From contig NC_017583.1 of NCBI RefSeq assembly GCF_000184345.1, forward strand, positions 2,418,001-2,482,000: 64,000 bases of DNA, in the 5' to 3' direction. The notes under the pieces are model-generated. The model saw only the letters and a program-made list of their open reading frames with translations. It searched no databases and was not told the origin of the DNA. The stretch is from Spirochaeta thermophila DSM 6578 (lineage in GTDB: Bacteria; Spirochaetota; Spirochaetia; Winmispirales; Winmispiraceae). Shown in pieces: positions 1 to 64,000 of the stretch. Every line of letters starts with the position of its first letter. The first letter of the stretch is position 1. A program made the translations under genes and the position numbers.

Positions 1-70
1 CACAAGCGGACTCCCATCCGAGCCCCCGCATCCCTTTGTCTGCACAACCCGATCGGAAAGGAGCTTCACG

Positions 71-1213
71 ATGCGCGTCAACTTTCAGGTGCCCATCCTT
101 CGTAGCAAGATAGGAGTGATAGGTGCGGGTGCATGGGGCACCGCCATTGCCCAGGTCGTGGCAGAGAAAGGCCACCACGTCGATCTTTGGGTGTACGAAC
201 AGGAGGTGGCGGAAGAGATCAACCGGCTCCACGAGAACATGAGGTATCTGCCCGGTGTGAGGCTCTCCTCCCGGATCCGCGCCACCACGGACCTCGCGGA
301 AGCGGTACAGAAGAAGGAATACCTCCTCCTCGTCCCCCCTTCCCCCTTTCTCCTGAAGATCACCTCCGGCATTTCCTCTCTACCCGACATCACGAAAGGG
401 AGACCCATCATCGCGGTGTTCACCAAGGGGTTCATTCCGGACGAGGGAGGCAGACCCAGACTCATCCTGGAGGCCATGGAGGAACACCTCCCTCCTTTCT
501 ACAAGGACAACCTCGTCTACGTCTCAGGTCCTTCCCACGCGGAAGAAGTGGGAAGGGGGAAACTCACCGGGCTCATCAGCGCCTCCAAGAACCCCAAGCA
601 CAGCATCAAGGTGCGCAATCTCCTCACGAGCCATAGACTCCTCGTCTTCTCCAGCCTCGATACCATCGGCGTGCAGGTGAGTGCGGCCATCAAGAACGTG
701 ATCGCCATCGCCTTCGGGGTGCTCGACGCACTCATCGAAACCGGCTCCGAGTTCGTGGGTGACAACACAGAATCGCTCCTCCTCGCCGCGGGCCTCAACG
801 AGATCCAGGCCCTCGGCACGGCCATGGGCTCCACCCACCCGGAGACCTTCACGTCCATCGCCGGGGTGGGAGACCTCGACGTCACATGCCGGAGTAAGTA
901 CGGGAGGAACCGAAGGTTCGGGAGGGAGATCCTCCTCAAGAACATCCTGAGACCTTTCAAGGACATAGACGATCTCATCCGCAACATCTCCAGGCTCGAC
1001 TACCTCCCGGAAGGGGTCTTCGCGGCGACCCACGCCCACACCCTCGCAAAGACCTACAACCTCAGGCTCCCGATCATAAGGAGCGTCTACCGCATCCTCA
1101 ACAAGGAGGATCAGCCGGTCGACATCATCGAGGACCTCCTGGTGAAACTCCTCACACGCACGAGGAACACCGGTCTCATCGAGCGGTTCAGGGATCGTTT
1201 CCTGAAGGACTGA
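71..1213 (+). CDS. gpsA: Glycerol-3-phosphate dehydrogenase [NAD(P)+]
   Basis: Reduces dihydroxyacetone phosphate to sn-glycerol 3-phosphate in the cytosol, supplying the backbone for phospholipids. The protein has 380 residues. The dinucleotide-binding motif IGAGAWG is at residues 17-23, the conserved VFTKG at 116-120, GPSHAEE at 153-159 and the catalytic lysine in SAAIKN at 208. It is longer than the roughly 335 residues typical of GpsA; the extra length is spread over the middle and C-terminal parts. The start is supported by a ribosome binding site AAAGGAG at 57-63. The last 26 bases overlap the convergent radical SAM gene. The family call is firm. Confidence 0.96.
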   Translation: MRVNFQVPILRSKIGVIGAGAWGTAIAQVVAEKGHHVDLWVYEQEVAEEINRLHENMRYLPGVRLSSRIRATTDLAEAVQKKEYLLLVPPSPFLLKITSGISSLPDITKGRPIIAVFTKGFIPDEGGRPRLILEAMEEHLPPFYKDNLVYVSGPSHAEEVGRGKLTGLISASKNPKHSIKVRNLLTSHRLLVFSSLDTIGVQVSAAIKNVIAIAFGVLDALIETGSEFVGDNTESLLLAAGLNEIQALGTAMGSTHPETFTSIAGVGDLDVTCRSKYGRNRRFGREILLKNILRPFKDIDDLIRNISRLDYLPEGVFAATHAHTLAKTYNLRLPIIRSVYRILNKEDQPVDIIEDLLVKLLTRTRNTGLIERFRDRFLKD

Positions 1214-2567
1214 GAGCCCGGATCCGGGCGTTCCGTTCCCGGACCTTTCGCTTGAGGCACTCGAGATCGAAGAAGGTAAACCCCTCCCATTCGAGGGGGA
1301 AGATGGAATTGTTGTGGAAGAGGGGCTCGTGCGCGATGGGATACCTCGATCGCCGAACACTCTCCTCCCAGAGGGAGGTCCCGGGGATCGGGGAGTACTC
1401 GGCGAGGGAGACGAGCACCGGCAGGTCCTCCAACGCCGAGAGGGTCCGCTCCACCTCGTCACTTCTCTGCCCCGGAAGTCCCACCAGGACGTATACGACG
1501 ATCGACGAGGGGGGAAACCCCGCCTCCCTGAGGATCTCCACGGCCCTCAAGAACTCCCCGCTCGTCACCTTCCGATCGTAGCGGGTGTGGAATCCCTCCT
1601 CCGCGCTCTCGAACCCCACACGGACCTCGCGGAACCCTGCCCGCACCATGAGGGAGGCGGTCCGCCTGTCGAGGAACCGTGCGTGGAGGGCATTGGGTAC
1701 GTAGAAGGAGAGGCCCGATCTCGTTGCCGAGCCGAGGCGTGAGAGGACCTGTTCGAGGAAAGGCAGGAGACCTTCCTCCTTTCCCACCAGCAGGGCATCG
1801 TCGTAGAAGGCGAAGGTGGAGGTGCTGCACCGCGAACGGTAGTCCATCAAGAGATCGAAGAGCGCATCCCCTCTCCCCGGGACGAATCGGGAGAGCCGGG
1901 ACGAGGCACAGTAGGTGCACCGATAGGGACATCCCTGATGGAGCCGAAGCACTCCGGCCTCGCGCCACACCCGTTCGAGGAGGAGGGGGCGGTCGGGGAC
2001 GACTCCCTGTGGAACGGGAAGCCCCTCCTTCCCGAGGGCCGACCGGAGGGCCTCGAGATCGTCGCCCTGCACGATCACGTCGGGTCGCACGACCTCTTCG
2101 CAGTGCCGGGGGAGGAGGGAGGCATACACCCCTCCCACGACGAGGAGGGACCCGGGAAAGCGTCTCCGTATCAGATCCGCCGCCTCCTTCACTCCGGGAT
2201 ACCAGTACGTCATACCCGAACCTATGAGCACCACCGAAGGCGGGTCCTTCGGATACCAGGAGGAGAGGATCTCCTCCACCCGTTCGGGGAGGATGCCATA
2301 GCGTGCGAACCTCCGGCGCGCCCCCGTGTAGGGAGGAGGGAGGGGGATCCTGAAGAACTTGCCCGTCCCATCGGGGCGTCGTCTCACCGCCCCGAGCACC
2401 TTCGCGGTGTAGACATCCCTGTAGTCCAGGCAGTCGAGGAAGCGCACCTCGTATCCCGCCTCTTCGAGCCACCGCCCCACACGCAGGAGCCCGTACGGTC
2501 TGAGGAAGAGGTCGAAGAGGGCGAAATCGTAGACGGGCGGCTGGATGAGGAGTGCAGAAGGAGGCAT
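1188..2567 (-). CDS. B12-binding-type radical SAM protein of unknown substrate
   Basis: A 459-residue protein. The N-terminal part (about 1-175) resembles the cobalamin-binding-like Rossmann domain found before many radical SAM domains (VLLIGSGMTYWYPGVKEA, then LLVVGGVYAS). A radical SAM core follows, with its [4Fe-4S] ligands in CPYRCTYC (Cys213, Cys217, Cys220). The canonical cobalamin DxHxxG motif is not evident, so B12 binding is uncertain. The ATG at 2567 shares one base with the stop codon of the upstream histidine kinase gene (TGATG), which suggests translational coupling. Longer upstream reading in this frame is just the antisense of that kinase gene. The reaction cannot be named from sequence. 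Confidence 0.85.
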   Translation of the reverse strand: MPPSALLIQPPVYDFALFDLFLRPYGLLRVGRWLEEAGYEVRFLDCLDYRDVYTAKVLGAVRRRPDGTGKFFRIPLPPPYTGARRRFARYGILPERVEEILSSWYPKDPPSVVLIGSGMTYWYPGVKEAADLIRRRFPGSLLVVGGVYASLLPRHCEEVVRPDVIVQGDDLEALRSALGKEGLPVPQGVVPDRPLLLERVWREAGVLRLHQGCPYRCTYCASSRLSRFVPGRGDALFDLLMDYRSRCSTSTFAFYDDALLVGKEEGLLPFLEQVLSRLGSATRSGLSFYVPNALHARFLDRRTASLMVRAGFREVRVGFESAEEGFHTRYDRKVTSGEFLRAVEILREAGFPPSSIVVYVLVGLPGQRSDEVERTLSALEDLPVLVSLAEYSPIPGTSLWEESVRRSRYPIAHEPLFHNNSIFPLEWEGFTFFDLECLKRKVRERNARIRALSPSGNDP

Positions 2568-3208
2568 CAGCGCACGAGGGGGAAGGTGACGAGCCAGGTC
2601 TTCTCTGCGGGTGAGAGCCTCAGGGACCCTCCCATCTGCCGTGTGAGAGCATCCACGAGGGCCATCCCCTCGCTCGAGGCATCCCCCTTCTCGAACGGGA
2701 GTCCGTCGTCGGTGAGAGAGAGGACGCCTTCTTCCCCCTTCCTCACGAGTGAGACCGTGATGGTACCGCCTTCGTGATCGAAGGCGTGTTTGAGCGCGTT
2801 CACCACCAGTTCGTGGACCAGGAGGAGGAGGGGAAGCGCCTGTCGGGGGGAAACCACGATGTCTTCGCAGTGCCATGAGAAGGACACGCCCCTCCCCTTG
2901 TAGAGGGGTGCCATCTCCTCCACGAGATGGGAGACGGCTCGGGAGAGATGGACCATTCCGCCTTCCGGCCGGAGTTCGAGGAAGGAGTAGAGATGAGCGA
3001 GACCGCGAAGCTGGGCGGCGACTTCCTCCAGGATCATACCCGACTCCTCGGGGAGGGATGCGGCCTTGAGCCGCATGTAGCTCACCAGGAGTGAGATGTC
3101 GTTCCGCACCCGGTGGGAGAGCTCCCTGTAGTGGAGGGCGTCATGCTCGGATGCATTCTCGTCCGGATGTGGAGATCGCACGGAGTTCGCATTTCGGTTC
3201 ATACGCAC
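2567..3208 (-). CDS. Small soluble sensor histidine kinase (HisKA_2/HWE-like), no sensor domain
   Basis: A 213-residue cytosolic kinase with no transmembrane segment. The phospho-acceptor box ELSHRVRNDI puts His32 in a HisKA_2-type dimerisation helix. The ATP-binding domain has an N-box ELVVNALKHAF with Asn137 and a D-box LTDDGLPFEKG. There is essentially no sensor domain before the H-box, only about 25 residues, so its input probably comes from a partner protein. No response regulator is adjacent. The gene is coupled to the downstream radical SAM gene by a TGATG overlap. The start follows an AGGGGTG ribosome binding site. The phosphorylation target is unknown. Confidence 0.85.
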   Translation of the reverse strand: MRMNRNANSVRSPHPDENASEHDALHYRELSHRVRNDISLLVSYMRLKAASLPEESGMILEEVAAQLRGLAHLYSFLELRPEGGMVHLSRAVSHLVEEMAPLYKGRGVSFSWHCEDIVVSPRQALPLLLLVHELVVNALKHAFDHEGGTITVSLVRKGEEGVLSLTDDGLPFEKGDASSEGMALVDALTRQMGGSLRLSPAEKTWLVTFPLVR

Positions 3209-3258
3209 CCCTCACCTTTTTATCGACACGTTCTTCGATAAGATTATCCCTATTCTAA
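3209..3258 (-). promoter_or_regulatory. Intergenic repeats upstream of the soluble histidine kinase
   Basis: On the minus strand the 9-mer AGGGATAAT occurs twice with a 15-base period (about 3244-3268), followed by an imperfect inverted repeat TATCGA/TCGATA (3221-3241). Both lie just before the kinase start. The direct repeats could be a regulator site or alternative -10 boxes (GATAAT). The role is inferred only from position. Confidence 0.35.
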
Positions 3259-3927
3259 TTATCCCTGTTCTTCCACGTCCTCTCCGGGCTCCTCCTCGAG
3301 CAGATGCCGCACTTTCGCAGGCCCGAACCCGCGCCTGGCCATTCGGGCGAATATCCTCTCCCGGGAGACGCCTTGCCTCACGAGGCGCATCACGTACTGT
3401 CTCGCACCTTCCCGCAGGGTGGCCTCGTCCCACTCATCCAGGGAGGCCCGGACGGCCTGCGGATCCACCCCCTTCCGGAGGAGCCCCTGCCTGAGGGCAC
3501 CTCTCCCAAGCGGGCTCTTCCTGGTCCGCAACTCGATCCACGTCCGGGAGTAGACCCGGTCGTCGACCATTCCCCGCGCCTCCAGCGTGTCGAGGAGCGC
3601 ATCCACCTGTGAGGAGGAGAATCCCTTTCTCAGGAGCTTCGTCCTCAGGTGCCTCCTGGTGTAGAGGTGGCGCCTGAGGAGGGGCTCCAGGTATTCCTCC
3701 ATGCGGGTTCGTTCATCCCTCGCCGCCAGGTTCGAAAGGCGGTCGGCGCGGACACGGACGCCCACCTCCAGGCCCTCCTCCCGGAGGGTCCGCCGCAGAA
3801 GACAAAAAAAGGAGCCGTCCGCGAGGTGCACCACTGCGCACCCGGGCGGGGCTCCCTCTTTCTCTATCCCAACGATCAGGTCACCGCTTGGAGAACTGGA
3901 AGCTTCTCCTCGCCTTCTTGTGCCCAT
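3259..3927 (-). CDS. recX: RecX family regulatory protein
   Basis: RecX proteins bind RecA filaments and modulate recombination and the SOS response. About 222 residues. The protein shows the repeated three-helix modules of the family: [19 protein letters not shown] followed by [17 protein letters not shown], then [15 protein letters not shown], and a third module ending [17 protein letters not shown]. The start is uncertain. I chose the ATG at 3927 because GGAAGAAG precedes it; this places the first 47 bases inside the end of rpsI. An ATG at 3957 is also possible. The acidic C-terminus ([10 protein letters not shown]) is unusual but not disqualifying. recA is not in this window. Confidence 0.85.
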
Positions 3928-4276
3928 ACTTCTTCCGTTCCACCATCCTCGGGTCACGGGTGAGGAACTTGTTCGCCCGGAGGACCGGTGTGTTCGTTTC
4001 GTCGTAGGCCGAGAGGGCGCGCGCGATCCCGTGCCGGATCGCCCCGGCCTGACCGCTGATACCCCCGCCCTTCACGGTGATGTAGAGGCTAAACTTTCCC
4101 TCGGTTCCGGTCACGATAAGGGGCTGGCGGACCATGATCCTGTGGTCTTCCCGGGGAAAGTACTCCTCGAGCGGCTTCCCGTTGATGGTGATGGTACCGT
4201 CGCCTTCCCGAAGGAAGACTCGCGCGACAGAGGTCTTCCTCCTGCCTGTCGCCACTGCAAGATTAATCGTTGCCAC
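3881..4276 (-). CDS. rpsI: 30S ribosomal protein S9
   Basis: Component of the small ribosomal subunit whose C-terminal tail reaches the P-site tRNA. The 131-residue length is normal. The signature [19 protein letters not shown] is present, and the protein ends with the conserved basic tail RRSFQFSKR. It lies 12 bases downstream of rplM in the usual L13-S9 order. Its 3' end overlaps the start of recX. Confidence 0.98.
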
Positions 4277-4288
4277 GACCTCACTCCC

Positions 4289-4714
4289 TTATGAAAGGAC
4301 TACTGGTTTCTGAGCTGCGTGGGGATGCGTCTCCCCGGCATAGATCTTGACCCTGCGGAAGAGCGCCCTCCCGAGCCGGTTCTTGGGAAGCATCCCCTTG
4401 ATGGCCTTCTCCAGGGGATAGGTGGGATGCTTCTCCATCACCTGGGAGAAGGTGGCCACCTTGAGACCACCGGGATACCCCGTGTGCCTGTAGTAGAGCT
4501 TCTTCGTCTCCTTGTTGCCCGAAACGACGATCTTGTCGGCATTCACGATGATCACGTAGTCGCCCACCGCCTGATGGGGGACGTAGTAGGGCTTATGCTT
4601 TCCACGGAGGATCGCCGCCACCTGGGTCGCAAGCCTCCCCAGGGTCTTGCCCTTCGCATCGATGAGATACCACGTGGGCTGTATGTCTTTCGGCTTCAGA
4701 AATATGGTCTTCAT
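4289..4714 (-). CDS. rplM: 50S ribosomal protein L13
   Basis: Early-assembling large-subunit protein. The 141-residue length is normal. Family motifs visible are WYLIDAKGKTLGRLAT near the N-terminus, GDYVIIVNADKI, and the C-terminal GMLPKNRLGRALFRRVKIYAG. It forms an operon with rpsI. The ATG is preceded by a GAGGATGG ribosome binding region. A possible promoter lies at 4752-4779 on the same strand. Confidence 0.98.
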   Translation of the reverse strand: MKTIFLKPKDIQPTWYLIDAKGKTLGRLATQVAAILRGKHKPYYVPHQAVGDYVIIVNADKIVVSGNKETKKLYYRHTGYPGGLKVATFSQVMEKHPTYPLEKAIKGMLPKNRLGRALFRRVKIYAGETHPHAAQKPVVLS

Positions 4715-4751
4715 ACTACCATCCTCGTGTCAACCGGTATGTGAGCCTCTA

Positions 4752-4779
4752 TAGTTTCACAGAGTCGTTGCCTTGTCAA
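4752..4779 (-). promoter_or_regulatory. Candidate promoter of rplM-rpsI
   Basis: Reading the minus strand, TTGACA (4779-4774) is followed about 18-20 bases later by an ACTATAGA element. The -35 box is perfect but the spacing to the best -10 (TATAGA) is 20 bases, so the exact -10 is uncertain. A second TTGACA lies closer to the gene at about 4731-4726. Confidence 0.45.
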
Positions 4780-4794
4780 GGGCCGCCCTGCTGC

Positions 4795-5025
4795 CTAGGA
4801 TTCCCTGGACGCCCGTTCCCGCTCGAGTTTCCTGGTCTCCGCCCTGTCCTTTATGTCGGCGAGGCCTACGAGGATGGCGATGAGCCCGACGAGAAAGAGG
4901 AGGAAGGGTACACCACCCCGCAGGAGTACCAGGAAGTCCTCCCACCACCCGAGGGTCCATGCGAGAGGAAGCACACAGTAGAGTCCCCCTGCCACGAGAA
5001 GCAGACCTATGAGTATGGCCACCAT
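4795..5025 (-). CDS. Small two-helix membrane protein, hypothetical
   Basis: I do not recognise this 76-residue protein. It has two hydrophobic segments, MVAILIGLLLVAGGLYCVLP at the N-terminus and VPFLLFLVGLIAILVGLAD in the middle, then a charged tail (KDRAETRKLERERA). The start at 5025 is chosen because GAGGAGGTGAAG sits directly before it; an ATG at 5052 lies upstream of that site. It stands between rplM and a divergent ferredoxin gene. Confidence 0.6.
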   Translation of the reverse strand: MVAILIGLLLVAGGLYCVLPLAWTLGWWEDFLVLLRGGVPFLLFLVGLIAILVGLADIKDRAETRKLERERASRES

Positions 5026-5100
5026 CTTCACCTCCTCGTCCTGTACTAGCACAGGGAGAGTGCGTTGTCAATACGCACCTTCCGTGAGTACGTTATACCC

Positions 5101-5340
5101 ATGAGAGTCAAGGTGGACACCGAACGCTGTATCTCCTGCGGCCTGTGCGAGGAGATGCTTCCCGAGGTATTCAAAGTGGAGGAGAAGGGGGCTTCGGTCC
5201 TCCTCCCCCTCATCGAGGAAGAGGATCGGAAGGCGGTGGTGTGGGGGCTGCTGGAAGACTGCCCCGGGGAAGCGCTCACCGTGGAAGGAGAGGAACCGAG
5301 GATCATTCCTTTCTATGTCGCTCGACCAGAAAGGCGATGA
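5101..5340 (+). CDS. Single-cluster [4Fe-4S] ferredoxin
   Basis: A 79-residue electron carrier. The cluster ligands are in CISCGLC near residues 9-15 and the distal Cys in LEDCPGEAL. Only one cluster motif is present, as in the short ferredoxins of thermophilic anaerobes. The N-terminal MRVKVDTERC is the standard family start. An ATG at 5065 is possible, but the extension is not ferredoxin-like. There is no clear ribosome binding site; a GTTATA-like element ends 3 bases before the ATG. The last 38 bases overlap a convergent membrane protein gene. Confidence 0.9.
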   Translation: MRVKVDTERCISCGLCEEMLPEVFKVEEKGASVLLPLIEEEDRKAVVWGLLEDCPGEALTVEGEEPRIIPFYVARPERR

Positions 5341-5644
5341 AACCCGCGCCCAGGAGGAGCGGGGGGAGGACGGCGGCTGCGATGTCGGCGAAGAGGGCCC
5401 AGGGGTCGCGCAGGGGGAGGAGCGAGAGGTCGGCGAGTGCGCGGTACACCGCCGCGGCGTAGAGGAAGAGCGTGGCGAGGGAGACGAGGATCCAGGAGGG
5501 GCGTTCGGTCTTCCTCCACACGAGGATGGCCCCGATGCAGGCGAGGGTGAGGGCGGCGAGCTCCGCGAGGTGGGGAATCACCAGGCGTTCCATGTCATGA
5601 ATGTCGGCACGATCGGCCCTCGAGTGGAGGGCCGTTTCGCTCAT
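5303..5644 (-). CDS. Hypothetical membrane protein with about three helices
   Basis: The 113-residue protein has hydrophobic segments LAALTLACIGAILVW, WILVSLATLFLYAAAVYRAL and IAAAVLPPLLLGAGFIAFLV, and ends ERHRKE. I do not recognise a family. The ATG at 5644 overlaps the stop of the upstream aminotransferase-like gene as ATGA, so it is the last gene of the minus-strand operon that begins near 12.9 kb. Confidence 0.65.
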   Translation of the reverse strand: MSETALHSRADRADIHDMERLVIPHLAELAALTLACIGAILVWRKTERPSWILVSLATLFLYAAAVYRALADLSLLPLRDPWALFADIAAAVLPPLLLGAGFIAFLVERHRKE

Positions 5645-6486
5645 GGGAAGAGTTCTGCGGACACTTCCTCGGCGGTCCTCCGGAAGAGGGCCCATTCCCC
5701 GGGCGAGATCTCGGCGGGGAAGACACCGGGAACCCCGGGTGAGGGGGAGACGAGGATGCCGCGGGAGAGGAAGCGCCGGAAGAGGGTCGGGTGGTCCCGG
5801 GGGGGTTCCTCGAGATAAAGGTAGGGGCCGGTGTGCCGCCAGGGCGGGGGGAGGGTGTCCAGGTAGGGGCCCACCGCTTGGAAGGGGTCGCCCGCCCCGA
5901 GGAGGTCGTGGATGCTGCGGGTCATGGCCGCGAGGAGGAGGGGACTCGCGAGGGCATCCGGCACGTCAGGCAGGAGGGACTCCTCGCGTGCACAGAGGAC
6001 GCCGGGGAGGGCGAGGCCGGGTATGGGGAAGACGGGGACGGCAAGGGGTGTGGGAGGAGGGGGAAGGAAAGGCCGCGCCCAGGCGACGAGAGGGCTGCGG
6101 TGGGGCTGGAGGGAGGCGGGGAGGGCGGGGTCGTGGAGGGGGCAGGGGCGGTCGTGGAGGGAGGCGAGGTGGGCGAGGAGGGCTTCGTGGGAGGGGAAGA
6201 GACGGAGATGGGGGTGGGTGGGGAGGAAGGCGCGGAGGGCCTTGCGGAGTCGAAAGAGGTAGACCGAGGGAACGCGGAGATAGAGTCCTTTCGAGATCTC
6301 GTTCTTGAGCACCCTGCCGACCTGTCCGGGCCGGTGTCCAAGTACCGCCTTTCCTCCCTCTCCGTAGAGGTCGAGGATGCGTTCCCCCTTCTTCGTGTAG
6401 AGGCGCCAGCCCCTCGCCCGTTTCACGAAGGGAACCTCGGCGAGGAGGCGTTCCGCTTCCAAGGTTTCCTCACGGAGTTCACTCAT
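5641..6486 (-). CDS. Decayed class III aminotransferase-like protein lacking the PLP lysine
   Basis: A 281-residue protein. Residues 26-75 look like the N-terminus of class III (ornithine/acetylornithine-type) aminotransferases: a WxLYTKKGERILDLYGEGG stretch followed by LGHRPGQVGRVLKNE. The rest is proline- and leucine-rich with weak resemblance. No lysine occurs after residue 82, so the Schiff-base lysine expected in the second half is absent. It is shorter than a functional enzyme (about 400 residues). It sits between pcrA (8-base overlap) and a small membrane protein (ATGA overlap). Its coding strand is extremely C-rich. It may be a non-catalytic paralogue; the function is unknown. Confidence 0.6.
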   Translation of the reverse strand: MSELREETLEAERLLAEVPFVKRARGWRLYTKKGERILDLYGEGGKAVLGHRPGQVGRVLKNEISKGLYLRVPSVYLFRLRKALRAFLPTHPHLRLFPSHEALLAHLASLHDRPCPLHDPALPASLQPHRSPLVAWARPFLPPPPTPLAVPVFPIPGLALPGVLCAREESLLPDVPDALASPLLLAAMTRSIHDLLGAGDPFQAVGPYLDTLPPPWRHTGPYLYLEEPPRDHPTLFRRFLSRGILVSPSPGVPGVFPAEISPGEWALFRRTAEEVSAELFP

Positions 6487-8530
6487 GCCGTATCCTCTCG
6501 AGCGGGGTGTACGAAGGCAGGAACTCGCACGTGTACCCTGTCTCGAAGCGGACCTTCACCACCAGGAGGTTCCCGTTGTGCCGGCGCTCCACCACCATAC
6601 CGTATCCATAATCGTCGTGGTAGATCCTGCTCCCCACGGGGAAGTCCTCCTCTTCTTCCTCTTCGTACGAGGGGGAGAGACACTCGGGAGGGATCTCCCT
6701 GAGAAACCGTGAGGCCTGCTGGAAGCTCCTCCTGCCCCTGATGTTTCTCGTCTGGGCCCAGCTCAAGAAGAGCCCGTCCTTCGCCCGCGTGAGGGCCACG
6801 TAGAAGAGTCTCCGTTCTTCCTCGATATCCTCGGGACTCGAAGCCGCCCATGAGGGAAAGACGCCCTCCTCCAGGCCCGTGATGATGACCTTCGAGAACT
6901 CGAGCCCCTTGGTGTTGTGCATGGTGATGAGCACCACCCCGTCACCCGATCCCCTGTCCAGGCTCCCTTCGAGCGCCACGTACTCGAGAAAGGCGAGGAG
7001 ACCGTCCCTGCCTCCGGGATACGACCGGGCGAGGGCAAGGAGCTCCTGGAGGTTCTCCAGCTTCTGACGGGCGGTGTAGTCGTCGAATCCCTGATAGTAG
7101 TCCCAGAGCCCGCTCTCCTTGAGCAGGTCCTCCATCCAGGAAGCGAGGTCCATACGGGAGAGCCGCTCCCCGATGTGATCCAGGAACCGGGCGAACTCCA
7201 CCATCGAGGCCCCCGCCTTACCCGGGACCACTCCCTCTCGGAGCACCTCCACCAGCGTCGATCCAGTGCCACGCGCGTGCGAGATGATGGCCTTCTGGCT
7301 CTTCGCGCCGATCCCCCGGGGCGGCTTGTTGATCACCCTGAGGAAGGAGACCTCGTCACGGGGATTGAGCACCAAGCGCAGGAAGGCCAGGAGATCCTTC
7401 ACCTCCTCCCGCTCATAGAACCGGAGCGATCCCACCACCCGGTAGGGTACCCCTTCCCTTGCGAGGGCGAGCTCGAGCAGCCTGGACTGGTAGTGGGCCC
7501 GGTAGAGGACGGCGACGTCCTCCCACCCCTCCTCACGGAGGAATCGTGCCCAGTACGCCGCCTCCTCCTCCGCCGACGGGAACGAGAGGATCCGGATCAC
7601 ATCCCCCCCCTGTCGTATCGGCCTCAGTGTCTTGCCGAGACGCCCCTCGTTGTGGGCGATCACCCCTGAGGCGGCTCTCAGGATGGTCTCGGTGGATCGG
7701 TAGTTCGTCTCGAGTCGAACGATGTGAGTACCCTCGAAGGCATCCGGGAAGTCGAGGATGTTCCGCACCTCGGCCCCCCGGAACCGGTAGATCGACTGAT
7801 CTTCGTCGCCCACCACGCAGAGGTACGTCTCAGGCCCGTAGAGCTCCCTGAGGAGAAAGAACTGCGCCACGTTCGAGTCCTGGTACTCGTCGACCATCAC
7901 CACCCGGAACGCGGCATGGACCTTGCGCCTCACGTCCTCGTGTTCCTTGAGCAGTCTGAGGGGGAGGAGGATGAGGTCACCGAAGTCCACGTTCCCCGTA
8001 TCCCTGAGCCGATCCTCGTACCGCGCGTAGAGCTCCGGGAAGTCATCGTCCTCCAGTATGGAGGAGAGGTCATCTTCAGGACCGAGTGCGTAGTCCTTCG
8101 CCCTCGAGATCGCCCACGCATAGCGGGAGAGATGTCGGCGTTGGCTGCCGTCGAGAATCGAAGAGAGGAGCGCGCGTGCATCCTCGTCATCATAGATGGC
8201 GAAATCCCGAGCGAGGCCCAGGCGTTCTCCGTAGAGCCTCAGGAGCCAGACACCGAACGAATGGAAGGTCTTTATCATCACCCCTTCGGTTCGGGGTGAG
8301 AGCTGGAGGGCACGCTCGTACATCTCCCGGGCAGCCTTGTTGGTGAAGGTCACCGCAAGGATCGACCGAGCGGGAATACCCAGGGCGTCCACCAGGTAGG
8401 CGATCTTGGTGGTGATGACGCGGGTCTTCCCGGAACCAGCCCCCGCGAGTATGAGGAGGGGACTCCCGGAATGAAAGACCGCTTCTCGTTGTTCGGCATT
8501 GAGAGTCTCGAGATACGAAAGATCGACCAC
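6479..8530 (-). CDS. pcrA: PcrA/UvrD-type superfamily 1 DNA helicase
   Basis: ATP-dependent 3'-5' helicase for DNA repair and replication-fork processing. It has 683 residues. Motifs in order are Q-motif LNAEQREAV, Walker A AGAGSGKTRVI near 31, motif Ia TFTNKAAREM, DEYQDSN (motif II), GDEDQSIYRFRGA (motif III), LETNYRSTETIL (motif IV), TMHNTKGLEFSKVI (motif V) and VALTRAKDGL (motif VI). A C-terminal PcrA-like tail (YHDDYGYGMVVERR...VRFETG) is present. The start codon is GTG at 8530, one base after the stop of the upstream lipoprotein gene. The 3' end overlaps the aminotransferase-like gene by 8 bases. The choice between UvrD, PcrA and Rep names cannot be settled by sequence alone. Confidence 0.95.
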   Translation of the reverse strand: MVDLSYLETLNAEQREAVFHSGSPLLILAGAGSGKTRVITTKIAYLVDALGIPARSILAVTFTNKAAREMYERALQLSPRTEGVMIKTFHSFGVWLLRLYGERLGLARDFAIYDDEDARALLSSILDGSQRRHLSRYAWAISRAKDYALGPEDDLSSILEDDDFPELYARYEDRLRDTGNVDFGDLILLPLRLLKEHEDVRRKVHAAFRVVMVDEYQDSNVAQFFLLRELYGPETYLCVVGDEDQSIYRFRGAEVRNILDFPDAFEGTHIVRLETNYRSTETILRAASGVIAHNEGRLGKTLRPIRQGGDVIRILSFPSAEEEAAYWARFLREEGWEDVAVLYRAHYQSRLLELALAREGVPYRVVGSLRFYEREEVKDLLAFLRLVLNPRDEVSFLRVINKPPRGIGAKSQKAIISHARGTGSTLVEVLREGVVPGKAGASMVEFARFLDHIGERLSRMDLASWMEDLLKESGLWDYYQGFDDYTARQKLENLQELLALARSYPGGRDGLLAFLEYVALEGSLDRGSGDGVVLITMHNTKGLEFSKVIITGLEEGVFPSWAASSPEDIEEERRLFYVALTRAKDGLFLSWAQTRNIRGRRSFQQASRFLREIPPECLSPSYEEEEEEDFPVGSRIYHDDYGYGMVVERRHNGNLLVVKVRFETGYTCEFLPSYTPLERIRHE

Positions 8531-8531
8531 G

Positions 8532-8900
8532 CTACCACTCCATGGGCCAGAGGACCTTCCACTCCCCGCCCTCTTTCACGAGATAGAGACTCTGCCTGCC
8601 TTCCCCTTCGATGAGATAGTCCACCCTGATACGCTCCCCCTCTTCCACGACGTCCTCGAGCCTGAAGGAGCGCACCGAAAGCGCACTCCTTTCCCCCTCG
8701 GGGACGAGGGCCACGAAGGCCTGGAGGAGATCCAGCGAAGGCAAGGTCTCGCGGGCGGCATACCGCCGCGCCTCTTCGATGTCGAGTGAGACCAGGGCGG
8801 TGAGGAAGCGTCTCGCCACCTCACGGGGGCTGCCGGATGCACACGAGAGGGAAACCGTGACGAACAACACGAGGGAGACGAGCCGCAGGCCCTTCTTCAT
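8532..8900 (-). CDS. Small lipoprotein with an NTF2-like/DUF4878-like domain
   Basis: The 122-residue protein begins MKKGLRLVSLVLFVTVSLSC; the lipobox VSLSC gives a lipid-modified Cys at about residue 20. The mature part (PREVARRFLTALVSLDIEEARRYAA ... VDYLIEGEGRQSLYLVKEGGEWKV) resembles the DUF4878/NTF2-like fold common in lipoproteins. It lies 4 bases after rimO and 1 base before pcrA in one operon. No specific role can be assigned. Confidence 0.75.
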   Translation of the reverse strand: MKKGLRLVSLVLFVTVSLSCASGSPREVARRFLTALVSLDIEEARRYAARETLPSLDLLQAFVALVPEGERSALSVRSFRLEDVVEEGERIRVDYLIEGEGRQSLYLVKEGGEWKVLWPMEW

Positions 8901-8904
8901 GGGA

Positions 8905-10233
8905 CTATTGTGACAGACAAACCCCTTCCAGATCAATGCCGTTCCGCTTCAGCACCCTCACCCGTACGACGCGGCCGGGCTCGAGCCCTTCACCGTGCAC
9001 CACCACCAGCCCGTCCACTTCCGGTGCCTGGAAGGCCGAACGCGCGAGGGCCATATCCTCCCCCTCGATCCGTTCCTCCACCAGGACCTCACATTCCCTT
9101 CCCACCCATCGCTCGAGGCGTTCACCGGTGATCCCCTCCTGGAGGCGCTCGAGATCCTCCTTCCTCCGCTCCGCCCGCTCCAGTCTCACCCTGCCCTTAC
9201 GACCTTCCTCCCGGTGCCACGCTTCCGCGGGGGTACCCTCCTCAGGTGAATACACGAAGAATCCCGCCCAATCGAGCCGCACCTCTTCGAGGAACCGCGC
9301 GAGGGCATCCAGGTCCTCCTCTTCCTCTCCCGGGAACCCGAGGAGGAAGGTCGATCGCACCACCACGTCGGGCAGCGAGTCCCTCAATGCGTGCACGAGT
9401 TCGGCGTACCGCTCGGCATCGCCCCTTCTCCCCATTCTCCGGAGGAGGCGCGCCGAGACGTGCTGGAAGGGAAGGTCCACGTAGGGAAGGAGGCGTCGGT
9501 CCTGCCCCATGAGGCGAAGGATCTCCCACGGGAAATGATCTGGATGTATGTAGAGGAGCCTCACCCAGAAGTCGCCCTGCAGCTCGAGTATGCGTTCGAG
9601 GAGGCCGGAGAGGCTTCCACCCCTCTCCTTGCCGTACGAGCCCAGGTCCTGGGCCACCAGATTCACCTCGCGTATCCCTTCCCCGAGGAGGCCCTTCACC
9701 TCCTGGACGATCTCCTCTTCGGGCCGGCTCCAAAACCGCCCTCGGATGAGCGGGATGGCACAATACGAACACCGGTTGTCGCAGCCCTCGGCCACCTTCA
9801 CGTAGGCGCTCCCTGGAAAGGAGAGCAGCCGCTTCCTCCGGACATGTGCGGGCCGCCGGGCCTGAGGCGTCCACACCACCCTCCTGCCCTCCATCACTTG
9901 CCGGGCTGCATCCACCACTGCGGAGAGGTCGGCGTTCCCCAGCACTCCATCCACCTCCTCCATCCCCTCCCCCAGCTCTCTCCCGTACCGTTGAGCGAGA
10001 CACCCCGTGAGGAGGATCCGCTTGTCCGGAAAACGTTCCCTGAAGAGGAAGGCGGTCTCCAGCGACTCCTCCTTCGCATCCCTGATGAACCCGCAGGTGT
10101 TCACCACAATGAGATCGGCCTCGGCAGGGTCCTCCACCAGCTCCCACCCGGCATCGAGAAGGAGCGAGATGATGACTTCGGCATCCACCTGGTTTTTCGC
10201 GCAGCCGAGTGGTTCGAGATAGAAAGAAGGCAT
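8905..10233 (-). CDS. rimO: Ribosomal protein S12 methylthiotransferase
   Basis: Radical SAM enzyme that adds a methylthio group to an aspartate of ribosomal protein S12. It has 442 residues. The N-terminal MTTase domain carries its cluster ligands Cys11 (PLGCAKN), Cys47 (NTCGF) and Cys78 (LTGCLAQ). The radical SAM cluster motif is CDNRCSYC (Cys151, Cys155, Cys158). A C-terminal TRAM domain ends the protein (ECEVLVEE...GRVVRVRVLKRNGIDLEG). The pattern PLGCAKNQVDAEV and GSAYVKVAEGCDN fits RimO better than MiaB. The start at 10233 matches the family N-terminus. It is 11 bases downstream of the RodZ-like gene. Confidence 0.95.
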   Translation of the reverse strand: MPSFYLEPLGCAKNQVDAEVIISLLLDAGWELVEDPAEADLIVVNTCGFIRDAKEESLETAFLFRERFPDKRILLTGCLAQRYGRELGEGMEEVDGVLGNADLSAVVDAARQVMEGRRVVWTPQARRPAHVRRKRLLSFPGSAYVKVAEGCDNRCSYCAIPLIRGRFWSRPEEEIVQEVKGLLGEGIREVNLVAQDLGSYGKERGGSLSGLLERILELQGDFWVRLLYIHPDHFPWEILRLMGQDRRLLPYVDLPFQHVSARLLRRMGRRGDAERYAELVHALRDSLPDVVVRSTFLLGFPGEEEEDLDALARFLEEVRLDWAGFFVYSPEEGTPAEAWHREEGRKGRVRLERAERRKEDLERLQEGITGERLERWVGRECEVLVEERIEGEDMALARSAFQAPEVDGLVVVHGEGLEPGRVVRVRVLKRNGIDLEGVCLSQ

Positions 10234-10244
10234 GGATCTCTCCG

Positions 10245-11372
10245 TCAGTACGCCGGCACCAGTTCCAGATGGTATGAGCCGTTCTCCGTGTTCCTCACCC
10301 AGGTGAGAAGCCATACAGCCACCTCACCCACCTCCCCCAGCTTCGTCTCCACACCGCCCACCCGTGCGGTCACCACCCCGGCGTTGGAGAGCCACAACCA
10401 GGCCTGCTGGCGCATACTCGCCCTGAAGACATCCCCCCGCTGGAAGAAACGCTCCACCACCTCCCCGTCGTCCACCCTGCTCCTGAAGAGCACGGGACCC
10501 CTGAAGGAGAGTTCGACCATCACGATATCCTGTACATCCGTGGAGAGCACCACCTGGGAGGAAAGCCGGCGCCCCTCCTCGAGCGTGGAACCGATGGGAG
10601 CGAGGAGAGGAACGCCTTCCTTCACCTCCTCCACCGCCACCTCCCGGGTCTGCCCGCCCTCCACCAGGACCTGCGGCCCCTCCACATGGCGGTCCAACCG
10701 CACCACGGCCTCGGCCCCCTCCTCCCCTCTTCGTATCTCCCTCACGAGCACCGCCACATCGGGCTTCCCGTCCCCGGAAACGTCCAGTCGTGCCGATGCC
10801 CCTCTCTGCAAGGGGAACTCCCCTTGCTCCGTCTTCACGAGGAGGGTCTCGGCTCCGAAACGCTCGAACGAGAACTGATGGTCCTCTTCCCCCACACGCA
10901 TCACCACCGCATCACCCTCACGGAAAACCCCCTCCATCACCTCCTCCTGGAAGCGCACGCCCCGCTCCTGCGGGGCCTCGGACGGGCGAGGCACACGAGC
11001 CGCCTCGGCACCCCCCCCCCGGGGAAAGACGAAGTACCCTCCCACGCCGACACCGATCACCAGCAGGACCACGAGGAGGATCCACCATGGGAACGAACGA
11101 GGACGCCCCACCAGATCCTCTATCGGGGGTTCCTGTTCCTGGAGTCGAATGTTCCGATAGAGACTCACCATGCGCTGCGGATCGAGGCCCAGGTACTCCG
11201 CATAGGACTTCAGGAAACCCATCAGATACGTCTCACCGGGAAAGGCGGAGAAGTCCTCCGCTTCCAGTGCCTCAAGGTAGCGCCTCAGGATGAATGTATC
11301 CTTTTCCGCCTGGTAGAGGGAGATCCCCTTCTCTTCTCTCGCGTTCTTCAGCACGGCACCGAGCGATTCCAT
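10245..11372 (-). CDS. rodZ: RodZ-like cytoskeleton-associated membrane protein
   Basis: RodZ links MreB filaments to the cell envelope. This 375-residue protein has an N-terminal HTH_25-type helix-turn-helix (LKNAREEKGISLYQAEKDTFI, then RRYLEALEAEDFSAFPGETYLMG with LKSYAEYLGLD). A single membrane helix WWILLVVLLVIGVGVGGYFVF follows at about 114-135, then a large extracytoplasmic region. The topology and HTH are typical of RodZ. The periplasmic part is longer and more divergent than a single DUF4115 domain. It lies between the LolA-like gene and rimO. Confidence 0.8.
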   Translation of the reverse strand: MESLGAVLKNAREEKGISLYQAEKDTFILRRYLEALEAEDFSAFPGETYLMGFLKSYAEYLGLDPQRMVSLYRNIRLQEQEPPIEDLVGRPRSFPWWILLVVLLVIGVGVGGYFVFPRGGGAEAARVPRPSEAPQERGVRFQEEVMEGVFREGDAVVMRVGEEDHQFSFERFGAETLLVKTEQGEFPLQRGASARLDVSGDGKPDVAVLVREIRRGEEGAEAVVRLDRHVEGPQVLVEGGQTREVAVEEVKEGVPLLAPIGSTLEEGRRLSSQVVLSTDVQDIVMVELSFRGPVLFRSRVDDGEVVERFFQRGDVFRASMRQQAWLWLSNAGVVTARVGGVETKLGEVGEVAVWLLTWVRNTENGSYHLELVPAY

Positions 11373-11395
11373 GAGCCTCCCCCGATCTCACATCC

Positions 11396-12088
11396 TCAGG
11401 ATTCAGGATTGAAAAGGAAATTGTAATAGACATTCGCCGAAGGCGGAGAATCGTATTCGAACCTCGCATCAGGGAGATTCTGATTCACCCTGATGTTCCC
11501 GAAATCGAAGGTAACCTCCTGGTAGTCCACGGTGACTCCCTTGAGACGCCTCATGTACCCATCCTGCCCCACGCTCATGATGATCTGACGGAACCCCACC
11601 CGTGTGGAACGCCAGGTGAGGTTGAGCTTCACCACGGGTTCGGGAGACCCCTTCCCCGCGGCCACCAGTTCCTCCGGATCGAGACTCACATACCCCGGGC
11701 CCTCGAGATAGGCGATGGAATAGTTCCGCCTCAAGAGGGCGAGCCCCTCTCCCGTTGCGAGCTGGAGACCGGATCCGGAGAGACTCTGCTGGAGCACCAC
11801 ACGTTCCGACGGCACATAGATGAGGAGTTCCTCTCCCGTGCTCACGAGAACCTGATCCTCGGGTTCCGAGAAGTCGATCCTGAGCTTGCCGGGTCGCTTG
11901 TAGAACAGAGTGCCTCTCATCACCGACTGGGGCGTGGTTATGGTGATATCCGCCACATAGTCCTTGATCTGGGCATACCGTTGGGCCACCTGCTCGAAAA
12001 ACTGCTGTGCGGTGAGGACCTCCTGACCCGCGAGACCCCCCGTCACCCATAACACACACACCCAGGCTGCCGTCAGCCGTTTCACCAT
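11396..12088 (-). CDS. LolA-like outer membrane lipoprotein carrier
   Basis: A 230-residue exported protein. The signal peptide MVKRLTAAWVCVLWVTGGLAGQ is followed by the LolA-type start TAQQFFEQVAQRYAQIKDYVADITI, and the fold signatures GTLFYKRPGKLRIDF and LLIYVPSERVVLQQ. LolA proteins shuttle lipoproteins or lipids across the periplasm. The start at 12088 follows a GAAGGAG ribosome binding site and opens with the signal peptide. A LolA versus DUF4292-like assignment is not certain, but the periplasmic lipid-carrier fold is likely. Confidence 0.8.
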   Translation of the reverse strand: MVKRLTAAWVCVLWVTGGLAGQEVLTAQQFFEQVAQRYAQIKDYVADITITTPQSVMRGTLFYKRPGKLRIDFSEPEDQVLVSTGEELLIYVPSERVVLQQSLSGSGLQLATGEGLALLRRNYSIAYLEGPGYVSLDPEELVAAGKGSPEPVVKLNLTWRSTRVGFRQIIMSVGQDGYMRRLKGVTVDYQEVTFDFGNIRVNQNLPDARFEYDSPPSANVYYNFLFNPES

Positions 12089-12139
12089 GGAGAACTCCTT
12101 CGAGATAACCATCTTTGCGTATAGGGAGCCCTTTGTCAA

Positions 12140-12886
12140 TCAGGAGGAATCCTGGGAAAGGCGACGGAGCATGTCCCGGATCTCGGCGGCCTTCTCGTAA
12201 TTCTCCTTCTCGAGTGCACTCTGGAGCTGCGCCCTGAGTCGGGCTGCCGGACCCGCCTCCATCTCCTCTATCTCCGCCGACACCGTGGTGAGATAGGAAA
12301 TCGAGCGCAACTTCTCGAAGAAGAAGATCGGAGAATCCAGATCCTCCATCCCCTGGAGCTGGGAGAGGGCTTCGCCGAGCACCGTGCGGGCCGCCTCATG
12401 ATCCTCCTCCTTGAGAAACACCATCGCCCGGGCCACGGCATGCATCCTGAGAAGATAGGGCCAGTACTGGAGGAGTTCCCTCGCCTCCTCATGGGGATAG
12501 AAGGACTCCACCAGGGAGAAGATCTCCATGTTGTGGGCAGTATCCTCCACCACCCGTTCGAACTCTCCTATCTGGAAGAGGTGGAGATAACGATAGTAGA
12601 AGAGCACCGCCTCCTGATGGAGGGCATCGAACTCCTCCTTCACGAGGGCAAAGCCCGCATCGCTCCCCTGTTCCCGGATCCAATCCTCCTTCCTGGCCTT
12701 CACCATATCGAGGGCCGTAGGATACCCCCCGGGCCTGAGACCGTCGGGACGGCCCTCTACCTCGTACTGCTCGATCCCGAGGGGCAGCCGCACCTGGAGC
12801 AGGGGTCTCCCATCGACACCCTCTATGAGACGCACATTGTGATCAGGATCATACGGCCACTCGAGGAGCACGGCAGAGATGTCCAT
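12140..12886 (-). CDS. UVR-motif protein, spirochaete conserved
   Basis: A 248-residue cytosolic protein. Its C-terminus carries a UVR (UvrB/UvrC-type) interaction motif, LRAQLQSALEKENYEKAAEIRDMLRRL, of the form that binds nucleotide-excision or Clp-related partners. The N-terminal half (LLEWPYDPDHNVRLIEGVDGR...) is a conserved module I know from spirochaete hypotheticals without a named role. The start at 12886 is preceded by a -10-like TATATT ending 6 bases before the ATG and no Shine-Dalgarno, so the mRNA may be leaderless. It is the first gene of the eight-gene run down to 5.3 kb. Confidence 0.75.
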   Translation of the reverse strand: MDISAVLLEWPYDPDHNVRLIEGVDGRPLLQVRLPLGIEQYEVEGRPDGLRPGGYPTALDMVKARKEDWIREQGSDAGFALVKEEFDALHQEAVLFYYRYLHLFQIGEFERVVEDTAHNMEIFSLVESFYPHEEARELLQYWPYLLRMHAVARAMVFLKEEDHEAARTVLGEALSQLQGMEDLDSPIFFFEKLRSISYLTTVSAEIEEMEAGPAARLRAQLQSALEKENYEKAAEIRDMLRRLSQDSS

Positions 12887-12898
12887 ATGTACAATATA
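12887..12898 (-). promoter_or_regulatory. -10 element of a probably leaderless promoter
   Basis: TATATT (12898-12893) lies 6 bases before the ATG at 12886. The -35 region is weak. The same spacing recurs at other genes in this window. Confidence 0.45.
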
Positions 12899-12994
12899 CT
12901 CACAGCGGAGACCGGATTCCACCTCCGGTTCCTTGGCATTCGATCCCTTTTCGTATAGCGTAACAGGAAGAACCATCTACACCAGAGGGAACAC

Positions 12995-13687
12995 ATGGAC
13001 AAGACCATCGTCATGTCGCTCGGGGGCTCCATCGTGGCCCCTGACGGAGTGGATGCGGAGTTTCTCTCGATTTTCCGGCACCACATCACCTCCTTCCTCG
13101 AGAAACACGATGGGGTCCGACTCATCCTGGTGGTGGGAGGAGGAGGACCTGCACGACGCTATCAACAAGCCTTTCGGACGATCACCGGCTCGGACGACCA
13201 CGCCCTCCTCGACTGGATAGGGATCGCCGCCACCAGGCTCAACGCAGAACTCCTTCGAGCCCTGTTCCATCCTCTCTGCGCCGATCCCGTGGTCACGGAC
13301 CCCACCGCCGAAATCCCGTTCACCGGTCGAATCCTGGTGGCTTCCGGATGGAAACCGGGCTTCTCCACCGATTTCGACGCGGTACTCCTCGCGGAGCGTT
13401 TCGGGGCCCGGAGGCTCCTCAATCTTTCCAACATCGCCATGGTCTACTCGGACGATCCCCGCACCAACCCCGACGCCACCCCCCTTCCCCGTCTCTCATG
13501 GAAGGAGTTCAGGGCCATGGTGGGTGACGAGTGGACGCCGGGGAAGAACGTGCCCTTCGATCCGGTGGCCGCACGCAAGGCCCACGAAGGGGGGCTTTCG
13601 GTGATCATCGCCGCAGGGAAGGACATCGAGAACCTCTCGGCCATCCTCGAAGGACGTCCTTTCAGGGGAACCGTGATCGAATCTTGA
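12995..13687 (+). CDS. pyrH: UMP kinase, archaeal/spirochaete type
   Basis: Phosphorylates UMP to UDP in pyrimidine nucleotide synthesis. It is a 230-residue amino-acid-kinase-fold protein: N-terminal MSLGGSIVAPDGVD, LVVGGGGPARRY near residue 50, STDFDAVLLAERFGA (around 127), and NLSNIAMVYSDDPRTNPDA. The short N-terminus and this motif set fit the putative uridylate kinase group shared by archaea and spirochaetes (TIGR02076-like) rather than the usual bacterial PyrH. The start has a GAGGG ribosome binding site. The last 26 bases overlap the convergent radical SAM gene. Confidence 0.88.
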   Translation: MDKTIVMSLGGSIVAPDGVDAEFLSIFRHHITSFLEKHDGVRLILVVGGGGPARRYQQAFRTITGSDDHALLDWIGIAATRLNAELLRALFHPLCADPVVTDPTAEIPFTGRILVASGWKPGFSTDFDAVLLAERFGARRLLNLSNIAMVYSDDPRTNPDATPLPRLSWKEFRAMVGDEWTPGKNVPFDPVAARKAHEGGLSVIIAAGKDIENLSAILEGRPFRGTVIES

Positions 13688-14621
13688 GCCACCCCTCGAG
13701 CGGCACGGCGAGATCGGGGTCGAACGGGGACTCCCTGGTGAAATCCGGGACGAGGGAAGGACCTTCAGGATACTCCTGCAGGAACCCCTCGTCCACCTCA
13801 TACTCCTCGAGCAGCCTGAGCACCTCCTCGTATTCCCGCACGGTGAGACGTCTCGTGAGGGGGAGGGGGAAGGATGCACCGGTATCCGTCGCCTTGCCCG
13901 CAGGATCGTACTGCACCATGAGGGAGAGGATGGCCCGGCCTTCCGCGTGCTCCTTCCACCATGCGAGCACTCGCTCCGTGGCCTCGAGGGCCCCGGGGAG
14001 CACGAGATGCCGCACGATCACCCCCTGGAGGAGTCGGTCACCATCCCACACGAGGGGTTTCCGGCGAATCATCGCCCGTACCGCCCGCTCCGCCACCTCG
14101 GGATAGTCAGGCCTTCCGAAGACATCCAACGCAATCCCTCGATCGAGCGTCTTGAGGTCGGGCAGGAACACGGACACGTGGGGGAAGAGGAGTTCGAGGG
14201 ACTCCTCCCGCTCATACCCGGAGGAGTTCCAGACTACCGGGAGTCGGAGTCCCTGATCCCGCGCACGCGAGAGTCCCTCCACCACGGAAGGGATGAAGTG
14301 GGTGGCGGTCACCAGATTGATACAGGAGGCCCCTCCCCCCTGGAACTCCAGACAGAGCGAGGCGAACTCGTCCTCGGAAACCTCCCACCCTACACCACCT
14401 GAGGATATCTGATGGTTCTGACAAAACGGGCACCCGAGGGTGCAACCGGTGAAAAAGAAGGTACCGGCCCCCGTCCCTGCCACGAGCGGAGGCTCCTCAC
14501 CCCTGTGATAGACGCACGCCGCAAGGCGCATCTTCACCCCTTCACCACAAAACCCCCTCTTCACCCGCCTGTCCACCCTGCAGCGCCGGGGACAGAGCTC
14601 ACATCCTTCGTAGACACACAC
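13662..14621 (-). CDS. Radical SAM protein, pyruvate formate-lyase-activating-enzyme (PflX) type
   Basis: A 319-residue protein. The cluster motif is CTLGCPFC (Cys60, Cys64, Cys67) after FFFTG. A cysteine-rich N-terminus (Cys7, Cys10, Cys14, Cys25) is typical of the PflX/AmmeMemoRadiSam-related group. The barrel motifs NLVTATHFIP, PVVWNSSGYE and PDLKTL match that group. I place the start at GTG 14621, because AGGGAGGGAG precedes it by 6 bases and the family N-terminus begins there. Reading further upstream would run through a strong terminator hairpin. The target of activation is unknown; these genes are not glycyl-radical specific. Confidence 0.85.
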   Translation of the reverse strand: MCVYEGCELCPRRCRVDRRVKRGFCGEGVKMRLAACVYHRGEEPPLVAGTGAGTFFFTGCTLGCPFCQNHQISSGGVGWEVSEDEFASLCLEFQGGGASCINLVTATHFIPSVVEGLSRARDQGLRLPVVWNSSGYEREESLELLFPHVSVFLPDLKTLDRGIALDVFGRPDYPEVAERAVRAMIRRKPLVWDGDRLLQGVIVRHLVLPGALEATERVLAWWKEHAEGRAILSLMVQYDPAGKATDTGASFPLPLTRRLTVREYEEVLRLLEEYEVDEGFLQEYPEGPSLVPDFTRESPFDPDLAVPLEGWLKIRSRFP

Positions 14622-14653
14622 GAGATCTCCCTCCCTGTCCTGATTCGTCGAAC

Positions 14654-14680
14654 AAAAAAAGCCAGCTGTCGAGCTGGCTT
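14654..14680 (-). terminator. Intrinsic terminator upstream of the radical SAM gene
   Basis: The inverted repeat AAGCCAGCT/AGCTGGCTT (plus-strand span 14659-14680, 4-base loop) is followed on the minus strand by TTTTTTT (14660-14654). This is a textbook rho-independent terminator. It sits between a strong promoter and the coding region. Confidence 0.85.
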
Positions 14681-14823
14681 TCTCAGGGTGGCAGAGGAGC
14701 TCAACGCTCGTGACCACGCCCTCGCTTTTTCCTAATCGAAACACATTTGAAATCTCTCGTCGCACTCTGCCGCCGGCTCACCGCCGGCCTTCTCTCTTGG
14801 GTGGTGTCATCACACCCTCCCTT
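14654..14823 (-). ncRNA. Structured leader or small RNA ending in an intrinsic terminator
   Basis: A consensus promoter at 14830-14858 would start transcription near 14823, and a hairpin followed by seven U residues ends it at about 14654, giving an RNA of roughly 170 nt. Foldable elements seen: a hairpin with arms at 14803-14807 and 14812-14816, a 6-bp GCCGGC hairpin (14772-14777 with 14783-14788), and a 7-bp long-range stem (14765-14771 with 14690-14696). The terminator lies only 33 bases before the start codon of the radical SAM gene, so a regulated attenuator (riboswitch-like) leader is likely. A free-standing RNA such as 6S is the alternative. No known riboswitch consensus was recognised. 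Confidence 0.65.
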
Positions 14824-14829
14824 ACTTCA

Positions 14830-14858
14830 AGTATACTCCTCCTCTCAGCCGCTGTCAA
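14830..14858 (-). promoter_or_regulatory. Consensus sigma-70-type promoter of the leader RNA
   Basis: On the minus strand the -35 TTGACA (14858-14853), a 17-base spacer and the -10 TATACT (14835-14830) match the housekeeping consensus almost perfectly. It is one of the best promoters in the window. Confidence 0.85.
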
Positions 14859-14904
14859 ACGAAACTTCATCAAGGGAAGGGATGCATCTCTTCCGGAAAC
14901 ATCG

Positions 14905-14919
14905 TATACTTTTCGTCAC
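14905..14919 (+). promoter_or_regulatory. -10 element just upstream of the Mut7-C gene
   Basis: TATACT at 14905-14910 is 9 bases before the ATG at 14920, leaving room for only a few transcribed bases before the start codon. The -35 is weak. No Shine-Dalgarno is visible. Confidence 0.45.
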
Positions 14920-15681
14920 ATGGGGCCCGCCCACACTCTCACGATCCGATGCTATGCCGAACTGAACGACTTCCTTCCGGCTCACCTGCGGCATGAGGAC
15001 ATCCCCTATACGGCCTCCGAGGGGGAATCGGTGAAGCACATCCTGGAGGTGCTCGGCATCCCGCACGTGGAGGTGGACCTCGTCCTCCTCGGCGGAGAAC
15101 CGGTGGACTTCTCCGCCGTCCCCCGCTCCGGCCAACGGCTGGCGGTCTTTCCCGTGTTCGAGACGTTCGACATCTCGGACATCTCCCCCCTCTCAGGACG
15201 TCCCCTCCGCATCCCGCGGTTCGTGCTCGACGTGCACTTGGGGAAGCTCGCCCGCCTCCTCAGGATCTGCGGATTCGACAGCATATACGAACGGGATGCC
15301 GAAGACCTCGACATCGTACGCCGGGCCCAGGAGGAGCGGAGGATCATCCTCACTCGCGACAGGGCCCTCCTCATGAGGAAGGAGGTGACGCACGGCTATT
15401 GTGTTCGGTCGGATATCCCACGCACCCAGCTGGAAGAGGTGATACGCCGCTTCCACCTTGAACGCAGCGTCAGACCTTTCTCCCGCTGTCCCCTCTGCAA
15501 CACCCCGCTTCCCCCCGCCCACCCCGCCGAGGCCCCCGTCACCTGTCCCTCCTGCGGGAAGACCTATTGGAAAGGGTCACACTACAGGAACCTCTTCATC
15601 CTCCTCCAGCGCCTGGACCTCGTTTCCCGCCCGGATGGAGGTCCCGGAGCAGATAGTGGAGACGAGCCTTCGCATTCCTGA
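14920..15681 (+). CDS. Mut7-C RNase-domain protein with N-terminal ubiquitin-like domain
   Basis: The 253-residue protein has an N-terminal Mut7-C ubiquitin-like (ThiS-fold) domain at about 1-85 (LTIRCYAELNDFLP ... VDLVLLGGEPVDF ... GQRLAVFPVFE). A PIN-like Mut7-C putative RNase domain follows at 97-180 (FVLDVHLGKLARLLRICGFD with Asp104; RIILTRDRALL). A C-terminal zinc ribbon is formed by Cys190, Cys193, Cys209 and Cys212. The family is predicted to act on RNA, but I know of no defined substrate. The start at 14920 matches the family N-terminus. The 3' end overlaps a small convergent gene by 86 bases. Confidence 0.85.
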   Translation: MGPAHTLTIRCYAELNDFLPAHLRHEDIPYTASEGESVKHILEVLGIPHVEVDLVLLGGEPVDFSAVPRSGQRLAVFPVFETFDISDISPLSGRPLRIPRFVLDVHLGKLARLLRICGFDSIYERDAEDLDIVRRAQEERRIILTRDRALLMRKEVTHGYCVRSDIPRTQLEEVIRRFHLERSVRPFSRCPLCNTPLPPAHPAEAPVTCPSCGKTYWKGSHYRNLFILLQRLDLVSRPDGGPGADSGDEPSHS

Positions 15682-15787
15682 TGTACTGCTCGTATCGCCG
15701 AATGAGCGCCCTGCAGTGTTCTATCTCGCGCTCCCAATGGGCGATCTTCTCCTCGAGCTGCCGGACCTCGTACTCTTCCTCCCTCAT
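15596..15787 (-). CDS. Small coiled-coil protein coupled to the TPR gene
   Basis: A 63-residue protein with a helical, heptad-like body (EYEVRQLEEKIAHWEREIEH, then RALIRRYEQYIRNAKARLHY) and a glycine-rich tail. The ATG overlaps the stop of the TPR gene as ATGA, which argues for a real, co-translated gene. Against this, 86 bases are antisense to the end of the Mut7-C gene, and the tail has low complexity. Function unknown. Confidence 0.55.
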   Translation of the reverse strand: MREEEYEVRQLEEKIAHWEREIEHCRALIRRYEQYIRNAKARLHYLLRDLHPGGKRGPGAGGG

Positions 15788-16344
15788 GAGGGCCCCCTCC
15801 TGCTCCCCCTCAGGGTCCTGAAGCGATCCCTCGCCTCCCGCTCCTTCTCCTCCTCCCCCAGTTCCTCATAGGTGTCCGCGAGATTGAACCAGGCGTCCTC
15901 GTACCCTGGATCGAGCTCCACCGCCTTCTCGAAACAGGCCCTCGCCTCCTCGTACCGCTCCTGCACGAAGGACAAGACGCCCAGCACGTTCCAGGCCCGT
16001 GCGGAGGCCGGCTCCTTCTCCACGGCCCTCCTGCACAGGACCTCGGCCTCGTCGAGTCGTTTCATCTCGAAGAGGCAGTAGGCGAGTTCCAAGAGGTACT
16101 CCGGTTTCTCCTCCTTGGAGACCGTGAGGGCGTTGCGCAGCGCCCGCTCCGCTGCTCCGTAGTCCCCCATACCCTCATACGCTATGGCGAGGTTGTAGTG
16201 AAGATCACCGGCGTTGGGCCGTTGCTGGATGAGGTTCTCCAGTATCCGAGCCGCCTCCACGAATTCCTTCCGTTCCGTGAGCTCGACGGCCCGAAGGTTG
16301 AGCTCGGCCACTGTCCGCTCGTCTATCGTACCCTCAAGTGCCAT
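15784..16344 (-). CDS. Tetratricopeptide repeat protein
   Basis: The 186-residue protein consists of about four TPR units: AARILENLIQQRPNAGDLHY, LAIAYEGMGDYGAAERALRNA, AYCLFEMKRLDEAEVLCRRA and VLSFVQERYEEARACFEKA, followed by DAWFNLADTYEELGEEEKE. TPRs are scaffolds for protein contacts; no enzymatic domain is seen. The start at 16344 has GAGGGAGGAAGAG before it. Reading on upstream in this frame is only antisense of the permease. Its promoter (TTGCAA, 17 bases, TACAAT) is at 16364-16392. Confidence 0.85.
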   Translation of the reverse strand: MALEGTIDERTVAELNLRAVELTERKEFVEAARILENLIQQRPNAGDLHYNLAIAYEGMGDYGAAERALRNALTVSKEEKPEYLLELAYCLFEMKRLDEAEVLCRRAVEKEPASARAWNVLGVLSFVQERYEEARACFEKAVELDPGYEDAWFNLADTYEELGEEEKEREARDRFRTLRGSRRGPS

Positions 16345-16363
16345 GGCTCTTCCTCCCTCTACA

Positions 16364-16392
16364 ATTGTAATCAGCAGATGGGGTCTTTGCAA
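16364..16392 (-). promoter_or_regulatory. Promoter of the TPR gene
   Basis: On the minus strand TTGCAA (16392-16387), a 17-base spacer and TACAAT (16369-16364). It lies back to back with the tRNA-Leu promoter. Confidence 0.65.
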
Positions 16393-16398
16393 ACAAGA

Positions 16399-16426
16399 TT
16401 GACAGGATCCACACTCATACGATAGC
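16399..16426 (+). promoter_or_regulatory. Candidate promoter of tRNA-Leu
   Basis: TTGACA at 16399-16404 is a perfect -35. The best -10 is GATAGC at 16421-16426 with a 16-base spacer. The tRNA begins 18 bases further on. Confidence 0.55.
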
Positions 16427-16444
16427 CTGATGTCATGCACATAC

Positions 16445-16528
16445 GCCGGCGTGGCGGAACCGGGAGACGCGGCAGACTCAAAATCTGCTGGACGCATGTC
16501 CGTGTGGGTTCGAGTCCCACCGCCGGCA
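16445..16528 (+). tRNA. tRNA-Leu (anticodon CAA)
   Basis: The acceptor stem GCCGGCG (16445-16451) pairs with CGCCGGC (16521-16527). The anticodon stem GCAGA/TCTGC encloses the loop CTCAAAA with anticodon CAA. A variable arm and the GGTTCGAGTCC T-arm are present; the length of 84 nt suits a class II tRNA. The discriminator base is A (16528) and CCA is not encoded. Confidence 0.93.
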
Positions 16529-16569
16529 CGACCCCCTCCTCCCCCTATTCCCTGCCTGAGAGGTGACGC

Positions 16570-18423
16570 ATGTCCCTGAAAAAAGGTCTTTCCACCCTCG
16601 AGGTCTTCAGCATCGCCACAGGAGCCATGATAAGCTCCGGGCTGTTCGTCCTCCCCTCCATCATCTACCGCGAGGCGGGAGTCGGACTCAGCCTCTCGTA
16701 CCTCCTCGCAGGCTTCCTCCTCCTCCCTGCGGTGTTTTCCCAGCTCGAACTCTCCACCGCCATGCCGAAGGCCGGTGGCAACTATCTCGCGGTGGAGCGC
16801 ATCCTGGGCACGGCCGCCGGGGTGGTGGCAGGGATCACCAATTGGCTCGCCATCAGCCTCAAGGCAGGGTTCGCCCTCATCGGGATAGGCACCTTCATGA
16901 CCCTCCTCTTCCCCCACCTCACCGAACAGGAGATCAAGCTCATCGCCATGGGGGCCTGTATCTTCTTCACCCTCCTCAATATCGTGAGCGTGGAATCCTC
17001 GGGCAAGGCACAGGTGATCATGGTGGGAGGACTCCTCGCGATCCTCGCCGCCTACATCCTCCTTGGGTACAGGGCCATGGACTTCTCCAACTTCGTGAAG
17101 GCCCCGGCCGGTGACATCCACAGGATCCTGGGGGCGGCAGGCACGGTGGTGATCTCCTATGGCGGCATCACCAAAGTGGCAAGCATCGCCGAAGAGGTGA
17201 AGGACCCCGGAAAGAATCTGGTACGGGGGATCATGCTCTCCTTCTGGGTGACCATCGCCTTCTACGCGCTCGCCGTACTCGTGACCCAGGGACTCCTCTC
17301 GCACGAGGAACTCACCTCCACCTACACCCCCATTTCCACCGCTGCAGGCAAGCTGGTGGGCCCGGTGGGCGTATGGCTCACCGGCCTCGCGACCCTCCTC
17401 GCCTTCATCACCACGGCGAACGCGGGGATCATGACCGCATCCCGCAACCCCCTCTCCATGGCTCGAGACGGCCTTCTCCCCTCCTTCTTCGGTCGCGTCT
17501 CGGGGAAGACCGGCACCCCCATCCCCTCGATCCTCACCACCTCCGCCGTCATCCTCGCCGTGGTGGCGGGCCTCTCCATCGAAAACTTCGCGAAGGTGGC
17601 CTCGCTCTTCATGCTCTTCACCTACATCCTCACCAACCTCTCGGTCATCGTGATGCGATATGCAGGCCTGGTGAACTACCGCCCCACCTTCAAAAGTCCC
17701 TTCTTCCCCGTACTCCACATCACGAGCATCGTAGTATACGCCATCCTCATCGTCGACATGGGAGTCCTCACCATCGCCATCGCAGGAGGGATCATCCTCC
17801 TCTCCCTCCTCTGGTACCTGGTCTACGCACGCACCCAGTCGAGGCGACGCTCGGCCTTCCTCCACATGGTCGCCCGCCTCACCAACAAGGAGATCGCGGG
17901 CGACGACCTCGAGGAAGAGCTCCTCTCCATACTCCTGGAACGCCACGATATCGTGGAAGACGAATTCGACAGACTCATCCGCGAGGCGTGGATCCTCGAT
18001 ATGGACCGGCCGGCCACTCAGGACGAGGTCTTCGAGATCCTCGCCCAGGCCATCGCGGAACGGATCGATATCCCCGTGGAGACGGCCCGCGAGAAACTCC
18101 TCACCCGCGAGCAGGAGGCCTCCACGATCATATTCCCGGGTATCGCCGTACCGCACGCCATACCTCACATCGTGGTGGAGGGTGAAGGGACTTTCGCGGT
18201 CTTCATCGTGCGCAACGTACACGGTATCACCTGGAACGACCAGACCGTATACACCGCCTTCTGTCTCGCCGGAAGCAAGGACAAGAGGGACCTCCACCTG
18301 AGGGCCCTCATGGCCATCGCCCAGATCGTGCAGACCAGAATCTTCACCGAGGAATGGCTCAAGGCCCGCAATCCGCAGGAACTCAAGACCATCCTCCTCC
18401 TCGCCGAAAGGAAACGCACCTGA
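16570..18423 (+). CDS. APC-family amino acid permease fused to a PTS EIIA-like domain
   Basis: A 617-residue integral membrane protein. Residues 1 to about 430 are an APC-superfamily transporter with about 12 helices: SIATGAMISSGLFVLPSIIY is the substrate-binding first helix motif, and SYGGITKVASIAEEVKDP is the conserved cytoplasmic motif. After a linker, the C-terminal 140 residues resemble PTS EIIA type 2 / EIIA-Ntr (LTREQEASTII...GIAVPHAIPH), with His529 at the phosphorylated position. The tail may regulate transport in response to PTS phosphorylation; this is inference. The ribosome binding site is GAGAGGTGA. The HAD gene follows 1 base after the stop codon. Confidence 0.88.
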   Translation: MSLKKGLSTLEVFSIATGAMISSGLFVLPSIIYREAGVGLSLSYLLAGFLLLPAVFSQLELSTAMPKAGGNYLAVERILGTAAGVVAGITNWLAISLKAGFALIGIGTFMTLLFPHLTEQEIKLIAMGACIFFTLLNIVSVESSGKAQVIMVGGLLAILAAYILLGYRAMDFSNFVKAPAGDIHRILGAAGTVVISYGGITKVASIAEEVKDPGKNLVRGIMLSFWVTIAFYALAVLVTQGLLSHEELTSTYTPISTAAGKLVGPVGVWLTGLATLLAFITTANAGIMTASRNPLSMARDGLLPSFFGRVSGKTGTPIPSILTTSAVILAVVAGLSIENFAKVASLFMLFTYILTNLSVIVMRYAGLVNYRPTFKSPFFPVLHITSIVVYAILIVDMGVLTIAIAGGIILLSLLWYLVYARTQSRRRSAFLHMVARLTNKEIAGDDLEEELLSILLERHDIVEDEFDRLIREAWILDMDRPATQDEVFEILAQAIAERIDIPVETAREKLLTREQEASTIIFPGIAVPHAIPHIVVEGEGTFAVFIVRNVHGITWNDQTVYTAFCLAGSKDKRDLHLRALMAIAQIVQTRIFTEEWLKARNPQELKTILLLAERKRT

Positions 18424-18424
18424 C

Positions 18425-19105
18425 ATGGGGAACCGCTACCGCATGATCTTCTTCGATCTCGACGGCACCCTCCTCGACTACGCACGGGCCGAGGCATGGG
18501 CCCTCGAGCAGGCCGTGCGCCACACCGGTCTCGGATGGACCCCGGAGGTGCTGGAACGCTACCGTCGCACCAACGCCGAGCTCTGGAGGGCCCTCGAGCA
18601 AGGACGAACCGACGCTGCCACGCTCACCCGTCGACGTTTCCAGGAAACCATCCCCTCCCTCTCCGACCGCGAGGCGGAACGTCTCAACAGCATCTACCTC
18701 TCCCACCTGGAGCAGGCGGGATTCCTCCTCCCCCACGCGGAGGAGACCCTCCTCTTCCTCTCATCCCGGTACCGCCTCGGCGCCCTCTCCAACGGCTTCT
18801 CCCGCATCCAGAGATCCCGGCTCAGAGCCGCAGGCATCGACACGTATCTCGCCTACGTGCTCACCTCGGAGGACGCCGGAACCGCGAAACCCGATCCCGC
18901 CTTCTTTGCCCGGGCTCTCAGGGACAACCGCCTCCGGCCGGGGGAGGCCCTCATGGTGGGTGACTCCCCCACCTCCGACATCGCAGGCGCCCTCGGCGCA
19001 GGCATGGATTCCTGCTGGATCTCACCCGGAGACGATTGCCCCCCGATTCCCCGCCCCACCTATCGGATCAGGAACCTCGAGGAACTCCGTACCATCCTCG
19101 GCTGA
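18425..19105 (+). CDS. HAD-family phosphatase, YjjG-like nucleotidase
   Basis: A 226-residue haloacid dehalogenase-type hydrolase. Motif I FFDLDGTLLDY holds the nucleophile Asp, motif II is GALSNGFSRI, motif III includes AGTAKPDPAFF and motif IV is MVGDSPTSDIAGA. The large all-helical cap and the SNGFSRIQRSRL segment resemble YjjG, a nucleotidase for unusual pyrimidine nucleotides. The neighbouring dCTP deaminase supports a nucleotide-related role but does not prove it. It starts one base after the permease stop codon and is probably co-transcribed. Confidence 0.83.
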   Translation: MGNRYRMIFFDLDGTLLDYARAEAWALEQAVRHTGLGWTPEVLERYRRTNAELWRALEQGRTDAATLTRRRFQETIPSLSDREAERLNSIYLSHLEQAGFLLPHAEETLLFLSSRYRLGALSNGFSRIQRSRLRAAGIDTYLAYVLTSEDAGTAKPDPAFFARALRDNRLRPGEALMVGDSPTSDIAGALGAGMDSCWISPGDDCPPIPRPTYRIRNLEELRTILG

Positions 19106-19109
19106 CCGC

Positions 19110-19138
19110 TTGCCCCGGCCCGGGTTTACGAGTACAAT
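19110..19138 (+). promoter_or_regulatory. Promoter of dcd
   Basis: TTGCCC (19110-19115), a 17-base spacer and TACAAT (19133-19138). The ATG follows 9 bases after the -10, so the leader would be only 2-3 bases. No Shine-Dalgarno is present. Confidence 0.6.
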
Positions 19139-19147
19139 CTCTGCGCC

Positions 19148-19675
19148 ATGATACTTTCAGGGAAAGAGATAGAAAAACGACTCGGAAAGGACATCTTCAT
19201 AGAGCCGTTCTCGAAGAGACAACTCAACCCCAACAGCTACAACCTGAGGCTCCACAACGAACTGCTCGTGTACACCACGCCCCTGCTGGACATGAGGAGG
19301 CCGAACCCCACCGAGCGCCTCGTCATCCCCCAGGAAGGCCTTCTCCTCGAACCGGGACGGCTCTACCTCGGGCGGACCGTGGAGTACACCAGAACCTACA
19401 ATCTGGTTCCCATGCTGGAAGGCCGCTCCTCCGTGGGAAGGTTGGGCCTCTTCATCCACGTCACCGCAGGGTTCGGAGACGTGGGGTTCGAAGGGTACTG
19501 GACCCTCGAGATGTTCTGCATCCAACCGATAAAAATCTACCCGGGTGTTGAAATCTGTCAGATCTACTACCATACTATAGAGGGAGACTATGAGCCGTAC
19601 CGGAGCAGAAAATACCAGAAGAACGCCGGTATCCAGCCGAGCCTCCTGTACACCGAGTTCGAGGAGATGCGGTAG
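19148..19675 (+). CDS. dcd: dCTP deaminase
   Basis: Deaminates dCTP to dUTP, feeding dTMP synthesis. The 175-residue protein has the Dcd N-terminus MILSGKEIEKRLG and NPNSYNLRLH. The nucleotide-binding signature is EGRSSVGRLGLFIHVTAGFGDVGFEGYWTLE, with the catalytic Glu in the DVGFEG stretch. Dcd and bifunctional dCTP deaminase/dUTPase are close relatives; the sequence alone does not exclude the latter. The following EAL gene begins directly at its stop codon. Confidence 0.92.
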   Translation: MILSGKEIEKRLGKDIFIEPFSKRQLNPNSYNLRLHNELLVYTTPLLDMRRPNPTERLVIPQEGLLLEPGRLYLGRTVEYTRTYNLVPMLEGRSSVGRLGLFIHVTAGFGDVGFEGYWTLEMFCIQPIKIYPGVEICQIYYHTIEGDYEPYRSRKYQKNAGIQPSLLYTEFEEMR

Positions 19676-21268
19676 ATGGACCCTCTCACCCCACTCTCCA
19701 TCCTCCTGTTGGAAGGCACCATGAATGACGACAGGGACGACCGCCCTCTGCTCGATCGCGACGACGTACCGGAGGACATCAAGGCCGAACTCATCCTCTT
19801 CCGCAAGCAGAACCGTATCCTCCAGAGCAAGCTCGCCTATCTCATCGCCCAGAACAAGAAACTCAAGGATCTCCTGGAAAAACACAAACGGGCCAAGGAG
19901 ATCGCGGAGTACAAACTCTCCATCCACCCCGTCACCGGCCTCCCCAACCACTACAAGATGAGCCAGGACCTCCCCTTCATCCTCCGGAAATCCCAGGACG
20001 GGCATCAGGTGGCCCTCTTCATCGTGAAACTCGACCGCTCGTACAACATGCTCTCGAAAACCCTCAAACCCACCATGACGGAGTGGATACTCTACCAGAC
20101 GGGCATGAGGATCGCACACCTCGTGGGGAAGGAGAACCACCTCTACCATACCCGCGAGGACGAGTTCATCGTGGTGACCACCACCCTTACCACAGAGGAG
20201 GAGATCCTCGCCCTCGCGAGGGAGATCTCGCAGACCGTGAGGCGCCCTCACATCTTCTCCGGATACCACATATCGATAGGGAGCTACATCGGGATCGCCC
20301 TCTACCCGGATCACGGCTTCAACAAACACACCCTCCTCCACAACGCGGACATCGCCATGGAATACGCCATGGAGCAGAACACCCCCTTCGAGATCTTCAA
20401 GGAGGAGCTCCGCGAACGGGTGGTGGAACGCATGGACCTCCAGCAGTTCCTCATCAAATCACTCGAGGCCCAGGCCATACTCGAGATAAAGAAACAGTTC
20501 GACCTCTTCTTCCAACCCATTCTCACCCTCGAGCCCGCAGGGGAGAAGCGGTGGAGGATCACCAGGATCGACGCAGAGGCCCTCATCCGCTGGCATCATC
20601 CGACCAAAGGACTGCTCCTCCCGAACAAGTTCATCCCCGTGGCCGAGGAAACCGGTGTCATCATGCTTCTGGGCACCTGGGTCCTCTACACCGCGGCGGA
20701 CACCTTGCGGGACTGGGAGATCCTCGAATCCAGGAAGCCGCTCGTCTCCATCAACATCTCTCCGGTCCAGTTCGCCAACACCAACCTCGAGGAGTCCATC
20801 GCAAAGGTCTTGGAGAGCAGGGAGATAGACACCTCCCACCTCATGCTCGAGCTCACCGAGAACGTGGTGATGCAGGATCCCATGGAATCCATCAAGAAGA
20901 TGCAGAGGATCCGGGAGTACGGGATCAAGTTCGCCCTCGACGACTTCGGAACGGGGTACTCCTCCCTCAACTACCTCAAGTCATTCCCCATATCGTATCT
21001 CAAACTCGACAAGACCTTCTTCAAGGACACCCCGGAGAACGCATACGACAGGGCCATCGTCCGCTCCGTCATCACGCTCGCGAGAGAGCTCTCCCTGGGA
21101 GTGATCGCGGAAGGGGTGGAGACGGAGGCACAGTGTGAGTTCCTCCTCGAAGAAGGCTGTACCACGATCCAGGGCTTCCTCTTCAGCAGACCCCGGGACA
21201 GCGAGAGTTTCCTCCACTTCGTGCAGAACTGGCTCGACAAGGAAGTGGAACTCCCCTCCACCCCCTAA
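19676..21268 (+). CDS. EAL-domain cyclic-di-GMP phosphodiesterase with degenerate GGDEF domain
   Basis: A 530-residue cytosolic signalling protein. A coiled coil (KAELILFRKQNRILQSKLAY onward) leads into a GGDEF-like domain (about 85-230) whose signature position reads REDEF, so it is probably not a cyclase. The EAL domain (about 250-520) keeps EAL in IDAEALIRW, the metal-binding LELTENV, and ALDDFGTGYSSL with the following KLDKTF, so phosphodiesterase activity is likely. The ATG at 19676 directly abuts the dcd stop codon (TAGATG). An ATG at 19721 with GGAAGG before it is an equally plausible start. Confidence 0.9.
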   Translation: MDPLTPLSILLLEGTMNDDRDDRPLLDRDDVPEDIKAELILFRKQNRILQSKLAYLIAQNKKLKDLLEKHKRAKEIAEYKLSIHPVTGLPNHYKMSQDLPFILRKSQDGHQVALFIVKLDRSYNMLSKTLKPTMTEWILYQTGMRIAHLVGKENHLYHTREDEFIVVTTTLTTEEEILALAREISQTVRRPHIFSGYHISIGSYIGIALYPDHGFNKHTLLHNADIAMEYAMEQNTPFEIFKEELRERVVERMDLQQFLIKSLEAQAILEIKKQFDLFFQPILTLEPAGEKRWRITRIDAEALIRWHHPTKGLLLPNKFIPVAEETGVIMLLGTWVLYTAADTLRDWEILESRKPLVSINISPVQFANTNLEESIAKVLESREIDTSHLMLELTENVVMQDPMESIKKMQRIREYGIKFALDDFGTGYSSLNYLKSFPISYLKLDKTFFKDTPENAYDRAIVRSVITLARELSLGVIAEGVETEAQCEFLLEEGCTTIQGFLFSRPRDSESFLHFVQNWLDKEVELPSTP

Positions 21269-22035
21269 CGTGAGAAAGACACCGCGGAGGGAGGGTGAAG
21301 GAGATCGCGCACCCAGTCCCCCTCGTCCCAGAAGTCGTAGCGGTACGTGCGCCGGAAGTGCGCATCCTGACGGGCGAACTCCTCCCAGAGGGAATCGGCG
21401 GGAGGATCCGCCGTGATCACCACCCGCTCCCCCGTGAAGGGGTGGACGAAGGCGAGGAGCCTCGCATGGAGATGGATGCCTCCTCCCCGGTTGGTCCGCT
21501 TCGCCCCGTACTTTATGTCACCCTTTATATGGCACCCGAGGGCCGAGAACTGGGCCCGTATCTGGTGATGCCGTCCGGTATGGAGACGCACCACCACGAA
21601 GAAGTAGCAGTCCCCTGAACCGATCACCTGGTAGGAGAGGCGTGCGTACTCGCTCCTCTCCCTCTTCTCCGGAAAGGCGAAGGACTTGTTGACCCTCCGG
21701 CTCTCCACGATGAAGTGCTCCACCGTGTCGCTCGGAAGAGGGGGAGGGGCATCGAGGACCGCCCAATAGAGCTTGTACACACCTCGTCTCCGGAACAGGT
21801 CGGAGAACTTCCCCGCCGCCTTCCTGTGCCTGGCGAAGAGCACGATCCCGCTCGTGGGACGATCCAGGCGGTTCACGAGGTGGAGCCTCGGAGGGGCCCC
21901 GGCTCCGTCTCGCCTCCGCAGGTGCTCGAGGAGGAACTCCTGGAGCGTCCCTTTCATCACGTCGTTCTGCTGGACGAGCTCCTCTCCGCTCTTGTTCACC
22001 GCGATGATGTGTGCATCCTCGTAGATGATATCCAC
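21265..22035 (-). CDS. RluA-family RNA pseudouridine synthase
   Basis: Isomerises uridine to pseudouridine in rRNA or tRNA. The 256-residue protein carries the catalytic motif HLVNRLDRPTSG with Asp58, and the family motifs LHTGRHHQIRAQFSALG and GDIKYGA. No S4 domain is present, as in RluA/TruC-like members, so the target cannot be named. The start codon is GTG at 22035 after GGGAGGAAG. An IS256-family element ends 26 bases upstream and may have replaced part of the promoter. The gene converges with the EAL gene with a 4-base overlap. Confidence 0.9.
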   Translation of the reverse strand: MDIIYEDAHIIAVNKSGEELVQQNDVMKGTLQEFLLEHLRRRDGAGAPPRLHLVNRLDRPTSGIVLFARHRKAAGKFSDLFRRRGVYKLYWAVLDAPPPLPSDTVEHFIVESRRVNKSFAFPEKRERSEYARLSYQVIGSGDCYFFVVVRLHTGRHHQIRAQFSALGCHIKGDIKYGAKRTNRGGGIHLHARLLAFVHPFTGERVVITADPPADSLWEEFARQDAHFRRTYRYDFWDEGDWVRDLLHPPSAVSFSR

Positions 22036-22060
22036 GTCTTCCTCCCTGGTATAAAGGTGA

Positions 22061-22068
22061 CATCTTTT
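22061..22068. repeat. Left target-site duplication of IS copy 1 (CATCTTTT)
   Basis: CATCTTTT directly precedes the GGGACTG end of the element and recurs at 23414-23421. Eight bases is the duplication length expected for IS256-family insertion. Confidence 0.85.
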
Positions 22069-23413
22069 GGGACTGTAACATCGAGTGTTGAAAAAGGCGG
22101 GGAAAAAAGATAAGGGGTATCTCCCACCACACTAATCCTTTTTTCAAGGAGGAGATACCCCATGAAGCGTGGTAACACACGCACACTGATTGAGACACAG
22201 TATACCCTCTCTGATCTGATGAAACAAGTGGAAGACCAGCTACGGGAGGAGGTGCGCCACACCTACAAGACGTACCTGGAACACCTCCTTGAGACGCTGA
22301 GAGAGGAGGCAGTAGGACGACCACGATATGCACGAGGGGAGCCTGAGAAAGGGCAGTACTACCGGTACGGCTACAGAAAGTGGAAGAGCGTGCAGACCCC
22401 CTGGGGGCCGATCGAGGAGGTACGCGTGCCCCGCATTCGCACCGGCGGGGGGAAGGAGGTAAAGCTGGTGACCTACGAGCAGAGGCTCGTGGCCCTCGCC
22501 GAGCAGCTCCTTCTCGGGTATGTGGGAGGGATGAGCGCGCGGACGTGGGCCATCCTGTTACGGGAGCTGGGGATAGGCGAGGCTCACCCGCAGACACTCC
22601 TGCGGCTCATAAAGCGTCTTCGTGAGGAGAAGGAGCAGTGGCGGAGGAGGTCCCTTAGAGGAGTGAAGGCCCTTGTGCTGGATGGAGTGTGGGCAAAGAG
22701 GCGTGGGAGGGGTCAGAAGAAGCTGGTTGTCCTGAGTGCCGTGGGGGTGAAGGAGGACGGATCTCATGAGCTCCTCGACTGGGTCGTTGCGGAGCAGGAG
22801 GACCAGGCGAGCTACGAGCGACTCCTTACCAGGCTCTATGAGCGAGGGCTTCATGAGGTGGAGCTGGTGGTGGCCGATGAGGCTGAGGGGATCCGGCAGG
22901 CCGTGGAGACGGTGTATCCTGAGGCGAAGAAGCAGGTGTGTCTCTGGCACCTGCAGGGTACGCTTGAGCAGAAGCTCCTGCAGGACATGGGGGAACGGAA
23001 GGGGAAGAACGCAGACCTCCAGAAGGAGAGGCGAGCTTTTCGAGCGGAGTACTGGAAGCTCTTTGAGGCAGGAGGGAAGGAGGACGCAGCACGTGCGTTG
23101 GAGGCATTCGTGAAGAAGTGGGCGGCGAAGGCTCCCCGGATGACGGCCTCCCTCCTGTGGCGGAAGGACCGGCTTTTCTCCTATCTGGAGTTACCCTATG
23201 AGTGGAAGGAGAAGGTGAGGACGAGCAACCTTGCGGAGAACATGTTTCGGCACATGAGAAGCTTTCTACGGAGGTATCCTGGGTATATGAGCCATGCCCA
23301 TGCAGATGAGGTGGTAGGCCTCTACGTGGTGGGCATGCAGGTGATACAAGAGGTGGGGAGACGCACCCCTTATCAGCTCCAGCTCAATTTCAACACTCCC
23401 CCTTGACAATCCC
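22069..23413 (+). mobile_element. IS256-family insertion sequence, copy 1 (1345 bp)
   Basis: Complete element bounded by an 8-bp duplication. The left end GGGACTGTAAC...GAGTGTTGAAA and the inverted right end GGGATTGTCAAG...GAGTGTTGAAA form imperfect terminal repeats of about 25 bases. One intact Mutator-type transposase gene fills it. The leader between the left end and the ATG differs from that of the two copies at 45-49 kb, so it is a separate lineage. It lies between an rluA-type gene and tRNA-Ala. Confidence 0.93.
22162..23406 (+). CDS. IS256-family transposase (copy 1)
   Basis: The 414-residue Mutator-type DDE transposase has Asp174 in LVLDGVWAKRRG, Asp239 in LVVADEAEGI and Glu359 in SNLAENMFRHMRSF. 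The conserved C-x2-H pair is Cys260/His263 (QVCLWHLQ). All catalytic residues are present and the frame is open, so it may be active. The ATG follows AAGGAGGAG. It differs from copies A and B at scattered residues (for example in the region 275-310). Confidence 0.95.
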   Translation: MKRGNTRTLIETQYTLSDLMKQVEDQLREEVRHTYKTYLEHLLETLREEAVGRPRYARGEPEKGQYYRYGYRKWKSVQTPWGPIEEVRVPRIRTGGGKEVKLVTYEQRLVALAEQLLLGYVGGMSARTWAILLRELGIGEAHPQTLLRLIKRLREEKEQWRRRSLRGVKALVLDGVWAKRRGRGQKKLVVLSAVGVKEDGSHELLDWVVAEQEDQASYERLLTRLYERGLHEVELVVADEAEGIRQAVETVYPEAKKQVCLWHLQGTLEQKLLQDMGERKGKNADLQKERRAFRAEYWKLFEAGGKEDAARALEAFVKKWAAKAPRMTASLLWRKDRLFSYLELPYEWKEKVRTSNLAENMFRHMRSFLRRYPGYMSHAHADEVVGLYVVGMQVIQEVGRRTPYQLQLNFNTPP

Positions 23414-23421
23414 CATCTTTT
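23414..23421. repeat. Right target-site duplication of IS copy 1 (CATCTTTT)
   Basis: Matches 22061-22068 exactly and fixes the right boundary of the element. Confidence 0.85.
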
Positions 23422-23428
23422 CCTGCTC

Positions 23429-23458
23429 TTGACAAACACCCCGGTTTGTACGTACTCT
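23429..23458 (+). promoter_or_regulatory. Promoter of tRNA-Ala
   Basis: TTGACA (23429-23434), an 18-base spacer and TACTCT (23453-23458), 14 bases before the tRNA. The promoter lies wholly outside the IS, whose right duplication ends 8 bases earlier. Confidence 0.65.
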
Positions 23459-23471
23459 GTAGATAACAAAT

Positions 23472-23545
23472 GGGGGTGTAGCTCAGTTGGCTAGAGCGCT
23501 TGAATGGCATTCAAGAGGTCACGGGTTCAACTCCCGTCACCTCCA
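23472..23545 (+). tRNA. tRNA-Ala (anticodon GGC)
   Basis: The acceptor arm GGGGGTG pairs with CACCTCC (one G-T pair). The D-arm GCTCAGTTGGCTAGAGC is present. The anticodon stem CTTGA/TCAAG holds the loop ATGGCAT with anticodon GGC, and the T-arm reads GGGTTCAACTCCC. The discriminator is A; CCA is not encoded. Confidence 0.94.
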
Positions 23546-23577
23546 TTTTTTTGTTCCCACCTCTCCGGGATGATGCA

Positions 23578-25140
23578 ATGACGGCGGATACGAACGTTCC
23601 CCTTCCTGATTCGCAACAACCTCCCGGTTTCGACGAACTCTTCGGACAAGGGGGAGGTTCGGCTCCCACCAAACGCGGGTTCACCATCCCCAAGGAGCTC
23701 GTGGAGGCTCCGAAACCCTTCTTCAAGGATCCTCAGTACTATCAGAAGGTCCTCTCCGGCGAAGGGGAGGGGGCGAAACGACTCCACCAGAGTCTCGCCG
23801 CCTTTCTGAATACGGAGGATCCGCAGGAACGATCGATCTACCGGAACCGCATCATCACCGCTTCCTGGGAAGTGGCATCGTCCATCGCCCCCAAGATCAC
23901 CAGACGGGATCTCCCGCTCCCCAAGCGCCTCTTCCTCAGGTTCGGCATCCTCCTCCCCACCCTCCTCAGCGAGGAACAGCGCGAGATGTTCTCCCGGGTC
24001 ATCCTCGACAACACCACCGGGGAACCCGTCCACTACGTGGACGAGTGGCTCTACAAGATCGGCATCGGCGAGATCGCTCCTTCGGCCCAAGACGAGACCC
24101 TCACTGCGAAGAAGCGTCAGACAGAGCGGAAGAAGAACATCCTGGGGGAGCTCCAGGGCAAGCTCGAGGCCCAGAAGATGGTCATCATGAACAAATCCTT
24201 CGAGCTCGAGGCCCAGGAACAGGCCCTCCAGGAGCAGCTCAGGGTGATGTGCGCCCACGGGCGGGACCCCTCCAATCAGAACGCGCTCTTTCCCTTCACC
24301 GAGGCGCAGAAAGGCGCCTACACCGAGGTCCTCAATACGCTCCGCCGCATCTCACAGCTCGACAAGGAACTCGCACGGGAATACGCCGAGCTCAAGCGCA
24401 TCACCGCCCACATGGAAAAGGCCCGTGACGCGGGGATGGAAGAGGAAGAGGTGGACGCCGATGTCATACGGCAGGAGATGAGCGCCGTCAGGCAGATGGC
24501 CAAGCTCTGCGTAGGGAGACAGGGAAACCACTTTCCGCTCGCCATGCGGCACTACATACGACCCAGAATCGAGGACGTCGGCATAAGGGAACGAGTCCTC
24601 CAGATCCTCGCCGAGATAGAATACCTCGATCCGGGGGCCTTCGAACGGACCTACCGGCAGCAGGTCCACAGGATCGTCCCTCACGTGATACTCATACCCT
24701 CCTATGGCGAACGGGGCATCTGCTGGGAACCCTTCGAGAAGTACAACAGGGGAACGAGCAGGGGGCGGATCGCCATCCCCATGTACCCGAAGGACCTCAG
24801 GACCGCGGTGATCGCCGCTGTGGGCGATCTCAGGTGGCAGGTGGCGAAAGAGAAGGCACAACACTACTGGATGGAAGAAGGACTCACGGGGTGGTACTAC
24901 CAGTACTTCACAGACCACAAGATGAAGGGGGACGTGAAGGAACAGTTCATCGAGGACTACATCCTCTGGATCACCAAGGAGAGCGAGGGGACGCAGAAGC
25001 TCACCCGGGAGGTGAGGGACATCTTCTGGCGCTATATGCCCTTCCCACAGGAGATCAAGGACAAACTCAAGACCCGCGGCTTCGTGTACGCCGAGCTCTA
25101 CAAGAAGGACATCAACAGATCCCTCTCGGACGGCTACTGA
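23578..25140 (+). CDS. Conserved hypothetical protein, 520 residues
   Basis: I recognise this only as the kind of large cytosolic protein conserved among spirochaetes; no enzymatic motif is visible. It starts with a low-complexity segment (PLPDSQQPPGFDELFGQGGG), continues as a mostly helical protein with a long charged helix around residues 170-230 (KKRQTERKKNILGELQGKLE), and has a conserved-looking block GERGICWEPFEKYNRGTSRGR near 385. No signal peptide or membrane segment is present. The start is the ATG at 23578, 33 bases after tRNA-Ala; there is no strong ribosome binding site. Confidence 0.8.
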   Translation: MTADTNVPLPDSQQPPGFDELFGQGGGSAPTKRGFTIPKELVEAPKPFFKDPQYYQKVLSGEGEGAKRLHQSLAAFLNTEDPQERSIYRNRIITASWEVASSIAPKITRRDLPLPKRLFLRFGILLPTLLSEEQREMFSRVILDNTTGEPVHYVDEWLYKIGIGEIAPSAQDETLTAKKRQTERKKNILGELQGKLEAQKMVIMNKSFELEAQEQALQEQLRVMCAHGRDPSNQNALFPFTEAQKGAYTEVLNTLRRISQLDKELAREYAELKRITAHMEKARDAGMEEEEVDADVIRQEMSAVRQMAKLCVGRQGNHFPLAMRHYIRPRIEDVGIRERVLQILAEIEYLDPGAFERTYRQQVHRIVPHVILIPSYGERGICWEPFEKYNRGTSRGRIAIPMYPKDLRTAVIAAVGDLRWQVAKEKAQHYWMEEGLTGWYYQYFTDHKMKGDVKEQFIEDYILWITKESEGTQKLTREVRDIFWRYMPFPQEIKDKLKTRGFVYAELYKKDINRSLSDGY

Positions 25141-25142
25141 AC

Positions 25143-25415
25143 CTACCTCTTTCTCTGAAAGAGAGGGGAGAAATAGGCCTCGAAATCTATCTTCTTACTC
25201 ACCCACACCACGAGACGGTGGTAGATCACGTACGTGCCCACGAGGGCGAGAAGGAAGATGAAGAGGATCATGTAGGCAGAGACCTCGGGGGACACCACAG
25301 GGGCGAGGAACCTCCCGTAGAGGAAGAGCAGGACGAACACGAGGATGAGCATGATCGCCAGGTTCACCACCGTGGCTCCCAGGATGAAGAGTACCGTATT
25401 AAGCTTCTTGTTCAT
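25143..25415 (-). CDS. Two-helix membrane protein downstream of lspA
   Basis: A 90-residue protein with two hydrophobic segments: VLFILGATVVNLAIMLILVFV followed by LLFLYGRFLAP, and MILFIFLLALVGTYVIYH. The tail is basic (FQRKR). It overlaps lspA by 17 bases and is surely co-transcribed. It resembles small conserved spirochaete membrane proteins next to lspA; no function is known to me. Confidence 0.75.
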   Translation of the reverse strand: MNKKLNTVLFILGATVVNLAIMLILVFVLLFLYGRFLAPVVSPEVSAYMILFIFLLALVGTYVIYHRLVVWVSKKIDFEAYFSPLFQRKR

Positions 25416-25935
25416 GATCGCGCTCCTTTGAATCTTTTCGCATCTCGATGAAAAAAGAGATCAGAAGGAGGAGGGAGCACACCACGATCGAGGCGTCGGC
25501 GATATTGAACGTGGGCCACCGCTCCAGGCCGAAGATGCCGAAGAACTTCACGTCTATGAAATCCACGACCCCCGCATCCCTGAAGAAGCGATCAATGAGG
25601 GTCCCCACCCCCCCTCCCAGGATACCCGCAAGAGCCCATCGCTGGAGCGAGGAAAGCTCGTCGGACCGGAAGAAATAGACCAGGATCCCCACCAGCAAGA
25701 CCACGGGGACGAAAAGGAAGAGGAAGATCCGCACGGGCTCGGGAAGGGTCCGCCCCAGACTGAAGGCCCCAGCCTTGTTCGTGGTGTGGATGATACGGAC
25801 GAGATCACCACCGAACGACCAGCCCACCCTGTGATAGGGTATCCGTGTGACCACCAGATACTTCGTGAACTGGTCGAGTGCGGCGATCAGCACCGTGAGC
25901 GTGAAGGGAAGATATCGCGCGAACGTCCGCTTCAT
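25399..25935 (-). CDS. lspA: Lipoprotein signal peptidase (signal peptidase II)
   Basis: Aspartic protease in the inner membrane that cleaves prolipoprotein signal peptides after lipidation. The 178-residue protein has four membrane helices. Its conserved blocks are DQFTKYLVV, HTTNKAGAFSL (usually NxGAAF), GGGVGTLIDRFFR and VVDFIDV, and WPTFNIADASI. The two catalytic aspartates are those in LIDR and NIADA. The many lipoproteins in the window are its likely substrates. The start at 25935 follows GCAGGAGGAACC. It is 14 bases downstream of the Nif3-like gene. Confidence 0.95.
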   Translation of the reverse strand: MKRTFARYLPFTLTVLIAALDQFTKYLVVTRIPYHRVGWSFGGDLVRIIHTTNKAGAFSLGRTLPEPVRIFLFLFVPVVLLVGILVYFFRSDELSSLQRWALAGILGGGVGTLIDRFFRDAGVVDFIDVKFFGIFGLERWPTFNIADASIVVCSLLLLISFFIEMRKDSKERDHEQEA

Positions 25936-25949
25936 GGTTCCTCCTGCAC

Positions 25950-26714
25950 TCAAAGTCCCGTGGGAAGATCTATGAAGAACCCCTCGATTCCCAGATCCCT
26001 CTCGACCCGCTCCTTGAGGGCGAGGGGGCCCACCGTCTCCGAGCGATAGTGCCCTATACCCGCCACAGTGACGCCCCCCTCCTGCGCCGGATAGTAAGCC
26101 GAATGGTGCACCTCTCCTGTGATGAACACATCCAACCCGAGACTCACGGCTTCCTCCACCACGGAAGAGGCCGATCCCGAGACCACCCCCACCGTCCGGA
26201 TCTCCTCGGGACCGAAGGGGAGCAAGGTCACCGCCTCGTTCACCCCGGGGAACCGACCGAGGAGCTCCTGCACAGAAACCGGATGGTCCAGGGTGCCCCA
26301 CACCCCGAGAGGGACACCGCGATACCACCCGAAAGGACGTGTCTCCGAGAGACCCAGGAGTGCGGCGAGACGCGCATTGTTCCCCACCTCGGGATGGGCA
26401 TCCAGGGGGAGGTGCGCCGCGAAGAGGGAAAGGGAGGATTCCACCAGAAGCGAGAGCATCCTGTATCTCGGTCCCACCAGCGGGACGGGGGCCCCCCAGA
26501 AGAGGCCGTGGTGGACCACGAGGAGGTCTGCTCCCGCCTCATGGGCCCGCCTCGCCGCCTCGTGACAGGCATCCACGGCATAGGCGATACGGGAAACCGG
26601 CCTCGCGGCATCACCCACCTGGAGACCGTTGAGCGATACATCGAAGGAGGAGTACTTCCCTATCTCCAGGAGTTCTTCGAGATACTTCGAGACCTCACCC
26701 ACCGTGTGTGCCAT
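25950..26714 (-). CDS. Nif3-like dinuclear metal centre protein
   Basis: A 254-residue member of the Nif3/YbgI/YqfO family. Metal-ligand motifs are VVHHGLFWG near residue 70, AHLPLDAHPEVGNNARLA near 110, and GHYRSETVG near the C-terminus. The family is sometimes labelled GTP cyclohydrolase 1 type 2, but its physiological role is not established. The ATG at 26714 has no Shine-Dalgarno; TATAGT ends 6 bases before it, consistent with a leaderless transcript. It heads a three-gene run with lspA. Confidence 0.9.
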   Translation of the reverse strand: MAHTVGEVSKYLEELLEIGKYSSFDVSLNGLQVGDAARPVSRIAYAVDACHEAARRAHEAGADLLVVHHGLFWGAPVPLVGPRYRMLSLLVESSLSLFAAHLPLDAHPEVGNNARLAALLGLSETRPFGWYRGVPLGVWGTLDHPVSVQELLGRFPGVNEAVTLLPFGPEEIRTVGVVSGSASSVVEEAVSLGLDVFITGEVHHSAYYPAQEGGVTVAGIGHYRSETVGPLALKERVERDLGIEGFFIDLPTGL

Positions 26715-26726
26715 GCGGATACTATA
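26715..26726 (-). promoter_or_regulatory. -10 element of a probably leaderless promoter (Nif3-like gene)
   Basis: TATAGT (26726-26721) lies 6 bases before the ATG. An approximate -35 TTCCCA lies 18 bases further upstream, inside the end of the glycosyltransferase gene. Confidence 0.5.
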
Positions 26727-26739
26727 CCGCAGGGTCTCC

Positions 26740-27846
26740 CTATTGGGAAGTGCGTCCCACGACGCCCAGGAAGGAGCGGAGACGATCCATACTCTTCCGC
26801 CACGAGGGGAGCGAGGAAGCTGTTTCGTAGGCCCGAAGCGAGTAGTCGAGGAATCCCGACCTCCTCTCGATCCAGGAAGAAAGGACCTCGTACAGTCCCC
26901 TCGCATCGGAGGGCTTCAACCACACTCCGACATCATCGGGAAGCCACTCCCTGAGTCCCAGGAGGGAGCTCCCCACAGGCACCACCCCCCATCCGAGGCC
27001 CTCTCCACATACCAGGCCCATCTCCGGCCGGTTGCTCATGAGGACGACTGTGTGTGCCCTCTCGAAGTGGTCCATGAGCGAGAGATCGTCCACCCTCCCC
27101 ACGAGGTCCACGCGCCTCGAAAGGCCCATGGCCGAGATCTCCTCTTGGATACGAAGGACATAGGAGGGATCCACCGCGAGGGACCCCACGATGGTACAGT
27201 GCCACCCCCTCACCCCCTGCTGCGAGAGGTGGAAGAGGGCGTCGAGGAGCACATCGAGCCCCTTGTGGGGAACCACGTTACCGACCCAGAGTATCTCGAA
27301 GGTGTCGGAGAAGGCCTTCCGCTTCACATCGAGTTCGGTCATCCTCCCGTGGAGACGGTCGAATCCAGGAGGGATGAGCTCCACCCGGCACTTCGTCCCA
27401 CAGCGCTCCTCGACTCGCTCCACGATGCGGGGATGGGCACAAACGAGCCCACTCAAAGCGGTCGAGGCGGCAACCTTGAGCCGGGCGAGCACTTCCTGGT
27501 GGAGCAAACTTCCCTCGGGAGAGAAGTCGAGCCTCGAGAGGATCCCGCAGGCCCGGTACCGTCTCCAGAGGGTCCTGGACGCACCGGACCAGAAGAGGGG
27601 CAGGAGGGGCTCCTGGATGATCACCACTTCGGGACGAAGGAGAGAGAGAATCCGCTCGATCCTCCCTGCGAGGGGTTCCACGAGACCTGCCATGAGACTC
27701 TTCCACGCACCCGGCACCTGCCCCAACCTCAGCACCCTCACCTCGTATCCCCAGTCCCTCAGTGAATAGAGCATGTGTTCTTCGAAGATCTCCTCCCCGG
27801 TCCTTCCAAGGGGAGAATGGACGGAAAGCACCACCACCTTTTTCAC
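26740..27846 (-). CDS. Glycosyltransferase family 4 (GT-B fold)
   Basis: A 368-residue GT-B enzyme. The N-terminal domain opens VVVLSVHSPLGRTGEE. The linker and second domain show the usual EILWVGNVVPHKGLDVLLDAL, HCTIVGSLAVD, VDLVGRVDDLSLMDHF and the nucleotide-sugar-binding block RPEMGLVCGEGLGWGVVPVGS with the ExxxxxE-like pattern. The sugar and acceptor are unknown. The start is GTG at 27846. It follows the SRAP gene on the same strand with 42 bases between them. Confidence 0.85.
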   Translation of the reverse strand: MKKVVVLSVHSPLGRTGEEIFEEHMLYSLRDWGYEVRVLRLGQVPGAWKSLMAGLVEPLAGRIERILSLLRPEVVIIQEPLLPLFWSGASRTLWRRYRACGILSRLDFSPEGSLLHQEVLARLKVAASTALSGLVCAHPRIVERVEERCGTKCRVELIPPGFDRLHGRMTELDVKRKAFSDTFEILWVGNVVPHKGLDVLLDALFHLSQQGVRGWHCTIVGSLAVDPSYVLRIQEEISAMGLSRRVDLVGRVDDLSLMDHFERAHTVVLMSNRPEMGLVCGEGLGWGVVPVGSSLLGLREWLPDDVGVWLKPSDARGLYEVLSSWIERRSGFLDYSLRAYETASSLPSWRKSMDRLRSFLGVVGRTSQ

Positions 27847-27888
27847 TGTCCCGCTCTTTTTATATCATTGAACAAAACCTTCCGGCCT

Positions 27889-28587
27889 TCAACTCCTTTT
27901 TTCGTCAAAAAGATCGGGTGACTCAAGCCCGCTGTACCGGAAAGGAGTCGTCGCATCGGCTCCCCGATAGGAGGGGTCCTTCAATATGTGATCGCGTACG
28001 GGATACACTTCATACTCATCGAGGGAGGGTCCCTCGGATGTGAGGCGCCCCTCCATGATCCAGGAACCGAGTTCCCCCTGCTCCAGGATGCAAGGCACCC
28101 TCGGCCACGGGAAAAGGCCACGCTCCCCCCTCCGCGGGGATCGGGTGAGCACCACACATCTCGACTCTTTCCCGCGTCCCTCCCCCACATCCAGCAGGCC
28201 CGCGAGGAAGAAGAGACCACCCGCCCGCTTACGGCAATAGAGCGGATAGACCACGCCGTACCGTCGGACGGTCTCGTAGAACCCATCCAGCACCAGGACG
28301 CAGCGCTCCCCCCTCTCCAGGAGCCGCCTGAAGAGGGGCCTCTCGGAGAGGGTCTCCCACCGCGCGTTCGGCACCACGGTCTCGCGCCCGGCTCCCTGCA
28401 GGATCACGAGCCCCCACCGGGCGACTCCCGGCAGCACGGACCTTCGCCGGTGGAACAACACTCCCACCCTGGGGCGCGTATAGGCACACACGTGAGAGAA
28501 GCCCGAGGGAAACCCCTCCGGGAGGGGCGTCCCCAGGGCTTCCTCCACCGCATCCCGCTCCATCGTCAACGAAATCCTCACGCACAC
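27889..28587 (-). CDS. SRAP-domain protein (YedK/HMCES-like) with altered catalytic histidine
   Basis: SRAP proteins form a thiazolidine crosslink to abasic sites in single-stranded DNA through the N-terminal Cys2. This 232-residue protein keeps Cys2 (MCVR), the DNA-contact Asn74 in NARWETL, and Glu105 in GFYET. The block that normally holds the active-site His (HDRxP) reads FPWPRVPCIL, with Trp161 in its place. The start must be the GTG at 28587 so that Cys2 becomes N-terminal. A promoter CTGACA-17-TAGTAT ends 5 bases before it, so the transcript is likely leaderless. Confidence 0.85.
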   Translation of the reverse strand: MCVRISLTMERDAVEEALGTPLPEGFPSGFSHVCAYTRPRVGVLFHRRRSVLPGVARWGLVILQGAGRETVVPNARWETLSERPLFRRLLERGERCVLVLDGFYETVRRYGVVYPLYCRKRAGGLFFLAGLLDVGEGRGKESRCVVLTRSPRRGERGLFPWPRVPCILEQGELGSWIMEGRLTSEGPSLDEYEVYPVRDHILKDPSYRGADATTPFRYSGLESPDLFDEKRS

Positions 28588-28592
28588 ACCTC

Positions 28593-28621
28593 ATACTAGC
28601 ATGACCCGTTTCCCCTGTCAG
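28593..28621 (-). promoter_or_regulatory. Promoter of the SRAP gene (leaderless layout)
   Basis: CTGACA (28621-28616), a 17-base spacer and TAGTAT (28598-28593). The GTG start is 5 bases downstream of the -10, so transcription would begin at or next to the start codon. Confidence 0.6.
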
Positions 28622-28659
28622 GTATTCCCTTTCGCCCTGTAACCTGGTATCGTTGGTCC

Positions 28660-29025
28660 ATGCACGCGCGCATCACCGATACCATCCTGGATCTCACCAT
28701 GAGAGAGGGTGAGCTCCCCCTGGAGGTACGGGAACGAACCCCTCTGGTGGTGACCCTGTTCACCCAGGACTGGTGTCCGCAATGGACCCACATGGCCGAA
28801 TGGCTCCTCCCCCTCGCCGAAGAGAGGGGAGACCTTTCGGTTTTTTGGGTGGAGTACAACCGAAGCCCTCTCTTCGCCCCCTTCCTCACGTTCAAGGAAA
28901 CGACCTGGGGGAACCACCTCATACCCTACCTCCGCTACTATCACAGGGGCAGACTCTTCCACGAGAGCAACTACGTCTCCCGCCCCATGTTCATGGACAT
29001 CCTCACCGCCAAGGAGGTGTTATGA
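28660..29025 (+). CDS. Thioredoxin-fold protein with a single active-site cysteine
   Basis: A 121-residue protein with thioredoxin-like order: LVVTLFTQDWCPQWTHMAEWL, a middle strand LSVFWVEYNRSPLF, and the cis-Pro region HLIPYLRYYHRGRLF. The active site is C-P-Q-W with only Cys39, so dithiol redox chemistry is unlikely. It overlaps the following HD-domain gene by ATGA. TATCGT ends 6 bases before its ATG. Confidence 0.7.
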   Translation: MHARITDTILDLTMREGELPLEVRERTPLVVTLFTQDWCPQWTHMAEWLLPLAEERGDLSVFWVEYNRSPLFAPFLTFKETTWGNHLIPYLRYYHRGRLFHESNYVSRPMFMDILTAKEVL

Positions 29026-29612
29026 GCCACATACCCACGAGGGACGAGGCGTGGGACCTCCTCACCGCCCACATCGAATCGGAGAACCTCAGGCGGCACT
29101 GCCTCGCGGTCGCCGCGGTGATGGAGCACTTCGCGAAGAAGATGGGTGAACCTCCGGACAAGTGGTACATCATCGGTCTCGTCCATGACCTGGATTACGA
29201 GAGGCATCCGGATCGTCACTGTGAGGTGACCCCGATCATCCTCCGTGAAGCGGGGTGGCCGGAAGACTACATCCGCGCGATCCTCAGCCACGGCTGGAAG
29301 AGGGTGACCGACGTGGAACCCGTGCACCCCATGGAGAAGGTCCTCTTCACGGTGGACGAACTCACGGGACTCATCGCCGCCACCGCCCTCGTGAGGCCCT
29401 CCCGCTCCATCCTCGACCTAACCCCGAAATCGGTGAAGAAGAAGTGGAAGGAGAAGAGCTTCTCGGCCGGGGTGGACAGGGGACTCATCGAGGAAGGGGC
29501 CCGGATGCTGGGGATGGAACTCTCCGAACTCATCGCGGAGACCATCGAAGGCATGAAGCCTGTGGCGGCTTCGATCGGACTCGAGGGAAACCCGGCGACA
29601 CCTTCTTCATGA
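29022..29612 (+). CDS. HD-domain hydrolase-like protein
   Basis: A 196-residue protein with metal-binding residues of the HD superfamily: LRRHCLAVAAVMEHFA (His26), GLVHDLDYERHP (His55-Asp56), ILSHGW and FTVDELTGLIAA. The nearest relatives I know are the small HDIG-type phosphohydrolases; the substrate is not predictable. The ribosome binding site AAGGAGG is strong and the ATG overlaps the previous stop codon. It is followed by an 11-bp hairpin. Confidence 0.88.
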   Translation: MSHIPTRDEAWDLLTAHIESENLRRHCLAVAAVMEHFAKKMGEPPDKWYIIGLVHDLDYERHPDRHCEVTPIILREAGWPEDYIRAILSHGWKRVTDVEPVHPMEKVLFTVDELTGLIAATALVRPSRSILDLTPKSVKKKWKEKSFSAGVDRGLIEEGARMLGMELSELIAETIEGMKPVAASIGLEGNPATPSS

Positions 29613-29613
29613 A

Positions 29614-29640
29614 GAAGCGGCGCCCGAAAGGCGCCGCTTC
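29614..29640. terminator. Bidirectional terminator hairpin
   Basis: GAAGCGGCGCC (29614-29624), a 5-base loop and GGCGCCGCTTC (29630-29640): an 11-bp perfect stem between two convergent genes. There is no long T-run on either side. Confidence 0.6.
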
Positions 29641-29654
29641 GTGAGTCTGTCTCT

Positions 29655-30407
29655 TCACCACCGGGGTCCTGCCCCTCCCATGCCGGGTCCCCCCATCATG
29701 CCGGGACCATGTCCCCCCATCCATCCTCTCCCCAGGAGGAGATCCTCGTAGTCCTCCTGGGAGAGATACCTGGGCTTGTAGGTGATACCCACCAGGGAGA
29801 GCTGCCTCACCCCTGCGGCGAGTCGACGTGCGAGCGCCTGCTCGAGCCAGAGGTAGGCGAGATCGAGGTCCTCGTTGTCCGAGTGCTCCCGCCCTTCCCT
29901 CACCTGGACGAGCATCCGCTCCGTGAACGCGTTCATGGCCTGTACCGCCTCCGCCACGGAGTCGGCCTTCTCCGCTTCCCTGTAGAGCCTGGTCACCTCG
30001 GAGGAACTGTAAGCGCCTGCAGGCTTCCCCTCGAGGGTATTCTCGATTTCGTACCGATCGAGGAAGAAGTCGAAGAGGTACCCTTCACCTTGCCGTTCGG
30101 CCTGGAAGGCGAAGAGGCTCTGAGGGAACTTTTGCGCATAGAGGTCCGTGAGATCCCTCATCGCCTTCTCGTATTCGAGGAGCGAGAGGAGATCCTCCCT
30201 CTCCTGCGTCGAGAGCGAGGAGGGGGGTATCTGTTGGAAGAAAGAAAATGCGCCCGGACCTTTCCCGTATCCCCTCTGAGGTTGAGTCCCCGCTTCAGCC
30301 TTCTGCGGAGAAACGCCGTATGGCATACCCGGTCTTCCGGGGGCGGCCACGAGGAGGGCCGAGGTGCTCAGGAGGACACACGCCACGATCATTGTTCTTC
30401 GCTTCAT
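29655..30407 (-). CDS. Secreted DUF2202-like protein with a Met/Gly-rich tail
   Basis: A 250-residue exported protein. The signal peptide is MKRRTMIVACVLLSTSALLV followed by AAP. The body resembles DUF2202, a ferritin-like four-helix family: LSTQEREDLLSLLEYEKAMRDL, AFQAERQGEGYLFDFFLDRY, and HSDNEDLDLAYLWLEQAL. The last 28 residues are rich in Met, Gly and His (GWMGGHGPGMMGG, then PGMGGAGPRW), a composition typical of Cu(I)/Ag(I) binding. The start has AAGGAGTG before it. It lies just downstream of a two-component operon on the same strand, suggesting a shared metal or envelope-stress role; this is inference. Confidence 0.75.
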   Translation of the reverse strand: MKRRTMIVACVLLSTSALLVAAPGRPGMPYGVSPQKAEAGTQPQRGYGKGPGAFSFFQQIPPSSLSTQEREDLLSLLEYEKAMRDLTDLYAQKFPQSLFAFQAERQGEGYLFDFFLDRYEIENTLEGKPAGAYSSSEVTRLYREAEKADSVAEAVQAMNAFTERMLVQVREGREHSDNEDLDLAYLWLEQALARRLAAGVRQLSLVGITYKPRYLSQEDYEDLLLGRGWMGGHGPGMMGGPGMGGAGPRW

Positions 30408-30438
30408 CACACCACTCCTTACAGTGTTGATCTCATCC

Positions 30439-30456
30439 CGTACCACGTACGGTACG
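30439..30456. promoter_or_regulatory. Inverted repeat upstream of the DUF2202-like gene
   Basis: CGTACC (30439-30444), six central bases and GGTACG (30451-30456). It lies 32 bases before the DUF2202-like start codon and after the kinase gene. Possibly an operator for the adjacent response regulator; this is a guess from position. Confidence 0.35.
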
Positions 30457-30519
30457 TATGAGAATCTACCCGATTTGTATGGAGATTCTGTGAAGAAACC
30501 GCAGGGGATCCATGAAGAA

Positions 30520-31875
30520 TCACGAGGAGACGGGAAGCCGCACCGTGAACCGCACCCACCCCTCCGCACTCGTCGCCTCGACCCGCCCCCCATGCCCCTC
30601 CACCACCGCCCGCACGATCGCCAACCCCAGCCCGCTCCCCCTGCTGTGCCGCCCACGCTCCCCCCTATAGAGGCGCTCGAACACTAACGGGAGCTCCTCC
30701 TCTCCGATCCGGCCGGGATTCTCGACCTGGAGCACCACCTCCGCCCCATCCCTTTCCACCCGCACCCTCACCGGCCCCTCTCCCGACGCGTGCTGGAAGG
30801 CATTGCGCACCAGGTTCTCCACCATCCGCACCAGGAGATCCCCCTCACCGAGCACCACCCCCCCATCCTCCACCGAGACCTCCACCCCCCTCCCTTCGCC
30901 CAGCATCCGGAGCCGTTCCACCACCTCCTCCGTCACACGCCCCAGCGCCACCTCTTCCCGCAGCCCCCTCCGCGCAGGATCCTCCACCCGAGTAAGGAGC
31001 GCGAGGTCCTCGATGAGGGCCTCGATCCGCGCCAGCTCATCCAGCACCAGTGCAAACCGCTCCCCGGAGACCTCCAACACCCCATCCCTCATCGCCTCCA
31101 GCTGGGCCCGCAAGGCCGCGATCGGGGTACGGAGGTCGTGCGCCACATCCTGGGACCACTGGGCCCTCAGCCGCTCTTCCCTGAGGAGCTGCTCCTGGAG
31201 GGACACCGCCGCCCTCCCTATGGCGGAAAGCTCCTCGATCGACGCCTCAGGGAACACCACCCCCCGCTCCCCCCTCGCGATCCGCACCAACCCCTCGGCC
31301 ATACGCCGAGCCGTACGGGCGAAGTCGCGCACGAGGAGGAGGAGCACCCCCCCCGAACCGATCAACGCCACCACCCCCCCGGTGACGAACGGCACGAGGA
31401 ACCCCCTCGTGAGCGCACCCTCCTCCTCGGACGCACCGAACCCCGCCACCCGGAGCCCCACGTACCCCTCCACCCGGCCATCCACCCTCACCGAATCCCA
31501 CCGCAGCCCCTCCCACACCTCCCCCGGCACATCCCCCGCGCCCCCCGGCCCCATCATCCCCCGCATCCCCATCCCCGGCTCCCCCCTCATCCAGGCCGCC
31601 ACGGGCCGCCGTTCCTTGTCGAGCACCACCACCACCTGGAGGAACGGCGCGTAGGGCCTCAAGACCCGCATCACCTCGACCCGTACGAACCGCCCCTCCG
31701 CCGCCACCTCCTCGAGGGCCTCCACCACCTCCTCCCTGATCCGCGCCTCCCGTGTTCGTTCCAAGGCACCCAGGGACGCCCTGGCCGACACCCCCACCAC
31801 CACGGAGAAGAGGAGCACGAAGACCCCGAACCCCACCCCAAAGGCGAGGAGGATCCTCCCCATGAGCGACCTCAT
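30520..31875 (-). CDS. Membrane sensor histidine kinase with a Met-rich periplasmic motif
   Basis: A 451-residue kinase. TM1 is at about 8-29 and TM2 at 158-182; the extracytoplasmic sensor between them contains a methionine-rich stretch at 96-111 (WMRGEPGMGMRGMMGP). HAMP is at about 183-235. The H-box SQDVAHDLRTPIAAL gives His246. The N-box ENLVRNAFQHA is at about 353-363, and G2 GSGLGLAIV at 413-421. It overlaps the response regulator gene by ATGA and is its obvious partner. The coding strand is strongly G-rich. The Met motif suggests soft-metal sensing, which is inference. Confidence 0.92.
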   Translation of the reverse strand: MRSLMGRILLAFGVGFGVFVLLFSVVVGVSARASLGALERTREARIREEVVEALEEVAAEGRFVRVEVMRVLRPYAPFLQVVVVLDKERRPVAAWMRGEPGMGMRGMMGPGGAGDVPGEVWEGLRWDSVRVDGRVEGYVGLRVAGFGASEEEGALTRGFLVPFVTGGVVALIGSGGVLLLLVRDFARTARRMAEGLVRIARGERGVVFPEASIEELSAIGRAAVSLQEQLLREERLRAQWSQDVAHDLRTPIAALRAQLEAMRDGVLEVSGERFALVLDELARIEALIEDLALLTRVEDPARRGLREEVALGRVTEEVVERLRMLGEGRGVEVSVEDGGVVLGEGDLLVRMVENLVRNAFQHASGEGPVRVRVERDGAEVVLQVENPGRIGEEELPLVFERLYRGERGRHSRGSGLGLAIVRAVVEGHGGRVEATSAEGWVRFTVRLPVSS

Positions 31876-32561
31876 ACCCGCACCCCCATCATCCTGTACC
31901 CGATCCCCCGCACCGTCTCGATCCAATCGGAAATCCCCAGTTTGGCCCTGAGATTCTTGATGTGCGTGTCCACCGTGCGGGCCGACCCTTCGTAGAGATA
32001 GTCCAGGGCCTCCCCCAGGATCTGCTCCCTCGTGAAGACCCGCCCCGGCGAGGAGGCGAGGAGCCTCAGGATACGCCACTCGGCCGGGGTGAGCCGCACC
32101 TCGCGCCCCTCCACCACCGCCATGGGCAACTCGCCATCCACCCGGAGCCGCCGCCCCTCCCACTCCACCTCGCCCGCCTCCCCCCGCTCTCCTCCCTCAC
32201 CCATACGCCGCATCAAAGCCTTCACCCTCAAGACCAGCTCCCGCGGAGAGAACGGCTTCACCACGTAGTCGTCGGCCCCCACCTCGAAGCCGAGGATCCT
32301 GTCGCTCTCAGCCTCCCGTGCAGTGAGGAAGACGATACCCACCTTCCCGTCCCGCTCCCGTATCCTCCGCGCGAGCGAGAACCCGTCGCCGTCCGGGAGC
32401 ATCACATCGATGATACACACGTCCGGACGCTGAAGCCTCATGCTCTCCACCACCCCCCTCACCCCATCGAACTCCACCACCTCGACCCCCTCCACTCGAA
32501 GGTAGAGCGAGACCGCCTCCCTGATCGCCGCGTTATCCTCTACGAGATACACCCTGGACAT
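31872..32561 (-). CDS. OmpR/PhoB-type response regulator
   Basis: A 229-residue regulator. The receiver domain has VEDN at 7-10 and the phospho-acceptor Asp52 in CIIDVMLPDGDG, Thr in VFLTAREAE and Lys in VVKPFSP. The C-terminal winged helix includes LTPAEWRILRLLASSPGRVFTREQI and RTVDTHIKNLRAKLG. The start at 32561 gives the standard N-terminus MSRVYLVEDN. It is the first gene of the pair with the downstream kinase. A perfect 12-bp palindrome lies 8 bases upstream and could serve autoregulation. Confidence 0.95.
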   Translation of the reverse strand: MSRVYLVEDNAAIREAVSLYLRVEGVEVVEFDGVRGVVESMRLQRPDVCIIDVMLPDGDGFSLARRIRERDGKVGIVFLTAREAESDRILGFEVGADDYVVKPFSPRELVLRVKALMRRMGEGGERGEAGEVEWEGRRLRVDGELPMAVVEGREVRLTPAEWRILRLLASSPGRVFTREQILGEALDYLYEGSARTVDTHIKNLRAKLGISDWIETVRGIGYRMMGVRV

Positions 32562-32568
32562 ACCACCA

Positions 32569-32580
32569 TTGTGCGCACAA
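32569..32580. promoter_or_regulatory. Perfect palindrome between divergent genes
   Basis: TTGTGCGCACAA is a perfect 12-bp palindrome in the short intergenic region between the response regulator and the divergent membrane protein gene. It is a candidate operator controlling both. Confidence 0.45.
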
Positions 32581-32589
32581 AACACGGAG

Positions 32590-32618
32590 ATGACAAGTCC
32601 GCGCTTTTTTCGTATAGT
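32590..32618 (+). promoter_or_regulatory. Promoter of the His-rich membrane protein gene
   Basis: ATGACA (32590-32595), a 17-base spacer and TATAGT (32613-32618). It is followed by a normal leader with GGAGGAGG before the ATG at 32645. Confidence 0.65.
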
Positions 32619-32644
32619 GTGTAGAGAACCCCGGAGGAGGACAC

Positions 32645-33097
32645 ATGCCGCACAGGCGCAGGTGGGACGAAGACGACCATCCCGAAAGACACGATCGGTA
32701 TCACGAGGAAGGAATCATCTCGGGCCTCTCGATGATCCTGGTATTCGGCGTACTCTGGAGCACCACCAACATCGTATTCTTCGTCTTCCCGCTCGTATTC
32801 GCCGGCATCATCCCCCTCCTCCACGGACTGAGGAAACTCTTCACCCAGCTCGCCCGGAGGACGCGCCGCAGACCATCCGGCGACAGGGAGAAGGAGATCC
32901 TCCTCGTCGCGAGGAGACACGGGGGGGTGCTCACCCCGACCATCCTCGCGGTGGAGACAGAACTCACGCTCAAAGAGGCGGAGAAGATGCTGGAGCAGCT
33001 CGCCTCCAAGGGCTATGCGAGCATGGAGATCACCGACTCGGGCCGTATCGAATACCACTTCCCCGAGTTCAAGGAGAGGGGGACCCTCCCCTCATGA
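32645..33097 (+). CDS. Two-helix membrane protein with His-rich N-terminus and winged-helix-like tail
   Basis: A 150-residue protein. Residues 1-22 are rich in His, Asp, Glu and Arg (HRRRWDEDDHPERHDRYHEE). Two adjacent membrane segments follow (GLSMILVFGVLWSTTNIVFF and VFPLVFAGIIPLLHGL). The cytoplasmic C-terminus (REKEILLVARRHGGVLTPTI, then LTLKEAEKMLEQLASKGYAS) looks like a winged helix. No family name is known to me. It is divergent from the two-component pair across a palindrome, so it may be part of the same regulon. Confidence 0.75.
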   Translation: MPHRRRWDEDDHPERHDRYHEEGIISGLSMILVFGVLWSTTNIVFFVFPLVFAGIIPLLHGLRKLFTQLARRTRRRPSGDREKEILLVARRHGGVLTPTILAVETELTLKEAEKMLEQLASKGYASMEITDSGRIEYHFPEFKERGTLPS

Positions 33098-33099
33098 AA

Positions 33100-33126
33100 A
33101 GGCGCCGTGGGGGTCCCACAGCGCCT
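33100..33126. terminator. Hairpin between convergent genes
   Basis: AGGCGC...GTGGG pairs with CCCAC...GCGCCT across 33100-33126. It separates the membrane protein gene from convergent fabF. No T-run follows. Confidence 0.5.
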
Positions 33127-33149
33127 CACCTCTCCTTCGCTCCCATGGA

Positions 33150-34391
33150 CTACTCCCGGTACTCCTTGATCACCACCACCCCGTTGTGCCCTCCGAAACC
33201 GAAGGTCTCCGAGATGGCGGCCCGTATCCTCCCCTTCTTCCCCTCGTTGGGCACATAGTCCAAGTCGCACTCCGGATCCGGCTCCTCCTGGTTGATGGTG
33301 GGAGGGAAGAACTGATCCACGATGGCCATGGTGGAGAGGATGGCCTCGATCGCCCCAGCGGCGCCGATACAGTGGCCCGTCATGGACTTGGTCGACGAGA
33401 CTTTGAGCTTGTACGCATGCTCGCCAAAGGCCTGCTTGATCGCCCTGGTCTCGATGGGATCGTTGAGCGGGGTCGAGGTCCCGTGGGCATTCACGTAGTC
33501 GATATCCTCCGGTGAGAGCCCCGCATCCCCGAGTGCCCGCTGGATGGCCTTCACCGCCCCCCTCCCCTCGGGATGCGGCGCAGTGAGATGGTAGGCATCG
33601 CACGTCATGCCGTACCCTGCGAGCTCGGCATGGATCCGCGCACCGCGGGCCTTCGCGTGCTCCAGGCTCTCGAGGATGAGCACCCCGGCCCCCTCACCCA
33701 TCACGAACCCGTCACGATGCTTGTCGAAGGGCCTCGAGGCCTTCTTCGGGCTATCATTGTACTTCGTACTGAGGGCCTGGATCACGATGAACCCTGCAAT
33801 CCCGAGCGGCGTGATGGCCGCCTCGGTCCCCCCCACGATCACCACGTCCGCCTCGTCCTCACGGATGAGACGGAGGCCCTCCCCTATGGCGTCGGTACCG
33901 GAGGAGCAGGCCGTGGTGATCGTGTAGCACGGCCCCTGGGCGTTGAAGTACATCGCGATATTCCCGGGGGCGATGTTCCCGATGATCTTGGGGATGGTGA
34001 GAGGCGCCACCCGTGAAGGCCCCTTCTCGAAGAGCGTACGGAACGAGTCCTCGAGCGTCTCGAACCCCCCGATCCCGTTCCCGATCACCACCCCGAGCCG
34101 TTCAGGATCCACCCCACCGTCGGCAAGCCCTGCGTCCCTCATCGCCTCGATGGCCGAAGCCACGGCGAACTGGGAGAAGGGATCCATCTTCCGCGCCTCT
34201 TTCCCTATCACCGCCCGGGCATCGAAGTCCTTCACCTCAGCGGCGATCCTGCACGCGTACTCGGTCGTATCGAAGTGGGTGATCCTGTCGATCCCGCACT
34301 CGCCACGCTTCACCGCCTCCCACAACTGGGACACCGAGTGTCCGAGGGACGTCACCGCCCCCATCCCGGTGATGACCACGCGTTTCTTCAT
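33150..34391 (-). CDS. fabF: 3-oxoacyl-[acyl-carrier-protein] synthase II
   Basis: Condensing enzyme that extends acyl-ACP with malonyl-ACP. The 413-residue protein has the catalytic Cys in TTACSSGTDA and His in NAHGTSTPLND, and the Lys/His block STKSMTGHCIGAAGA. The C-terminal SETFGFGGHNGVVVIK is typical. The start at 34391 has GAAGGAGG before it; an ATG at 34406 lies before that site and is less likely. It is the last gene of fabD-fabG-fabF, 19 bases after fabG, with no acpP between. Confidence 0.97.
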   Translation of the reverse strand: MKKRVVITGMGAVTSLGHSVSQLWEAVKRGECGIDRITHFDTTEYACRIAAEVKDFDARAVIGKEARKMDPFSQFAVASAIEAMRDAGLADGGVDPERLGVVIGNGIGGFETLEDSFRTLFEKGPSRVAPLTIPKIIGNIAPGNIAMYFNAQGPCYTITTACSSGTDAIGEGLRLIREDEADVVIVGGTEAAITPLGIAGFIVIQALSTKYNDSPKKASRPFDKHRDGFVMGEGAGVLILESLEHAKARGARIHAELAGYGMTCDAYHLTAPHPEGRGAVKAIQRALGDAGLSPEDIDYVNAHGTSTPLNDPIETRAIKQAFGEHAYKLKVSSTKSMTGHCIGAAGAIEAILSTMAIVDQFFPPTINQEEPDPECDLDYVPNEGKKGRIRAAISETFGFGGHNGVVVIKEYRE

Positions 34392-34410
34392 CCGGTCCTC
34401 CTTCATGGTC

Positions 34411-35154
34411 TCACATCCCCATCCCGCCGTCCACGCCGATCACCTGGCCGGTCACATACGAGGCGAGATCCGAGGCGAGGAAGAGACAGATCTTCGCCAC
34501 TTCCTCGGGCTGCCCCAGCCGCCCCATGGGGATACGGGAGAGAAGGGCATCCTTCACCTTGTCCGGGAGCTTCTGGGTCATGGGGGTATCGATGAACCCG
34601 GGTGCGATGGCGTTCACCCGCACGTTGCGGCTCGCCACCTCCTGGGCCAGACTCTTGGTGAGGCCGAGGAGCCCCGCCTTGGAGGCGGAGTAGTTGCACT
34701 GTCCCGCATTCCCGTGCACACCCACGATGGAGGAGATGTTGATGATGGACCCCTCCCGCTGTCGGGCCATGGCATGGGCGATCCTCCGAGAGAAGAGGAA
34801 CGCGCTCGTGAGGTTCACCCTGAGCACGCTCTCCCAGTCATCGAACGACATGCGGAAGATGAGCCCGTCCCTGGTGATGCCGGCGTTGTTCACCAACACA
34901 TCGATCCCGCCGCTCTCGGCCAGGATCTCCCCCACCACCTTGTCCACCTGTTCCTCGTCGGCCACGTTGCACTGTTTGTAGGCCACCGTGGTCCCCCGTT
35001 CAGCGGCGAGGGACTGGAACTCCTCCATGTGCTCGCTGGGATTGAGGTCCACGAACCACACCGATGCCCCCTCCTGGAGAAAGAGGCGCACGATCCGGGC
35101 CCCGATACCCCTGGAGCCTCCGGTCACGAGAGCCTTCTTGTCCTTCAAAAGCAT
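34411..35154 (-). CDS. fabG: 3-oxoacyl-[acyl-carrier-protein] reductase
   Basis: NADPH-dependent reduction of 3-oxoacyl-ACP in fatty acid elongation. The 247-residue SDR has the cofactor motif TGGSRGIGARI, NNAGITRDGL, and the catalytic Ser-Tyr-Lys in INISSIVGVHGNAGQCNYSASKAG. It is 11 bases from fabD and 19 from fabF. Confidence 0.96.
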   Translation of the reverse strand: MLLKDKKALVTGGSRGIGARIVRLFLQEGASVWFVDLNPSEHMEEFQSLAAERGTTVAYKQCNVADEEQVDKVVGEILAESGGIDVLVNNAGITRDGLIFRMSFDDWESVLRVNLTSAFLFSRRIAHAMARQREGSIINISSIVGVHGNAGQCNYSASKAGLLGLTKSLAQEVASRNVRVNAIAPGFIDTPMTQKLPDKVKDALLSRIPMGRLGQPEEVAKICLFLASDLASYVTGQVIGVDGGMGM

Positions 35155-35165
35155 ACCACACTCCT

Positions 35166-36098
35166 TTATCCTGTGATTTTCTCTATCTGTTCACGGGTAC
35201 CCGCCGGAAGGCAGGGCACCTCCGCCGAGAGGGCCTTCCAGAGGCCGCAGAGCACCGTGCCCGGTCCTACCTCGAGGGCCCGCTGCACCCCTTCCTCGAG
35301 AAGGGCCTGCTCTTCCTCCGTCCACCGCACGGGGCTCGTGATCTGTGCGACCGCCATCCGCTTCGCCTCCTCGCCCGAGGTGAGCGGCCGCGCCGTGACG
35401 TTAGAATACACCTTTTTCACGGGATCTGCAAACGAGTACCCGGCGAGGAAGTCGGCAAACTCCTCCTGGGCCTCCTTGAGGAGCGGAGAGTGAAACGGCC
35501 CCGACACTCTGAGCCGCACCGCCCGACGTGCCCCTGCGGCCTTGCAGACCTCCTCGGCCTTTGCGAGCCCCTCTTCGGTCCCCGAAAGCACCACCTGTAC
35601 CGGACTGTTGTAGTTCGCGATGTACACATCGGGGACCCCCGCTCCCTCGAGCACCTCCTCCACCTTCCCCGGAGGGAGCCCCAGGATCGCGCTCATCCCG
35701 GTCTTTCCTCCCCGCTCATCCCAGGCCCGGGAGGCCCGCTCCATGCACTCCCCCCGCTTCACCACAATGGGAAACACCTGCTCCGGGGTGAGGATACCCG
35801 CCTCCACCAGGGCGGCATACTCCCCAAGGCTGAACCCCGCACACACCGAGGCCTCTATCCCCTTTTCCTTAAGATAGGCGGCCGCCGCCAGATTCACCAG
35901 CGTGACGGCGATCTGGGTGTTGTCAGTGCGCTTCAATTCCTCCTCCGAGCCCTCGAAGATGAGCCGGGTGAGGTCACGCCCCGTCACATCCTCCGCGAGG
36001 GCGAAGAGGTCTCTCACGTTCTGACTCGCCTCGTACAGATCCCTCCCCATACCGGAGTACTGGGCCCCCTGACCGGGGAAGAGAAAGGCATACGTCAT
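35166..36098 (-). CDS. fabD: Malonyl-CoA:ACP transacylase
   Basis: Loads malonyl groups onto acyl carrier protein. The 310-residue protein has FLFPGQGAQYSGMG at the N-terminus and the nucleophile serine in GFSLGEYAAL (the usual GHSLGE with His replaced by Phe, a known variant). The catalytic His is in RLRVSGPFHSPLL. The start at 36098 follows GGGAGGATGCC. It begins the fabDGF cluster and is divergent from oadG. Confidence 0.96.
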   Translation of the reverse strand: MTYAFLFPGQGAQYSGMGRDLYEASQNVRDLFALAEDVTGRDLTRLIFEGSEEELKRTDNTQIAVTLVNLAAAAYLKEKGIEASVCAGFSLGEYAALVEAGILTPEQVFPIVVKRGECMERASRAWDERGGKTGMSAILGLPPGKVEEVLEGAGVPDVYIANYNSPVQVVLSGTEEGLAKAEEVCKAAGARRAVRLRVSGPFHSPLLKEAQEEFADFLAGYSFADPVKKVYSNVTARPLTSGEEAKRMAVAQITSPVRWTEEEQALLEEGVQRALEVGPGTVLCGLWKALSAEVPCLPAGTREQIEKITG

Positions 36099-36169
36099 GG
36101 CATCCTCCCTTGCATCCACCATACCGTATTTCGTTTTATCGGTCAACGGCCGAATATCGTCCGCCCGCC

Positions 36170-36198
36170 TTGCACTCTTTTTTCCGTATCTTTATACT
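36170..36198 (+). promoter_or_regulatory. Promoter of oadGAB
   Basis: TTGCAC (36170-36175), a 17-base spacer and TATACT (36193-36198). The transcript would start near 36205, leaving a leader with CAAGGAG before the ATG at 36230. Confidence 0.75.
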
Positions 36199-36229
36199 TC
36201 GTTCAAAACCCCAGCAACAAGGAGTGTCT

Positions 36230-36445
36230 ATGAATCATATCCTCGAACAGGGCCTCATCCTCATGGTCCTGGGTATGGGGGTGGTCTTCGCCTTCCTTTC
36301 ACTCCTGGTGATCATCATGAACCTCTCGTCGAAGATCATCCTCAGGTTCTTCCCCGAGAAGGAGGAACCGGTGCCGCAACAGGCGGACGCGTCCGCCGAG
36401 ATCGCCGCGGCCATCGCGGCCGTCACCTATCATACGCGACACTAA
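36230..36445 (+). CDS. oadG: Oxaloacetate decarboxylase gamma subunit
   Basis: Small membrane subunit that assembles the Na+-pumping oxaloacetate decarboxylase. The 71-residue protein has one membrane helix (LILMVLGMGVVFAFLSLLVIIM) followed by a charged cytoplasmic tail (FFPEKEEPVPQQAD) and ends YHTRH; a His-containing terminus is typical of gamma subunits that bind Zn. It directly precedes oadA. Confidence 0.88.
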   Translation: MNHILEQGLILMVLGMGVVFAFLSLLVIIMNLSSKIILRFFPEKEEPVPQQADASAEIAAAIAAVTYHTRH

Positions 36446-36469
36446 TACTTTTCAAAGAAAGGACATGCC

Positions 36470-38269
36470 ATGAAGAAACGAGTCCACTTCATGATCACCG
36501 CGTTCCGTGACGGGTTCCAGTCCGTGTACGGCGCGCGTGTGCTCACCAAAGACTTCCTCCCCGCTTTCGAGGCCGCGGTACAGGCCGGCCTCACCCACTT
36601 CGAGATAGGGGGAGGCGCTCGCTTCCAGTCCCTCTACTTCTACTGCAACGAGGACGCCTTCCAGATGATGAAGACCCTCCGCGAGGTCGCAGGCCCCGAT
36701 GTGGACCTCCAGACCCTCGCGAGGGGCGTGAACGTGGTGGGGCTCGATTCCCAGCCGCGCGATATCATCAAGCTCCACGCCAAGCTCTTCAAGAAGTACG
36801 GCGTGAGCACCATACGGAACTTCGATGCCCTCAACGACGTGAACAACCTCATCGACTCCGGAAGAGCCATCGCCGAAGCGGGGCTGCGGCACGAGGTGGT
36901 GGTCACCATGATGGAACTTCCCCCGGGATGCGAGGGCGCCCACACACCCGAGTTCTACATCGACACCCTCAGGCAGATCCTGGACGCAGGCATCCCCTTC
37001 GATTCCGTGTGTTTCAAGGACGCATCGGGCACCTCGGTGCCGAAGAAGGTCCATGAGACCATCAAGGGCGCGCGCAAACTCCTGGGCGACGACGTACACC
37101 TCGTGTTCCACTCCCACGAGACCGCAGGAGTGAGCATCGCCCAGTACATGGCGGCCCTCGAGGCGGGAGCCGACCAGATCGACCTCTCGCTCGCCCCGGT
37201 CTCCGGTGGCACCTGTCAGCCCGACGTGCTCACCATGTGGCACGCACTCCGGGGTACCGAGTTCGATCTGGGGATCGATCCCTACAAGATCATGGAGGTC
37301 GAAGAGGTCTTCAAGGAGTGCATGGCCGACTACTTCAAGCCGCCCGAGGCCCTCGCAGTGGAACCCCGGATTCCCTTCTCCCCCATGCCCGGTGGGGCCC
37401 TCACGGCCAACACCCAGATGCTCCGCGACAACGGCCTCATGGACAAGTACCCCGACATCATAAAGAACATGGAGGAAGTGGTCCGGAGGGGAGGGTTCGC
37501 CACCTCGGTGACACCAGTCTCCCAGTTCTACTTCCAGCAGGCCTTCAACAACACCCTCTTCGGGCCCTGGACGAAGATCGCCGAGGGCTACGGGAAGATG
37601 GTCCTCGGCTACTTCGGTAAGACCCCGGTACCGCCCGATCCCGAGATCGTGAAGATCGCCCAGGAACAGCTCGGCCTCGAACCCACCACCGACAAGGTGG
37701 TCGACATCAACGACCGGGACCCCAACAAGGGGATCGAGGCCGCCAAGAAGATGCTCCAGGAGGCGGGGCTGCCCGTCACCGAGGAGAACATCTTCATCGC
37801 CGCCACGTGTAAGGACAAGGGGGTCATGTTCCTCAAGGGCGAGGCCAAGGTGAACGTGAGGAAGATCGACCGGAGCAAGGAAGGAAAAGAGGAGAAGACC
37901 GCCTCGGGAGCCAAGGTCTATGCCGTGACACTCGGGGGAAAGAGCTACAAGGTGAAGGTCGACGGTTCCACGGCCGTGGTCAACGGCAGGACCTACACCG
38001 TAGAGGTGAAGGAGGCGGAGGACGCTCCGGCCTCCTCCGGCGCTCCCTCGGGTGAACGCGCTCAGGTCACCGCACCCCTCCCGGGCCTGGTGCTTCGGAT
38101 CCCCGTGCAGGAGGGGGATCATGTCGAGGACGGTCAGGAGATCATCGTCCTCGAGGCCATGAAGATGGAGAACCCCATCTACGCCCCCAAAACGGGCACC
38201 GTGGCCGCCATCCTGGTGAAACAGGGCGATCACGTCAAGGCCGGCGACGTCCTCGTAGAGATAGAGTAG
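36470..38269 (+). CDS. oadA: Oxaloacetate decarboxylase alpha subunit with biotinyl domain
   Basis: Transfers the carboxyl group from oxaloacetate to biotin. The 599-residue protein has a carboxyltransferase TIM barrel at the N-terminus (FMITAFRDGFQSVYGAR, FKDASG, HSHETAGVS, DLSLAPVSGGTCQPD), a conserved linker domain, and a C-terminal biotinyl-lipoyl domain with EAMKMENP; the biotinylated residue is Lys565. A pyruvate carboxylase subunit B is the usual alternative, but adjacent oadG and oadB settle the assignment. Confidence 0.96.
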   Translation: MKKRVHFMITAFRDGFQSVYGARVLTKDFLPAFEAAVQAGLTHFEIGGGARFQSLYFYCNEDAFQMMKTLREVAGPDVDLQTLARGVNVVGLDSQPRDIIKLHAKLFKKYGVSTIRNFDALNDVNNLIDSGRAIAEAGLRHEVVVTMMELPPGCEGAHTPEFYIDTLRQILDAGIPFDSVCFKDASGTSVPKKVHETIKGARKLLGDDVHLVFHSHETAGVSIAQYMAALEAGADQIDLSLAPVSGGTCQPDVLTMWHALRGTEFDLGIDPYKIMEVEEVFKECMADYFKPPEALAVEPRIPFSPMPGGALTANTQMLRDNGLMDKYPDIIKNMEEVVRRGGFATSVTPVSQFYFQQAFNNTLFGPWTKIAEGYGKMVLGYFGKTPVPPDPEIVKIAQEQLGLEPTTDKVVDINDRDPNKGIEAAKKMLQEAGLPVTEENIFIAATCKDKGVMFLKGEAKVNVRKIDRSKEGKEEKTASGAKVYAVTLGGKSYKVKVDGSTAVVNGRTYTVEVKEAEDAPASSGAPSGERAQVTAPLPGLVLRIPVQEGDHVEDGQEIIVLEAMKMENPIYAPKTGTVAAILVKQGDHVKAGDVLVEIE

Positions 38270-38278
38270 GAGGCCGCC

Positions 38279-39505
38279 ATGTCATTGTGGGATGGACTCA
38301 AAGAACTGTGGATGACCACCGGTCTCTACGGATTCCTCCAGCCGGGCGGCTGGGGGAACTTCCTCATGATCCTCGTGGGGCTCGTCCTCCTCTACCTCGC
38401 GATAAAGAAGGAGTTCGAACCCCTCCTCCTGGTGCCCATCGGGTTCGGCGCCATCCTGGCGAACATCCCGTTCGCCGAGATCGCGGCCCACACCGAGCTC
38501 CACGGAGTGATCGGTGAAGGGTTCATGCGCCTCGAAGAGGTGAAGACCGGGCTCATCGGCTTCTTCTACGACGCGGGTGTCACGAGCGGGGTCTTCCCCC
38601 TCATCATCTTCATGGGGGTGGGGGCCATGACCGACTTCGGGCCGCTCCTCGCCAATCCCCGCACCCTGCTCCTGGGCGCCGCGGCCCAGTTCGGGATCTT
38701 CGGGGCCCTCCTCGGTGCCCTCGTGCTCGGCAAGTTCGTGCCGGGTATCAACTTCGACCTCTATGCCGCGGGCGCCATCGGCATCATCGGAGGGGCCGAC
38801 GGGCCCACCTCCATCTACGTGGCTTCCCGGCTCAAGCCCGAACTCCTCGGAGCCGTGGCCGTGGCGGCCTACTCCTACATGGCCCTCGTGCCCATCATCC
38901 AGCCGCCCGTCATGAAGCTCCTCACCACCAAGGAGGAGCGCCGCATCAAGATGGAGCAGCTCCGCCACGTCACCAAGACCGAGCGCATCGTCTTCCCGCT
39001 CGCCACGCTGGGCCTGTGCATCCTCCTCCTGCCCAGTGCCACCCCGCTCCTCGGCGCCCTCATGTTCGGCAACCTCGCACGTGAGTGCGGAGTGGTGAAT
39101 CGGCTCTGGGACACCATGCAGAACGCCCTCATCAACATCGTCACCATCATGCTGGGCCTCGCCGTGGGTTCGAAGATGGAGGCCGACAAGTTCCTCAACC
39201 TCGAGACCCTGGGCGTGCTCGTCCTGGGTGCATTGGCCTTCTCGCTCGGCACCGCGGCCGGCGTGCTCCTGGCCAAGCTCATGAACGTCCTCTCAAAGAA
39301 GCACCCCGTCAACCCCCTCATCGGGGCTGCCGGGGTCTCCGCCGTGCCCATGGCGGCCCGCGTGGCCAACAGGGTGGGCCAGCAGGAGAACCCGCACAAC
39401 TTCCTCCTCATGCACGCCATGGGGCCGAACGTGGCAGGGGTGATAGGCTCCGCCGTGGCGGCCGGCGTGCTCCTCGCCGTCATCCCGGTGATGGCCGGCG
39501 GCTGA
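38279..39505 (+). CDS. oadB: Oxaloacetate decarboxylase beta subunit (Na+ pump)
   Basis: Membrane subunit that decarboxylates carboxybiotin and exports Na+. The 408-residue protein is very hydrophobic with about nine or more helices. Family blocks visible are [37 protein letters not shown], and [20 protein letters not shown], the last near the second Na+-binding region, then [14 protein letters not shown]. It lies 9 bases after oadA and is followed by a terminator. Confidence 0.96.
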
Positions 39506-39532
39506 TCCCCGCAGGACACAGACCACACGAGA

Positions 39533-39560
39533 AGAGGCCCGCGCTGCGGGCCTCTTTCTT
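39533..39560 (+). terminator. Terminator after oadGAB
   Basis: AGAGGCCCGC (39533-39542), a 3-base loop and GCGGGCCTCT (39546-39555), followed by TTCTT. A 10-bp stem. Confidence 0.75.
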
Positions 39561-39573
39561 CAGGCGCCCTCGC

Positions 39574-40023
39574 TCACCCCCCGGAGGCCTGCCGGCCCCC
39601 GTGGGAAGCCTTTCCCGAGAGATGCGCCTCAATGAAAGAGGAAAGCTCGTGGAAGAAGAGAGGAGAGACGTCGATGAAGGCGAAACCCGCCCGTTTCACC
39701 ACGTCGCCCTCGGGCTCGTGGCCCCAGACGAGGCGGGCGAAACAGTAGAGAGGCTCCTCCCTTCCCGGCAGGTGTATCTCGAGCCGCACCTTCCTCTTGC
39801 CGGTGAGGAGCTGATGGAACGCGTGTCTGTCGATGTAGATTACGTCCGCGAGCCCCACCCCGCCCAGGCTGACGTCCCGCGTCCGCACGTAGACGGGATG
39901 GTGCACAGCGGCGGGGTCGTCTTCCTTCCAGTGTGCGAGTTCGTATCCCACCTTCAACTCGGCAGGCACCCTGGGGAATCTCCGGCGTTCTCTCCCGTCG
40001 GCCACGCGCGCCTCCTCTGACAT
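39574..40023 (-). CDS. PilZ-domain cyclic-di-GMP-binding protein
   Basis: The 149-residue protein has the two c-di-GMP-binding motifs of PilZ: RxxxR in RRRFPRVP (residues 13-20) and DxSxxG in DVSLGG (50-55). It has no other domain, so it likely acts as a diffusible effector. It could respond to the EAL protein at 19.7 kb. Its promoter overlaps the T-run of the pckG terminator. Confidence 0.87.
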   Translation of the reverse strand: MSEEARVADGRERRRFPRVPAELKVGYELAHWKEDDPAAVHHPVYVRTRDVSLGGVGLADVIYIDRHAFHQLLTGKRKVRLEIHLPGREEPLYCFARLVWGHEPEGDVVKRAGFAFIDVSPLFFHELSSFIEAHLSGKASHGGRQASGG

Positions 40024-40039
40024 CCCCTTCCTACGTTCA

Positions 40040-40069
40040 AGTATACACCGAATACCACGGGAAGTGCAA
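40040..40069 (-). promoter_or_regulatory. Promoter of the PilZ gene
   Basis: TTGCAC (40069-40064), an 18-base spacer and TATACT (40045-40040). The -35 overlaps the run of T that ends the pckG terminator. AGGAAGGGG precedes the start codon. Confidence 0.7.
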
Positions 40070-40101
40070 AAAAAGAGAGGACGTCGCCCGGCGACGTCCT
40101 C
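40068..40101 (-). terminator. Intrinsic terminator of pckG
   Basis: AGGACGTCG (40078-40086) pairs with CGACGTCCT, and on the minus strand the stem is followed by CTCTTTTTTT. This ends the pckG transcript just before the PilZ promoter. Confidence 0.8.
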
Positions 40102-40121
40102 CTGCCTTCACGTGAAGGGAA

Positions 40122-42086
40122 TCAGCCCTGAGCGAGCTGCTCGGGCTTCACGACAGGACCGAACTTCTCCTTGAGGGCGAGAAGCGCCTTCTCCTGTTCG
40201 TCGTAGACCTCGAAGAGTCTCTTGGGGATACCCTGATCCTTGCCGTACGCCTCCCGCTGGAGGTTGATCCGGGCCAGGATGTTGTCGATGTAGAGGGAGA
40301 AGTGCATCTCGTAGAGCTCGTAGGGGTATTCCTTGTCGATTCTCTCCTTGAAGAGCTTCTTGAGGTCCTCGTACTTCGGGATATACCCTATGGGCGTCTC
40401 GATGGCCTCCACGTCCCCGTTGGCGAAGAGCTCGAGCCAACCGAGCCATACCTTCACGTCACGCTTCTCGCCGAGGAGGCCCTTGCCTTTGCCGCCCCTC
40501 GCCTCGTGGGTGAGGAAGTAGTTGAGCCCCGCGATGATCGGCCTTCCCTTCTCCGAGAACTTCTTGGAGTTGAAGAAGCGGAACTGGGCCTCCATGTAAT
40601 CGCCGAGGGGTCCGGGGATGAACGGCTCGTTGGCCCACGGCTGTCTCCGCACGCCGGTCACGCCGATCTCGGTGGCCGTGGCGGCCGAGACGATGGACGC
40701 GCCGATCACCACTCCCTCGTCGGGCGTGCGGGCGACCCAGATGGGGGGCATGGTGTCGCTGTCACGGCCGGAGTAGGTGATCACCTTGACGGGAACCCCG
40801 GAGGGATCCTCGGCGAGTTTCGTGTTGTGGTTCTCGATGGCCTCACAGAGGAGGGTCACGCGGGCATTGGGATGCGAAGGCGGAACGGGCTTCCCGTTCT
40901 CGTCGGTCTTCCCCTTCCACCACTCGCCCTGGAAGTTGCGGCCGCGCTCGGGAAGCTCCTCCCCGCACCCCGTCCAGAAGGGCTTCTTGTGCTCGTCGAT
41001 GAGCACGTTCGACCAGATCACCTCAGCCCCCTCATGCCGAAGGACCTTCATGAGGTGCGGATCACCTTCCCAGTTCACGTCCTCGACGATGCCGAAGATC
41101 CCCTTCTCGGGGTTCACCGCGCGGAGCGTCCCGTCCTTCTCGATCCACATCTGGGCGAGGTCGTCCCCGATGAACTCGTCGCCGGCCATGGCCGTGGTGG
41201 TCTTGCCGCAGCCGGAGGGCGCGGCACCCGCGAAGTAGGTCACCCTGCCGCCAGGCCCCTTCACCCCGGTGATAAACATGTGCTCGGAGAGCTCCTCCTC
41301 GACCTTGTAGTAGGTGGAGTAGTCCACCGCGAACCGGTGGTTGCCTTTCTTGAGGAGCAGGGTGTTCCCCGCATACGTACAGAACGTGGAGAAGGTCGTG
41401 AACCAGCTCCTGTCCATGAAGATGCGCGCATTGGGAACGTCCTCAGGCCTGTTGGGTCCCTGCGAGTGGACATTGGTGAAGAAGATCCCCTTCCGCGCCA
41501 CCTCTGCGTCGAACTGCTCGTAGCAGTTCCGGTAGAGGAGTTCCGCCGAGTGGAGAACGTAGGACGAGCTCGAGATCTCGATGGCCGGAATGGCGGCCTG
41601 TGCCCCAACCGGGCCCCTGTCGAAGAACCCGATCATCATGGTCATCCCCTTCATGATGCCCTTCATGTACTTCTGCACGTACTCGAGGGCCTCCTGTCGG
41701 GGGATGGAACGGGCGAGGGCGCTCGTCTTCTCACCCTCGTTCACGATGTAGAAGGTCTGCTTCACCAGACGCGCCTGGTCCTGGGGGAGATCGAAGTGCA
41801 CCGTGTGCCTCGGGAGGGCCAACGGCTCCTCCTCTCCCCATTCGAGCGACCACTTCCGGATGGTATCCACGTCCTCCTGGGAGCCGGTATCTATGAAGAC
41901 ATAGTCCGGCTCGCACATGGCGATCGCATTGGCGATCTTGAGGCGCGCTTCTTCGTTCTTTATCCTCTCGAGCTTCGCGAGGTTCTGGGCATCGAGGTTC
42001 TTCTTGAAGATCGCCTCCGCCTCGGAGAGGGTCTTCACCCCACCCACCTCGGAGAGGATATCGAGACCTTTCTTGAGCTCTAACAT
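40122..42086 (-). CDS. pckG: Phosphoenolpyruvate carboxykinase (GTP)
   Basis: Interconverts oxaloacetate plus GTP with PEP plus GDP and CO2. The 654-residue length is typical of the GTP-type enzyme rather than the ATP type (about 530). The kinase P-loop is APSGCGKTTTA, followed by metal-binding GDEFIGDDLAQMW. Other family blocks are ITYSGRDSDTMPPIWVA and RRQPWANEPFIP. The usual PEPCK-specific FPSACGKTN is altered to this variant P-loop. The start has AAGGAG 9 bases before it. It lies near oadGAB, which uses the same substrate. In strict anaerobes it may run towards oxaloacetate, which is inference. Confidence 0.95.
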   Translation of the reverse strand: MLELKKGLDILSEVGGVKTLSEAEAIFKKNLDAQNLAKLERIKNEEARLKIANAIAMCEPDYVFIDTGSQEDVDTIRKWSLEWGEEEPLALPRHTVHFDLPQDQARLVKQTFYIVNEGEKTSALARSIPRQEALEYVQKYMKGIMKGMTMMIGFFDRGPVGAQAAIPAIEISSSSYVLHSAELLYRNCYEQFDAEVARKGIFFTNVHSQGPNRPEDVPNARIFMDRSWFTTFSTFCTYAGNTLLLKKGNHRFAVDYSTYYKVEEELSEHMFITGVKGPGGRVTYFAGAAPSGCGKTTTAMAGDEFIGDDLAQMWIEKDGTLRAVNPEKGIFGIVEDVNWEGDPHLMKVLRHEGAEVIWSNVLIDEHKKPFWTGCGEELPERGRNFQGEWWKGKTDENGKPVPPSHPNARVTLLCEAIENHNTKLAEDPSGVPVKVITYSGRDSDTMPPIWVARTPDEGVVIGASIVSAATATEIGVTGVRRQPWANEPFIPGPLGDYMEAQFRFFNSKKFSEKGRPIIAGLNYFLTHEARGGKGKGLLGEKRDVKVWLGWLELFANGDVEAIETPIGYIPKYEDLKKLFKERIDKEYPYELYEMHFSLYIDNILARINLQREAYGKDQGIPKRLFEVYDEQEKALLALKEKFGPVVKPEQLAQG

Positions 42087-42125
42087 ATACGACGACTCCT
42101 TCCCTGGGTTTTCGGCCGAAGGGCC

Positions 42126-42160
42126 TTACTAAATAAACTAAAATTATCCAAAAGAGTCAA
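42126..42160 (-). promoter_or_regulatory. Candidate pckG promoter in an AT-rich patch
   Basis: On the minus strand TTGACT is followed 17 bases later by TTTATT, within a markedly AT-rich stretch (about 42125-42205) that stands out from the GC-rich surroundings. A second TTGCAT-like box lies further upstream. Confidence 0.5.
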
Positions 42161-42212
42161 TATACATGCAAAAACAGGGGGGAAGATGTATAAATATGCA
42201 ATTCCAGAGGGC

Positions 42213-42242
42213 ATGACACGAGGCCGCCGGATGCGTTATGCT
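42213..42242 (+). promoter_or_regulatory. Candidate promoter of metF
   Basis: ATGACA (42213-42218), an 18-base spacer and TATGCT (42237-42242). The ATG of metF is 47 bases further on. Confidence 0.5.
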
Positions 42243-42289
42243 AAGGAGCCCGATCGTGCCGACCATGGAGAGAGGAGCGGGATGCCGCT

Positions 42290-43174
42290 ATGGTAAGAGA
42301 CCTGTTTCGACAAGGACGAACCCTCTTCAGCTTCGAGTTCTTTCCCCCAAAAACATCCTCGGGATGGGAGAGCCTGTTCGCCACGGTGAGGGAGCTCGCC
42401 CTCCTCGAACCGGACTTCATGAGCGTGACCTACGGGGCGGGCGGCTCCAGCCGGGAGAAGACGCACGAACTCGTGGTGCGCATCCGCCAAGAACTGGGAG
42501 TGGAGGCGGTGGCCCACCTCACCTGCGTCGGGAGCACGGAGGAGGAGATCGTCCGCATCCTCGAGGCCTACGACCGTGAGGGGATCCACAACATCCTCGC
42601 CCTGCGGGGTGACATTCCCCCTTCGCTCGCACATCACCCGAATCCATTCGGCGTCTTTCCCCACGCCGTCGACCTCGTACGGTTCATAAAGGCCCGCTTT
42701 CCCCACATGTGCGTGGGCGCGGCCGCCTTCCCCGAGGGGCATCCCGAGACGCCCAACCGCCTCAAAGAGATGGAGCACCTCAAACACAAGGTGGACGCCG
42801 GGGTGGACTTCCTCGTCACTCAGCTGTTCTTCGACAACAGGGACTACTACGACTTCTGCGAACGTTGCGAGCTCGCGGGGATCAGGGTGCCGGTGATAGC
42901 CGGGATCATGCCCATCACCACGCGTAAGAACATGGAGCGCATGGCCGAACTCGCGGCGGGCATGCACTATCCGGCACGACTCCTCAGGGCCCTCTCCAGG
43001 GTGACCGACGACGAGGGCTTCTTCCACGTGGGGGTCCACTGGGCCGCCGAACAGATCCGCGACCTCCTTGACCACCGGGTCCCCGGCATACACGTCTATA
43101 CCCTCAACACCTCGCGTGCGGTGAAGGCCATATGCGAGACCCTGGGGATACGCCACCTCCCCCAACTCGGCTGA
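42290..43174 (+). CDS. metF: Methylenetetrahydrofolate reductase
   Basis: FAD enzyme that reduces 5,10-methylene-THF to 5-methyl-THF. The 294-residue protein has the family N-terminus SFEFFPPKT, the catalytic FMSVTYGAGGSS, HLTCVG, NILALRGDIP, AAFPEGHPE, DFLVTQLFFDN and IAGIMPI. The length is normal. Start: ATG 42290, with GGAGCGGG 8-15 bases before it. Confidence 0.95.
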   Translation: MVRDLFRQGRTLFSFEFFPPKTSSGWESLFATVRELALLEPDFMSVTYGAGGSSREKTHELVVRIRQELGVEAVAHLTCVGSTEEEIVRILEAYDREGIHNILALRGDIPPSLAHHPNPFGVFPHAVDLVRFIKARFPHMCVGAAAFPEGHPETPNRLKEMEHLKHKVDAGVDFLVTQLFFDNRDYYDFCERCELAGIRVPVIAGIMPITTRKNMERMAELAAGMHYPARLLRALSRVTDDEGFFHVGVHWAAEQIRDLLDHRVPGIHVYTLNTSRAVKAICETLGIRHLPQLG

Positions 43175-43200
43175 CGCTTCCGCTTTCATGGAAAACCCGT

Positions 43201-43212
43201 TAGACTCTCCAT
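43201..43212 (+). promoter_or_regulatory. -10 element of a probably leaderless promoter (J-domain gene)
   Basis: TAGACT (43201-43206) followed by 6 bases and the ATG at 43213. The -35 region is weak (TTCCGC). Confidence 0.4.
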
Positions 43213-43929
43213 ATGATCCGGGAAGAGGAGGAGAGGCTCATACGCAAGGTCCTCACGACCGGGCGATACACCCTCTCAGAACTCAAGACCCTCTACCGCA
43301 TCCTCTCCAAGGTCACACATCCCGACATGACAGGGGGAGACGGGGAGCGATTCATCCGGCTCAGGGAAGTCTACGAAGCGGCTCTGAGGCGCAAGGACCT
43401 GGGGAGAAGGGGCCCGCTCTTCCTCGAAGACCGCACCCCTGAAGAGGTGGTGAGGGAGTGCGGCTACACCGGCGAGATCAGCCCCCGGCTCGGGCTCTAC
43501 CTGTCTCTCTACCGGTACCTCACCTTGGGCCTCCACTCCTACAGGATACGCCACAACCCCGCTCTTCATGAGCGAAACGAACGGGTCCTCAGGGCCATAC
43601 GTCACTGGGCGACCGTCTACGACCCCTCGTTCCTCTCGACCTTCGAGGCCTTGATGGAGGAGTACCTTCCAGGTATCACCACCATGAAGCACCTTCGTTG
43701 GTATCTCTGGGGAAGGAAGAGCTTCTTCACCGCACTCCGGCTCTTCCTCAAGTACCAGGAGACGGGGAGGGCCTCCACCGGGAGAGCGGCGCGCGACCGG
43801 AGCCTCTGGGTGATCACCATGGGCGGGCGCATCCCCAGCCTCGACCCCTATGTCCGCATGAGCAGGTGGCTCTTGGACGAACTGGCGAAACCCCCTCTCC
43901 AGTTCGGGAGTGAAGGGCCTCACATGTGA
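43213..43929 (+). CDS. J-domain protein with an unassigned C-terminal region
   Basis: A 238-residue protein. Residues 19-60 form a J-domain-like segment: SELKTLYRILSKVTHPDMTG has the invariant HPD, then ERFIRLREVYEAAL. J-domains stimulate DnaK-type chaperones. The remaining 170 residues are helical and basic with no zinc-finger or substrate-binding module of classical DnaJ, so it is a type III J-protein. The C-terminus overlaps the convergent transporter by 10 bases. Confidence 0.78.
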   Translation: MIREEEERLIRKVLTTGRYTLSELKTLYRILSKVTHPDMTGGDGERFIRLREVYEAALRRKDLGRRGPLFLEDRTPEEVVRECGYTGEISPRLGLYLSLYRYLTLGLHSYRIRHNPALHERNERVLRAIRHWATVYDPSFLSTFEALMEEYLPGITTMKHLRWYLWGRKSFFTALRLFLKYQETGRASTGRAARDRSLWVITMGGRIPSLDPYVRMSRWLLDELAKPPLQFGSEGPHM

Positions 43930-45287
43930 GAGGGACTGCGCTCCTCCACCATCTTGAGGATCTTCTCGTAGAACTCCCTCGTGATGGGGTAGAAGAGGAA
44001 GACGAGCACCCCGACCACGAAGAGGACCGCGGGGAGGGGGCCCACAAGGAGCGAGATCCCGAAAAGGGCCTCGGGCGGCTGGACCTGGGGCACGCCCTCG
44101 GCGGAAGGCGGCACGTAGTGGAAGAGCGAGAGGATCCACCCCGAGAGGGCGAGGGCGAGCGCCTGTCCCACCTTGCTCATGAATGTCCACATGCCGTAGA
44201 AGAGCCCCTCCCGCCGGATGCCGTTCTTGGCGTAGTCGTACTCCACGATGTCGGGGAGCACGGCGTACGGGATCACGTACTGCGTGGAGAACCCGAAACC
44301 TCCGAGCACGATGAAGACGTACGCGGCGGGGAGCCCCAGGCTCCTTCCCAGAAACACGAATGCGAGGACCGCACCTGCGAAGACGAGCATCCCGGCGTTC
44401 CAGGCGAACCGCTTGCCGGCCCGCTTCGACACCCACACCCAGAAGGGCACGGCGATGAGGGCCGTGAGGAGGAGGGCGAAGAGCGTGATCTGAAAGGCCG
44501 AAGTATCCCCCACGAGATAGGTGAAGTAGTACACGAGAGCGCTCTGGATGATGGTCACCCCCATAATGTGTAGTGTCCATGTGGCGAGGGCGAGGCGAAA
44601 ACTCCGTAAGGAGAGGACCCCCACATAGGCACGCAGGATCTGCACCTGGGGCGGTCTCTGACGGGGAGGGGACTCCCTCACCGTGAAGACCGTCACGAAC
44701 GCCGAGAGGAGCATGATGAGACCCAACACCCCACCCATGAACGGCCAGCCCACCCGGTAGTCGGAGAAGAGGCCCACCAGGGGAAGGACGAGGAGGGCCC
44801 CTGAGAAGGTACCCAGGATGGCGAAAACGTTCCGGTAGGCATTGAGCACGGTACGTTCATGGTAGTCCACGGTGAGCTCCGGGGCGAGGGCGCTGTAGGG
44901 GATGTTCACCATGGTGTACGCCGTGCTGAGCACACAGAAGAGCACGCTGTACCACAGGAAAGAGAGGAAGTCGTTCGAGAAACGCATGGGGAAGAACATG
45001 ATGATCATGAAGACGAAGAGGAAGAGGGCGCCGTAGAGCATGTAGGGCCTGCGGCGTCCCAGGGGAGAGACCGTCCTGTCCGAGAGGTAGCCCACTATGG
45101 GATCGGAGATCGCATCCCAGGCCTTCCCTATGAGGAGAGCCGTACCTGCGAGGGCCGGGGAAAGCTTCACCACATCGGTGAGATAGTAGAGGAGGAAGAA
45201 CCCCACCATGGTGAAGAAGAGATTGCCGCCAAGATCGCAGACCCCGTACCCCAGTTTCGTCGTCCGTGAAAGTCCCCGCTGCATCAT
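43920..45287 (-). CDS. GPH-type sugar:cation symporter (MFS superfamily)
   Basis: A 455-residue transporter with about 12 membrane helices. Family signatures are TKLGYGVCDLGGNLFF at the N-terminus, KAWDAISDPIVGYLSDRTVSPLGRRRPYML, NIPYSALAPELTVDYHERT, and in the second half DIVEYDYAKNGIRREGLFYGMWTF. GPH members import glycosides or oligosaccharides with Na+ or H+; the substrate is unknown. TATAGT ends 6 bases before the ATG (45287), with TTGCAC 17 bases upstream, so the message is probably leaderless. Confidence 0.92.
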   Translation of the reverse strand: MMQRGLSRTTKLGYGVCDLGGNLFFTMVGFFLLYYLTDVVKLSPALAGTALLIGKAWDAISDPIVGYLSDRTVSPLGRRRPYMLYGALFLFVFMIIMFFPMRFSNDFLSFLWYSVLFCVLSTAYTMVNIPYSALAPELTVDYHERTVLNAYRNVFAILGTFSGALLVLPLVGLFSDYRVGWPFMGGVLGLIMLLSAFVTVFTVRESPPRQRPPQVQILRAYVGVLSLRSFRLALATWTLHIMGVTIIQSALVYYFTYLVGDTSAFQITLFALLLTALIAVPFWVWVSKRAGKRFAWNAGMLVFAGAVLAFVFLGRSLGLPAAYVFIVLGGFGFSTQYVIPYAVLPDIVEYDYAKNGIRREGLFYGMWTFMSKVGQALALALSGWILSLFHYVPPSAEGVPQVQPPEALFGISLLVGPLPAVLFVVGVLVFLFYPITREFYEKILKMVEERSPSHM

Positions 45288-45293
45288 GTCTAC

Positions 45294-45322
45294 ACTATAC
45301 CTCAGCCTGCGCCGGAGTGCAA
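45294..45322 (-). promoter_or_regulatory. Promoter of the GPH transporter gene (leaderless layout)
   Basis: TTGCAC (45322-45317), a 17-base spacer and TATAGT (45299-45294). The ATG follows after 6 bases. Confidence 0.65.
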
Positions 45323-45369
45323 TCAGTATTCGACCGTCGGCCGACGAATTCGTACCGATCCCCTCCCCC

Positions 45370-45377
45370 GCTTCCCT
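45370..45377. repeat. Left target-site duplication of IS copy A (GCTTCCCT)
   Basis: GCTTCCCT precedes GGGACTG and recurs at 49405-49412, showing that everything between belongs to one interrupted insertion. Confidence 0.8.
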
Positions 45378-45535
45378 GGGACTGTAACATCGAGTGTTGA
45401 AAAAGGCGGGGAAAAAAGATAAGGGGTATCTCCCACCACCAAACCTCTGAAAGAAGGAGGAGATACCCCATGAAGCGTGGTAACACACGCACACTGATTG
45501 ATACACAGTATACCCTCTCTGATCTGATGAAGCAA

Positions 45536-45550
45536 GTGGAGGCCCAACTC
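45536..45550. repeat. Left copy (15 of 18 bases) of the ISNCY target duplication
   Basis: GTGGAGGCCCAACTC at 45536-45550 continues, after the copy B insertion, as CGG at 46903-46905. The full 18-mer recurs at 48218-48235. Confidence 0.8.
45543..45550. repeat. Target-site duplication of IS copy B (CCCAACTC), first copy
   Basis: CCCAACTC flanks copy B on both sides (here and 46895-46902). Confidence 0.85.
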
Positions 45551-46894
45551 GGCACTGTCAAGGGGGAGTGTTGAAATTGAGCTGGAGTTGATAAGGGGTG
45601 CATCTCCCCACCTCTTGTATCACCTGCATGCCCACCACGTAGAGGCCTACCACCTCATCTGCATGGGCACGGCTCATATACCCAGGATACCTCCGTAGAA
45701 AGCTTCTCATGTGCCGAAACATGTTCTCCGCAAGGTTGCTCGTCCTCACCTTCTCCTTCCACTCATAGGGTAACTCCAGATAGGAGAAGAGCCGCTCCTT
45801 CCGCCACAGGAGAGCAGCCGTCATCCGGGGGGCCTTCGTCGCCCACTTCTTCACGAATGCCTCGAACGCTTCCTCTGCCTCCTCCTTCCCTCCTGCCTCA
45901 AAGAGCCTCCAGTACTCAGTCCGAAAGGCTCGCCTCTCCTCCTGGAGGTGAGCCTTCTTCCCCTTCTGGTCCCCCATATCCTGCAGAAGCTTCTGCTCAA
46001 GGGTGCATTGCAGGTGCCAGAGGCATACCTGCTTCTTCGCCTCAGGATACACGGTCTCCACCGCCTGCCAGATCCCCTCTGCCTCATCGGCCACCACCAG
46101 CTCCACCTCCTCAAGCCCTCGCTCATAGAGTTTGGTAAGGAGTCGCTCGTAGCTCGCCCGGTCCTCCTGCTCCGCAACCACCCAGTCGAGGAGCTCATGA
46201 GATCCGTCCTCCCTCACCCCCACGGCACTCAGGACAACCAGCTTCTTCTGACCCCTCCCACGCCTCTTTGCCCACACTCCATCCAGCACAAGGGCCTTCA
46301 CTCCTCTAAGGGACCTCCTCCGCCACTGCTCCTTCTCCTCACGAAGACGCTTTATGAGCCGCAGGAGTGTCTGCGGGTGAGCCTCTCCTATCCCCAGCTC
46401 CCGTAACAGAATGGCCCACGTCCGCGCGCTCATCCCTCTCACATACCCAAGGAGGAGCTGCTCAGCGAGGGCCACGAGCCTCTGCTCATAGGCGACCAGC
46501 TTTACCTCCTTCCCCCCGCCGGTGCGAATGCGGGGCACGCGTACCTCCTCGATCGGCCCCCAGGGGGTCTGCACGCTCTTCCACTTTCTGTAGCCGTACC
46601 GGTAGTACGGTGCCTTCTCAGCCTCCCCTCGTGCATATCGTGGTCGTCCCACTGCCTCCTCTCTCAGCGTCTCAAGGAGGTGCTCCAGGTACGTCTTGTA
46701 GGTGTGGCGCACCTCCTCCCGGAGTTGGGCCTCCACTTGCTTCATCAGATCAGAGAGGGTATACTGTGTATCAATCAGTGTGCGTGTGTTACCACGCTTC
46801 ATGGGGTATCTCCTCCTTCTTTCAGAGGTTTGGTGGTGGGAGATACCCCTTATCTTTTTTCCCCGCCTTTTTCAACACTCGATGTTACAGTCCC
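45551..46894 (-). mobile_element. IS256-family element copy B, intact, inverted
   Basis: Complete 1344-bp element in the minus orientation, with the right end GGCACTGTCAAG at 45551 and the left end at 46894. Its 8-bp duplication lies inside the 18-bp duplication of the ISNCY element, so copy B arrived last. Its leader is identical to that of copy A and unlike copy 1. Confidence 0.92.
45558..46802 (-). CDS. IS256-family transposase (copy B)
   Basis: An intact 414-residue Mutator-type transposase. The catalytic residues are the same as in copy 1 (Asp174, Asp239, Glu359, with Cys260/His263). Differences from copy 1 include IDTQ for IETQ near the N-terminus, VEAQL for VEDQL and EEAEEAFEAF for EDAARALEAF. 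It is very close to the copy A fragments, suggesting recent duplication. Confidence 0.94.
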   Translation of the reverse strand: MKRGNTRTLIDTQYTLSDLMKQVEAQLREEVRHTYKTYLEHLLETLREEAVGRPRYARGEAEKAPYYRYGYRKWKSVQTPWGPIEEVRVPRIRTGGGKEVKLVAYEQRLVALAEQLLLGYVRGMSARTWAILLRELGIGEAHPQTLLRLIKRLREEKEQWRRRSLRGVKALVLDGVWAKRRGRGQKKLVVLSAVGVREDGSHELLDWVVAEQEDRASYERLLTKLYERGLEEVELVVADEAEGIWQAVETVYPEAKKQVCLWHLQCTLEQKLLQDMGDQKGKKAHLQEERRAFRTEYWRLFEAGGKEEAEEAFEAFVKKWATKAPRMTAALLWRKERLFSYLELPYEWKEKVRTSNLAENMFRHMRSFLRRYPGYMSRAHADEVVGLYVVGMQVIQEVGRCTPYQLQLNFNTPP

Positions 46895-46902
46895 CCCAAC
46901 TC
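46895..46902. repeat. Target-site duplication of IS copy B, second copy
   Basis: CCCAACTC, identical to 45543-45550, followed by CGG and then the end of the ISNCY element. Confidence 0.85.
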
Positions 46903-46911
46903 CGGTGTTGA

Positions 46912-46958
46912 AACTCAGTAATAATGTCACCCCTAGGACTCGATAAAAATGTCACCCC
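46912..46958 (+). repeat. Double terminal repeat, left end of the ISNCY element
   Basis: Two successive units, ACTCAGTAATAATGTCACCC and ACTCGATAAAAATGTCACCC, separated by a few bases. They are probably transposase binding sites. Confidence 0.75.
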
Positions 46959-46974
46959 CTGAGAGAATGGGGGG

Positions 46975-48147
46975 ATGATCGAGATGAGTCTAAAGGAATT
47001 AAAACGAGCGGAAGTGTTGGGGAAGATGGAAAGCCAAGGTCTGACGAACGAGCAGGTAGCGCAGATCTTAGGGGTGAGCAAACGGCAGGTGCAGCGGTGG
47101 GAGAAGAGGCTCCGGGAAGGGGGGATCGCGGGATTGCGGCATGGGAACCGAGGCAAACCGTCGGGGAATCGGAAGGAGGAGGAGTTTCGGCAGAGGGTGG
47201 TGAGTAGGTATCGGGAGAGGTACGGGGATTTTGGGCCGACGTTTGCGAGCGAGCAGTTGGCGAAGGAAGGTCTTGAGGTGGATCACGAGACGCTACGCAG
47301 GTGGCTGCTGGAGGAAGGAATCTGGGCGAGGAAGAAGAGGAGGAAGCCGTACCGAAGCCGGAGGAAACGGCGGGCCTGTTTTGGGGAGCTGGTTCAGTTT
47401 GACGGGTCCCCGCATGATTGGTTTGAAGGACGGCGCAGTGCCTGTTGCTTGATGGTGATGGTGGATGATGCGACGGGGATCACGTATGCGCGGTTCAGTG
47501 AACAGGAGACGAGCGCTGCGGCGATGCAGCTGCTGTGGGGCTGGGTGGAGCAGTATGGGATCCCGATGAGTCTGTACTGTGACTTGAAAAACGGCTACAA
47601 GACGCTGCGGGAACCGACGCTGGAGGAACAGTTGGCGGGCAAAGAGCCGAAAACCGCATTCGAGCGGGCGTGCGACAAACTGGGGGTACAGATCGTGAGT
47701 GCGTATTCGCCGCAAGCGAAAGGGCGGGTGGAACGGCGGAACGGGATTCTGCAGGATCGGTTGGTGAAGGAACTGCGTCTTGCGGGGATTTGTACGATCG
47801 AGGAGGCGAACCGGTACTTGTGGGAGACGTTCCTGCCTCAGTTCAACGAACGCTTTGCGGTAGAAGCGGAAGACTCGCAGGACGTGCATGTGCGATGTAC
47901 CAAAGAAACGAAGCTGAAAGAGATCTTTTGCTTTGAAGCGAATCGAGTCGTACAAAACGATTACACAATCTACTATGAGAGGCAGGTGCTGCAGATCAAG
48001 AACGACAAAGGCTTCCTTCCTCGGCCGAAACAGAAGGTCCTGGTTCGAAAATACCTGGATGAAACGATCTCCCTGTTCCATGAGAATAGGGAGTTGAAGT
48101 ATGAGCGGGTAACTCCTGCACGGCGCACCAAACAGCGGGCAGGATGA
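46975..48147 (+). CDS. ISNCY-family DDE transposase
   Basis: A 390-residue transposase. An N-terminal helix-turn-helix (LTNEQVAQILGVSKRQVQRW, residues 23-42) precedes an rve-like integrase core with Asp143 in LVQFDGSPHDWF, Asp203 in SLYCDLKNGY and Glu253 in SPQAKGRVERRNG. The C-terminal extension is rich in basic residues. The frame is open and catalytic residues are present, so it may be active. Codon use (less C-rich, more A) differs from chromosomal genes, consistent with recent arrival. Confidence 0.9.
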   Translation: MIEMSLKELKRAEVLGKMESQGLTNEQVAQILGVSKRQVQRWEKRLREGGIAGLRHGNRGKPSGNRKEEEFRQRVVSRYRERYGDFGPTFASEQLAKEGLEVDHETLRRWLLEEGIWARKKRRKPYRSRRKRRACFGELVQFDGSPHDWFEGRRSACCLMVMVDDATGITYARFSEQETSAAAMQLLWGWVEQYGIPMSLYCDLKNGYKTLREPTLEEQLAGKEPKTAFERACDKLGVQIVSAYSPQAKGRVERRNGILQDRLVKELRLAGICTIEEANRYLWETFLPQFNERFAVEAEDSQDVHVRCTKETKLKEIFCFEANRVVQNDYTIYYERQVLQIKNDKGFLPRPKQKVLVRKYLDETISLFHENRELKYERVTPARRTKQRAG

Positions 48148-48160
48148 AGAGAATACTACC

Positions 48161-48213
48161 CAGGGGGTGACATTTTAACTGAGTTAAAAAGGGTGACATT
48201 TTCATCGAGTCTT
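48161..48213 (-). repeat. Double terminal repeat, right end of the ISNCY element
   Basis: Inverted counterparts of the left units: AACTCAGTTAAAATGTCACC (inner) and GACTCGATGAAAATGTCACC (outer). Confidence 0.75.
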
Positions 48214-48217
48214 GACA

Positions 48218-48235
48218 GTGGAGGCCCAACTCCGG
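48218..48235. repeat. Right copy of the 18-bp ISNCY target duplication
   Basis: GTGGAGGCCCAACTCCGG. Using it as the duplication restores copy A to exactly 1345 bp and keeps its transposase in frame. Confidence 0.8.
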
Positions 48236-49396
48236 GAGGAGGTGCGCCACACCTACAAGACGTACCTGGAGCACCTCCTTGAGACGCTGAGAGAGGAGGC
48301 AGTGGGACGACCACGATATGCACGAGGGGAGGCTGAGAAGGCACCGTACTACCGGTACGGCTACAGAAAGTGGAAGAGCGTGCAGACCCCCTGGGGGCCG
48401 ATCGAGGAGGTACGCGTGCCCCGCATTCGCACCGGCGGGGGGAAGGAGGTAAAGCTGGTGACCTACGAGCAGAGGCTCGTGGCCCTCGCTGAGCAGCTCC
48501 TCCTTGGGTATGTGAGAGGGATGAGCGCGCGGACGTGGGCCATCCTGTTACGGGAGCTGGGGATAGGCGAGGCTCACCCGCAGACACTCCTGCGGCTCAT
48601 CAGAGGTCTTCGTGAGGAGAAGGAGCAGTGGCGGAGGAGGTCCCTTAGAGGAGTGAAGGCCCTTGTGCTGGATGGAGTGTGGGCAAAGAGGCGTGGGAGG
48701 GGTCAGAAGAAGCTGGTTGTCCTGAGTGCCGTGGGGGTGAAGGAGGACGGATCTCATGAGCTCCTCGACTGGGTCGTTGCGGAGCAGGAGGACCAGGCGA
48801 GCTACGAGCGACTCCTTACCAAACTCTATGAGCGAGGGCTTCATGAGGTGGAGCTGGTGGTGGCCGATGAGGCTGAGGGGATCCGGCAGGCCGTGGAGAC
48901 GGTGTATCCTGAGGCGAAGAAGCAGGTATGCCTCTGGCACCTGCAATGCACCCTTGAGCAGAAGCTTCTGCAGGATATGGGGGACCAGAAGGGGAAGAAG
49001 GCTCACCTCCAGGAGGAGAGGCGAGCCTTTCGGACTGAGTACTGGAGGCTCTTTGAGGCAGGAGGGAAGGAGGAGGCAGAGGAAGCGTTCGAGGCATTCG
49101 TGAAGAAGTGGGCGACGAAGGCCCCCCGGATGACGGCTGCTCTCCTGTGGCGGAAGGAGCGGCTCTTCTCCTATCTGGAGTTACCCTATGAGTGGAAGAA
49201 GAAGGTGAGGACGAGCAACCTTGCGGAGAACATGTTTCGACACATGAGGAGCTTTCTGCGGAGGTATCCTGGGTATATGAGCCGTGCCCATGCAGATGAG
49301 GTGGTAGGCCTCTACGTGGTGGGCATGCAGGTGATACAAGAGGTGGGGAGATGCACCCCTTATCAACTCCAGCTCAATTTCAACACTCCCCCTTGA
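48218..49396 (+). pseudogene. 3' part of the copy A transposase gene (codons 23-414)
   Basis: Encodes residues 23-414 of the IS256-family transposase with all DDE residues. It is cut from its first 22 codons by the ISNCY element. A TTG codon at 48212, inside the ISNCY end, could allow a truncated product starting MTVEAQL, but no ribosome binding site supports it. Confidence 0.85.
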
Positions 49397-49404
49397 CAGT
49401 GCCC

Positions 49405-49412
49405 GCTTCCCT
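49405..49412. repeat. Right target-site duplication of IS copy A
   Basis: GCTTCCCT, matching 45370-45377. The -35 of the tetR promoter starts at its last base. Confidence 0.8.
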
Positions 49413-49440
49413 TGACGCCCTGATTGACTTTTAGTAGTAT
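49412..49440 (+). promoter_or_regulatory. Promoter of the TetR-efflux operon
   Basis: TTGACG (49412-49417), a 17-base spacer and TAGTAT (49435-49440). The -35 begins at the last base of the IS copy A duplication, so the element landed directly beside this promoter. Confidence 0.6.
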
Positions 49441-49446
49441 AGTTAC

Positions 49447-49466
49447 CAACTAGACGTCAACTAGAC
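49447..49466. promoter_or_regulatory. Tandem operator-like repeat upstream of tetR
   Basis: The 9-mer CAACTAGAC occurs twice, at 49447-49455 and 49458-49466, an 11-base period (one helical turn). It sits just downstream of the -10 and 18 bases before the start codon, a good position for autorepression by the encoded TetR protein. Confidence 0.6.
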
Positions 49467-49483
49467 CACAGAGAGTACACGGA

Positions 49484-50761
49484 ATGACCTCCGACGACAT
49501 CATACGCGCGGCTCTCAGGGGTTGGGCCAAGGACCGCTTCCAACGTCTCACGCTCACCAGAGTTGCCGAGGAACTGGGAGTGACCAAACAGGCCCTCTAC
49601 CGATACTTTCCCTCCAAGGAATCGCTCTTTGAGGCCATCCTGGTACACGCGAGGGACGTGCACGGCACACTCGTGCGCGACCTCACACGCATCTCATCCC
49701 TCTCCTTTGAAGAGGGACTCTTCTTCTATCTCTCCCGCCTGCTCGAGGACTTCAAAGCCCACACAGGACTCTACCTTTTCCTCTACCCTCCTCAGCATAT
49801 CACCATCCAGGAACGGTTCAAAGACTTCTACCGGGAAGTGGAAGAGAACTCCATCGAGGTCATGGGCACGCTCCTCTCCCGCCCCGGAGCTCCTCATATC
49901 CCCGATCCGTATGTCCCACACATCCAGAAGCTCATCGGCACCACCTTTCTCTTTTCCCTCCTCAAGGAGTTCCCCAAAAAGAGGGAGAACCCTTGGGAGT
50001 CCTTCAGCACCTTCTTCTCCAGTATGGACTCCGAGAAGAGGGTGAAGACGATCATGGAGGTGATCATTCATGGAACCGTGAGAGGTTCGTTCGTCCTACC
50101 CGATTTCGATCGCGTTCGGGCGATCGCCCGGGTGGAGGAAGCCGAGGCCCCCCACTTCGACCGGATCCTCTCCGCCGCCGAGAAGGTGATACACGAAAAA
50201 GGGATCGCCAATACCACCTTGGACGACATCGCCCACGAGGTAGGGATAACGAGGACGACCCTGTACTCCTACTTCAAGAACAAGCGCGATCTCGTGGTGT
50301 CCACCATACTGAGACAGATCACTGGCTTCTTCGATCCCCTCTTTCCAAGGCTTGCGGTGTGCACCTCGATCGAGGAAAAGATCCTATGCTACATCCTCTA
50401 CGCTGCCGAATACTCTCACATCCACAAACGGCTCTTCTCTGTCACCAACTGGCTCAGAATCAACTCCCCCCTCCGGCCCCTCAGGGATGCGCGGGCGTGG
50501 GAACAGATCAGACCCTATCTCGAACGATTTGCCCTCCTCTTCTCCCCCCTTCCTCTCAGGAAGGCTCTGAAGCCCGCGGAGATGATCCCTTTTCTCCACA
50601 TCCTCACCGGCTCCCTCATGCAGGAAAAGGTCCTCATACGCCCCTCGGAGGCACTCATCGTCTGGGCGTACTTCCTCGAGGGGCTCAAGGGAATCGAGCG
50701 TCATGCGGAGCAGATCTCCGCACACGAAAAAGACACCGACCACGAACGGAGGTTACCATGA
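49484..50761 (+). CDS. Tandem TetR-type regulator (two TetR_N domains)
   Basis: A 425-residue protein, twice the usual TetR length. The first DNA-binding domain (about 6-52) includes LTRVAEELGVTKQALYRYFPSKESLF. The second (about 225-275) includes TLDDIAHEVGITRTTLYSYFKNKRDLV. Each is followed by a helical ligand or dimerisation region. A single chain may thus behave like a covalent dimer, fitting the direct rather than inverted repeat upstream. It overlaps the outer membrane factor gene by ATGA and probably represses the operon. Confidence 0.9.
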   Translation: MTSDDIIRAALRGWAKDRFQRLTLTRVAEELGVTKQALYRYFPSKESLFEAILVHARDVHGTLVRDLTRISSLSFEEGLFFYLSRLLEDFKAHTGLYLFLYPPQHITIQERFKDFYREVEENSIEVMGTLLSRPGAPHIPDPYVPHIQKLIGTTFLFSLLKEFPKKRENPWESFSTFFSSMDSEKRVKTIMEVIIHGTVRGSFVLPDFDRVRAIARVEEAEAPHFDRILSAAEKVIHEKGIANTTLDDIAHEVGITRTTLYSYFKNKRDLVVSTILRQITGFFDPLFPRLAVCTSIEEKILCYILYAAEYSHIHKRLFSVTNWLRINSPLRPLRDARAWEQIRPYLERFALLFSPLPLRKALKPAEMIPFLHILTGSLMQEKVLIRPSEALIVWAYFLEGLKGIERHAEQISAHEKDTDHERRLP

Positions 50762-52170
50762 GGCTGCTCAACAAGAGAGTCTTCTGCGTACTGCTCTATG
50801 CAGTACTCGCCGTCCCCCTCTGGCCAGAGGAGGCCCTCGTCCTCACCCTCGAAGATGCGGTCTCCCAGGCGTTGACCCACAACCTCTCCATACGGAGGAC
50901 CCGGCTCGACCTTGAGAGCAAAAAACTCATCAGGGATACGGTGTTCAACCAGTTCTACCCCCGCATCACGGCGAGCGCCACACTGAGCAGGCTCCACGAG
51001 GCGCCCGGCACGGTGAGCGGGCTGATCCCCGTGCCTCCGGACAGTCCCCCGGGCTCGGGTATCTATGACTACGTAGCCACTTACGAACAGGAAATCCCTC
51101 ACACCTGGAACCTCTCCACGAACATCCAGGCGAGTCTCACCCTCACCTTCCAGCTCGTGGGAGGCATCGAACTCGCCTTCATGGACTACGAACGGGGTCT
51201 CGAGACCCTCGAGAAGGCCCGGAAACAGGTCGAACGCGACGTGCGCAAGGCCTTCTACCAGCTCATCCTCAGCAGGGAGCAACTCTCCATCATGGAGGAG
51301 AGCCTCAAGGCAGCCGAGGCCCGCTATCAGCAGACCGAACGACTCTTCCAGAACGGGCTCGTGGACCGCCAGACCCTCCTCTCGGCCAGGGTGGCATGGG
51401 AATCCATGAAACCTCAGATCGCCCAGCTCTCCATGGCCTACGAGAACGCCCTCCTCAACTTCAAGATGCTCCTGGGCATGGACCTGGAACATCCCGTGGT
51501 CCTGGAAGGGGAGATCACCACCCCTGCACTCTCGCTCACCTCCATCGATCTTTCCCGTTTCTCTCTCGACAGGAGTCCCGAGATCCAGGAACTCGTGAAA
51601 GCCCTCCAGATGCAGCGCATCCAGCGTCAGATCACCGCATCCTCCCGCCTCCCGGTCCTCACCTTCACCCTCACGGCCGACCCCACCTTCCAGGGCGACC
51701 CGTTCGCGGATCCCTGGTTCGAGGACATGGACACCATGTGGAAACAGCGCTCCGGGATGTTCGGCATCACCGTCACCGTACCGGTCGACCCCTGGATACC
51801 GGCCTCCCAGACATGGGTGAACCTGTCGAACCAGGACAGGACTCTCGAGGCCATGGAGCTGCAACTGGAAGAGGCCTTGCGCGGCACCTACCTCAAAGTG
51901 AGGTCCCTCCTCGACTCCATCCGGACGGCGCAGGAGAACCTCAAGGCCCACGAGGCCAACCTCGAGCTCGCCCGCACCTCGTACCAGCTCGCGGAAGAGG
52001 CGTATGGATCGGGCCTCAAGGACCTCGTGGCGGTGATGGATGCCGAGACCCAGCTCCGCCAGGCGCAGTTCTCGGTACTGTCGGACAGGATACAGATCCT
52101 CACCAACCTCATCGACCTTTCCTATACCTTGAACGTACCCTTCGAGACTTTCATAGGAGGACAGGAATGA
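50758..52170 (+). CDS. TolC-family outer membrane efflux protein
   Basis: A 470-residue outer membrane channel subunit. The signal peptide is MRLLNKRVFCVLLYAVLAVP followed by LWPEE. The two OEP repeats begin LTLEDAVSQALTHNLSIRRTRLDLE and SLDRSPEIQELVKALQMQRI, and long helices such as SREQLSIMEESLKAAEARYQ and LEEALRGTYLKVRSLLDSIR form the periplasmic barrel. It overlaps tetR upstream and the adaptor downstream (both ATGA). Confidence 0.92.
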   Translation: MRLLNKRVFCVLLYAVLAVPLWPEEALVLTLEDAVSQALTHNLSIRRTRLDLESKKLIRDTVFNQFYPRITASATLSRLHEAPGTVSGLIPVPPDSPPGSGIYDYVATYEQEIPHTWNLSTNIQASLTLTFQLVGGIELAFMDYERGLETLEKARKQVERDVRKAFYQLILSREQLSIMEESLKAAEARYQQTERLFQNGLVDRQTLLSARVAWESMKPQIAQLSMAYENALLNFKMLLGMDLEHPVVLEGEITTPALSLTSIDLSRFSLDRSPEIQELVKALQMQRIQRQITASSRLPVLTFTLTADPTFQGDPFADPWFEDMDTMWKQRSGMFGITVTVPVDPWIPASQTWVNLSNQDRTLEAMELQLEEALRGTYLKVRSLLDSIRTAQENLKAHEANLELARTSYQLAEEAYGSGLKDLVAVMDAETQLRQAQFSVLSDRIQILTNLIDLSYTLNVPFETFIGGQE

Positions 52171-53096
52171 GACGAGTCATACTCCTCACCACAGGCGTGC
52201 TCCTTCTTTTCTCTGCGTGCATGCCGAAGACTCCCACCCCCCAGACCGCATCCCAGGAACAGGAACCGGTCTTCGCCGTGGCCACCACCAACGCGGTCTC
52301 GGGTTCGCTCTACGACTATCTCGACCTCTCGGGCGACGTGGAACCGGCCTCCACGGTAGAGGCCTACGCCGACACCGCAGGCAAGCTCACCCGCCTCTAC
52401 GTGGACGTAGGCGACTATGTGAAAAAAGGACAAGTGATCGCAGAGGTGGACCCATCCCGACCAGGCATGGAGTTCGTTCCCAGCCCTGTGCGGGCCCCCA
52501 TATCGGGGACGGTGGTCTCGCTTCCTCTCCATATAGGGAGTACCGTGGTGCAGAGCCTCGCCGTGGCGAGGATATCCGATCTCGCGGACCTCGAGATCGT
52601 GGCATCCGTACCCGAACGCTTCATCGGCAGGATGCAGCAGGGTGCGCGGGCCATCGTCACCTTCGCCGCCTATCCCGGCGAGACATTCCAGGCCGTGCTC
52701 ACCGAGACGAGCCCGGTAGTGGATCGGAACACGCGGTCGCTCGAGATACGGCTCTCTTTCACCTCACGAGACCCGAGGATAAAGCCCGGCATGTTCGCCC
52801 AGTTCAAGCTCATCACCGAGGAACGCCGGAACACCGTGAAGATACCCGAAGAGGCCCTCCTCTCCAGGGACGGGAACACCTTCGTGTTCGTGGTGCAACG
52901 CACCGGCGACGAGGCACACGTCGAACGGAGGGAAGTGGTACCCGGTATCCGCATCTCGGGCAAGGCGGAGATCCTGGAAGGCCTCTCCCCGGGAGAAGAG
53001 ATCGTGGTGGAAGGCCAGTCCTTCCTCGACGACGGGGTGAAGGTACAGGTGGTGAAGCAGGTGCCACCCCTTCCGGTGGAAGACCGCGTGGAATAG
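52167..53096 (+). CDS. RND efflux periplasmic adaptor (membrane fusion lipoprotein)
   Basis: A 309-residue HlyD/AcrA-type adaptor. The lipobox LLFSAC places the lipidated Cys at about 18. It has a biotinyl-lipoyl half (GKLTRLYVDVGDYVKKGQVIAEVD), a return half (VRAPISGTVVSLPLHIGSTV), a beta-barrel (LEIVASVPERFIGRMQQG) and a membrane-proximal domain. The hairpin between the lipoyl halves is very short (about 15 residues), so little or no alpha-hairpin contacts TolC. Confidence 0.92.
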   Translation: MRRVILLTTGVLLLFSACMPKTPTPQTASQEQEPVFAVATTNAVSGSLYDYLDLSGDVEPASTVEAYADTAGKLTRLYVDVGDYVKKGQVIAEVDPSRPGMEFVPSPVRAPISGTVVSLPLHIGSTVVQSLAVARISDLADLEIVASVPERFIGRMQQGARAIVTFAAYPGETFQAVLTETSPVVDRNTRSLEIRLSFTSRDPRIKPGMFAQFKLITEERRNTVKIPEEALLSRDGNTFVFVVQRTGDEAHVERREVVPGIRISGKAEILEGLSPGEEIVVEGQSFLDDGVKVQVVKQVPPLPVEDRVE

Positions 53097-53106
53097 GGAG
53101 GTACAC

Positions 53107-56100
53107 ATGTCGCTCACACGAACGGTCGTGGGAAGGCCCACCACCATCGCCATCGTCTTCGCGCTCCTCGTGGGATTCGGCCTCTATACGATCACCAACA
53201 TCGCCATAGACCTGTATCCCGAAATCACCCCACCTGTGCTCGTGGTCTCCACCTCGTACGCGGGAGCGGGACCCGAGGAGGTGGAGAAGGTGATCACCCG
53301 TCCTCTCGAGAGCGTGCTCAGCAACGTGACGAACCTCAAGCGCATCACCTCCACCTCGAGCGAAGGCTCGAGCATGTTGATCCTCGAGTTCACCTACGGC
53401 ACCGACATGGCCGAGGCTGCCAACTCGGTGAGGGACAACCTGGAGTTCGTGAAGGACGCCCTCCCCGAGGAGGCGGGCACGCCCATGATCTTCAAGTTCA
53501 ATCCCTCCATCATCCCCATCCTCAGGCTCACGGTGGAAGGGAATCGCAGTCAGGAGGAGCTCCGGAAACTCGCCGAGGATTACATCGCCCCACGGCTCGA
53601 ACAGACCGAAGGGGTGGCCATGGCGAGTGTGAGCGGGGGGCGTATCCCCGTAGTGCGGGTGGACGTGCACCTCGACAGGCTCGAGGCCTACGGGATCACC
53701 CTCACCCAGATCGCCACCATGCTCAGGACCCAGAACGTCCAGCTCGCCGGAGGAAGGATCACGGAGAACAGGATCAACTACCTCATCCGTACCGCGGGTG
53801 AGTTCCAGACCATCGAGGAGATCTCCCGAGCCGTGGTGGGCTACAAGACCAGCCAGACCTCGGGAGGGATACCCCGCGTGGTACCGGTGCTCCTCCGCGA
53901 CGTGGCGGACGTGTCCATGGGCTACCGAAGTACCGACACCATGGTCTTCGTGAACGGAAAACCGAGCGTCTCCATCGCCGTGCTCAAGCAGAGCGGTACC
54001 AACTCGGTACAGGTGGCCGACAGGGCCAAGGAGCGCATCGCCCAGATCCAGCGGGATCTCCCCCGGGACGTGAAGATCACGATCACCCGCGACACCACCG
54101 AGAGCATCAGGGCGGCCCTGAGCCAGGTCTCCTCCTCGGCCCTCAACGGGGCCATCCTCGCCATGGTCGTGCTCTTCCTCTTCCTTCGAAGTGTGAAACC
54201 CACACTCATCGTGGGGCTCGCCATTCCCATCTCCGTGGTGATCGCCCTCGCGGCCCTCTACTTCGCCGGGATCACCCTCAACCTCATGACCCTCACCGGC
54301 CTCGCACTGGGAATAGGGATGCTCGTCGACAACTCGATCGTGATCCTGGAGAACATCTTCCGCTACCGTGAGAAGGGGGCCAAGCCCCACATCTCGGCCA
54401 TCCTCGGCACCCAGGAGATGATCACCGCCATCACGGCCTCCACCCTCACCACGGTGGCGGTCTTCCTGCCGATCGCCATCTTCCAGAGCGAGCTCGAGAC
54501 CATAGGAGAGCTCTTCGCGGATCTCGCATTCACCGTGGTGATCTCGCTCCTCTCCTCGCTCGCGGTGGCCCTCCTCCTGGTGCCGGTACTCTCGAGCCAC
54601 TACCTTCCACTCACCACGAGGAAGGAGAAACCGCTCCGGGGCATCCTCAAGGGCCTGGACGGGATCCTCGCACGCTTCTTCTCCTGGCTCGAGAAGGTCT
54701 ACGGCAGGGGACTCTCCTGGACCCTCCGGCACAGGAAGACGACGATCCTCGCCATCATCGCGCTCTTCATCCTCGCCGCAGTCCAGATCCCGAGGGTGGG
54801 CTTTGAATACCTCCCGGAACAGGAGGCGGACAGCGTGAGCGTGCAGGTGGAGCTTCCGCTCGGGACCTCGGTGGAAGTGACCCGCGGGGTGCTCGAGCAG
54901 CTCCAGGAAATAGTGAAATCCGAAGTGGAAGGCTACCAGGACATCATGCTCACGGCCGGTGAAGGCGCCTTCTTCGGACTGGGAGGCACGAGCACGCACC
55001 GGGGGAGTCTCACCATCACGCTCCCCGAATACAGCAAGCGAATCGACTCCGCCGAGGTGATCGAACAGAAGCTGCGCGCCCACTTCAAGGACTTTCCGAA
55101 TGTCTCGTTCACCTTCTCATCGGGGAATCAGGGAGGCATGGGTGGGTCCGCCTCTCCCATCGATATCCTGGTGAAAACAGACGACTATGCCTTGGGCAAG
55201 GAAATGGCCTACCGGATACGAGATCTCCTCGCACAAGAGGTGCCCGAGGCCACCGAGCCACGGGTCGACCTCCAGGAAGGGCTCCCTCAGGTGGAGGTGA
55301 TCATCGACCGCGAGCGGGCATATGCCCTGGGGCTCAACGTCTACCAGATTGGCCAGGAGATAGAGGCGGCCATCGACGGGATCACGGCCTCCAGGTTCAG
55401 GGAAGGGGGATCCGAGTACGACATCCTCGTCTCCCTCAGGGAAGAGGACAAGGAAAAGATCAGGGACCTCGAGCGGATCTTCCTCACCGACAGCAGGGGC
55501 AACCGGATCCCGCTCTCCAGCGTGGCGAGTTTCAGGACATCCACGGGGCCCACGAGCATACAGCGTGAGGACCAGACGCGCACCATTCACGTGCTCGCAG
55601 GCCTGGCTCCCGGGGCTACGATCGACAAGGTGGAACCCAAGATCCGCGCGCTCATCGCCGAGCGTATCCCCCAGGGCGAGGGGGTGGTGATCGAGTTCTC
55701 CGGAGACTACCAGGAGCTCATCGAATACGGGACCAAGTTCGTGATCATCCTCCTCGTGGCTGTCTTCCTCGTCTTCGGAATCATGGCGAGCCAGTTCGAG
55801 TCGTTCCTGGATCCGTTCATCATCCTCTTCACCATACCTCTGTCGCTCATCGGTATCGTGGGGATCTATCTCCTCACAGGTGAGATCTTCAGTCTCTTCA
55901 CCGCGGTGGGACTCGTGATCCTCGCAGGGATCGTGGTCAACAACGGGATCGTGCTGGTGGACTACACCAACCTCCTGAGGAAGCGGAACCTTCCCCTCTT
56001 CGATGCGTGCGTTGAGGCGGGGAAGAACAGACTCAGGCCGGTGCTCATGACCACCCTCACCACGGTCCTGGGTCTCACCCCCCTCGCCTTCACCCAGGGT

Positions 56101-56298
56101 GAGGGGATGAGTCTCATCCAGCCCATCGCCCAGACCGTGGTCGGCGGACTCTCGGTCTCCACCCTCTTCACCCTCTTCCTCATCCCGGTGATCTACTCGA
56201 TCTTCAACCAATTCTCGGAAAAGAGGAAGCAGCGGCGTCAGGAGCGCGAGGCGGCACGCAGAGCGGCCATCCTTACCAACGGGGAGGTACAGGCATGA
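53107..56298 (+). CDS. RND-family multidrug efflux transporter (inner membrane pump)
   Basis: A 1063-residue AcrB/MexB-type transporter. TM1 is near 14-34; two large periplasmic loops follow TM1 and TM7. Conserved blocks are VSTSYAGAGPEEVEKVITRP, GRIPVVRVDVHLDRLEAYG, VLFLFLRSVKPTLIVGLAIP and GLALGIGMLVDNSIVILENI with the TM4 Asp of the proton relay. In the second half ASQFESFLDPFIILFTIPL and GIVVNNGIVLVDYTNLLR appear. The substrate is unknown. It lies 10 bases after the adaptor and overlaps the small PII-like gene. Confidence 0.95.
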   Translation: MSLTRTVVGRPTTIAIVFALLVGFGLYTITNIAIDLYPEITPPVLVVSTSYAGAGPEEVEKVITRPLESVLSNVTNLKRITSTSSEGSSMLILEFTYGTDMAEAANSVRDNLEFVKDALPEEAGTPMIFKFNPSIIPILRLTVEGNRSQEELRKLAEDYIAPRLEQTEGVAMASVSGGRIPVVRVDVHLDRLEAYGITLTQIATMLRTQNVQLAGGRITENRINYLIRTAGEFQTIEEISRAVVGYKTSQTSGGIPRVVPVLLRDVADVSMGYRSTDTMVFVNGKPSVSIAVLKQSGTNSVQVADRAKERIAQIQRDLPRDVKITITRDTTESIRAALSQVSSSALNGAILAMVVLFLFLRSVKPTLIVGLAIPISVVIALAALYFAGITLNLMTLTGLALGIGMLVDNSIVILENIFRYREKGAKPHISAILGTQEMITAITASTLTTVAVFLPIAIFQSELETIGELFADLAFTVVISLLSSLAVALLLVPVLSSHYLPLTTRKEKPLRGILKGLDGILARFFSWLEKVYGRGLSWTLRHRKTTILAIIALFILAAVQIPRVGFEYLPEQEADSVSVQVELPLGTSVEVTRGVLEQLQEIVKSEVEGYQDIMLTAGEGAFFGLGGTSTHRGSLTITLPEYSKRIDSAEVIEQKLRAHFKDFPNVSFTFSSGNQGGMGGSASPIDILVKTDDYALGKEMAYRIRDLLAQEVPEATEPRVDLQEGLPQVEVIIDRERAYALGLNVYQIGQEIEAAIDGITASRFREGGSEYDILVSLREEDKEKIRDLERIFLTDSRGNRIPLSSVASFRTSTGPTSIQREDQTRTIHVLAGLAPGATIDKVEPKIRALIAERIPQGEGVVIEFSGDYQELIEYGTKFVIILLVAVFLVFGIMASQFESFLDPFIILFTIPLSLIGIVGIYLLTGEIFSLFTAVGLVILAGIVVNNGIVLVDYTNLLRKRNLPLFDACVEAGKNRLRPVLMTTLTTVLGLTPLAFTQGEGMSLIQPIAQTVVGGLSVSTLFTLFLIPVIYSIFNQFSEKRKQRRQEREAARRAAILTNGEVQA

Positions 56299-56585
56299 GA
56301 CGCATAGAGATCATCGCAAACCACTCGGTGGAAGAGGATCTCTTCGACCTGTTCGAAGAACGGGGGATAGGAGCGCACTATACCCTCATCCCGCAGGTGC
56401 AGGGTGCGGGGAGCTCAGGGCCTCGAAAGGGCGACCACATCTGGCCCGAGACGAACTTCGTGCTCATCATCTACGCGGGTGAGGAGGAGACTGCGAAGAT
56501 CAGGGAGGCGGTGGCGGATCTTAAGAGGCTCTTCCCCAACGAGGGTATCAAGCTCTTCGAGATGCCATGTACGTTTGAAGAGTGA
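56295..56585 (+). CDS. PII-like small protein associated with RND transporter
   Basis: A 96-residue protein of the ferredoxin-like/PII type. It starts MRRIEIIANHSVEEDLFDLFEERG, then YTLIPQVQGAG and WPETNFVLIIYAGEEETAKI. It resembles the PG0541-type transporter-associated proteins that occur next to RND pumps. It overlaps the pump gene by ATGA and ends the operon. A regulatory role on the pump is plausible but unproven. Confidence 0.8.
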   Translation: MRRIEIIANHSVEEDLFDLFEERGIGAHYTLIPQVQGAGSSGPRKGDHIWPETNFVLIIYAGEEETAKIREAVADLKRLFPNEGIKLFEMPCTFEE

Positions 56586-56603
56586 TCCCTCCTTGCATTC
56601 ACA

Positions 56604-56638
56604 GAGAGCCCCGGCGGAGCGCCGGGGCTCTCCTCTTT
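56604..56638 (+). terminator. Terminator of the efflux operon
   Basis: GAGAGCCCCGGC (56604-56615), a 5-base loop and GCCGGGGCTCTC (56621-56632), followed by CTCTTT. A 12-bp perfect stem. Confidence 0.8.
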
Positions 56639-56703
56639 GCGGGTATTTCTGGAAGAAGGGGGGTGCTCTCTGGTATGGTATATTACAGGAGGGAATGTGA
56701 GCG

Positions 56704-58821
56704 ATGAGCACACCCGGGAGAGGTCCTGAGATCCTGGCCCCTGCGGGGAGCTTTGCTGCGGGTATCCATGCCCTCGAGGCAGGGGCGGATGCCCTCTACG
56801 TGGGGCTCACCCGGTTTTCGGCCCGGGCCTTTGCGCACAATGTGGAGATGGAGGAGCTCTCCCGTCTCCTGGGGGCGGCGCACGGGCGGGGGGCCCGTCT
56901 GTACGTGACGCTCAACACGGTGATCGTGGACGAGGAGCTCCCCGAGGTAGCCCGGGTGCTCGAGGTCCTCGCCCTCATGGGGGTCGATGGGATCATCGTC
57001 CAGGACCTGGGGGTGGTGTACCTGGCACGCACGTATGTGCCCGGCCTCGAGGTGCACGCTTCCACCCAGATGGGGATCCACAGCCCGGATGGGGCGAGGG
57101 TCCTGAGGGATCTGGGGGTGCGTCGGGCGATCCTGGCGCGGGAGCTAGCGCTGGAAGAGATCGCCGGGATCGTGGAGGAGGTGCCCGAGCTTGACTACGA
57201 GGTGTTTGTGCACGGCGCGATGTGCTACAGCATCTCGGGGATGTGCCTGGCGTCGGGCCTGCTCCTGGGCCGGTCGGGGAACAGGGGGGTGTGCGCCCAG
57301 GTGTGCCGGACGTGGCAGGAGGGGCCCCGGGGAGAGGGGTACTACTTCTCGATGCGCGACCTCGCGGCGGGGGAGCGGGTGCGGGAGCTGGCCGGGGTGG
57401 GAGTGAGGGCCTTCAAGATAGAGGGGAGAATGAAGAGCCCCGAGTATGTGCGCGCCGCAGTACGGTGGTATCGCGCCCTGCTCGAGGGGAGAGGGGCGGA
57501 GGGGATGGAGGAGGAGGTGCGGGCAGCGTTCGCACGGCCGTGGTGCACGGGACACCTCGATGGGCACGAAGGGCTGGTGGAGGAGGGGTACCCGGGGCAC
57601 GTGGGGGTACAGGCAGGGGTGGTGGTGGAGAGCGGGGATGGGTGGGTTGAGGTGGCGCTGGAGCGGGAAGTGGGAGTGAGGGATGGGGTGGGGGTCGTGC
57701 TGGAGGGGAGGGGGGTGCGGAAGGAAGGGGTGTGGTGGGGGGTGGAGCGCCTGGAGGTGGGTGGGAGGGCCCGAACGACGGCCCGCTCCGGCGAGTGCGC
57801 CCGTATCCCGGCGCCGCGCCCGGTGCCGGCGGGGACCCCGCTCCGCCTCGTCGCCCGCCACGACGCCACCCTCCCCACCCCCTCCCCCACCGCCTTCCCC
57901 GCCTCCCCCCTCCACATCCCCCTCGCCCTCACCCTCACCCCCTCCACCCTCACCCTCACCGCCACCCTCCCCTTTCGCACCCACACCCGCACCTACCCCA
58001 TCACCCTCGCCCCCGCCCGCACCCCGCACACCACCCTCACCCTCATCCACACCCTCCTCTCCTCCTACGCACCCCCCCACCACATCCCCTTCTCTTCCAG
58101 CCTCACCATCACTTCCGACCCCTCACTCACCCTCCCCCTCACCCACATCTTCATCCCCGCATCAGAACTCAAAGTCATCCGCAGGGAATTCTTCTCCTCG
58201 CTTCACGACCTCCTCACACACCCCGTCCCCCTCCACCTCGACCCATCCACCCTCCCCACCCCTCCCCCCCGCCGTCTCCTCTCCCCCGGAGGCCCCCTCC
58301 CCTTTCCCACCCGCTTCTCCACCCTCACCCCCTCCCAACTCGCCTCCCTCACCCTCCCCGACCTCCCCACCCCTCTCCTCGCACTCCCCCTTCCCCCCAC
58401 CTCCTTCCCCGAGCAGGAAGGCCTCTCCGAACTCCTCGCCCTTATCGAACGCTTTCCTGCATACCACTTCCTCATCGGCCTCAACAACCCTGCACACATC
58501 CTCTGGGCCCGCACCCTCCATCAGCACCACCCCGACCGCACCTTTTTCTTCATCGACTACCTCCTCTATTGCAGCAACCGCGCCACCCTCACCCTCCTCA
58601 CCCACCACATCCCCCATCTCCTCTTCGCCTATCCCTGGATCGAAGACCCGCGCGACCAGCCCCTCTACCAGGACATCCTCCCCCCCATCTTCATCTCCCG
58701 CGTCCGCCACACCCCCACCGACATGACCCTCACCCAGAATCACCGCACCCTCACCCTCCTGTACAGAGACGGCATCACCTACACCATCGCCTCTCCCCTC
58801 GAGAAACAGGAACCCCTATGA
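56704..58821 (+). CDS. Peptidase U32 family protein (RlhA/collagenase-like)
   Basis: A 705-residue protein. The N-terminal half has the U32 signature: ILAPAGSFAAGIHALEAGAD, GIIVQDLGVV, YEVFVHGAMCYSISGMCLAS, and the four cysteines Cys174, Cys181, Cys197 and Cys201 that in this family bind a cluster. FKIEGRMKSPEYVR also fits. Bacterial relatives include RNA-hydroxylating RlhA/TrhP and putative proteases, so the activity is not certain. From about residue 357 the protein becomes Pro/Thr/Leu/His-rich, with a sharp base-composition switch. It overlaps the next gene by ATGA. Confidence 0.88.
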   Translation: MSTPGRGPEILAPAGSFAAGIHALEAGADALYVGLTRFSARAFAHNVEMEELSRLLGAAHGRGARLYVTLNTVIVDEELPEVARVLEVLALMGVDGIIVQDLGVVYLARTYVPGLEVHASTQMGIHSPDGARVLRDLGVRRAILARELALEEIAGIVEEVPELDYEVFVHGAMCYSISGMCLASGLLLGRSGNRGVCAQVCRTWQEGPRGEGYYFSMRDLAAGERVRELAGVGVRAFKIEGRMKSPEYVRAAVRWYRALLEGRGAEGMEEEVRAAFARPWCTGHLDGHEGLVEEGYPGHVGVQAGVVVESGDGWVEVALEREVGVRDGVGVVLEGRGVRKEGVWWGVERLEVGGRARTTARSGECARIPAPRPVPAGTPLRLVARHDATLPTPSPTAFPASPLHIPLALTLTPSTLTLTATLPFRTHTRTYPITLAPARTPHTTLTLIHTLLSSYAPPHHIPFSSSLTITSDPSLTLPLTHIFIPASELKVIRREFFSSLHDLLTHPVPLHLDPSTLPTPPPRRLLSPGGPLPFPTRFSTLTPSQLASLTLPDLPTPLLALPLPPTSFPEQEGLSELLALIERFPAYHFLIGLNNPAHILWARTLHQHHPDRTFFFIDYLLYCSNRATLTLLTHHIPHLLFAYPWIEDPRDQPLYQDILPPIFISRVRHTPTDMTLTQNHRTLTLLYRDGITYTIASPLEKQEPL

Positions 58822-59915
58822 TGAACAGAGCCCTCTTCCCCCTCATCGCCATCATCCTCCTCACCTCCTGTGCCACCATCAACCCCACCCATGACGAAAC
58901 CCTCCCCCTCAGGATCACCCTCTCCCGCCTCCTCCCTCCCCTGACCCCCCTCTCCACCCCCCCAAAAGAAGGTCCTCTCGCAGACTACGCCCGCACCACC
59001 CTCACCCCGGAAGAATACCCAGACCTCACCTACCTCCTCGGCACCATCCCTGCGGGCCCCCACACCCTCTGCGTCCACCTCTTCCATCGCCACACACACA
59101 GCCGTGGCACAGTCCTCGTGCTCCACGGCTACGCCACCGATTCCTCGCTCTACGGAGCCCTCGCACGCACTCTCATCGAAGAGGGGTGGGACGTGGTCCT
59201 CGTGGACCTCCCGGGTCACGGTCTCTCCACGGGAGAACGAGGAGCGGCCTGGCCCGACTTTTCGATCTACGGCGACATCGTGCAACACACCCTCAACGCC
59301 CTCTCCCCCTACCTCCACCCCCCCCTCGCAGCCATAGGCCACAGTACCGGTGCCCTCGCCCTCATCGACCACTCCCTCCGCTACCCCTCCCCCTTCTTCC
59401 GACTCATCCTCTTCGCCCCACTCATCCATACCAGGGCATACTCCCTCCTCTCCACCATCCACACCCTCACCACCCCCTTCATCCGACAAGTCCGGGCCCT
59501 CTCTCATACCCCACTCGGCCTCCGTATCTTCCCCCTCTCCTGGTTCGAAAGGCTCAAGACATGGGAAGCGAGAACCCGCAGCGTCCCCCGCATCCCCACC
59601 CCCCCCACTCTCCTCATCCTCGCAGGCGGGGACACCGTAGTCGACAACGAGTACAACCGCACTTTCCTTCAGGAACGACTCCCCATCCTCTACACCGCCC
59701 TGGTACCCACCGCCGACCACTTCGAACTCGATTCCGGCTCCCCCGACCCCGAAGTCCTCTCCCTCATCACCAGTTTCCTGGGGAGGGGGCCGGCCCCCAC
59801 CTCAGCCCCCTGCACCCTCTGCACCACACGTCCACCCCTCCAGCCATTGAAGACGAAGCGGGGACAGCACACTCCCACACCCTCGGGATCCACGACGTCC
59901 ATCGGACATCTGTGA
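58818..59915 (+). CDS. Alpha/beta-hydrolase lipoprotein (lysophospholipase-like)
   Basis: A 365-residue lipoprotein. The lipobox LLTSC gives lipidated Cys18. The hydrolase fold has the oxyanion segment VLVLHGYATDSSLYG, the strand VVLVDLPGHGLSTGERG, the nucleophile Ser176 in GHSTGA, an acid in AGGDTVVD (Asp272 or Asp276) and the catalytic His301 in TADHFELD. This matches monoacylglycerol lipase/lysophospholipase relatives. The C-terminal 50 residues are low complexity (Pro/Thr). The coding strand is extremely C-rich, as in the second half of the preceding gene. Confidence 0.85.
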   Translation: MMNRALFPLIAIILLTSCATINPTHDETLPLRITLSRLLPPLTPLSTPPKEGPLADYARTTLTPEEYPDLTYLLGTIPAGPHTLCVHLFHRHTHSRGTVLVLHGYATDSSLYGALARTLIEEGWDVVLVDLPGHGLSTGERGAAWPDFSIYGDIVQHTLNALSPYLHPPLAAIGHSTGALALIDHSLRYPSPFFRLILFAPLIHTRAYSLLSTIHTLTTPFIRQVRALSHTPLGLRIFPLSWFERLKTWEARTRSVPRIPTPPTLLILAGGDTVVDNEYNRTFLQERLPILYTALVPTADHFELDSGSPDPEVLSLITSFLGRGPAPTSAPCTLCTTRPPLQPLKTKRGQHTPTPSGSTTSIGHL

Positions 59916-59978
59916 TCCACCCTCCCGAAAGACCGTGAGGACCCCACACCTCACGAGGGGCCATAAGGAGGAACTCTC

Positions 59979-60563
59979 CTATGAACGCTTCCCCACCCCT
60001 ACCACGAACACCTCGAAGGACTGTCTCCTCGTCGCCTGCGGCCTGAAGAAATAAGCCCTCTCCCACCCCTCACGCACGGCCCTGAAAATCTCCTGGGCAC
60101 CACTCCCCTGGAAGAGCTTCGCCACCAGATTGCCCCCCGGGACAAGCCAGCGTCCGGCCAGGGAGAGGATCCGCTCCACCAGGGCCTCGGACCGGGCCGT
60201 ATCGAGCCCCCTGTTACCACTCGTCGAGGGCGCGGCATCGCTCACGATTACCTGGAACGGAGCGTGGACATCGATCCTCTCCTGCACCTCATCGGACGTG
60301 AAATCACCCTGGTAGAAGACGAGCCTCTCGTGGGAACCGATCACGAGAGGGAGGAGGTCCACCGCCACCACGAGCCCCTTCTCCCCCACACACGAGAGGA
60401 GATACTTGCTCCAGCTCCCCGGCGCGGCTCCCAGATCCAGGACCCTGTCCCCTCTCGAGACGACTCTGTACTTCCTCTGGATCTCCATGAGTTTGTAGAC
60501 CGAACGGGCCGGATACCCCTCCCTTCTCGCCTTCCTGGTATAGTAGTCGTCGTCCCACTTCAT
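59979..60563 (-). CDS. rlmE: 23S rRNA 2'-O-ribose methyltransferase RlmE (FtsJ/RrmJ)
   Basis: SAM-dependent methylation of 23S rRNA. The 194-residue length is close to E. coli RlmE. The catalytic K-D-K-E set is Lys24 (RSVYK), Asp109 (VSDAAP), Lys149 (VAKLFQG) and Glu184 (SFEVFVV). The SAM-binding motif is DLGAAPGSWS. The start at 60563 gives the usual short N-terminus; the gene converges with the hydrolase gene across 63 bases. Confidence 0.95.
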   Translation of the reverse strand: MKWDDDYYTRKARREGYPARSVYKLMEIQRKYRVVSRGDRVLDLGAAPGSWSKYLLSCVGEKGLVVAVDLLPLVIGSHERLVFYQGDFTSDEVQERIDVHAPFQVIVSDAAPSTSGNRGLDTARSEALVERILSLAGRWLVPGGNLVAKLFQGSGAQEIFRAVREGWERAYFFRPQATRRQSFEVFVVGVGKRS

Positions 60564-60608
60564 GAGCCTATTCTCTCAAGGAGGGGCCCGTCTGCCAACG
60601 GGGGCTCA

Positions 60609-60637
60609 TTGACCAACCGGAACTCTCTCCGTACATT
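60609..60637 (+). promoter_or_regulatory. Promoter of the rhomboid gene (leaderless layout)
   Basis: TTGACC (60609-60614), a 17-base spacer and TACATT (60632-60637). The ATG follows after exactly 6 bases, so transcription should start at or beside it. Confidence 0.7.
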
Positions 60638-60643
60638 TGAGGC

Positions 60644-61285
60644 ATGAATCTCCTCTCACACCTCAGGAAACCCTTCCGGTACGAGTTCCTCAACGTCACG
60701 CTCTACCTCATAGGGGCCAACCTCCTCGTCTTCTTCCTCACCTACCTCAACCGGGGCCTCCTCTACTACATGGCCCTCAACCCGCTCTACCTCCTGAAGG
60801 GCGGCATGGTATGGCAACTCGTGTCCTACATGTTCGCCCATGCCTCGTTCAACCACATCCTCTTCAATATGCTGGGCCTCTTCTTCTTCGGGCTCCAGGT
60901 GGAACGGGAAATGGGGAGCCGGGAGTTCCTCCTCTTCTACTTCTTCACCGGCATCTTCGCCGGCCTGGTCTCCCTCCTGGTCTACTGGCTCAGCGGGGCC
61001 TACGGCGTCTTCCTGCTGGGAGCGTCCGGCGTGGTCTACGGCGTGCTCCTCGCCTTCGCCACCTTCTATCCACGCGCCCGCATCTTCCTCTTCGGGATCT
61101 TCCCCGTACCGGCGCCCTACCTCGTCATAGGCTACACCGCGATCGAGCTCCTCGCCCAGTTCGGGGCCCAGGACAACGTGGCGCACCTCACCCACCTCGC
61201 CGGATTCGCCGGGGCCTACCTCTACCTGGTGCTCAGACTGGGGATAAGCCCCTTCAGGGTGTTCAGGAATGAGTACTTCTCGTAG
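60644..61285 (+). CDS. Rhomboid-family intramembrane serine protease
   Basis: A 213-residue protein with six predicted membrane helices. The catalytic serine is Ser128 in GASGVVYG, and the histidine is in VAHLTHLAGF (His184, possibly His181). HASFNHILFNM matches the conserved L4/oxyanion region. Rhomboids cleave membrane proteins within the bilayer. The 3' end overlaps the next gene by 17 bases. Confidence 0.92.
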   Translation: MNLLSHLRKPFRYEFLNVTLYLIGANLLVFFLTYLNRGLLYYMALNPLYLLKGGMVWQLVSYMFAHASFNHILFNMLGLFFFGLQVEREMGSREFLLFYFFTGIFAGLVSLLVYWLSGAYGVFLLGASGVVYGVLLAFATFYPRARIFLFGIFPVPAPYLVIGYTAIELLAQFGAQDNVAHLTHLAGFAGAYLYLVLRLGISPFRVFRNEYFS

Positions 61286-61940
61286 AGACATCCTTGTCGC
61301 AGTCTCCCTCGCCTGTGCCCTCACCCTCGAAGCGGACGAGGTGTTCCTCCAAGGGGTCTTTTCCATCCGCCTCAATCCCCTCGTCCCGCTCGAGACGAAC
61401 TCGGCATCCCCTTCGGAAGAAGAGATCGCCACCCTCCTCCTCGAAGAGGCACGTTGGATCTTCTCCGGCATGATCTTCGGGTTCTCCTACTCCTATACCC
61501 CCCTCGACCGCACCCGCCGGGTGGAAGAAGAGTTCACCCTCCAACCCCTCGCCGAGATACCGTGGGGCGATCCGGGCCTCAGGGTCCTCCAGACATGGGT
61601 GGAGGACCACACCTTCTACGCCAACATATCCTACACCCTCAGGGAAGACCTCACCCACTGGTACCGCACCTGGCAGAGCGCCAAAGTGGAGACATCGGAA
61701 GGTGAGGGTCTCAGTTCCGCACTCGAAGGCTACACAGCCCGGAAAAAGGCAGTGGAAGAGGCGGTGAAACAAGCCATCAGGGAGTACGCCCGGGCCCGCA
61801 TCTTCAACAAACCCATGACCCTCACCGGCAAGGTGGCCCTCGCCGAACCACCCCGCCTCACCTTCTCCGGAGACCGCTACAGGGCCCACGTGCGGACCTT
61901 TCTCACCCTGGAACACGTGGAACCCTACACGCTCTTTTGA
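61269..61940 (+). CDS. Hypothetical exported protein co-transcribed with rhomboid
   Basis: A 223-residue protein with a probable signal peptide (ILVAVSLACALTLEADE). No named domain. Features seen are an acidic N-terminal part (ETNSASPSEEEIATLLLEEA), an aromatic block IFGFSYSYTPLDRTRR, and a helical middle (ARKKAVEEAVKQAIREYARA). I regard it as a spirochaete-conserved periplasmic hypothetical. It overlaps the rhomboid gene, so the two probably work together; this is inference. Confidence 0.75.
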   Translation: MSTSRRDILVAVSLACALTLEADEVFLQGVFSIRLNPLVPLETNSASPSEEEIATLLLEEARWIFSGMIFGFSYSYTPLDRTRRVEEEFTLQPLAEIPWGDPGLRVLQTWVEDHTFYANISYTLREDLTHWYRTWQSAKVETSEGEGLSSALEGYTARKKAVEEAVKQAIREYARARIFNKPMTLTGKVALAEPPRLTFSGDRYRAHVRTFLTLEHVEPYTLF

Positions 61941-61946
61941 CAAGCC

Positions 61947-61975
61947 TTGACCTCTCTCCCGATAGGGAGTAACAA
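61947..61975 (+). promoter_or_regulatory. Candidate promoter of pheST
   Basis: TTGACC (61947-61952), a 17-base spacer and TAACAA (61970-61975). A second TTGACA lies at 61937-61942. A short inverted repeat CTCCC/GGGAG sits in the spacer. Confidence 0.5.
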
Positions 61976-62006
61976 TAGGGCAATCTCTCACACCTGGAGA
62001 CCAGCA

Positions 62007-63551
62007 ATGGCGATCGACGTACACCAGCTCCATCCCCTCGAAGTGAAGGTCCTCCTGTCCTTCAGCCCCGGGACCCCCCTCACCCACACCATCCTGCAGG
62101 AGAAGCTGGGATTCAATATCGGCCAGTCCAACCAGGCCTTCAGCTGGCTCCTCGCAAAGGGGCTCGTGGAGGAACACGAACGGGCCACCCGCACGTATTA
62201 CGAGCTCACCCCGTTGGGAGAGGAGTACGCCGAAAGGGGGACGCCCGAAGCACGCATCCTCTCGCTCCTCGAGGAAGAGGGACCGCTTCCCCTCCCCGAG
62301 ATCGCCTCGAGGCTCGACCTCGAACAGAAGGAAGTGGGCACCGCCTTCGGCCAGATGAAGAAGGACGGCCTCCTCGCCATGGACGAGGAGAAACGCGTGG
62401 TCATCGCGGACCCCTCCGCCACGGGGAGGATCGAAGGGGTGCGGAACCTCATCCGGAAGGCCAAGGAGAAAGGAGGAAGCCTCTCCGAAGAAGAGCTCTC
62501 GGACGAGGAGCGCACCCTCGTTCAGACCATAAGCCGCAAACGGGGGGCCGGATCCGAACCCTTCAAGCTGGTGGAGCGGGAACAGGTCTCCTACGTCCTC
62601 ACCCGCGAAGCCGCAGACGTGGCGCAAGAGCTTGCAAAAGCCGGCTTCACGGGAGAGGAACTGGGCGCCGTCACCCCGGAGATGCTCAAGACCGGCGCAT
62701 GGAAAGCCAAGCGGTTCAGGCCCTACAACATTCAGATCCCGCCGAAACGGCTCCTCATCGGACGCACCAATGCCTACTGTGACTACCTCGCATGGGTGAA
62801 GGACAAGATGGTGGCACTCGGATTCGAGGAATTCGACGGTCCTCTGGTGGAGACCGAGTTCTGGAACTCCGACGCCCTCTTCATGCCCCAATTCCACTCC
62901 GCGCGCGACATCCACGACGTGTACTATATCGAAGAACCGCAGTACGCAAAGGAGATCCCCGAGCCCTATCTCTCGAGGGTGGCCGCCACCCATGAGCACG
63001 GGTGGGAGACCGGAAGCCGTGGCTGGGAGTACACCTTCGACCGCACCTTCACCCGGAGACTCATCCTCAGGAGCCAGGGAACGGTGCTCTCGGCCAAACA
63101 GCTCACCAAGGCGAAGGTCCCGGGCAAGTACTTCGGGATCGTCCGCTGCTTCCGGCACGACCAGGTGGATGCCACCCACCTCTCCGACTTCTACCAGACC
63201 GAGGGCATCGTCCTGGGCGAGGAGGTGAACCTGCGCAACCTCCTGGGTCTCCTCAAGATGTTCGCCGAGGAGGTCGCGGGTGCCACCGAGGTGAAATACG
63301 TGCCCGGGTACTTCCCCTTTACCGAACCATCGGTCGAGGTGCACATAAAGCACCCGGTCTTGGGATGGTTCGAGCTCGGAGGTTCGGGCATCTTCAGGCC
63401 CGAGGTCACCAAACCCCTCGGGATAGAGGTACCGGTCCTCGCCTGGGGTCTCGGAATAGACCGCATGGCCCTCATGCACCTCGGACTCAACGACCTGCGC
63501 GACCTTTTCACCTACGACATCGAGGCAGCACGACTCAGGAGGAGGATCTGA
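62007..63551 (+). CDS. pheS: Phenylalanyl-tRNA synthetase alpha subunit, archaeal type
   Basis: Charges tRNA-Phe as an alpha2-beta2 enzyme. The 514-residue subunit is much longer than the usual bacterial PheS (about 330) and carries N-terminal winged-helix modules (VKVLLSFSPGTPLTHTILQE; ILSLLEEEGPLPLPEIAS), as in archaeal and eukaryotic enzymes. Class II motifs are in KYFGIVRCFRHDQVDATHLS, FYQTEG and the motif 3 region AWGLGIDRMALMHLG. Start: ATG 62007 after GGAGA. pheT follows 3 bases after the stop codon. Confidence 0.95.
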   Translation: MAIDVHQLHPLEVKVLLSFSPGTPLTHTILQEKLGFNIGQSNQAFSWLLAKGLVEEHERATRTYYELTPLGEEYAERGTPEARILSLLEEEGPLPLPEIASRLDLEQKEVGTAFGQMKKDGLLAMDEEKRVVIADPSATGRIEGVRNLIRKAKEKGGSLSEEELSDEERTLVQTISRKRGAGSEPFKLVEREQVSYVLTREAADVAQELAKAGFTGEELGAVTPEMLKTGAWKAKRFRPYNIQIPPKRLLIGRTNAYCDYLAWVKDKMVALGFEEFDGPLVETEFWNSDALFMPQFHSARDIHDVYYIEEPQYAKEIPEPYLSRVAATHEHGWETGSRGWEYTFDRTFTRRLILRSQGTVLSAKQLTKAKVPGKYFGIVRCFRHDQVDATHLSDFYQTEGIVLGEEVNLRNLLGLLKMFAEEVAGATEVKYVPGYFPFTEPSVEVHIKHPVLGWFELGGSGIFRPEVTKPLGIEVPVLAWGLGIDRMALMHLGLNDLRDLFTYDIEAARLRRRI

Positions 63552-63554
63552 TCC

Positions 63555-64000
63555 ATGCCCAAGATCGAAATCTCACGAGACAAGTTCTTCGACGCCCTCG
63601 GAAGGCGGTTCTCGTATCCCGAACTCGAAGAGCTCCTCACCGTGGCCAAAGGGGAGCTCGACGACGTCGATGAGGAGGAAGGCCTCCTCAAGATAGAGCT
63701 CAACGACACCAATCGACCCGACCTCTGGTCCCTGCGGGGCCTCGTCCGCCAGCTGAGGACCTACCTCGGAGAACCCGCCCCTACCTATCCGTTCATCTCC
63801 CGCCCGAACGAGCGGAAAGAGAGCGGGGAGCGGACCATAGAAGTGGACCCTGGCCTCAGGGAGATACGACCCTACATTGCGGGATTCGTGGCTCGAGGAA
63901 GGGTCGTGGACGACGACATCCTCCGCGACCTCATCCAGACACAGGAAAAACTCTGCTGGAACTTCGGTCAGAAGAGAAAGGCCGTGGCCATGGGCATCTA
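63555..64000 (+). CDS. pheT: Phenylalanyl-tRNA synthetase beta subunit, archaeal type (5' part)
   Basis: The window ends inside this gene; about 148 codons are visible. The N-terminus MPKIEISRDKFFDALGRRFS, then ELEELLTVAKGELDDV and IELNDTNRPDLWSLRGLVRQ is the archaeal/eukaryotic-type PheT start, without the tRNA-binding OB domain of the bacterial form. It lies 3 bases after pheS. The stop codon is outside the window. Confidence 0.92.
   Translation, partial: MPKIEISRDKFFDALGRRFSYPELEELLTVAKGELDDVDEEEGLLKIELNDTNRPDLWSLRGLVRQLRTYLGEPAPTYPFISRPNERKESGERTIEVDPGLREIRPYIAGFVARGRVVDDDILRDLIQTQEKLCWNFGQKRKAVAMGI

Follow-up and report, generated by a model that had tools for sequence, protein, structure and literature searches.

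According to a 2023 review, no bacterial transporter other than LacS is known to be regulated through direct phosphorylation of the transporter protein, and a table of that review gives the effect of phosphorylation on LacS transport as inhibitory (PMC10710835). LacS and RafP are described as carrying PF00358, with the IIA domain being needed for full activity (PMC2848229). For PTS-Ntr, a further review associates higher amino-acid uptake with the phosphorylated state and connects the system with K+ balance as well (PMC13104625). The gene analysed here lies in a 64,000-nucleotide stretch of the genome of Spirochaeta thermophila DSM 6578, which is referred to as the window. It resembles LacS and RafP in that an EIIA domain is fused to the C-terminus of a secondary transporter that is not part of the PTS, and the HPr-phosphorylated domains of those two proteins may serve as a model for how it works. 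The parts differ, however, as LacS and RafP are described as GPH symporters with a IIA-Glc domain of family PF00358, whereas here an APC permease is combined with PF00359. The folds of PF00358 and PF00359 are not known to be related, and the domain composition of the LacS type is not found in this gene, in which Pfam gives AA_permease families and PF00359 only.

Three other groups of proteins invite comparison. With PtsN, or EIIA-Ntr, the tail shares the modelled fold, the 16-residue spacing from Arg to His, a later conserved His and, probably, a role in reading out the PTS that involves no sugar transport. It differs from PtsN in its fusion to a transporter, its N-terminal stalk and its doubled His motif, and it scores 33.2 bits against the 221-bit cut-off of the PtsN equivalog NF008145 (NCBIfam). 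The permease domain resembles GkApcT-like, ApcT and LAT-type transporters in sequence and modelled fold, but the phmmer and Foldseek matches to these span the permease part only, and none of them has an EIIA tail. Lastly, the same phylum has Na+/H+-exchanger-type antiporters that end in an EIIA type-2 domain (L079 and L085 by Pfam; L080, L082, L088 and L089 by eye). L079 and L085 are membrane transporters that, like the product of our gene, carry the EIIA type 2 domain C-terminally, but they score about 47-54 bits on the profile of the module described below, mainly through the EIIA part, against at least 150 for the 52 strong matches. Among the open-licence PMC papers listed, no account of an APC-EIIA or AtpA-EIIA fusion was found, and domain-architecture databases may well list both.

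Domain architecture and predicted fold

The open reading frame is unbroken and starts with ATG, and its coordinates include the stop codon (Table 1). The preliminary description had read it as an APC-type transporter carrying a C-terminal EIIA type 2/Ntr-like domain, and this reading holds, as both domains score above their Pfam cut-offs (AA_permease_2, E 1e-39, 137.1 bits against 27; PTS_EIIA_2, PF00359, E 2e-18, 67.2 bits against 27) and both folds are supported by searches with predicted models. Several amino-acid transporter families of NCBIfam were also matched, all below their cut-offs among the 25 matches listed, the best being TIGR00909 with 179.9 of 556.8 bits. The full-length AlphaFold model was built on a 10-row alignment and has a mean pLDDT of 80.4; the tail was modelled separately. 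In Foldseek, the permease part of the full predicted model matched 5oqt_A, a cationic amino-acid transporter homologue (E 5.4e-19, target TM 0.83), and LAT-type transporters were among the further matches. A structural model of the tail, which had been proposed as a check on the EIIA assignment, found the solved EIIA-Ntr 1a6j_A as its top match (E 6e-9, target TM 0.78). The stalk is modelled as largely helical, part of it at low confidence.

The tail model (window 17842-18420) also resembles, more weakly than it does EIIA-Ntr, the cytoplasmic domains of band 3 and other SLC4 anion exchangers (Foldseek), a further case of an EIIA-like domain joined to a transporter. SLC4 anion exchangers are not known to be phosphorylated by a PTS.

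Table 1. Features discussed in the text. Positions without a locus handle refer to the window.
Feature	Position	Strand	Basis
Whole gene: APC permease - helical stalk - EIIA type 2, 617 aa	16570..18423	+	ORF list, Pfam, NCBIfam
APC permease domain, residues 7-402	16588..17775	+	Pfam AA_permease_2; Foldseek best match 5oqt
Stalk, residues 425-477	17842..18000	+	aligned across permease and AtpA fusions
PTS EIIA type-2 domain, residues 478-609	18001..18396	+	Pfam PTS_EIIA_2; Foldseek EIIA-Ntr 1a6j
Arg513	18106..18108	+	aligned with 1a6j Arg, 16 residues before active-site His; Arg in 72/77 module genes
Doubled phospho-His motif AVPH-AIPH (candidate sites His529 and His533)	18145..18168	+	sequence; one tree branch; 17/77 genes
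Trp555, goes with doubled motif	18232..18234	+	W in 17/17 doubled genes
His576 (LHL)	18295..18297	+	aligned with later His of 1a6j; His in 66/77 module genes
HAD phosphatase, YjjG-like nucleotidase	18425..19105	+	NCBIfam TIGR02254, 188.8 bits, cut-off 159.9
HTH_17-EIIA gene and second EIIA gene, in row with Na_H_Exchanger-CBS gene	L021
HTH_17-EIIA gene of that row (HTH_17 DNA-binding domain fused to EIIA)	L021 5396-6235	+
EIIA gene adjoining Na_H_Exchanger gene	L024
EIIA-CBS gene overlapping CitMHS/ArsB-type ORF	L025
AtpA-EIIA, 751-aa frame (732 aa from ATG)	L065 (G255) 980-3232	-	three F1 alpha Pfam domains, then EIIA
AtpA-EIIA, 747-aa frame (729 aa from ATG)	L076 (G285) 321-2561	+	three F1 alpha Pfam domains, then EIIA
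AtpA-EIIA, ends at contig edge	L078 (G044) 995-2203	-	Pfam

The active site and its doubled histidine motif

In the phmmer alignment, His529 of GIAVPHA falls on the His of GIAIPHG in EIIA-Ntr 1a6j, and the spacing of 16 residues from Arg to His, counted from the alignment, is the same in the query tail and in 1a6j. The conservation of His529, on which the preliminary description had rested its proposal of a phosphorylatable site, is borne out both by this alignment and by the module genes defined below, 70 of 77 of which (counted as distinct genes) keep the active-site His. The residue is indeed retained in GIAVPHA as described, but it is not the sole candidate phosphorylation site, as the motif is doubled and His533 lies next to it. 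The query reads GIAVPH-AIPH-IVVEG, and the two 12-bp halves that encode the repeated four residues are identical at 10 of 12 bases. Relatives with a single motif read, for instance, GLAIPHIVV, to which either copy in the query can be aligned; MAFFT places the gap on the first copy. Residues 523-526 of the active-site loop have a pLDDT below 50 in the AlphaFold model, and because this loop is of low confidence, the predicted model does not tell which of His529 and His533 occupies the site.

The doubled motif is shared by 17 of the 77 distinct module genes, and the Arg and the later His are present in all 17. A tree of 62 tails, in which 15 distinct doubled genes were represented (two by duplicate entries), is divided by a single branch into the doubled genes and all the rest (support 100/99), and the motif-type label changes once on this tree against a mean of 15.1 after shuffling. 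Pairwise identity within the doubled group of the tree falls as low as 44%. The tree thus allows, but does not prove, a single origin of the doubled motif. Position 555 is Trp in every doubled gene, whereas it is Phe in 48 of the 51 single-motif genes, a set from which L107, the truncated L017 and the seven genes lacking the His are excluded. Across ten loci with a doubled motif, the codons vary while the residues are nearly constant. The four other EIIA type-2 domains of the same genome have a single PH motif each. Two loci hold tandem permease-EIIA pairs in which both copies have the doubled His (L048/L059 on G094:C37 and L050/L062 on G066:C29).

Occurrence of the stalk-EIIA module

A profile comprising the stalk and EIIA (A2) was searched in 392 genomes of the same phylum, and at least 40 of these contain matches with an E value no higher than 1.4e-45, at least 52 in all; the 52 are a lower bound, as usually at most eight candidates were scored per genome. 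These strong matches are set apart by a gap in score, being followed by one match at 3.5e-21 (G214) and then by ordinary EIIAs from 8.6e-19 onward, and the tally of 337 of 392 genomes at 1e-8 consists mostly of ordinary EIIAs. Stalk and EIIA are conserved jointly as one module, and L447, E450, L451, I454 and D477 of the stalk are invariant across the nine sequences of A2. The partner is a permease, as recognised by profile, in 48 of the 52 strong matches, F1 alpha in three and an unrecognised membrane part in one (L069 of G005), whose N-terminal part is matched by neither the permease profile nor Pfam; no free-standing module was found among the 52. Two or three A2 matches occur together in at least 10 of the 40 genomes, and single and doubled motif types lie side by side in G039, G074, G360 and G379.

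Relatives matched across residues of both domains were also found in 11 further public records, in nine of them in one unbroken frame; the frame of L013 is interrupted, and L017 ends at a contig edge. By their titles, 7 of the 11 records belong to Spirochaetaceae or Spirochaetales and the others to NPL-UPA2, Actinomycetota, Actinomycetes and Phycisphaerae. A fusion by chance or by assembly error is ruled out because relatives with both domains exist in these 11 other records and the fusion recurs across the phylum.

Variants of the architecture were seen as well. An extra C-terminal TrkA_C domain is present on two permease-EIIA proteins (L077 776-2914, minus strand, by Pfam; L018 5983-8073, plus strand, by eye), and these forms score 73 and 97 bits on the module profile. 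In the same phylum, an EIIA type-2 domain is fused to a DAC domain (L086 1962-3413, plus strand, Pfam), which we take to be of the c-di-AMP synthase type.

The fusions to the alpha subunit of F1 ATP synthase place the module on a machine other than a transporter. The stalk, too, can be aligned between the AtpA and permease fusions, and the Arg, the active-site His and the later His are all kept in the AtpA-EIIA genes L065, L076, L078 and L113. In G255 and in G285, no F1 alpha besides the fused one scores above the curated cut-off. In G285 the fusion has the delta (OSCP) gene on one side and the gamma gene on the other, in an F-type row with a, b, beta-type and epsilon-type genes, and delta and gamma genes likewise flank it in G255. 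Eight genomes of the order of G255 were searched, and a complete fusion was found in G255 (751-aa frame) and G442 (748-aa frame); G441 and G447 hold contig-end fragments whose scores fit the AtpA-EIIA type and which are candidates for single genes, and the other four genomes have matches solely in frames of 621-642 aa, the one read in each being of the permease type. In the tree of tails, L065, L076 and L078 group together on a branch of their own (100/100), a pattern as expected from a single fusion event. Taken together, these sequences suggest that the stalk-EIIA module is a reusable metabolic switch across transporter and F1 alpha, a portable switch rather than a part of the transport machinery, because the same module sits on F1 alpha.

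PTS relay, proposed mechanism and gene neighbourhood

A search of the genome (one contig, 2,560,222 bp) for ptsP/ptsI and HPr, which the preliminary description had called for, found an EI and an HPr. The profile search gave one HPr gene (C1:2502774-2503013), which sits in a row of Ribosomal_S30AE, HPr kinase and HPr genes (L023), and one EI, a 606-aa frame with both the N- and C-terminal domains, which matches at C1:985886-987490; a second PEP-utilizers_C match lies within an 890-aa frame. The search for PTS sugar-permease components covered PTS_EIIC (PF02378), which gave zero matches across the genome. There are five EIIA type 2 domains in the genome, every one of them in a transporter gene or a transporter gene row.

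The reading that we consider probable is that the gene encodes a secondary APC-type transporter with a cis-acting PTS switch that is phosphorylated by HPr~P, and we favour it because the module sits on two unrelated machines, its catalytic residues are intact almost throughout, one class excepted, and the EIIAs of the genome are all found at transporters. Its observed basis consists of the architecture, the modelled fold, the conservation of catalytic residues, the presence of the relay, the lack of a PF02378 match in the genome and the reuse of the module, from which we infer the phosphorylation, the gating and its sign, and the amino-acid substrate. EI would take phosphate from PEP and transfer it to HPr, and HPr~P would in turn phosphorylate the active-site His of the C-terminal EIIA, which may be His529, His533 or both. 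The phosphate would presumably stop at the EIIA and not be passed on to a sugar, because PTS_EIIC was not found. The phosphorylation state would then report on PEP supply and on the HPr-Ser-P formed by HPr kinase, and it may set transport by shifting the position of the EIIA and its helical stalk on the cytoplasmic side of the permease. Our guess as to the sign is that the unphosphorylated domain restrains the permease and that phosphate releases it, but the two signs are nearly even because LacS is listed as inhibited by phosphorylation, while the phosphorylated state of PTS-Ntr is tied to more amino-acid uptake.

If this reading is correct, the protein would be a second directly phosphorylation-controlled transporter after LacS, differing from it in both the transporter and the EIIA, and it would provide a concrete output for a PTS in which no PTS_EIIC permease was detected. 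Having the transporter and the switch in one chain would allow them to be purified and labelled, and the idea that the PTS directly controls an ATP synthase could be tested on the AtpA fusion. More tentatively, and with less confidence than we attach to the single gene, a portable PTS-readout module might serve unrelated energy machines, APC permeases and F1 alpha, so that PEP-derived phosphate would set uptake and ATP synthase/ATPase activity in cis, with the acceptor doubled (HAIPH) in one old branch, that of the query, and doubled ever since, to give a two-phosphate site or a phosphate/metal switch.

The alternative that survives best, although we hold it to be doubtful, leaves the cis switch in place and departs from it in the substrate alone, in that the cargo would be something other than an amino acid, for example K+ or a polyamine, and the PTS would be tied to ion or osmotic balance. 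PTS-Ntr is reported to control K+ balance (PMC13104625), the other EIIA genes of the genome lie beside cation-antiporter-type and CitMHS-type genes, and TrkA_C has been added in two relatives (L077 by Pfam, L018 by eye). In both sequence and structure, however, the permease domain matches amino-acid transporters best, among them 5oqt, LAT2, LAT1 and ApcT.

Whether the tail is still a phosphoacceptor bears on a second alternative, in which it would be a structural or ligand-sensing pseudo-EIIA for which phosphorylation is no longer relevant. In favour of the cis switch, HPr and EI are each present in 48 of 52 module-bearing genomes and in 28 of 28 of those with a completeness of 90% or more and a contamination of 5% or less (the 11 public-record genomes carry no completeness rating), and the frequency of HPr may be the background level of the phylum. 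HPr was undetected in G054 (60% complete), G214 (67%), G396 and G397, and EI in G054, G053 (77%), G396 and G397. Within this set the tail His is lost only in G396 and G397, both without HPr, and the set thus fitted a strict rule by which the genomes with HPr, and no others, keep the His. The class of G397, in which 7 of 40 genomes have the module and HPr was detected in 5 of 40, breaks this rule. Of its five new module genomes, G407, G409, G410 and G434 lack the His and G408 keeps it. HPr was found in G409 and G410 but detected in none of G407, G408 and G434; two of the five therefore have HPr without the His and one has the His without detected HPr. Overall, HPr is present in 48 of 51 His-keeping genomes against 2 of 6 His-lacking ones (Fisher p = 0.0012, kinship ignored), and at the level of sequence the retention of the His goes with HPr as a tendency resting on one class rather than as a rule. 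All seven His losses among the 77 module genes fall within this one class and may represent few events.

The domain persists in that class even though 7 of its 8 genes are without the active-site His and all 8 are without the later His, and this persistence, together with the weaker Foldseek match to SLC4 cytoplasmic domains, would be in keeping with a pseudo-EIIA. We nevertheless regard a pseudo-EIIA as unlikely, as the active-site His is present in all 69 genes outside the class and the motif is doubled in the branch of the query.

About as unlikely, in our judgement, is a tail that HPr does phosphorylate but that does not gate its own permease, acting instead as a membrane-anchored EIIA that binds antiporters or regulators, or as a phosphate buffer. 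The four further EIIA-2 domains around ion transporters in the genome would make cross-talk possible, and the same module is found on an unrelated enzyme, F1 alpha, but the lack of a free-standing module among the 52 strong matches favours action in cis. Membership in a sugar-transporting PTS, to which the EIIA fold of the model and the conserved His could point, is highly improbable given that the membrane part is an APC permease and that PF02378, the sole EIIC family searched, has no match in the genome.

The surroundings of the gene encoding the putative cis switch add little. The HAD gene begins one base past the permease-EIIA stop codon and is perhaps co-transcribed with it, but it has no known link to the PTS. 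Its copies are 95% identical in a locus of the same genus (L093) and 45% identical in one of the same family (L094). The Mut7-C, TPR-like, HAD and dCTP-deaminase-like neighbours are all present in the former, only the last two are present in the latter, and all four are absent from the 11 public-record loci, several of which have short flanks. With its neighbours so patchily shared, the gene neighbourhood is uninformative on function. On the opposite strand, an 880-aa frame (window 15784-18426, minus strand) overlaps the entire permease gene; by eye, only its 3' part at about 15784-16344, which is TPR-like, looks real, and the remainder runs antisense to the permease gene and the tRNA-Leu. Further along, a 414-aa ORF (window 22162-23406, plus strand) appears by eye to be transposase-like.
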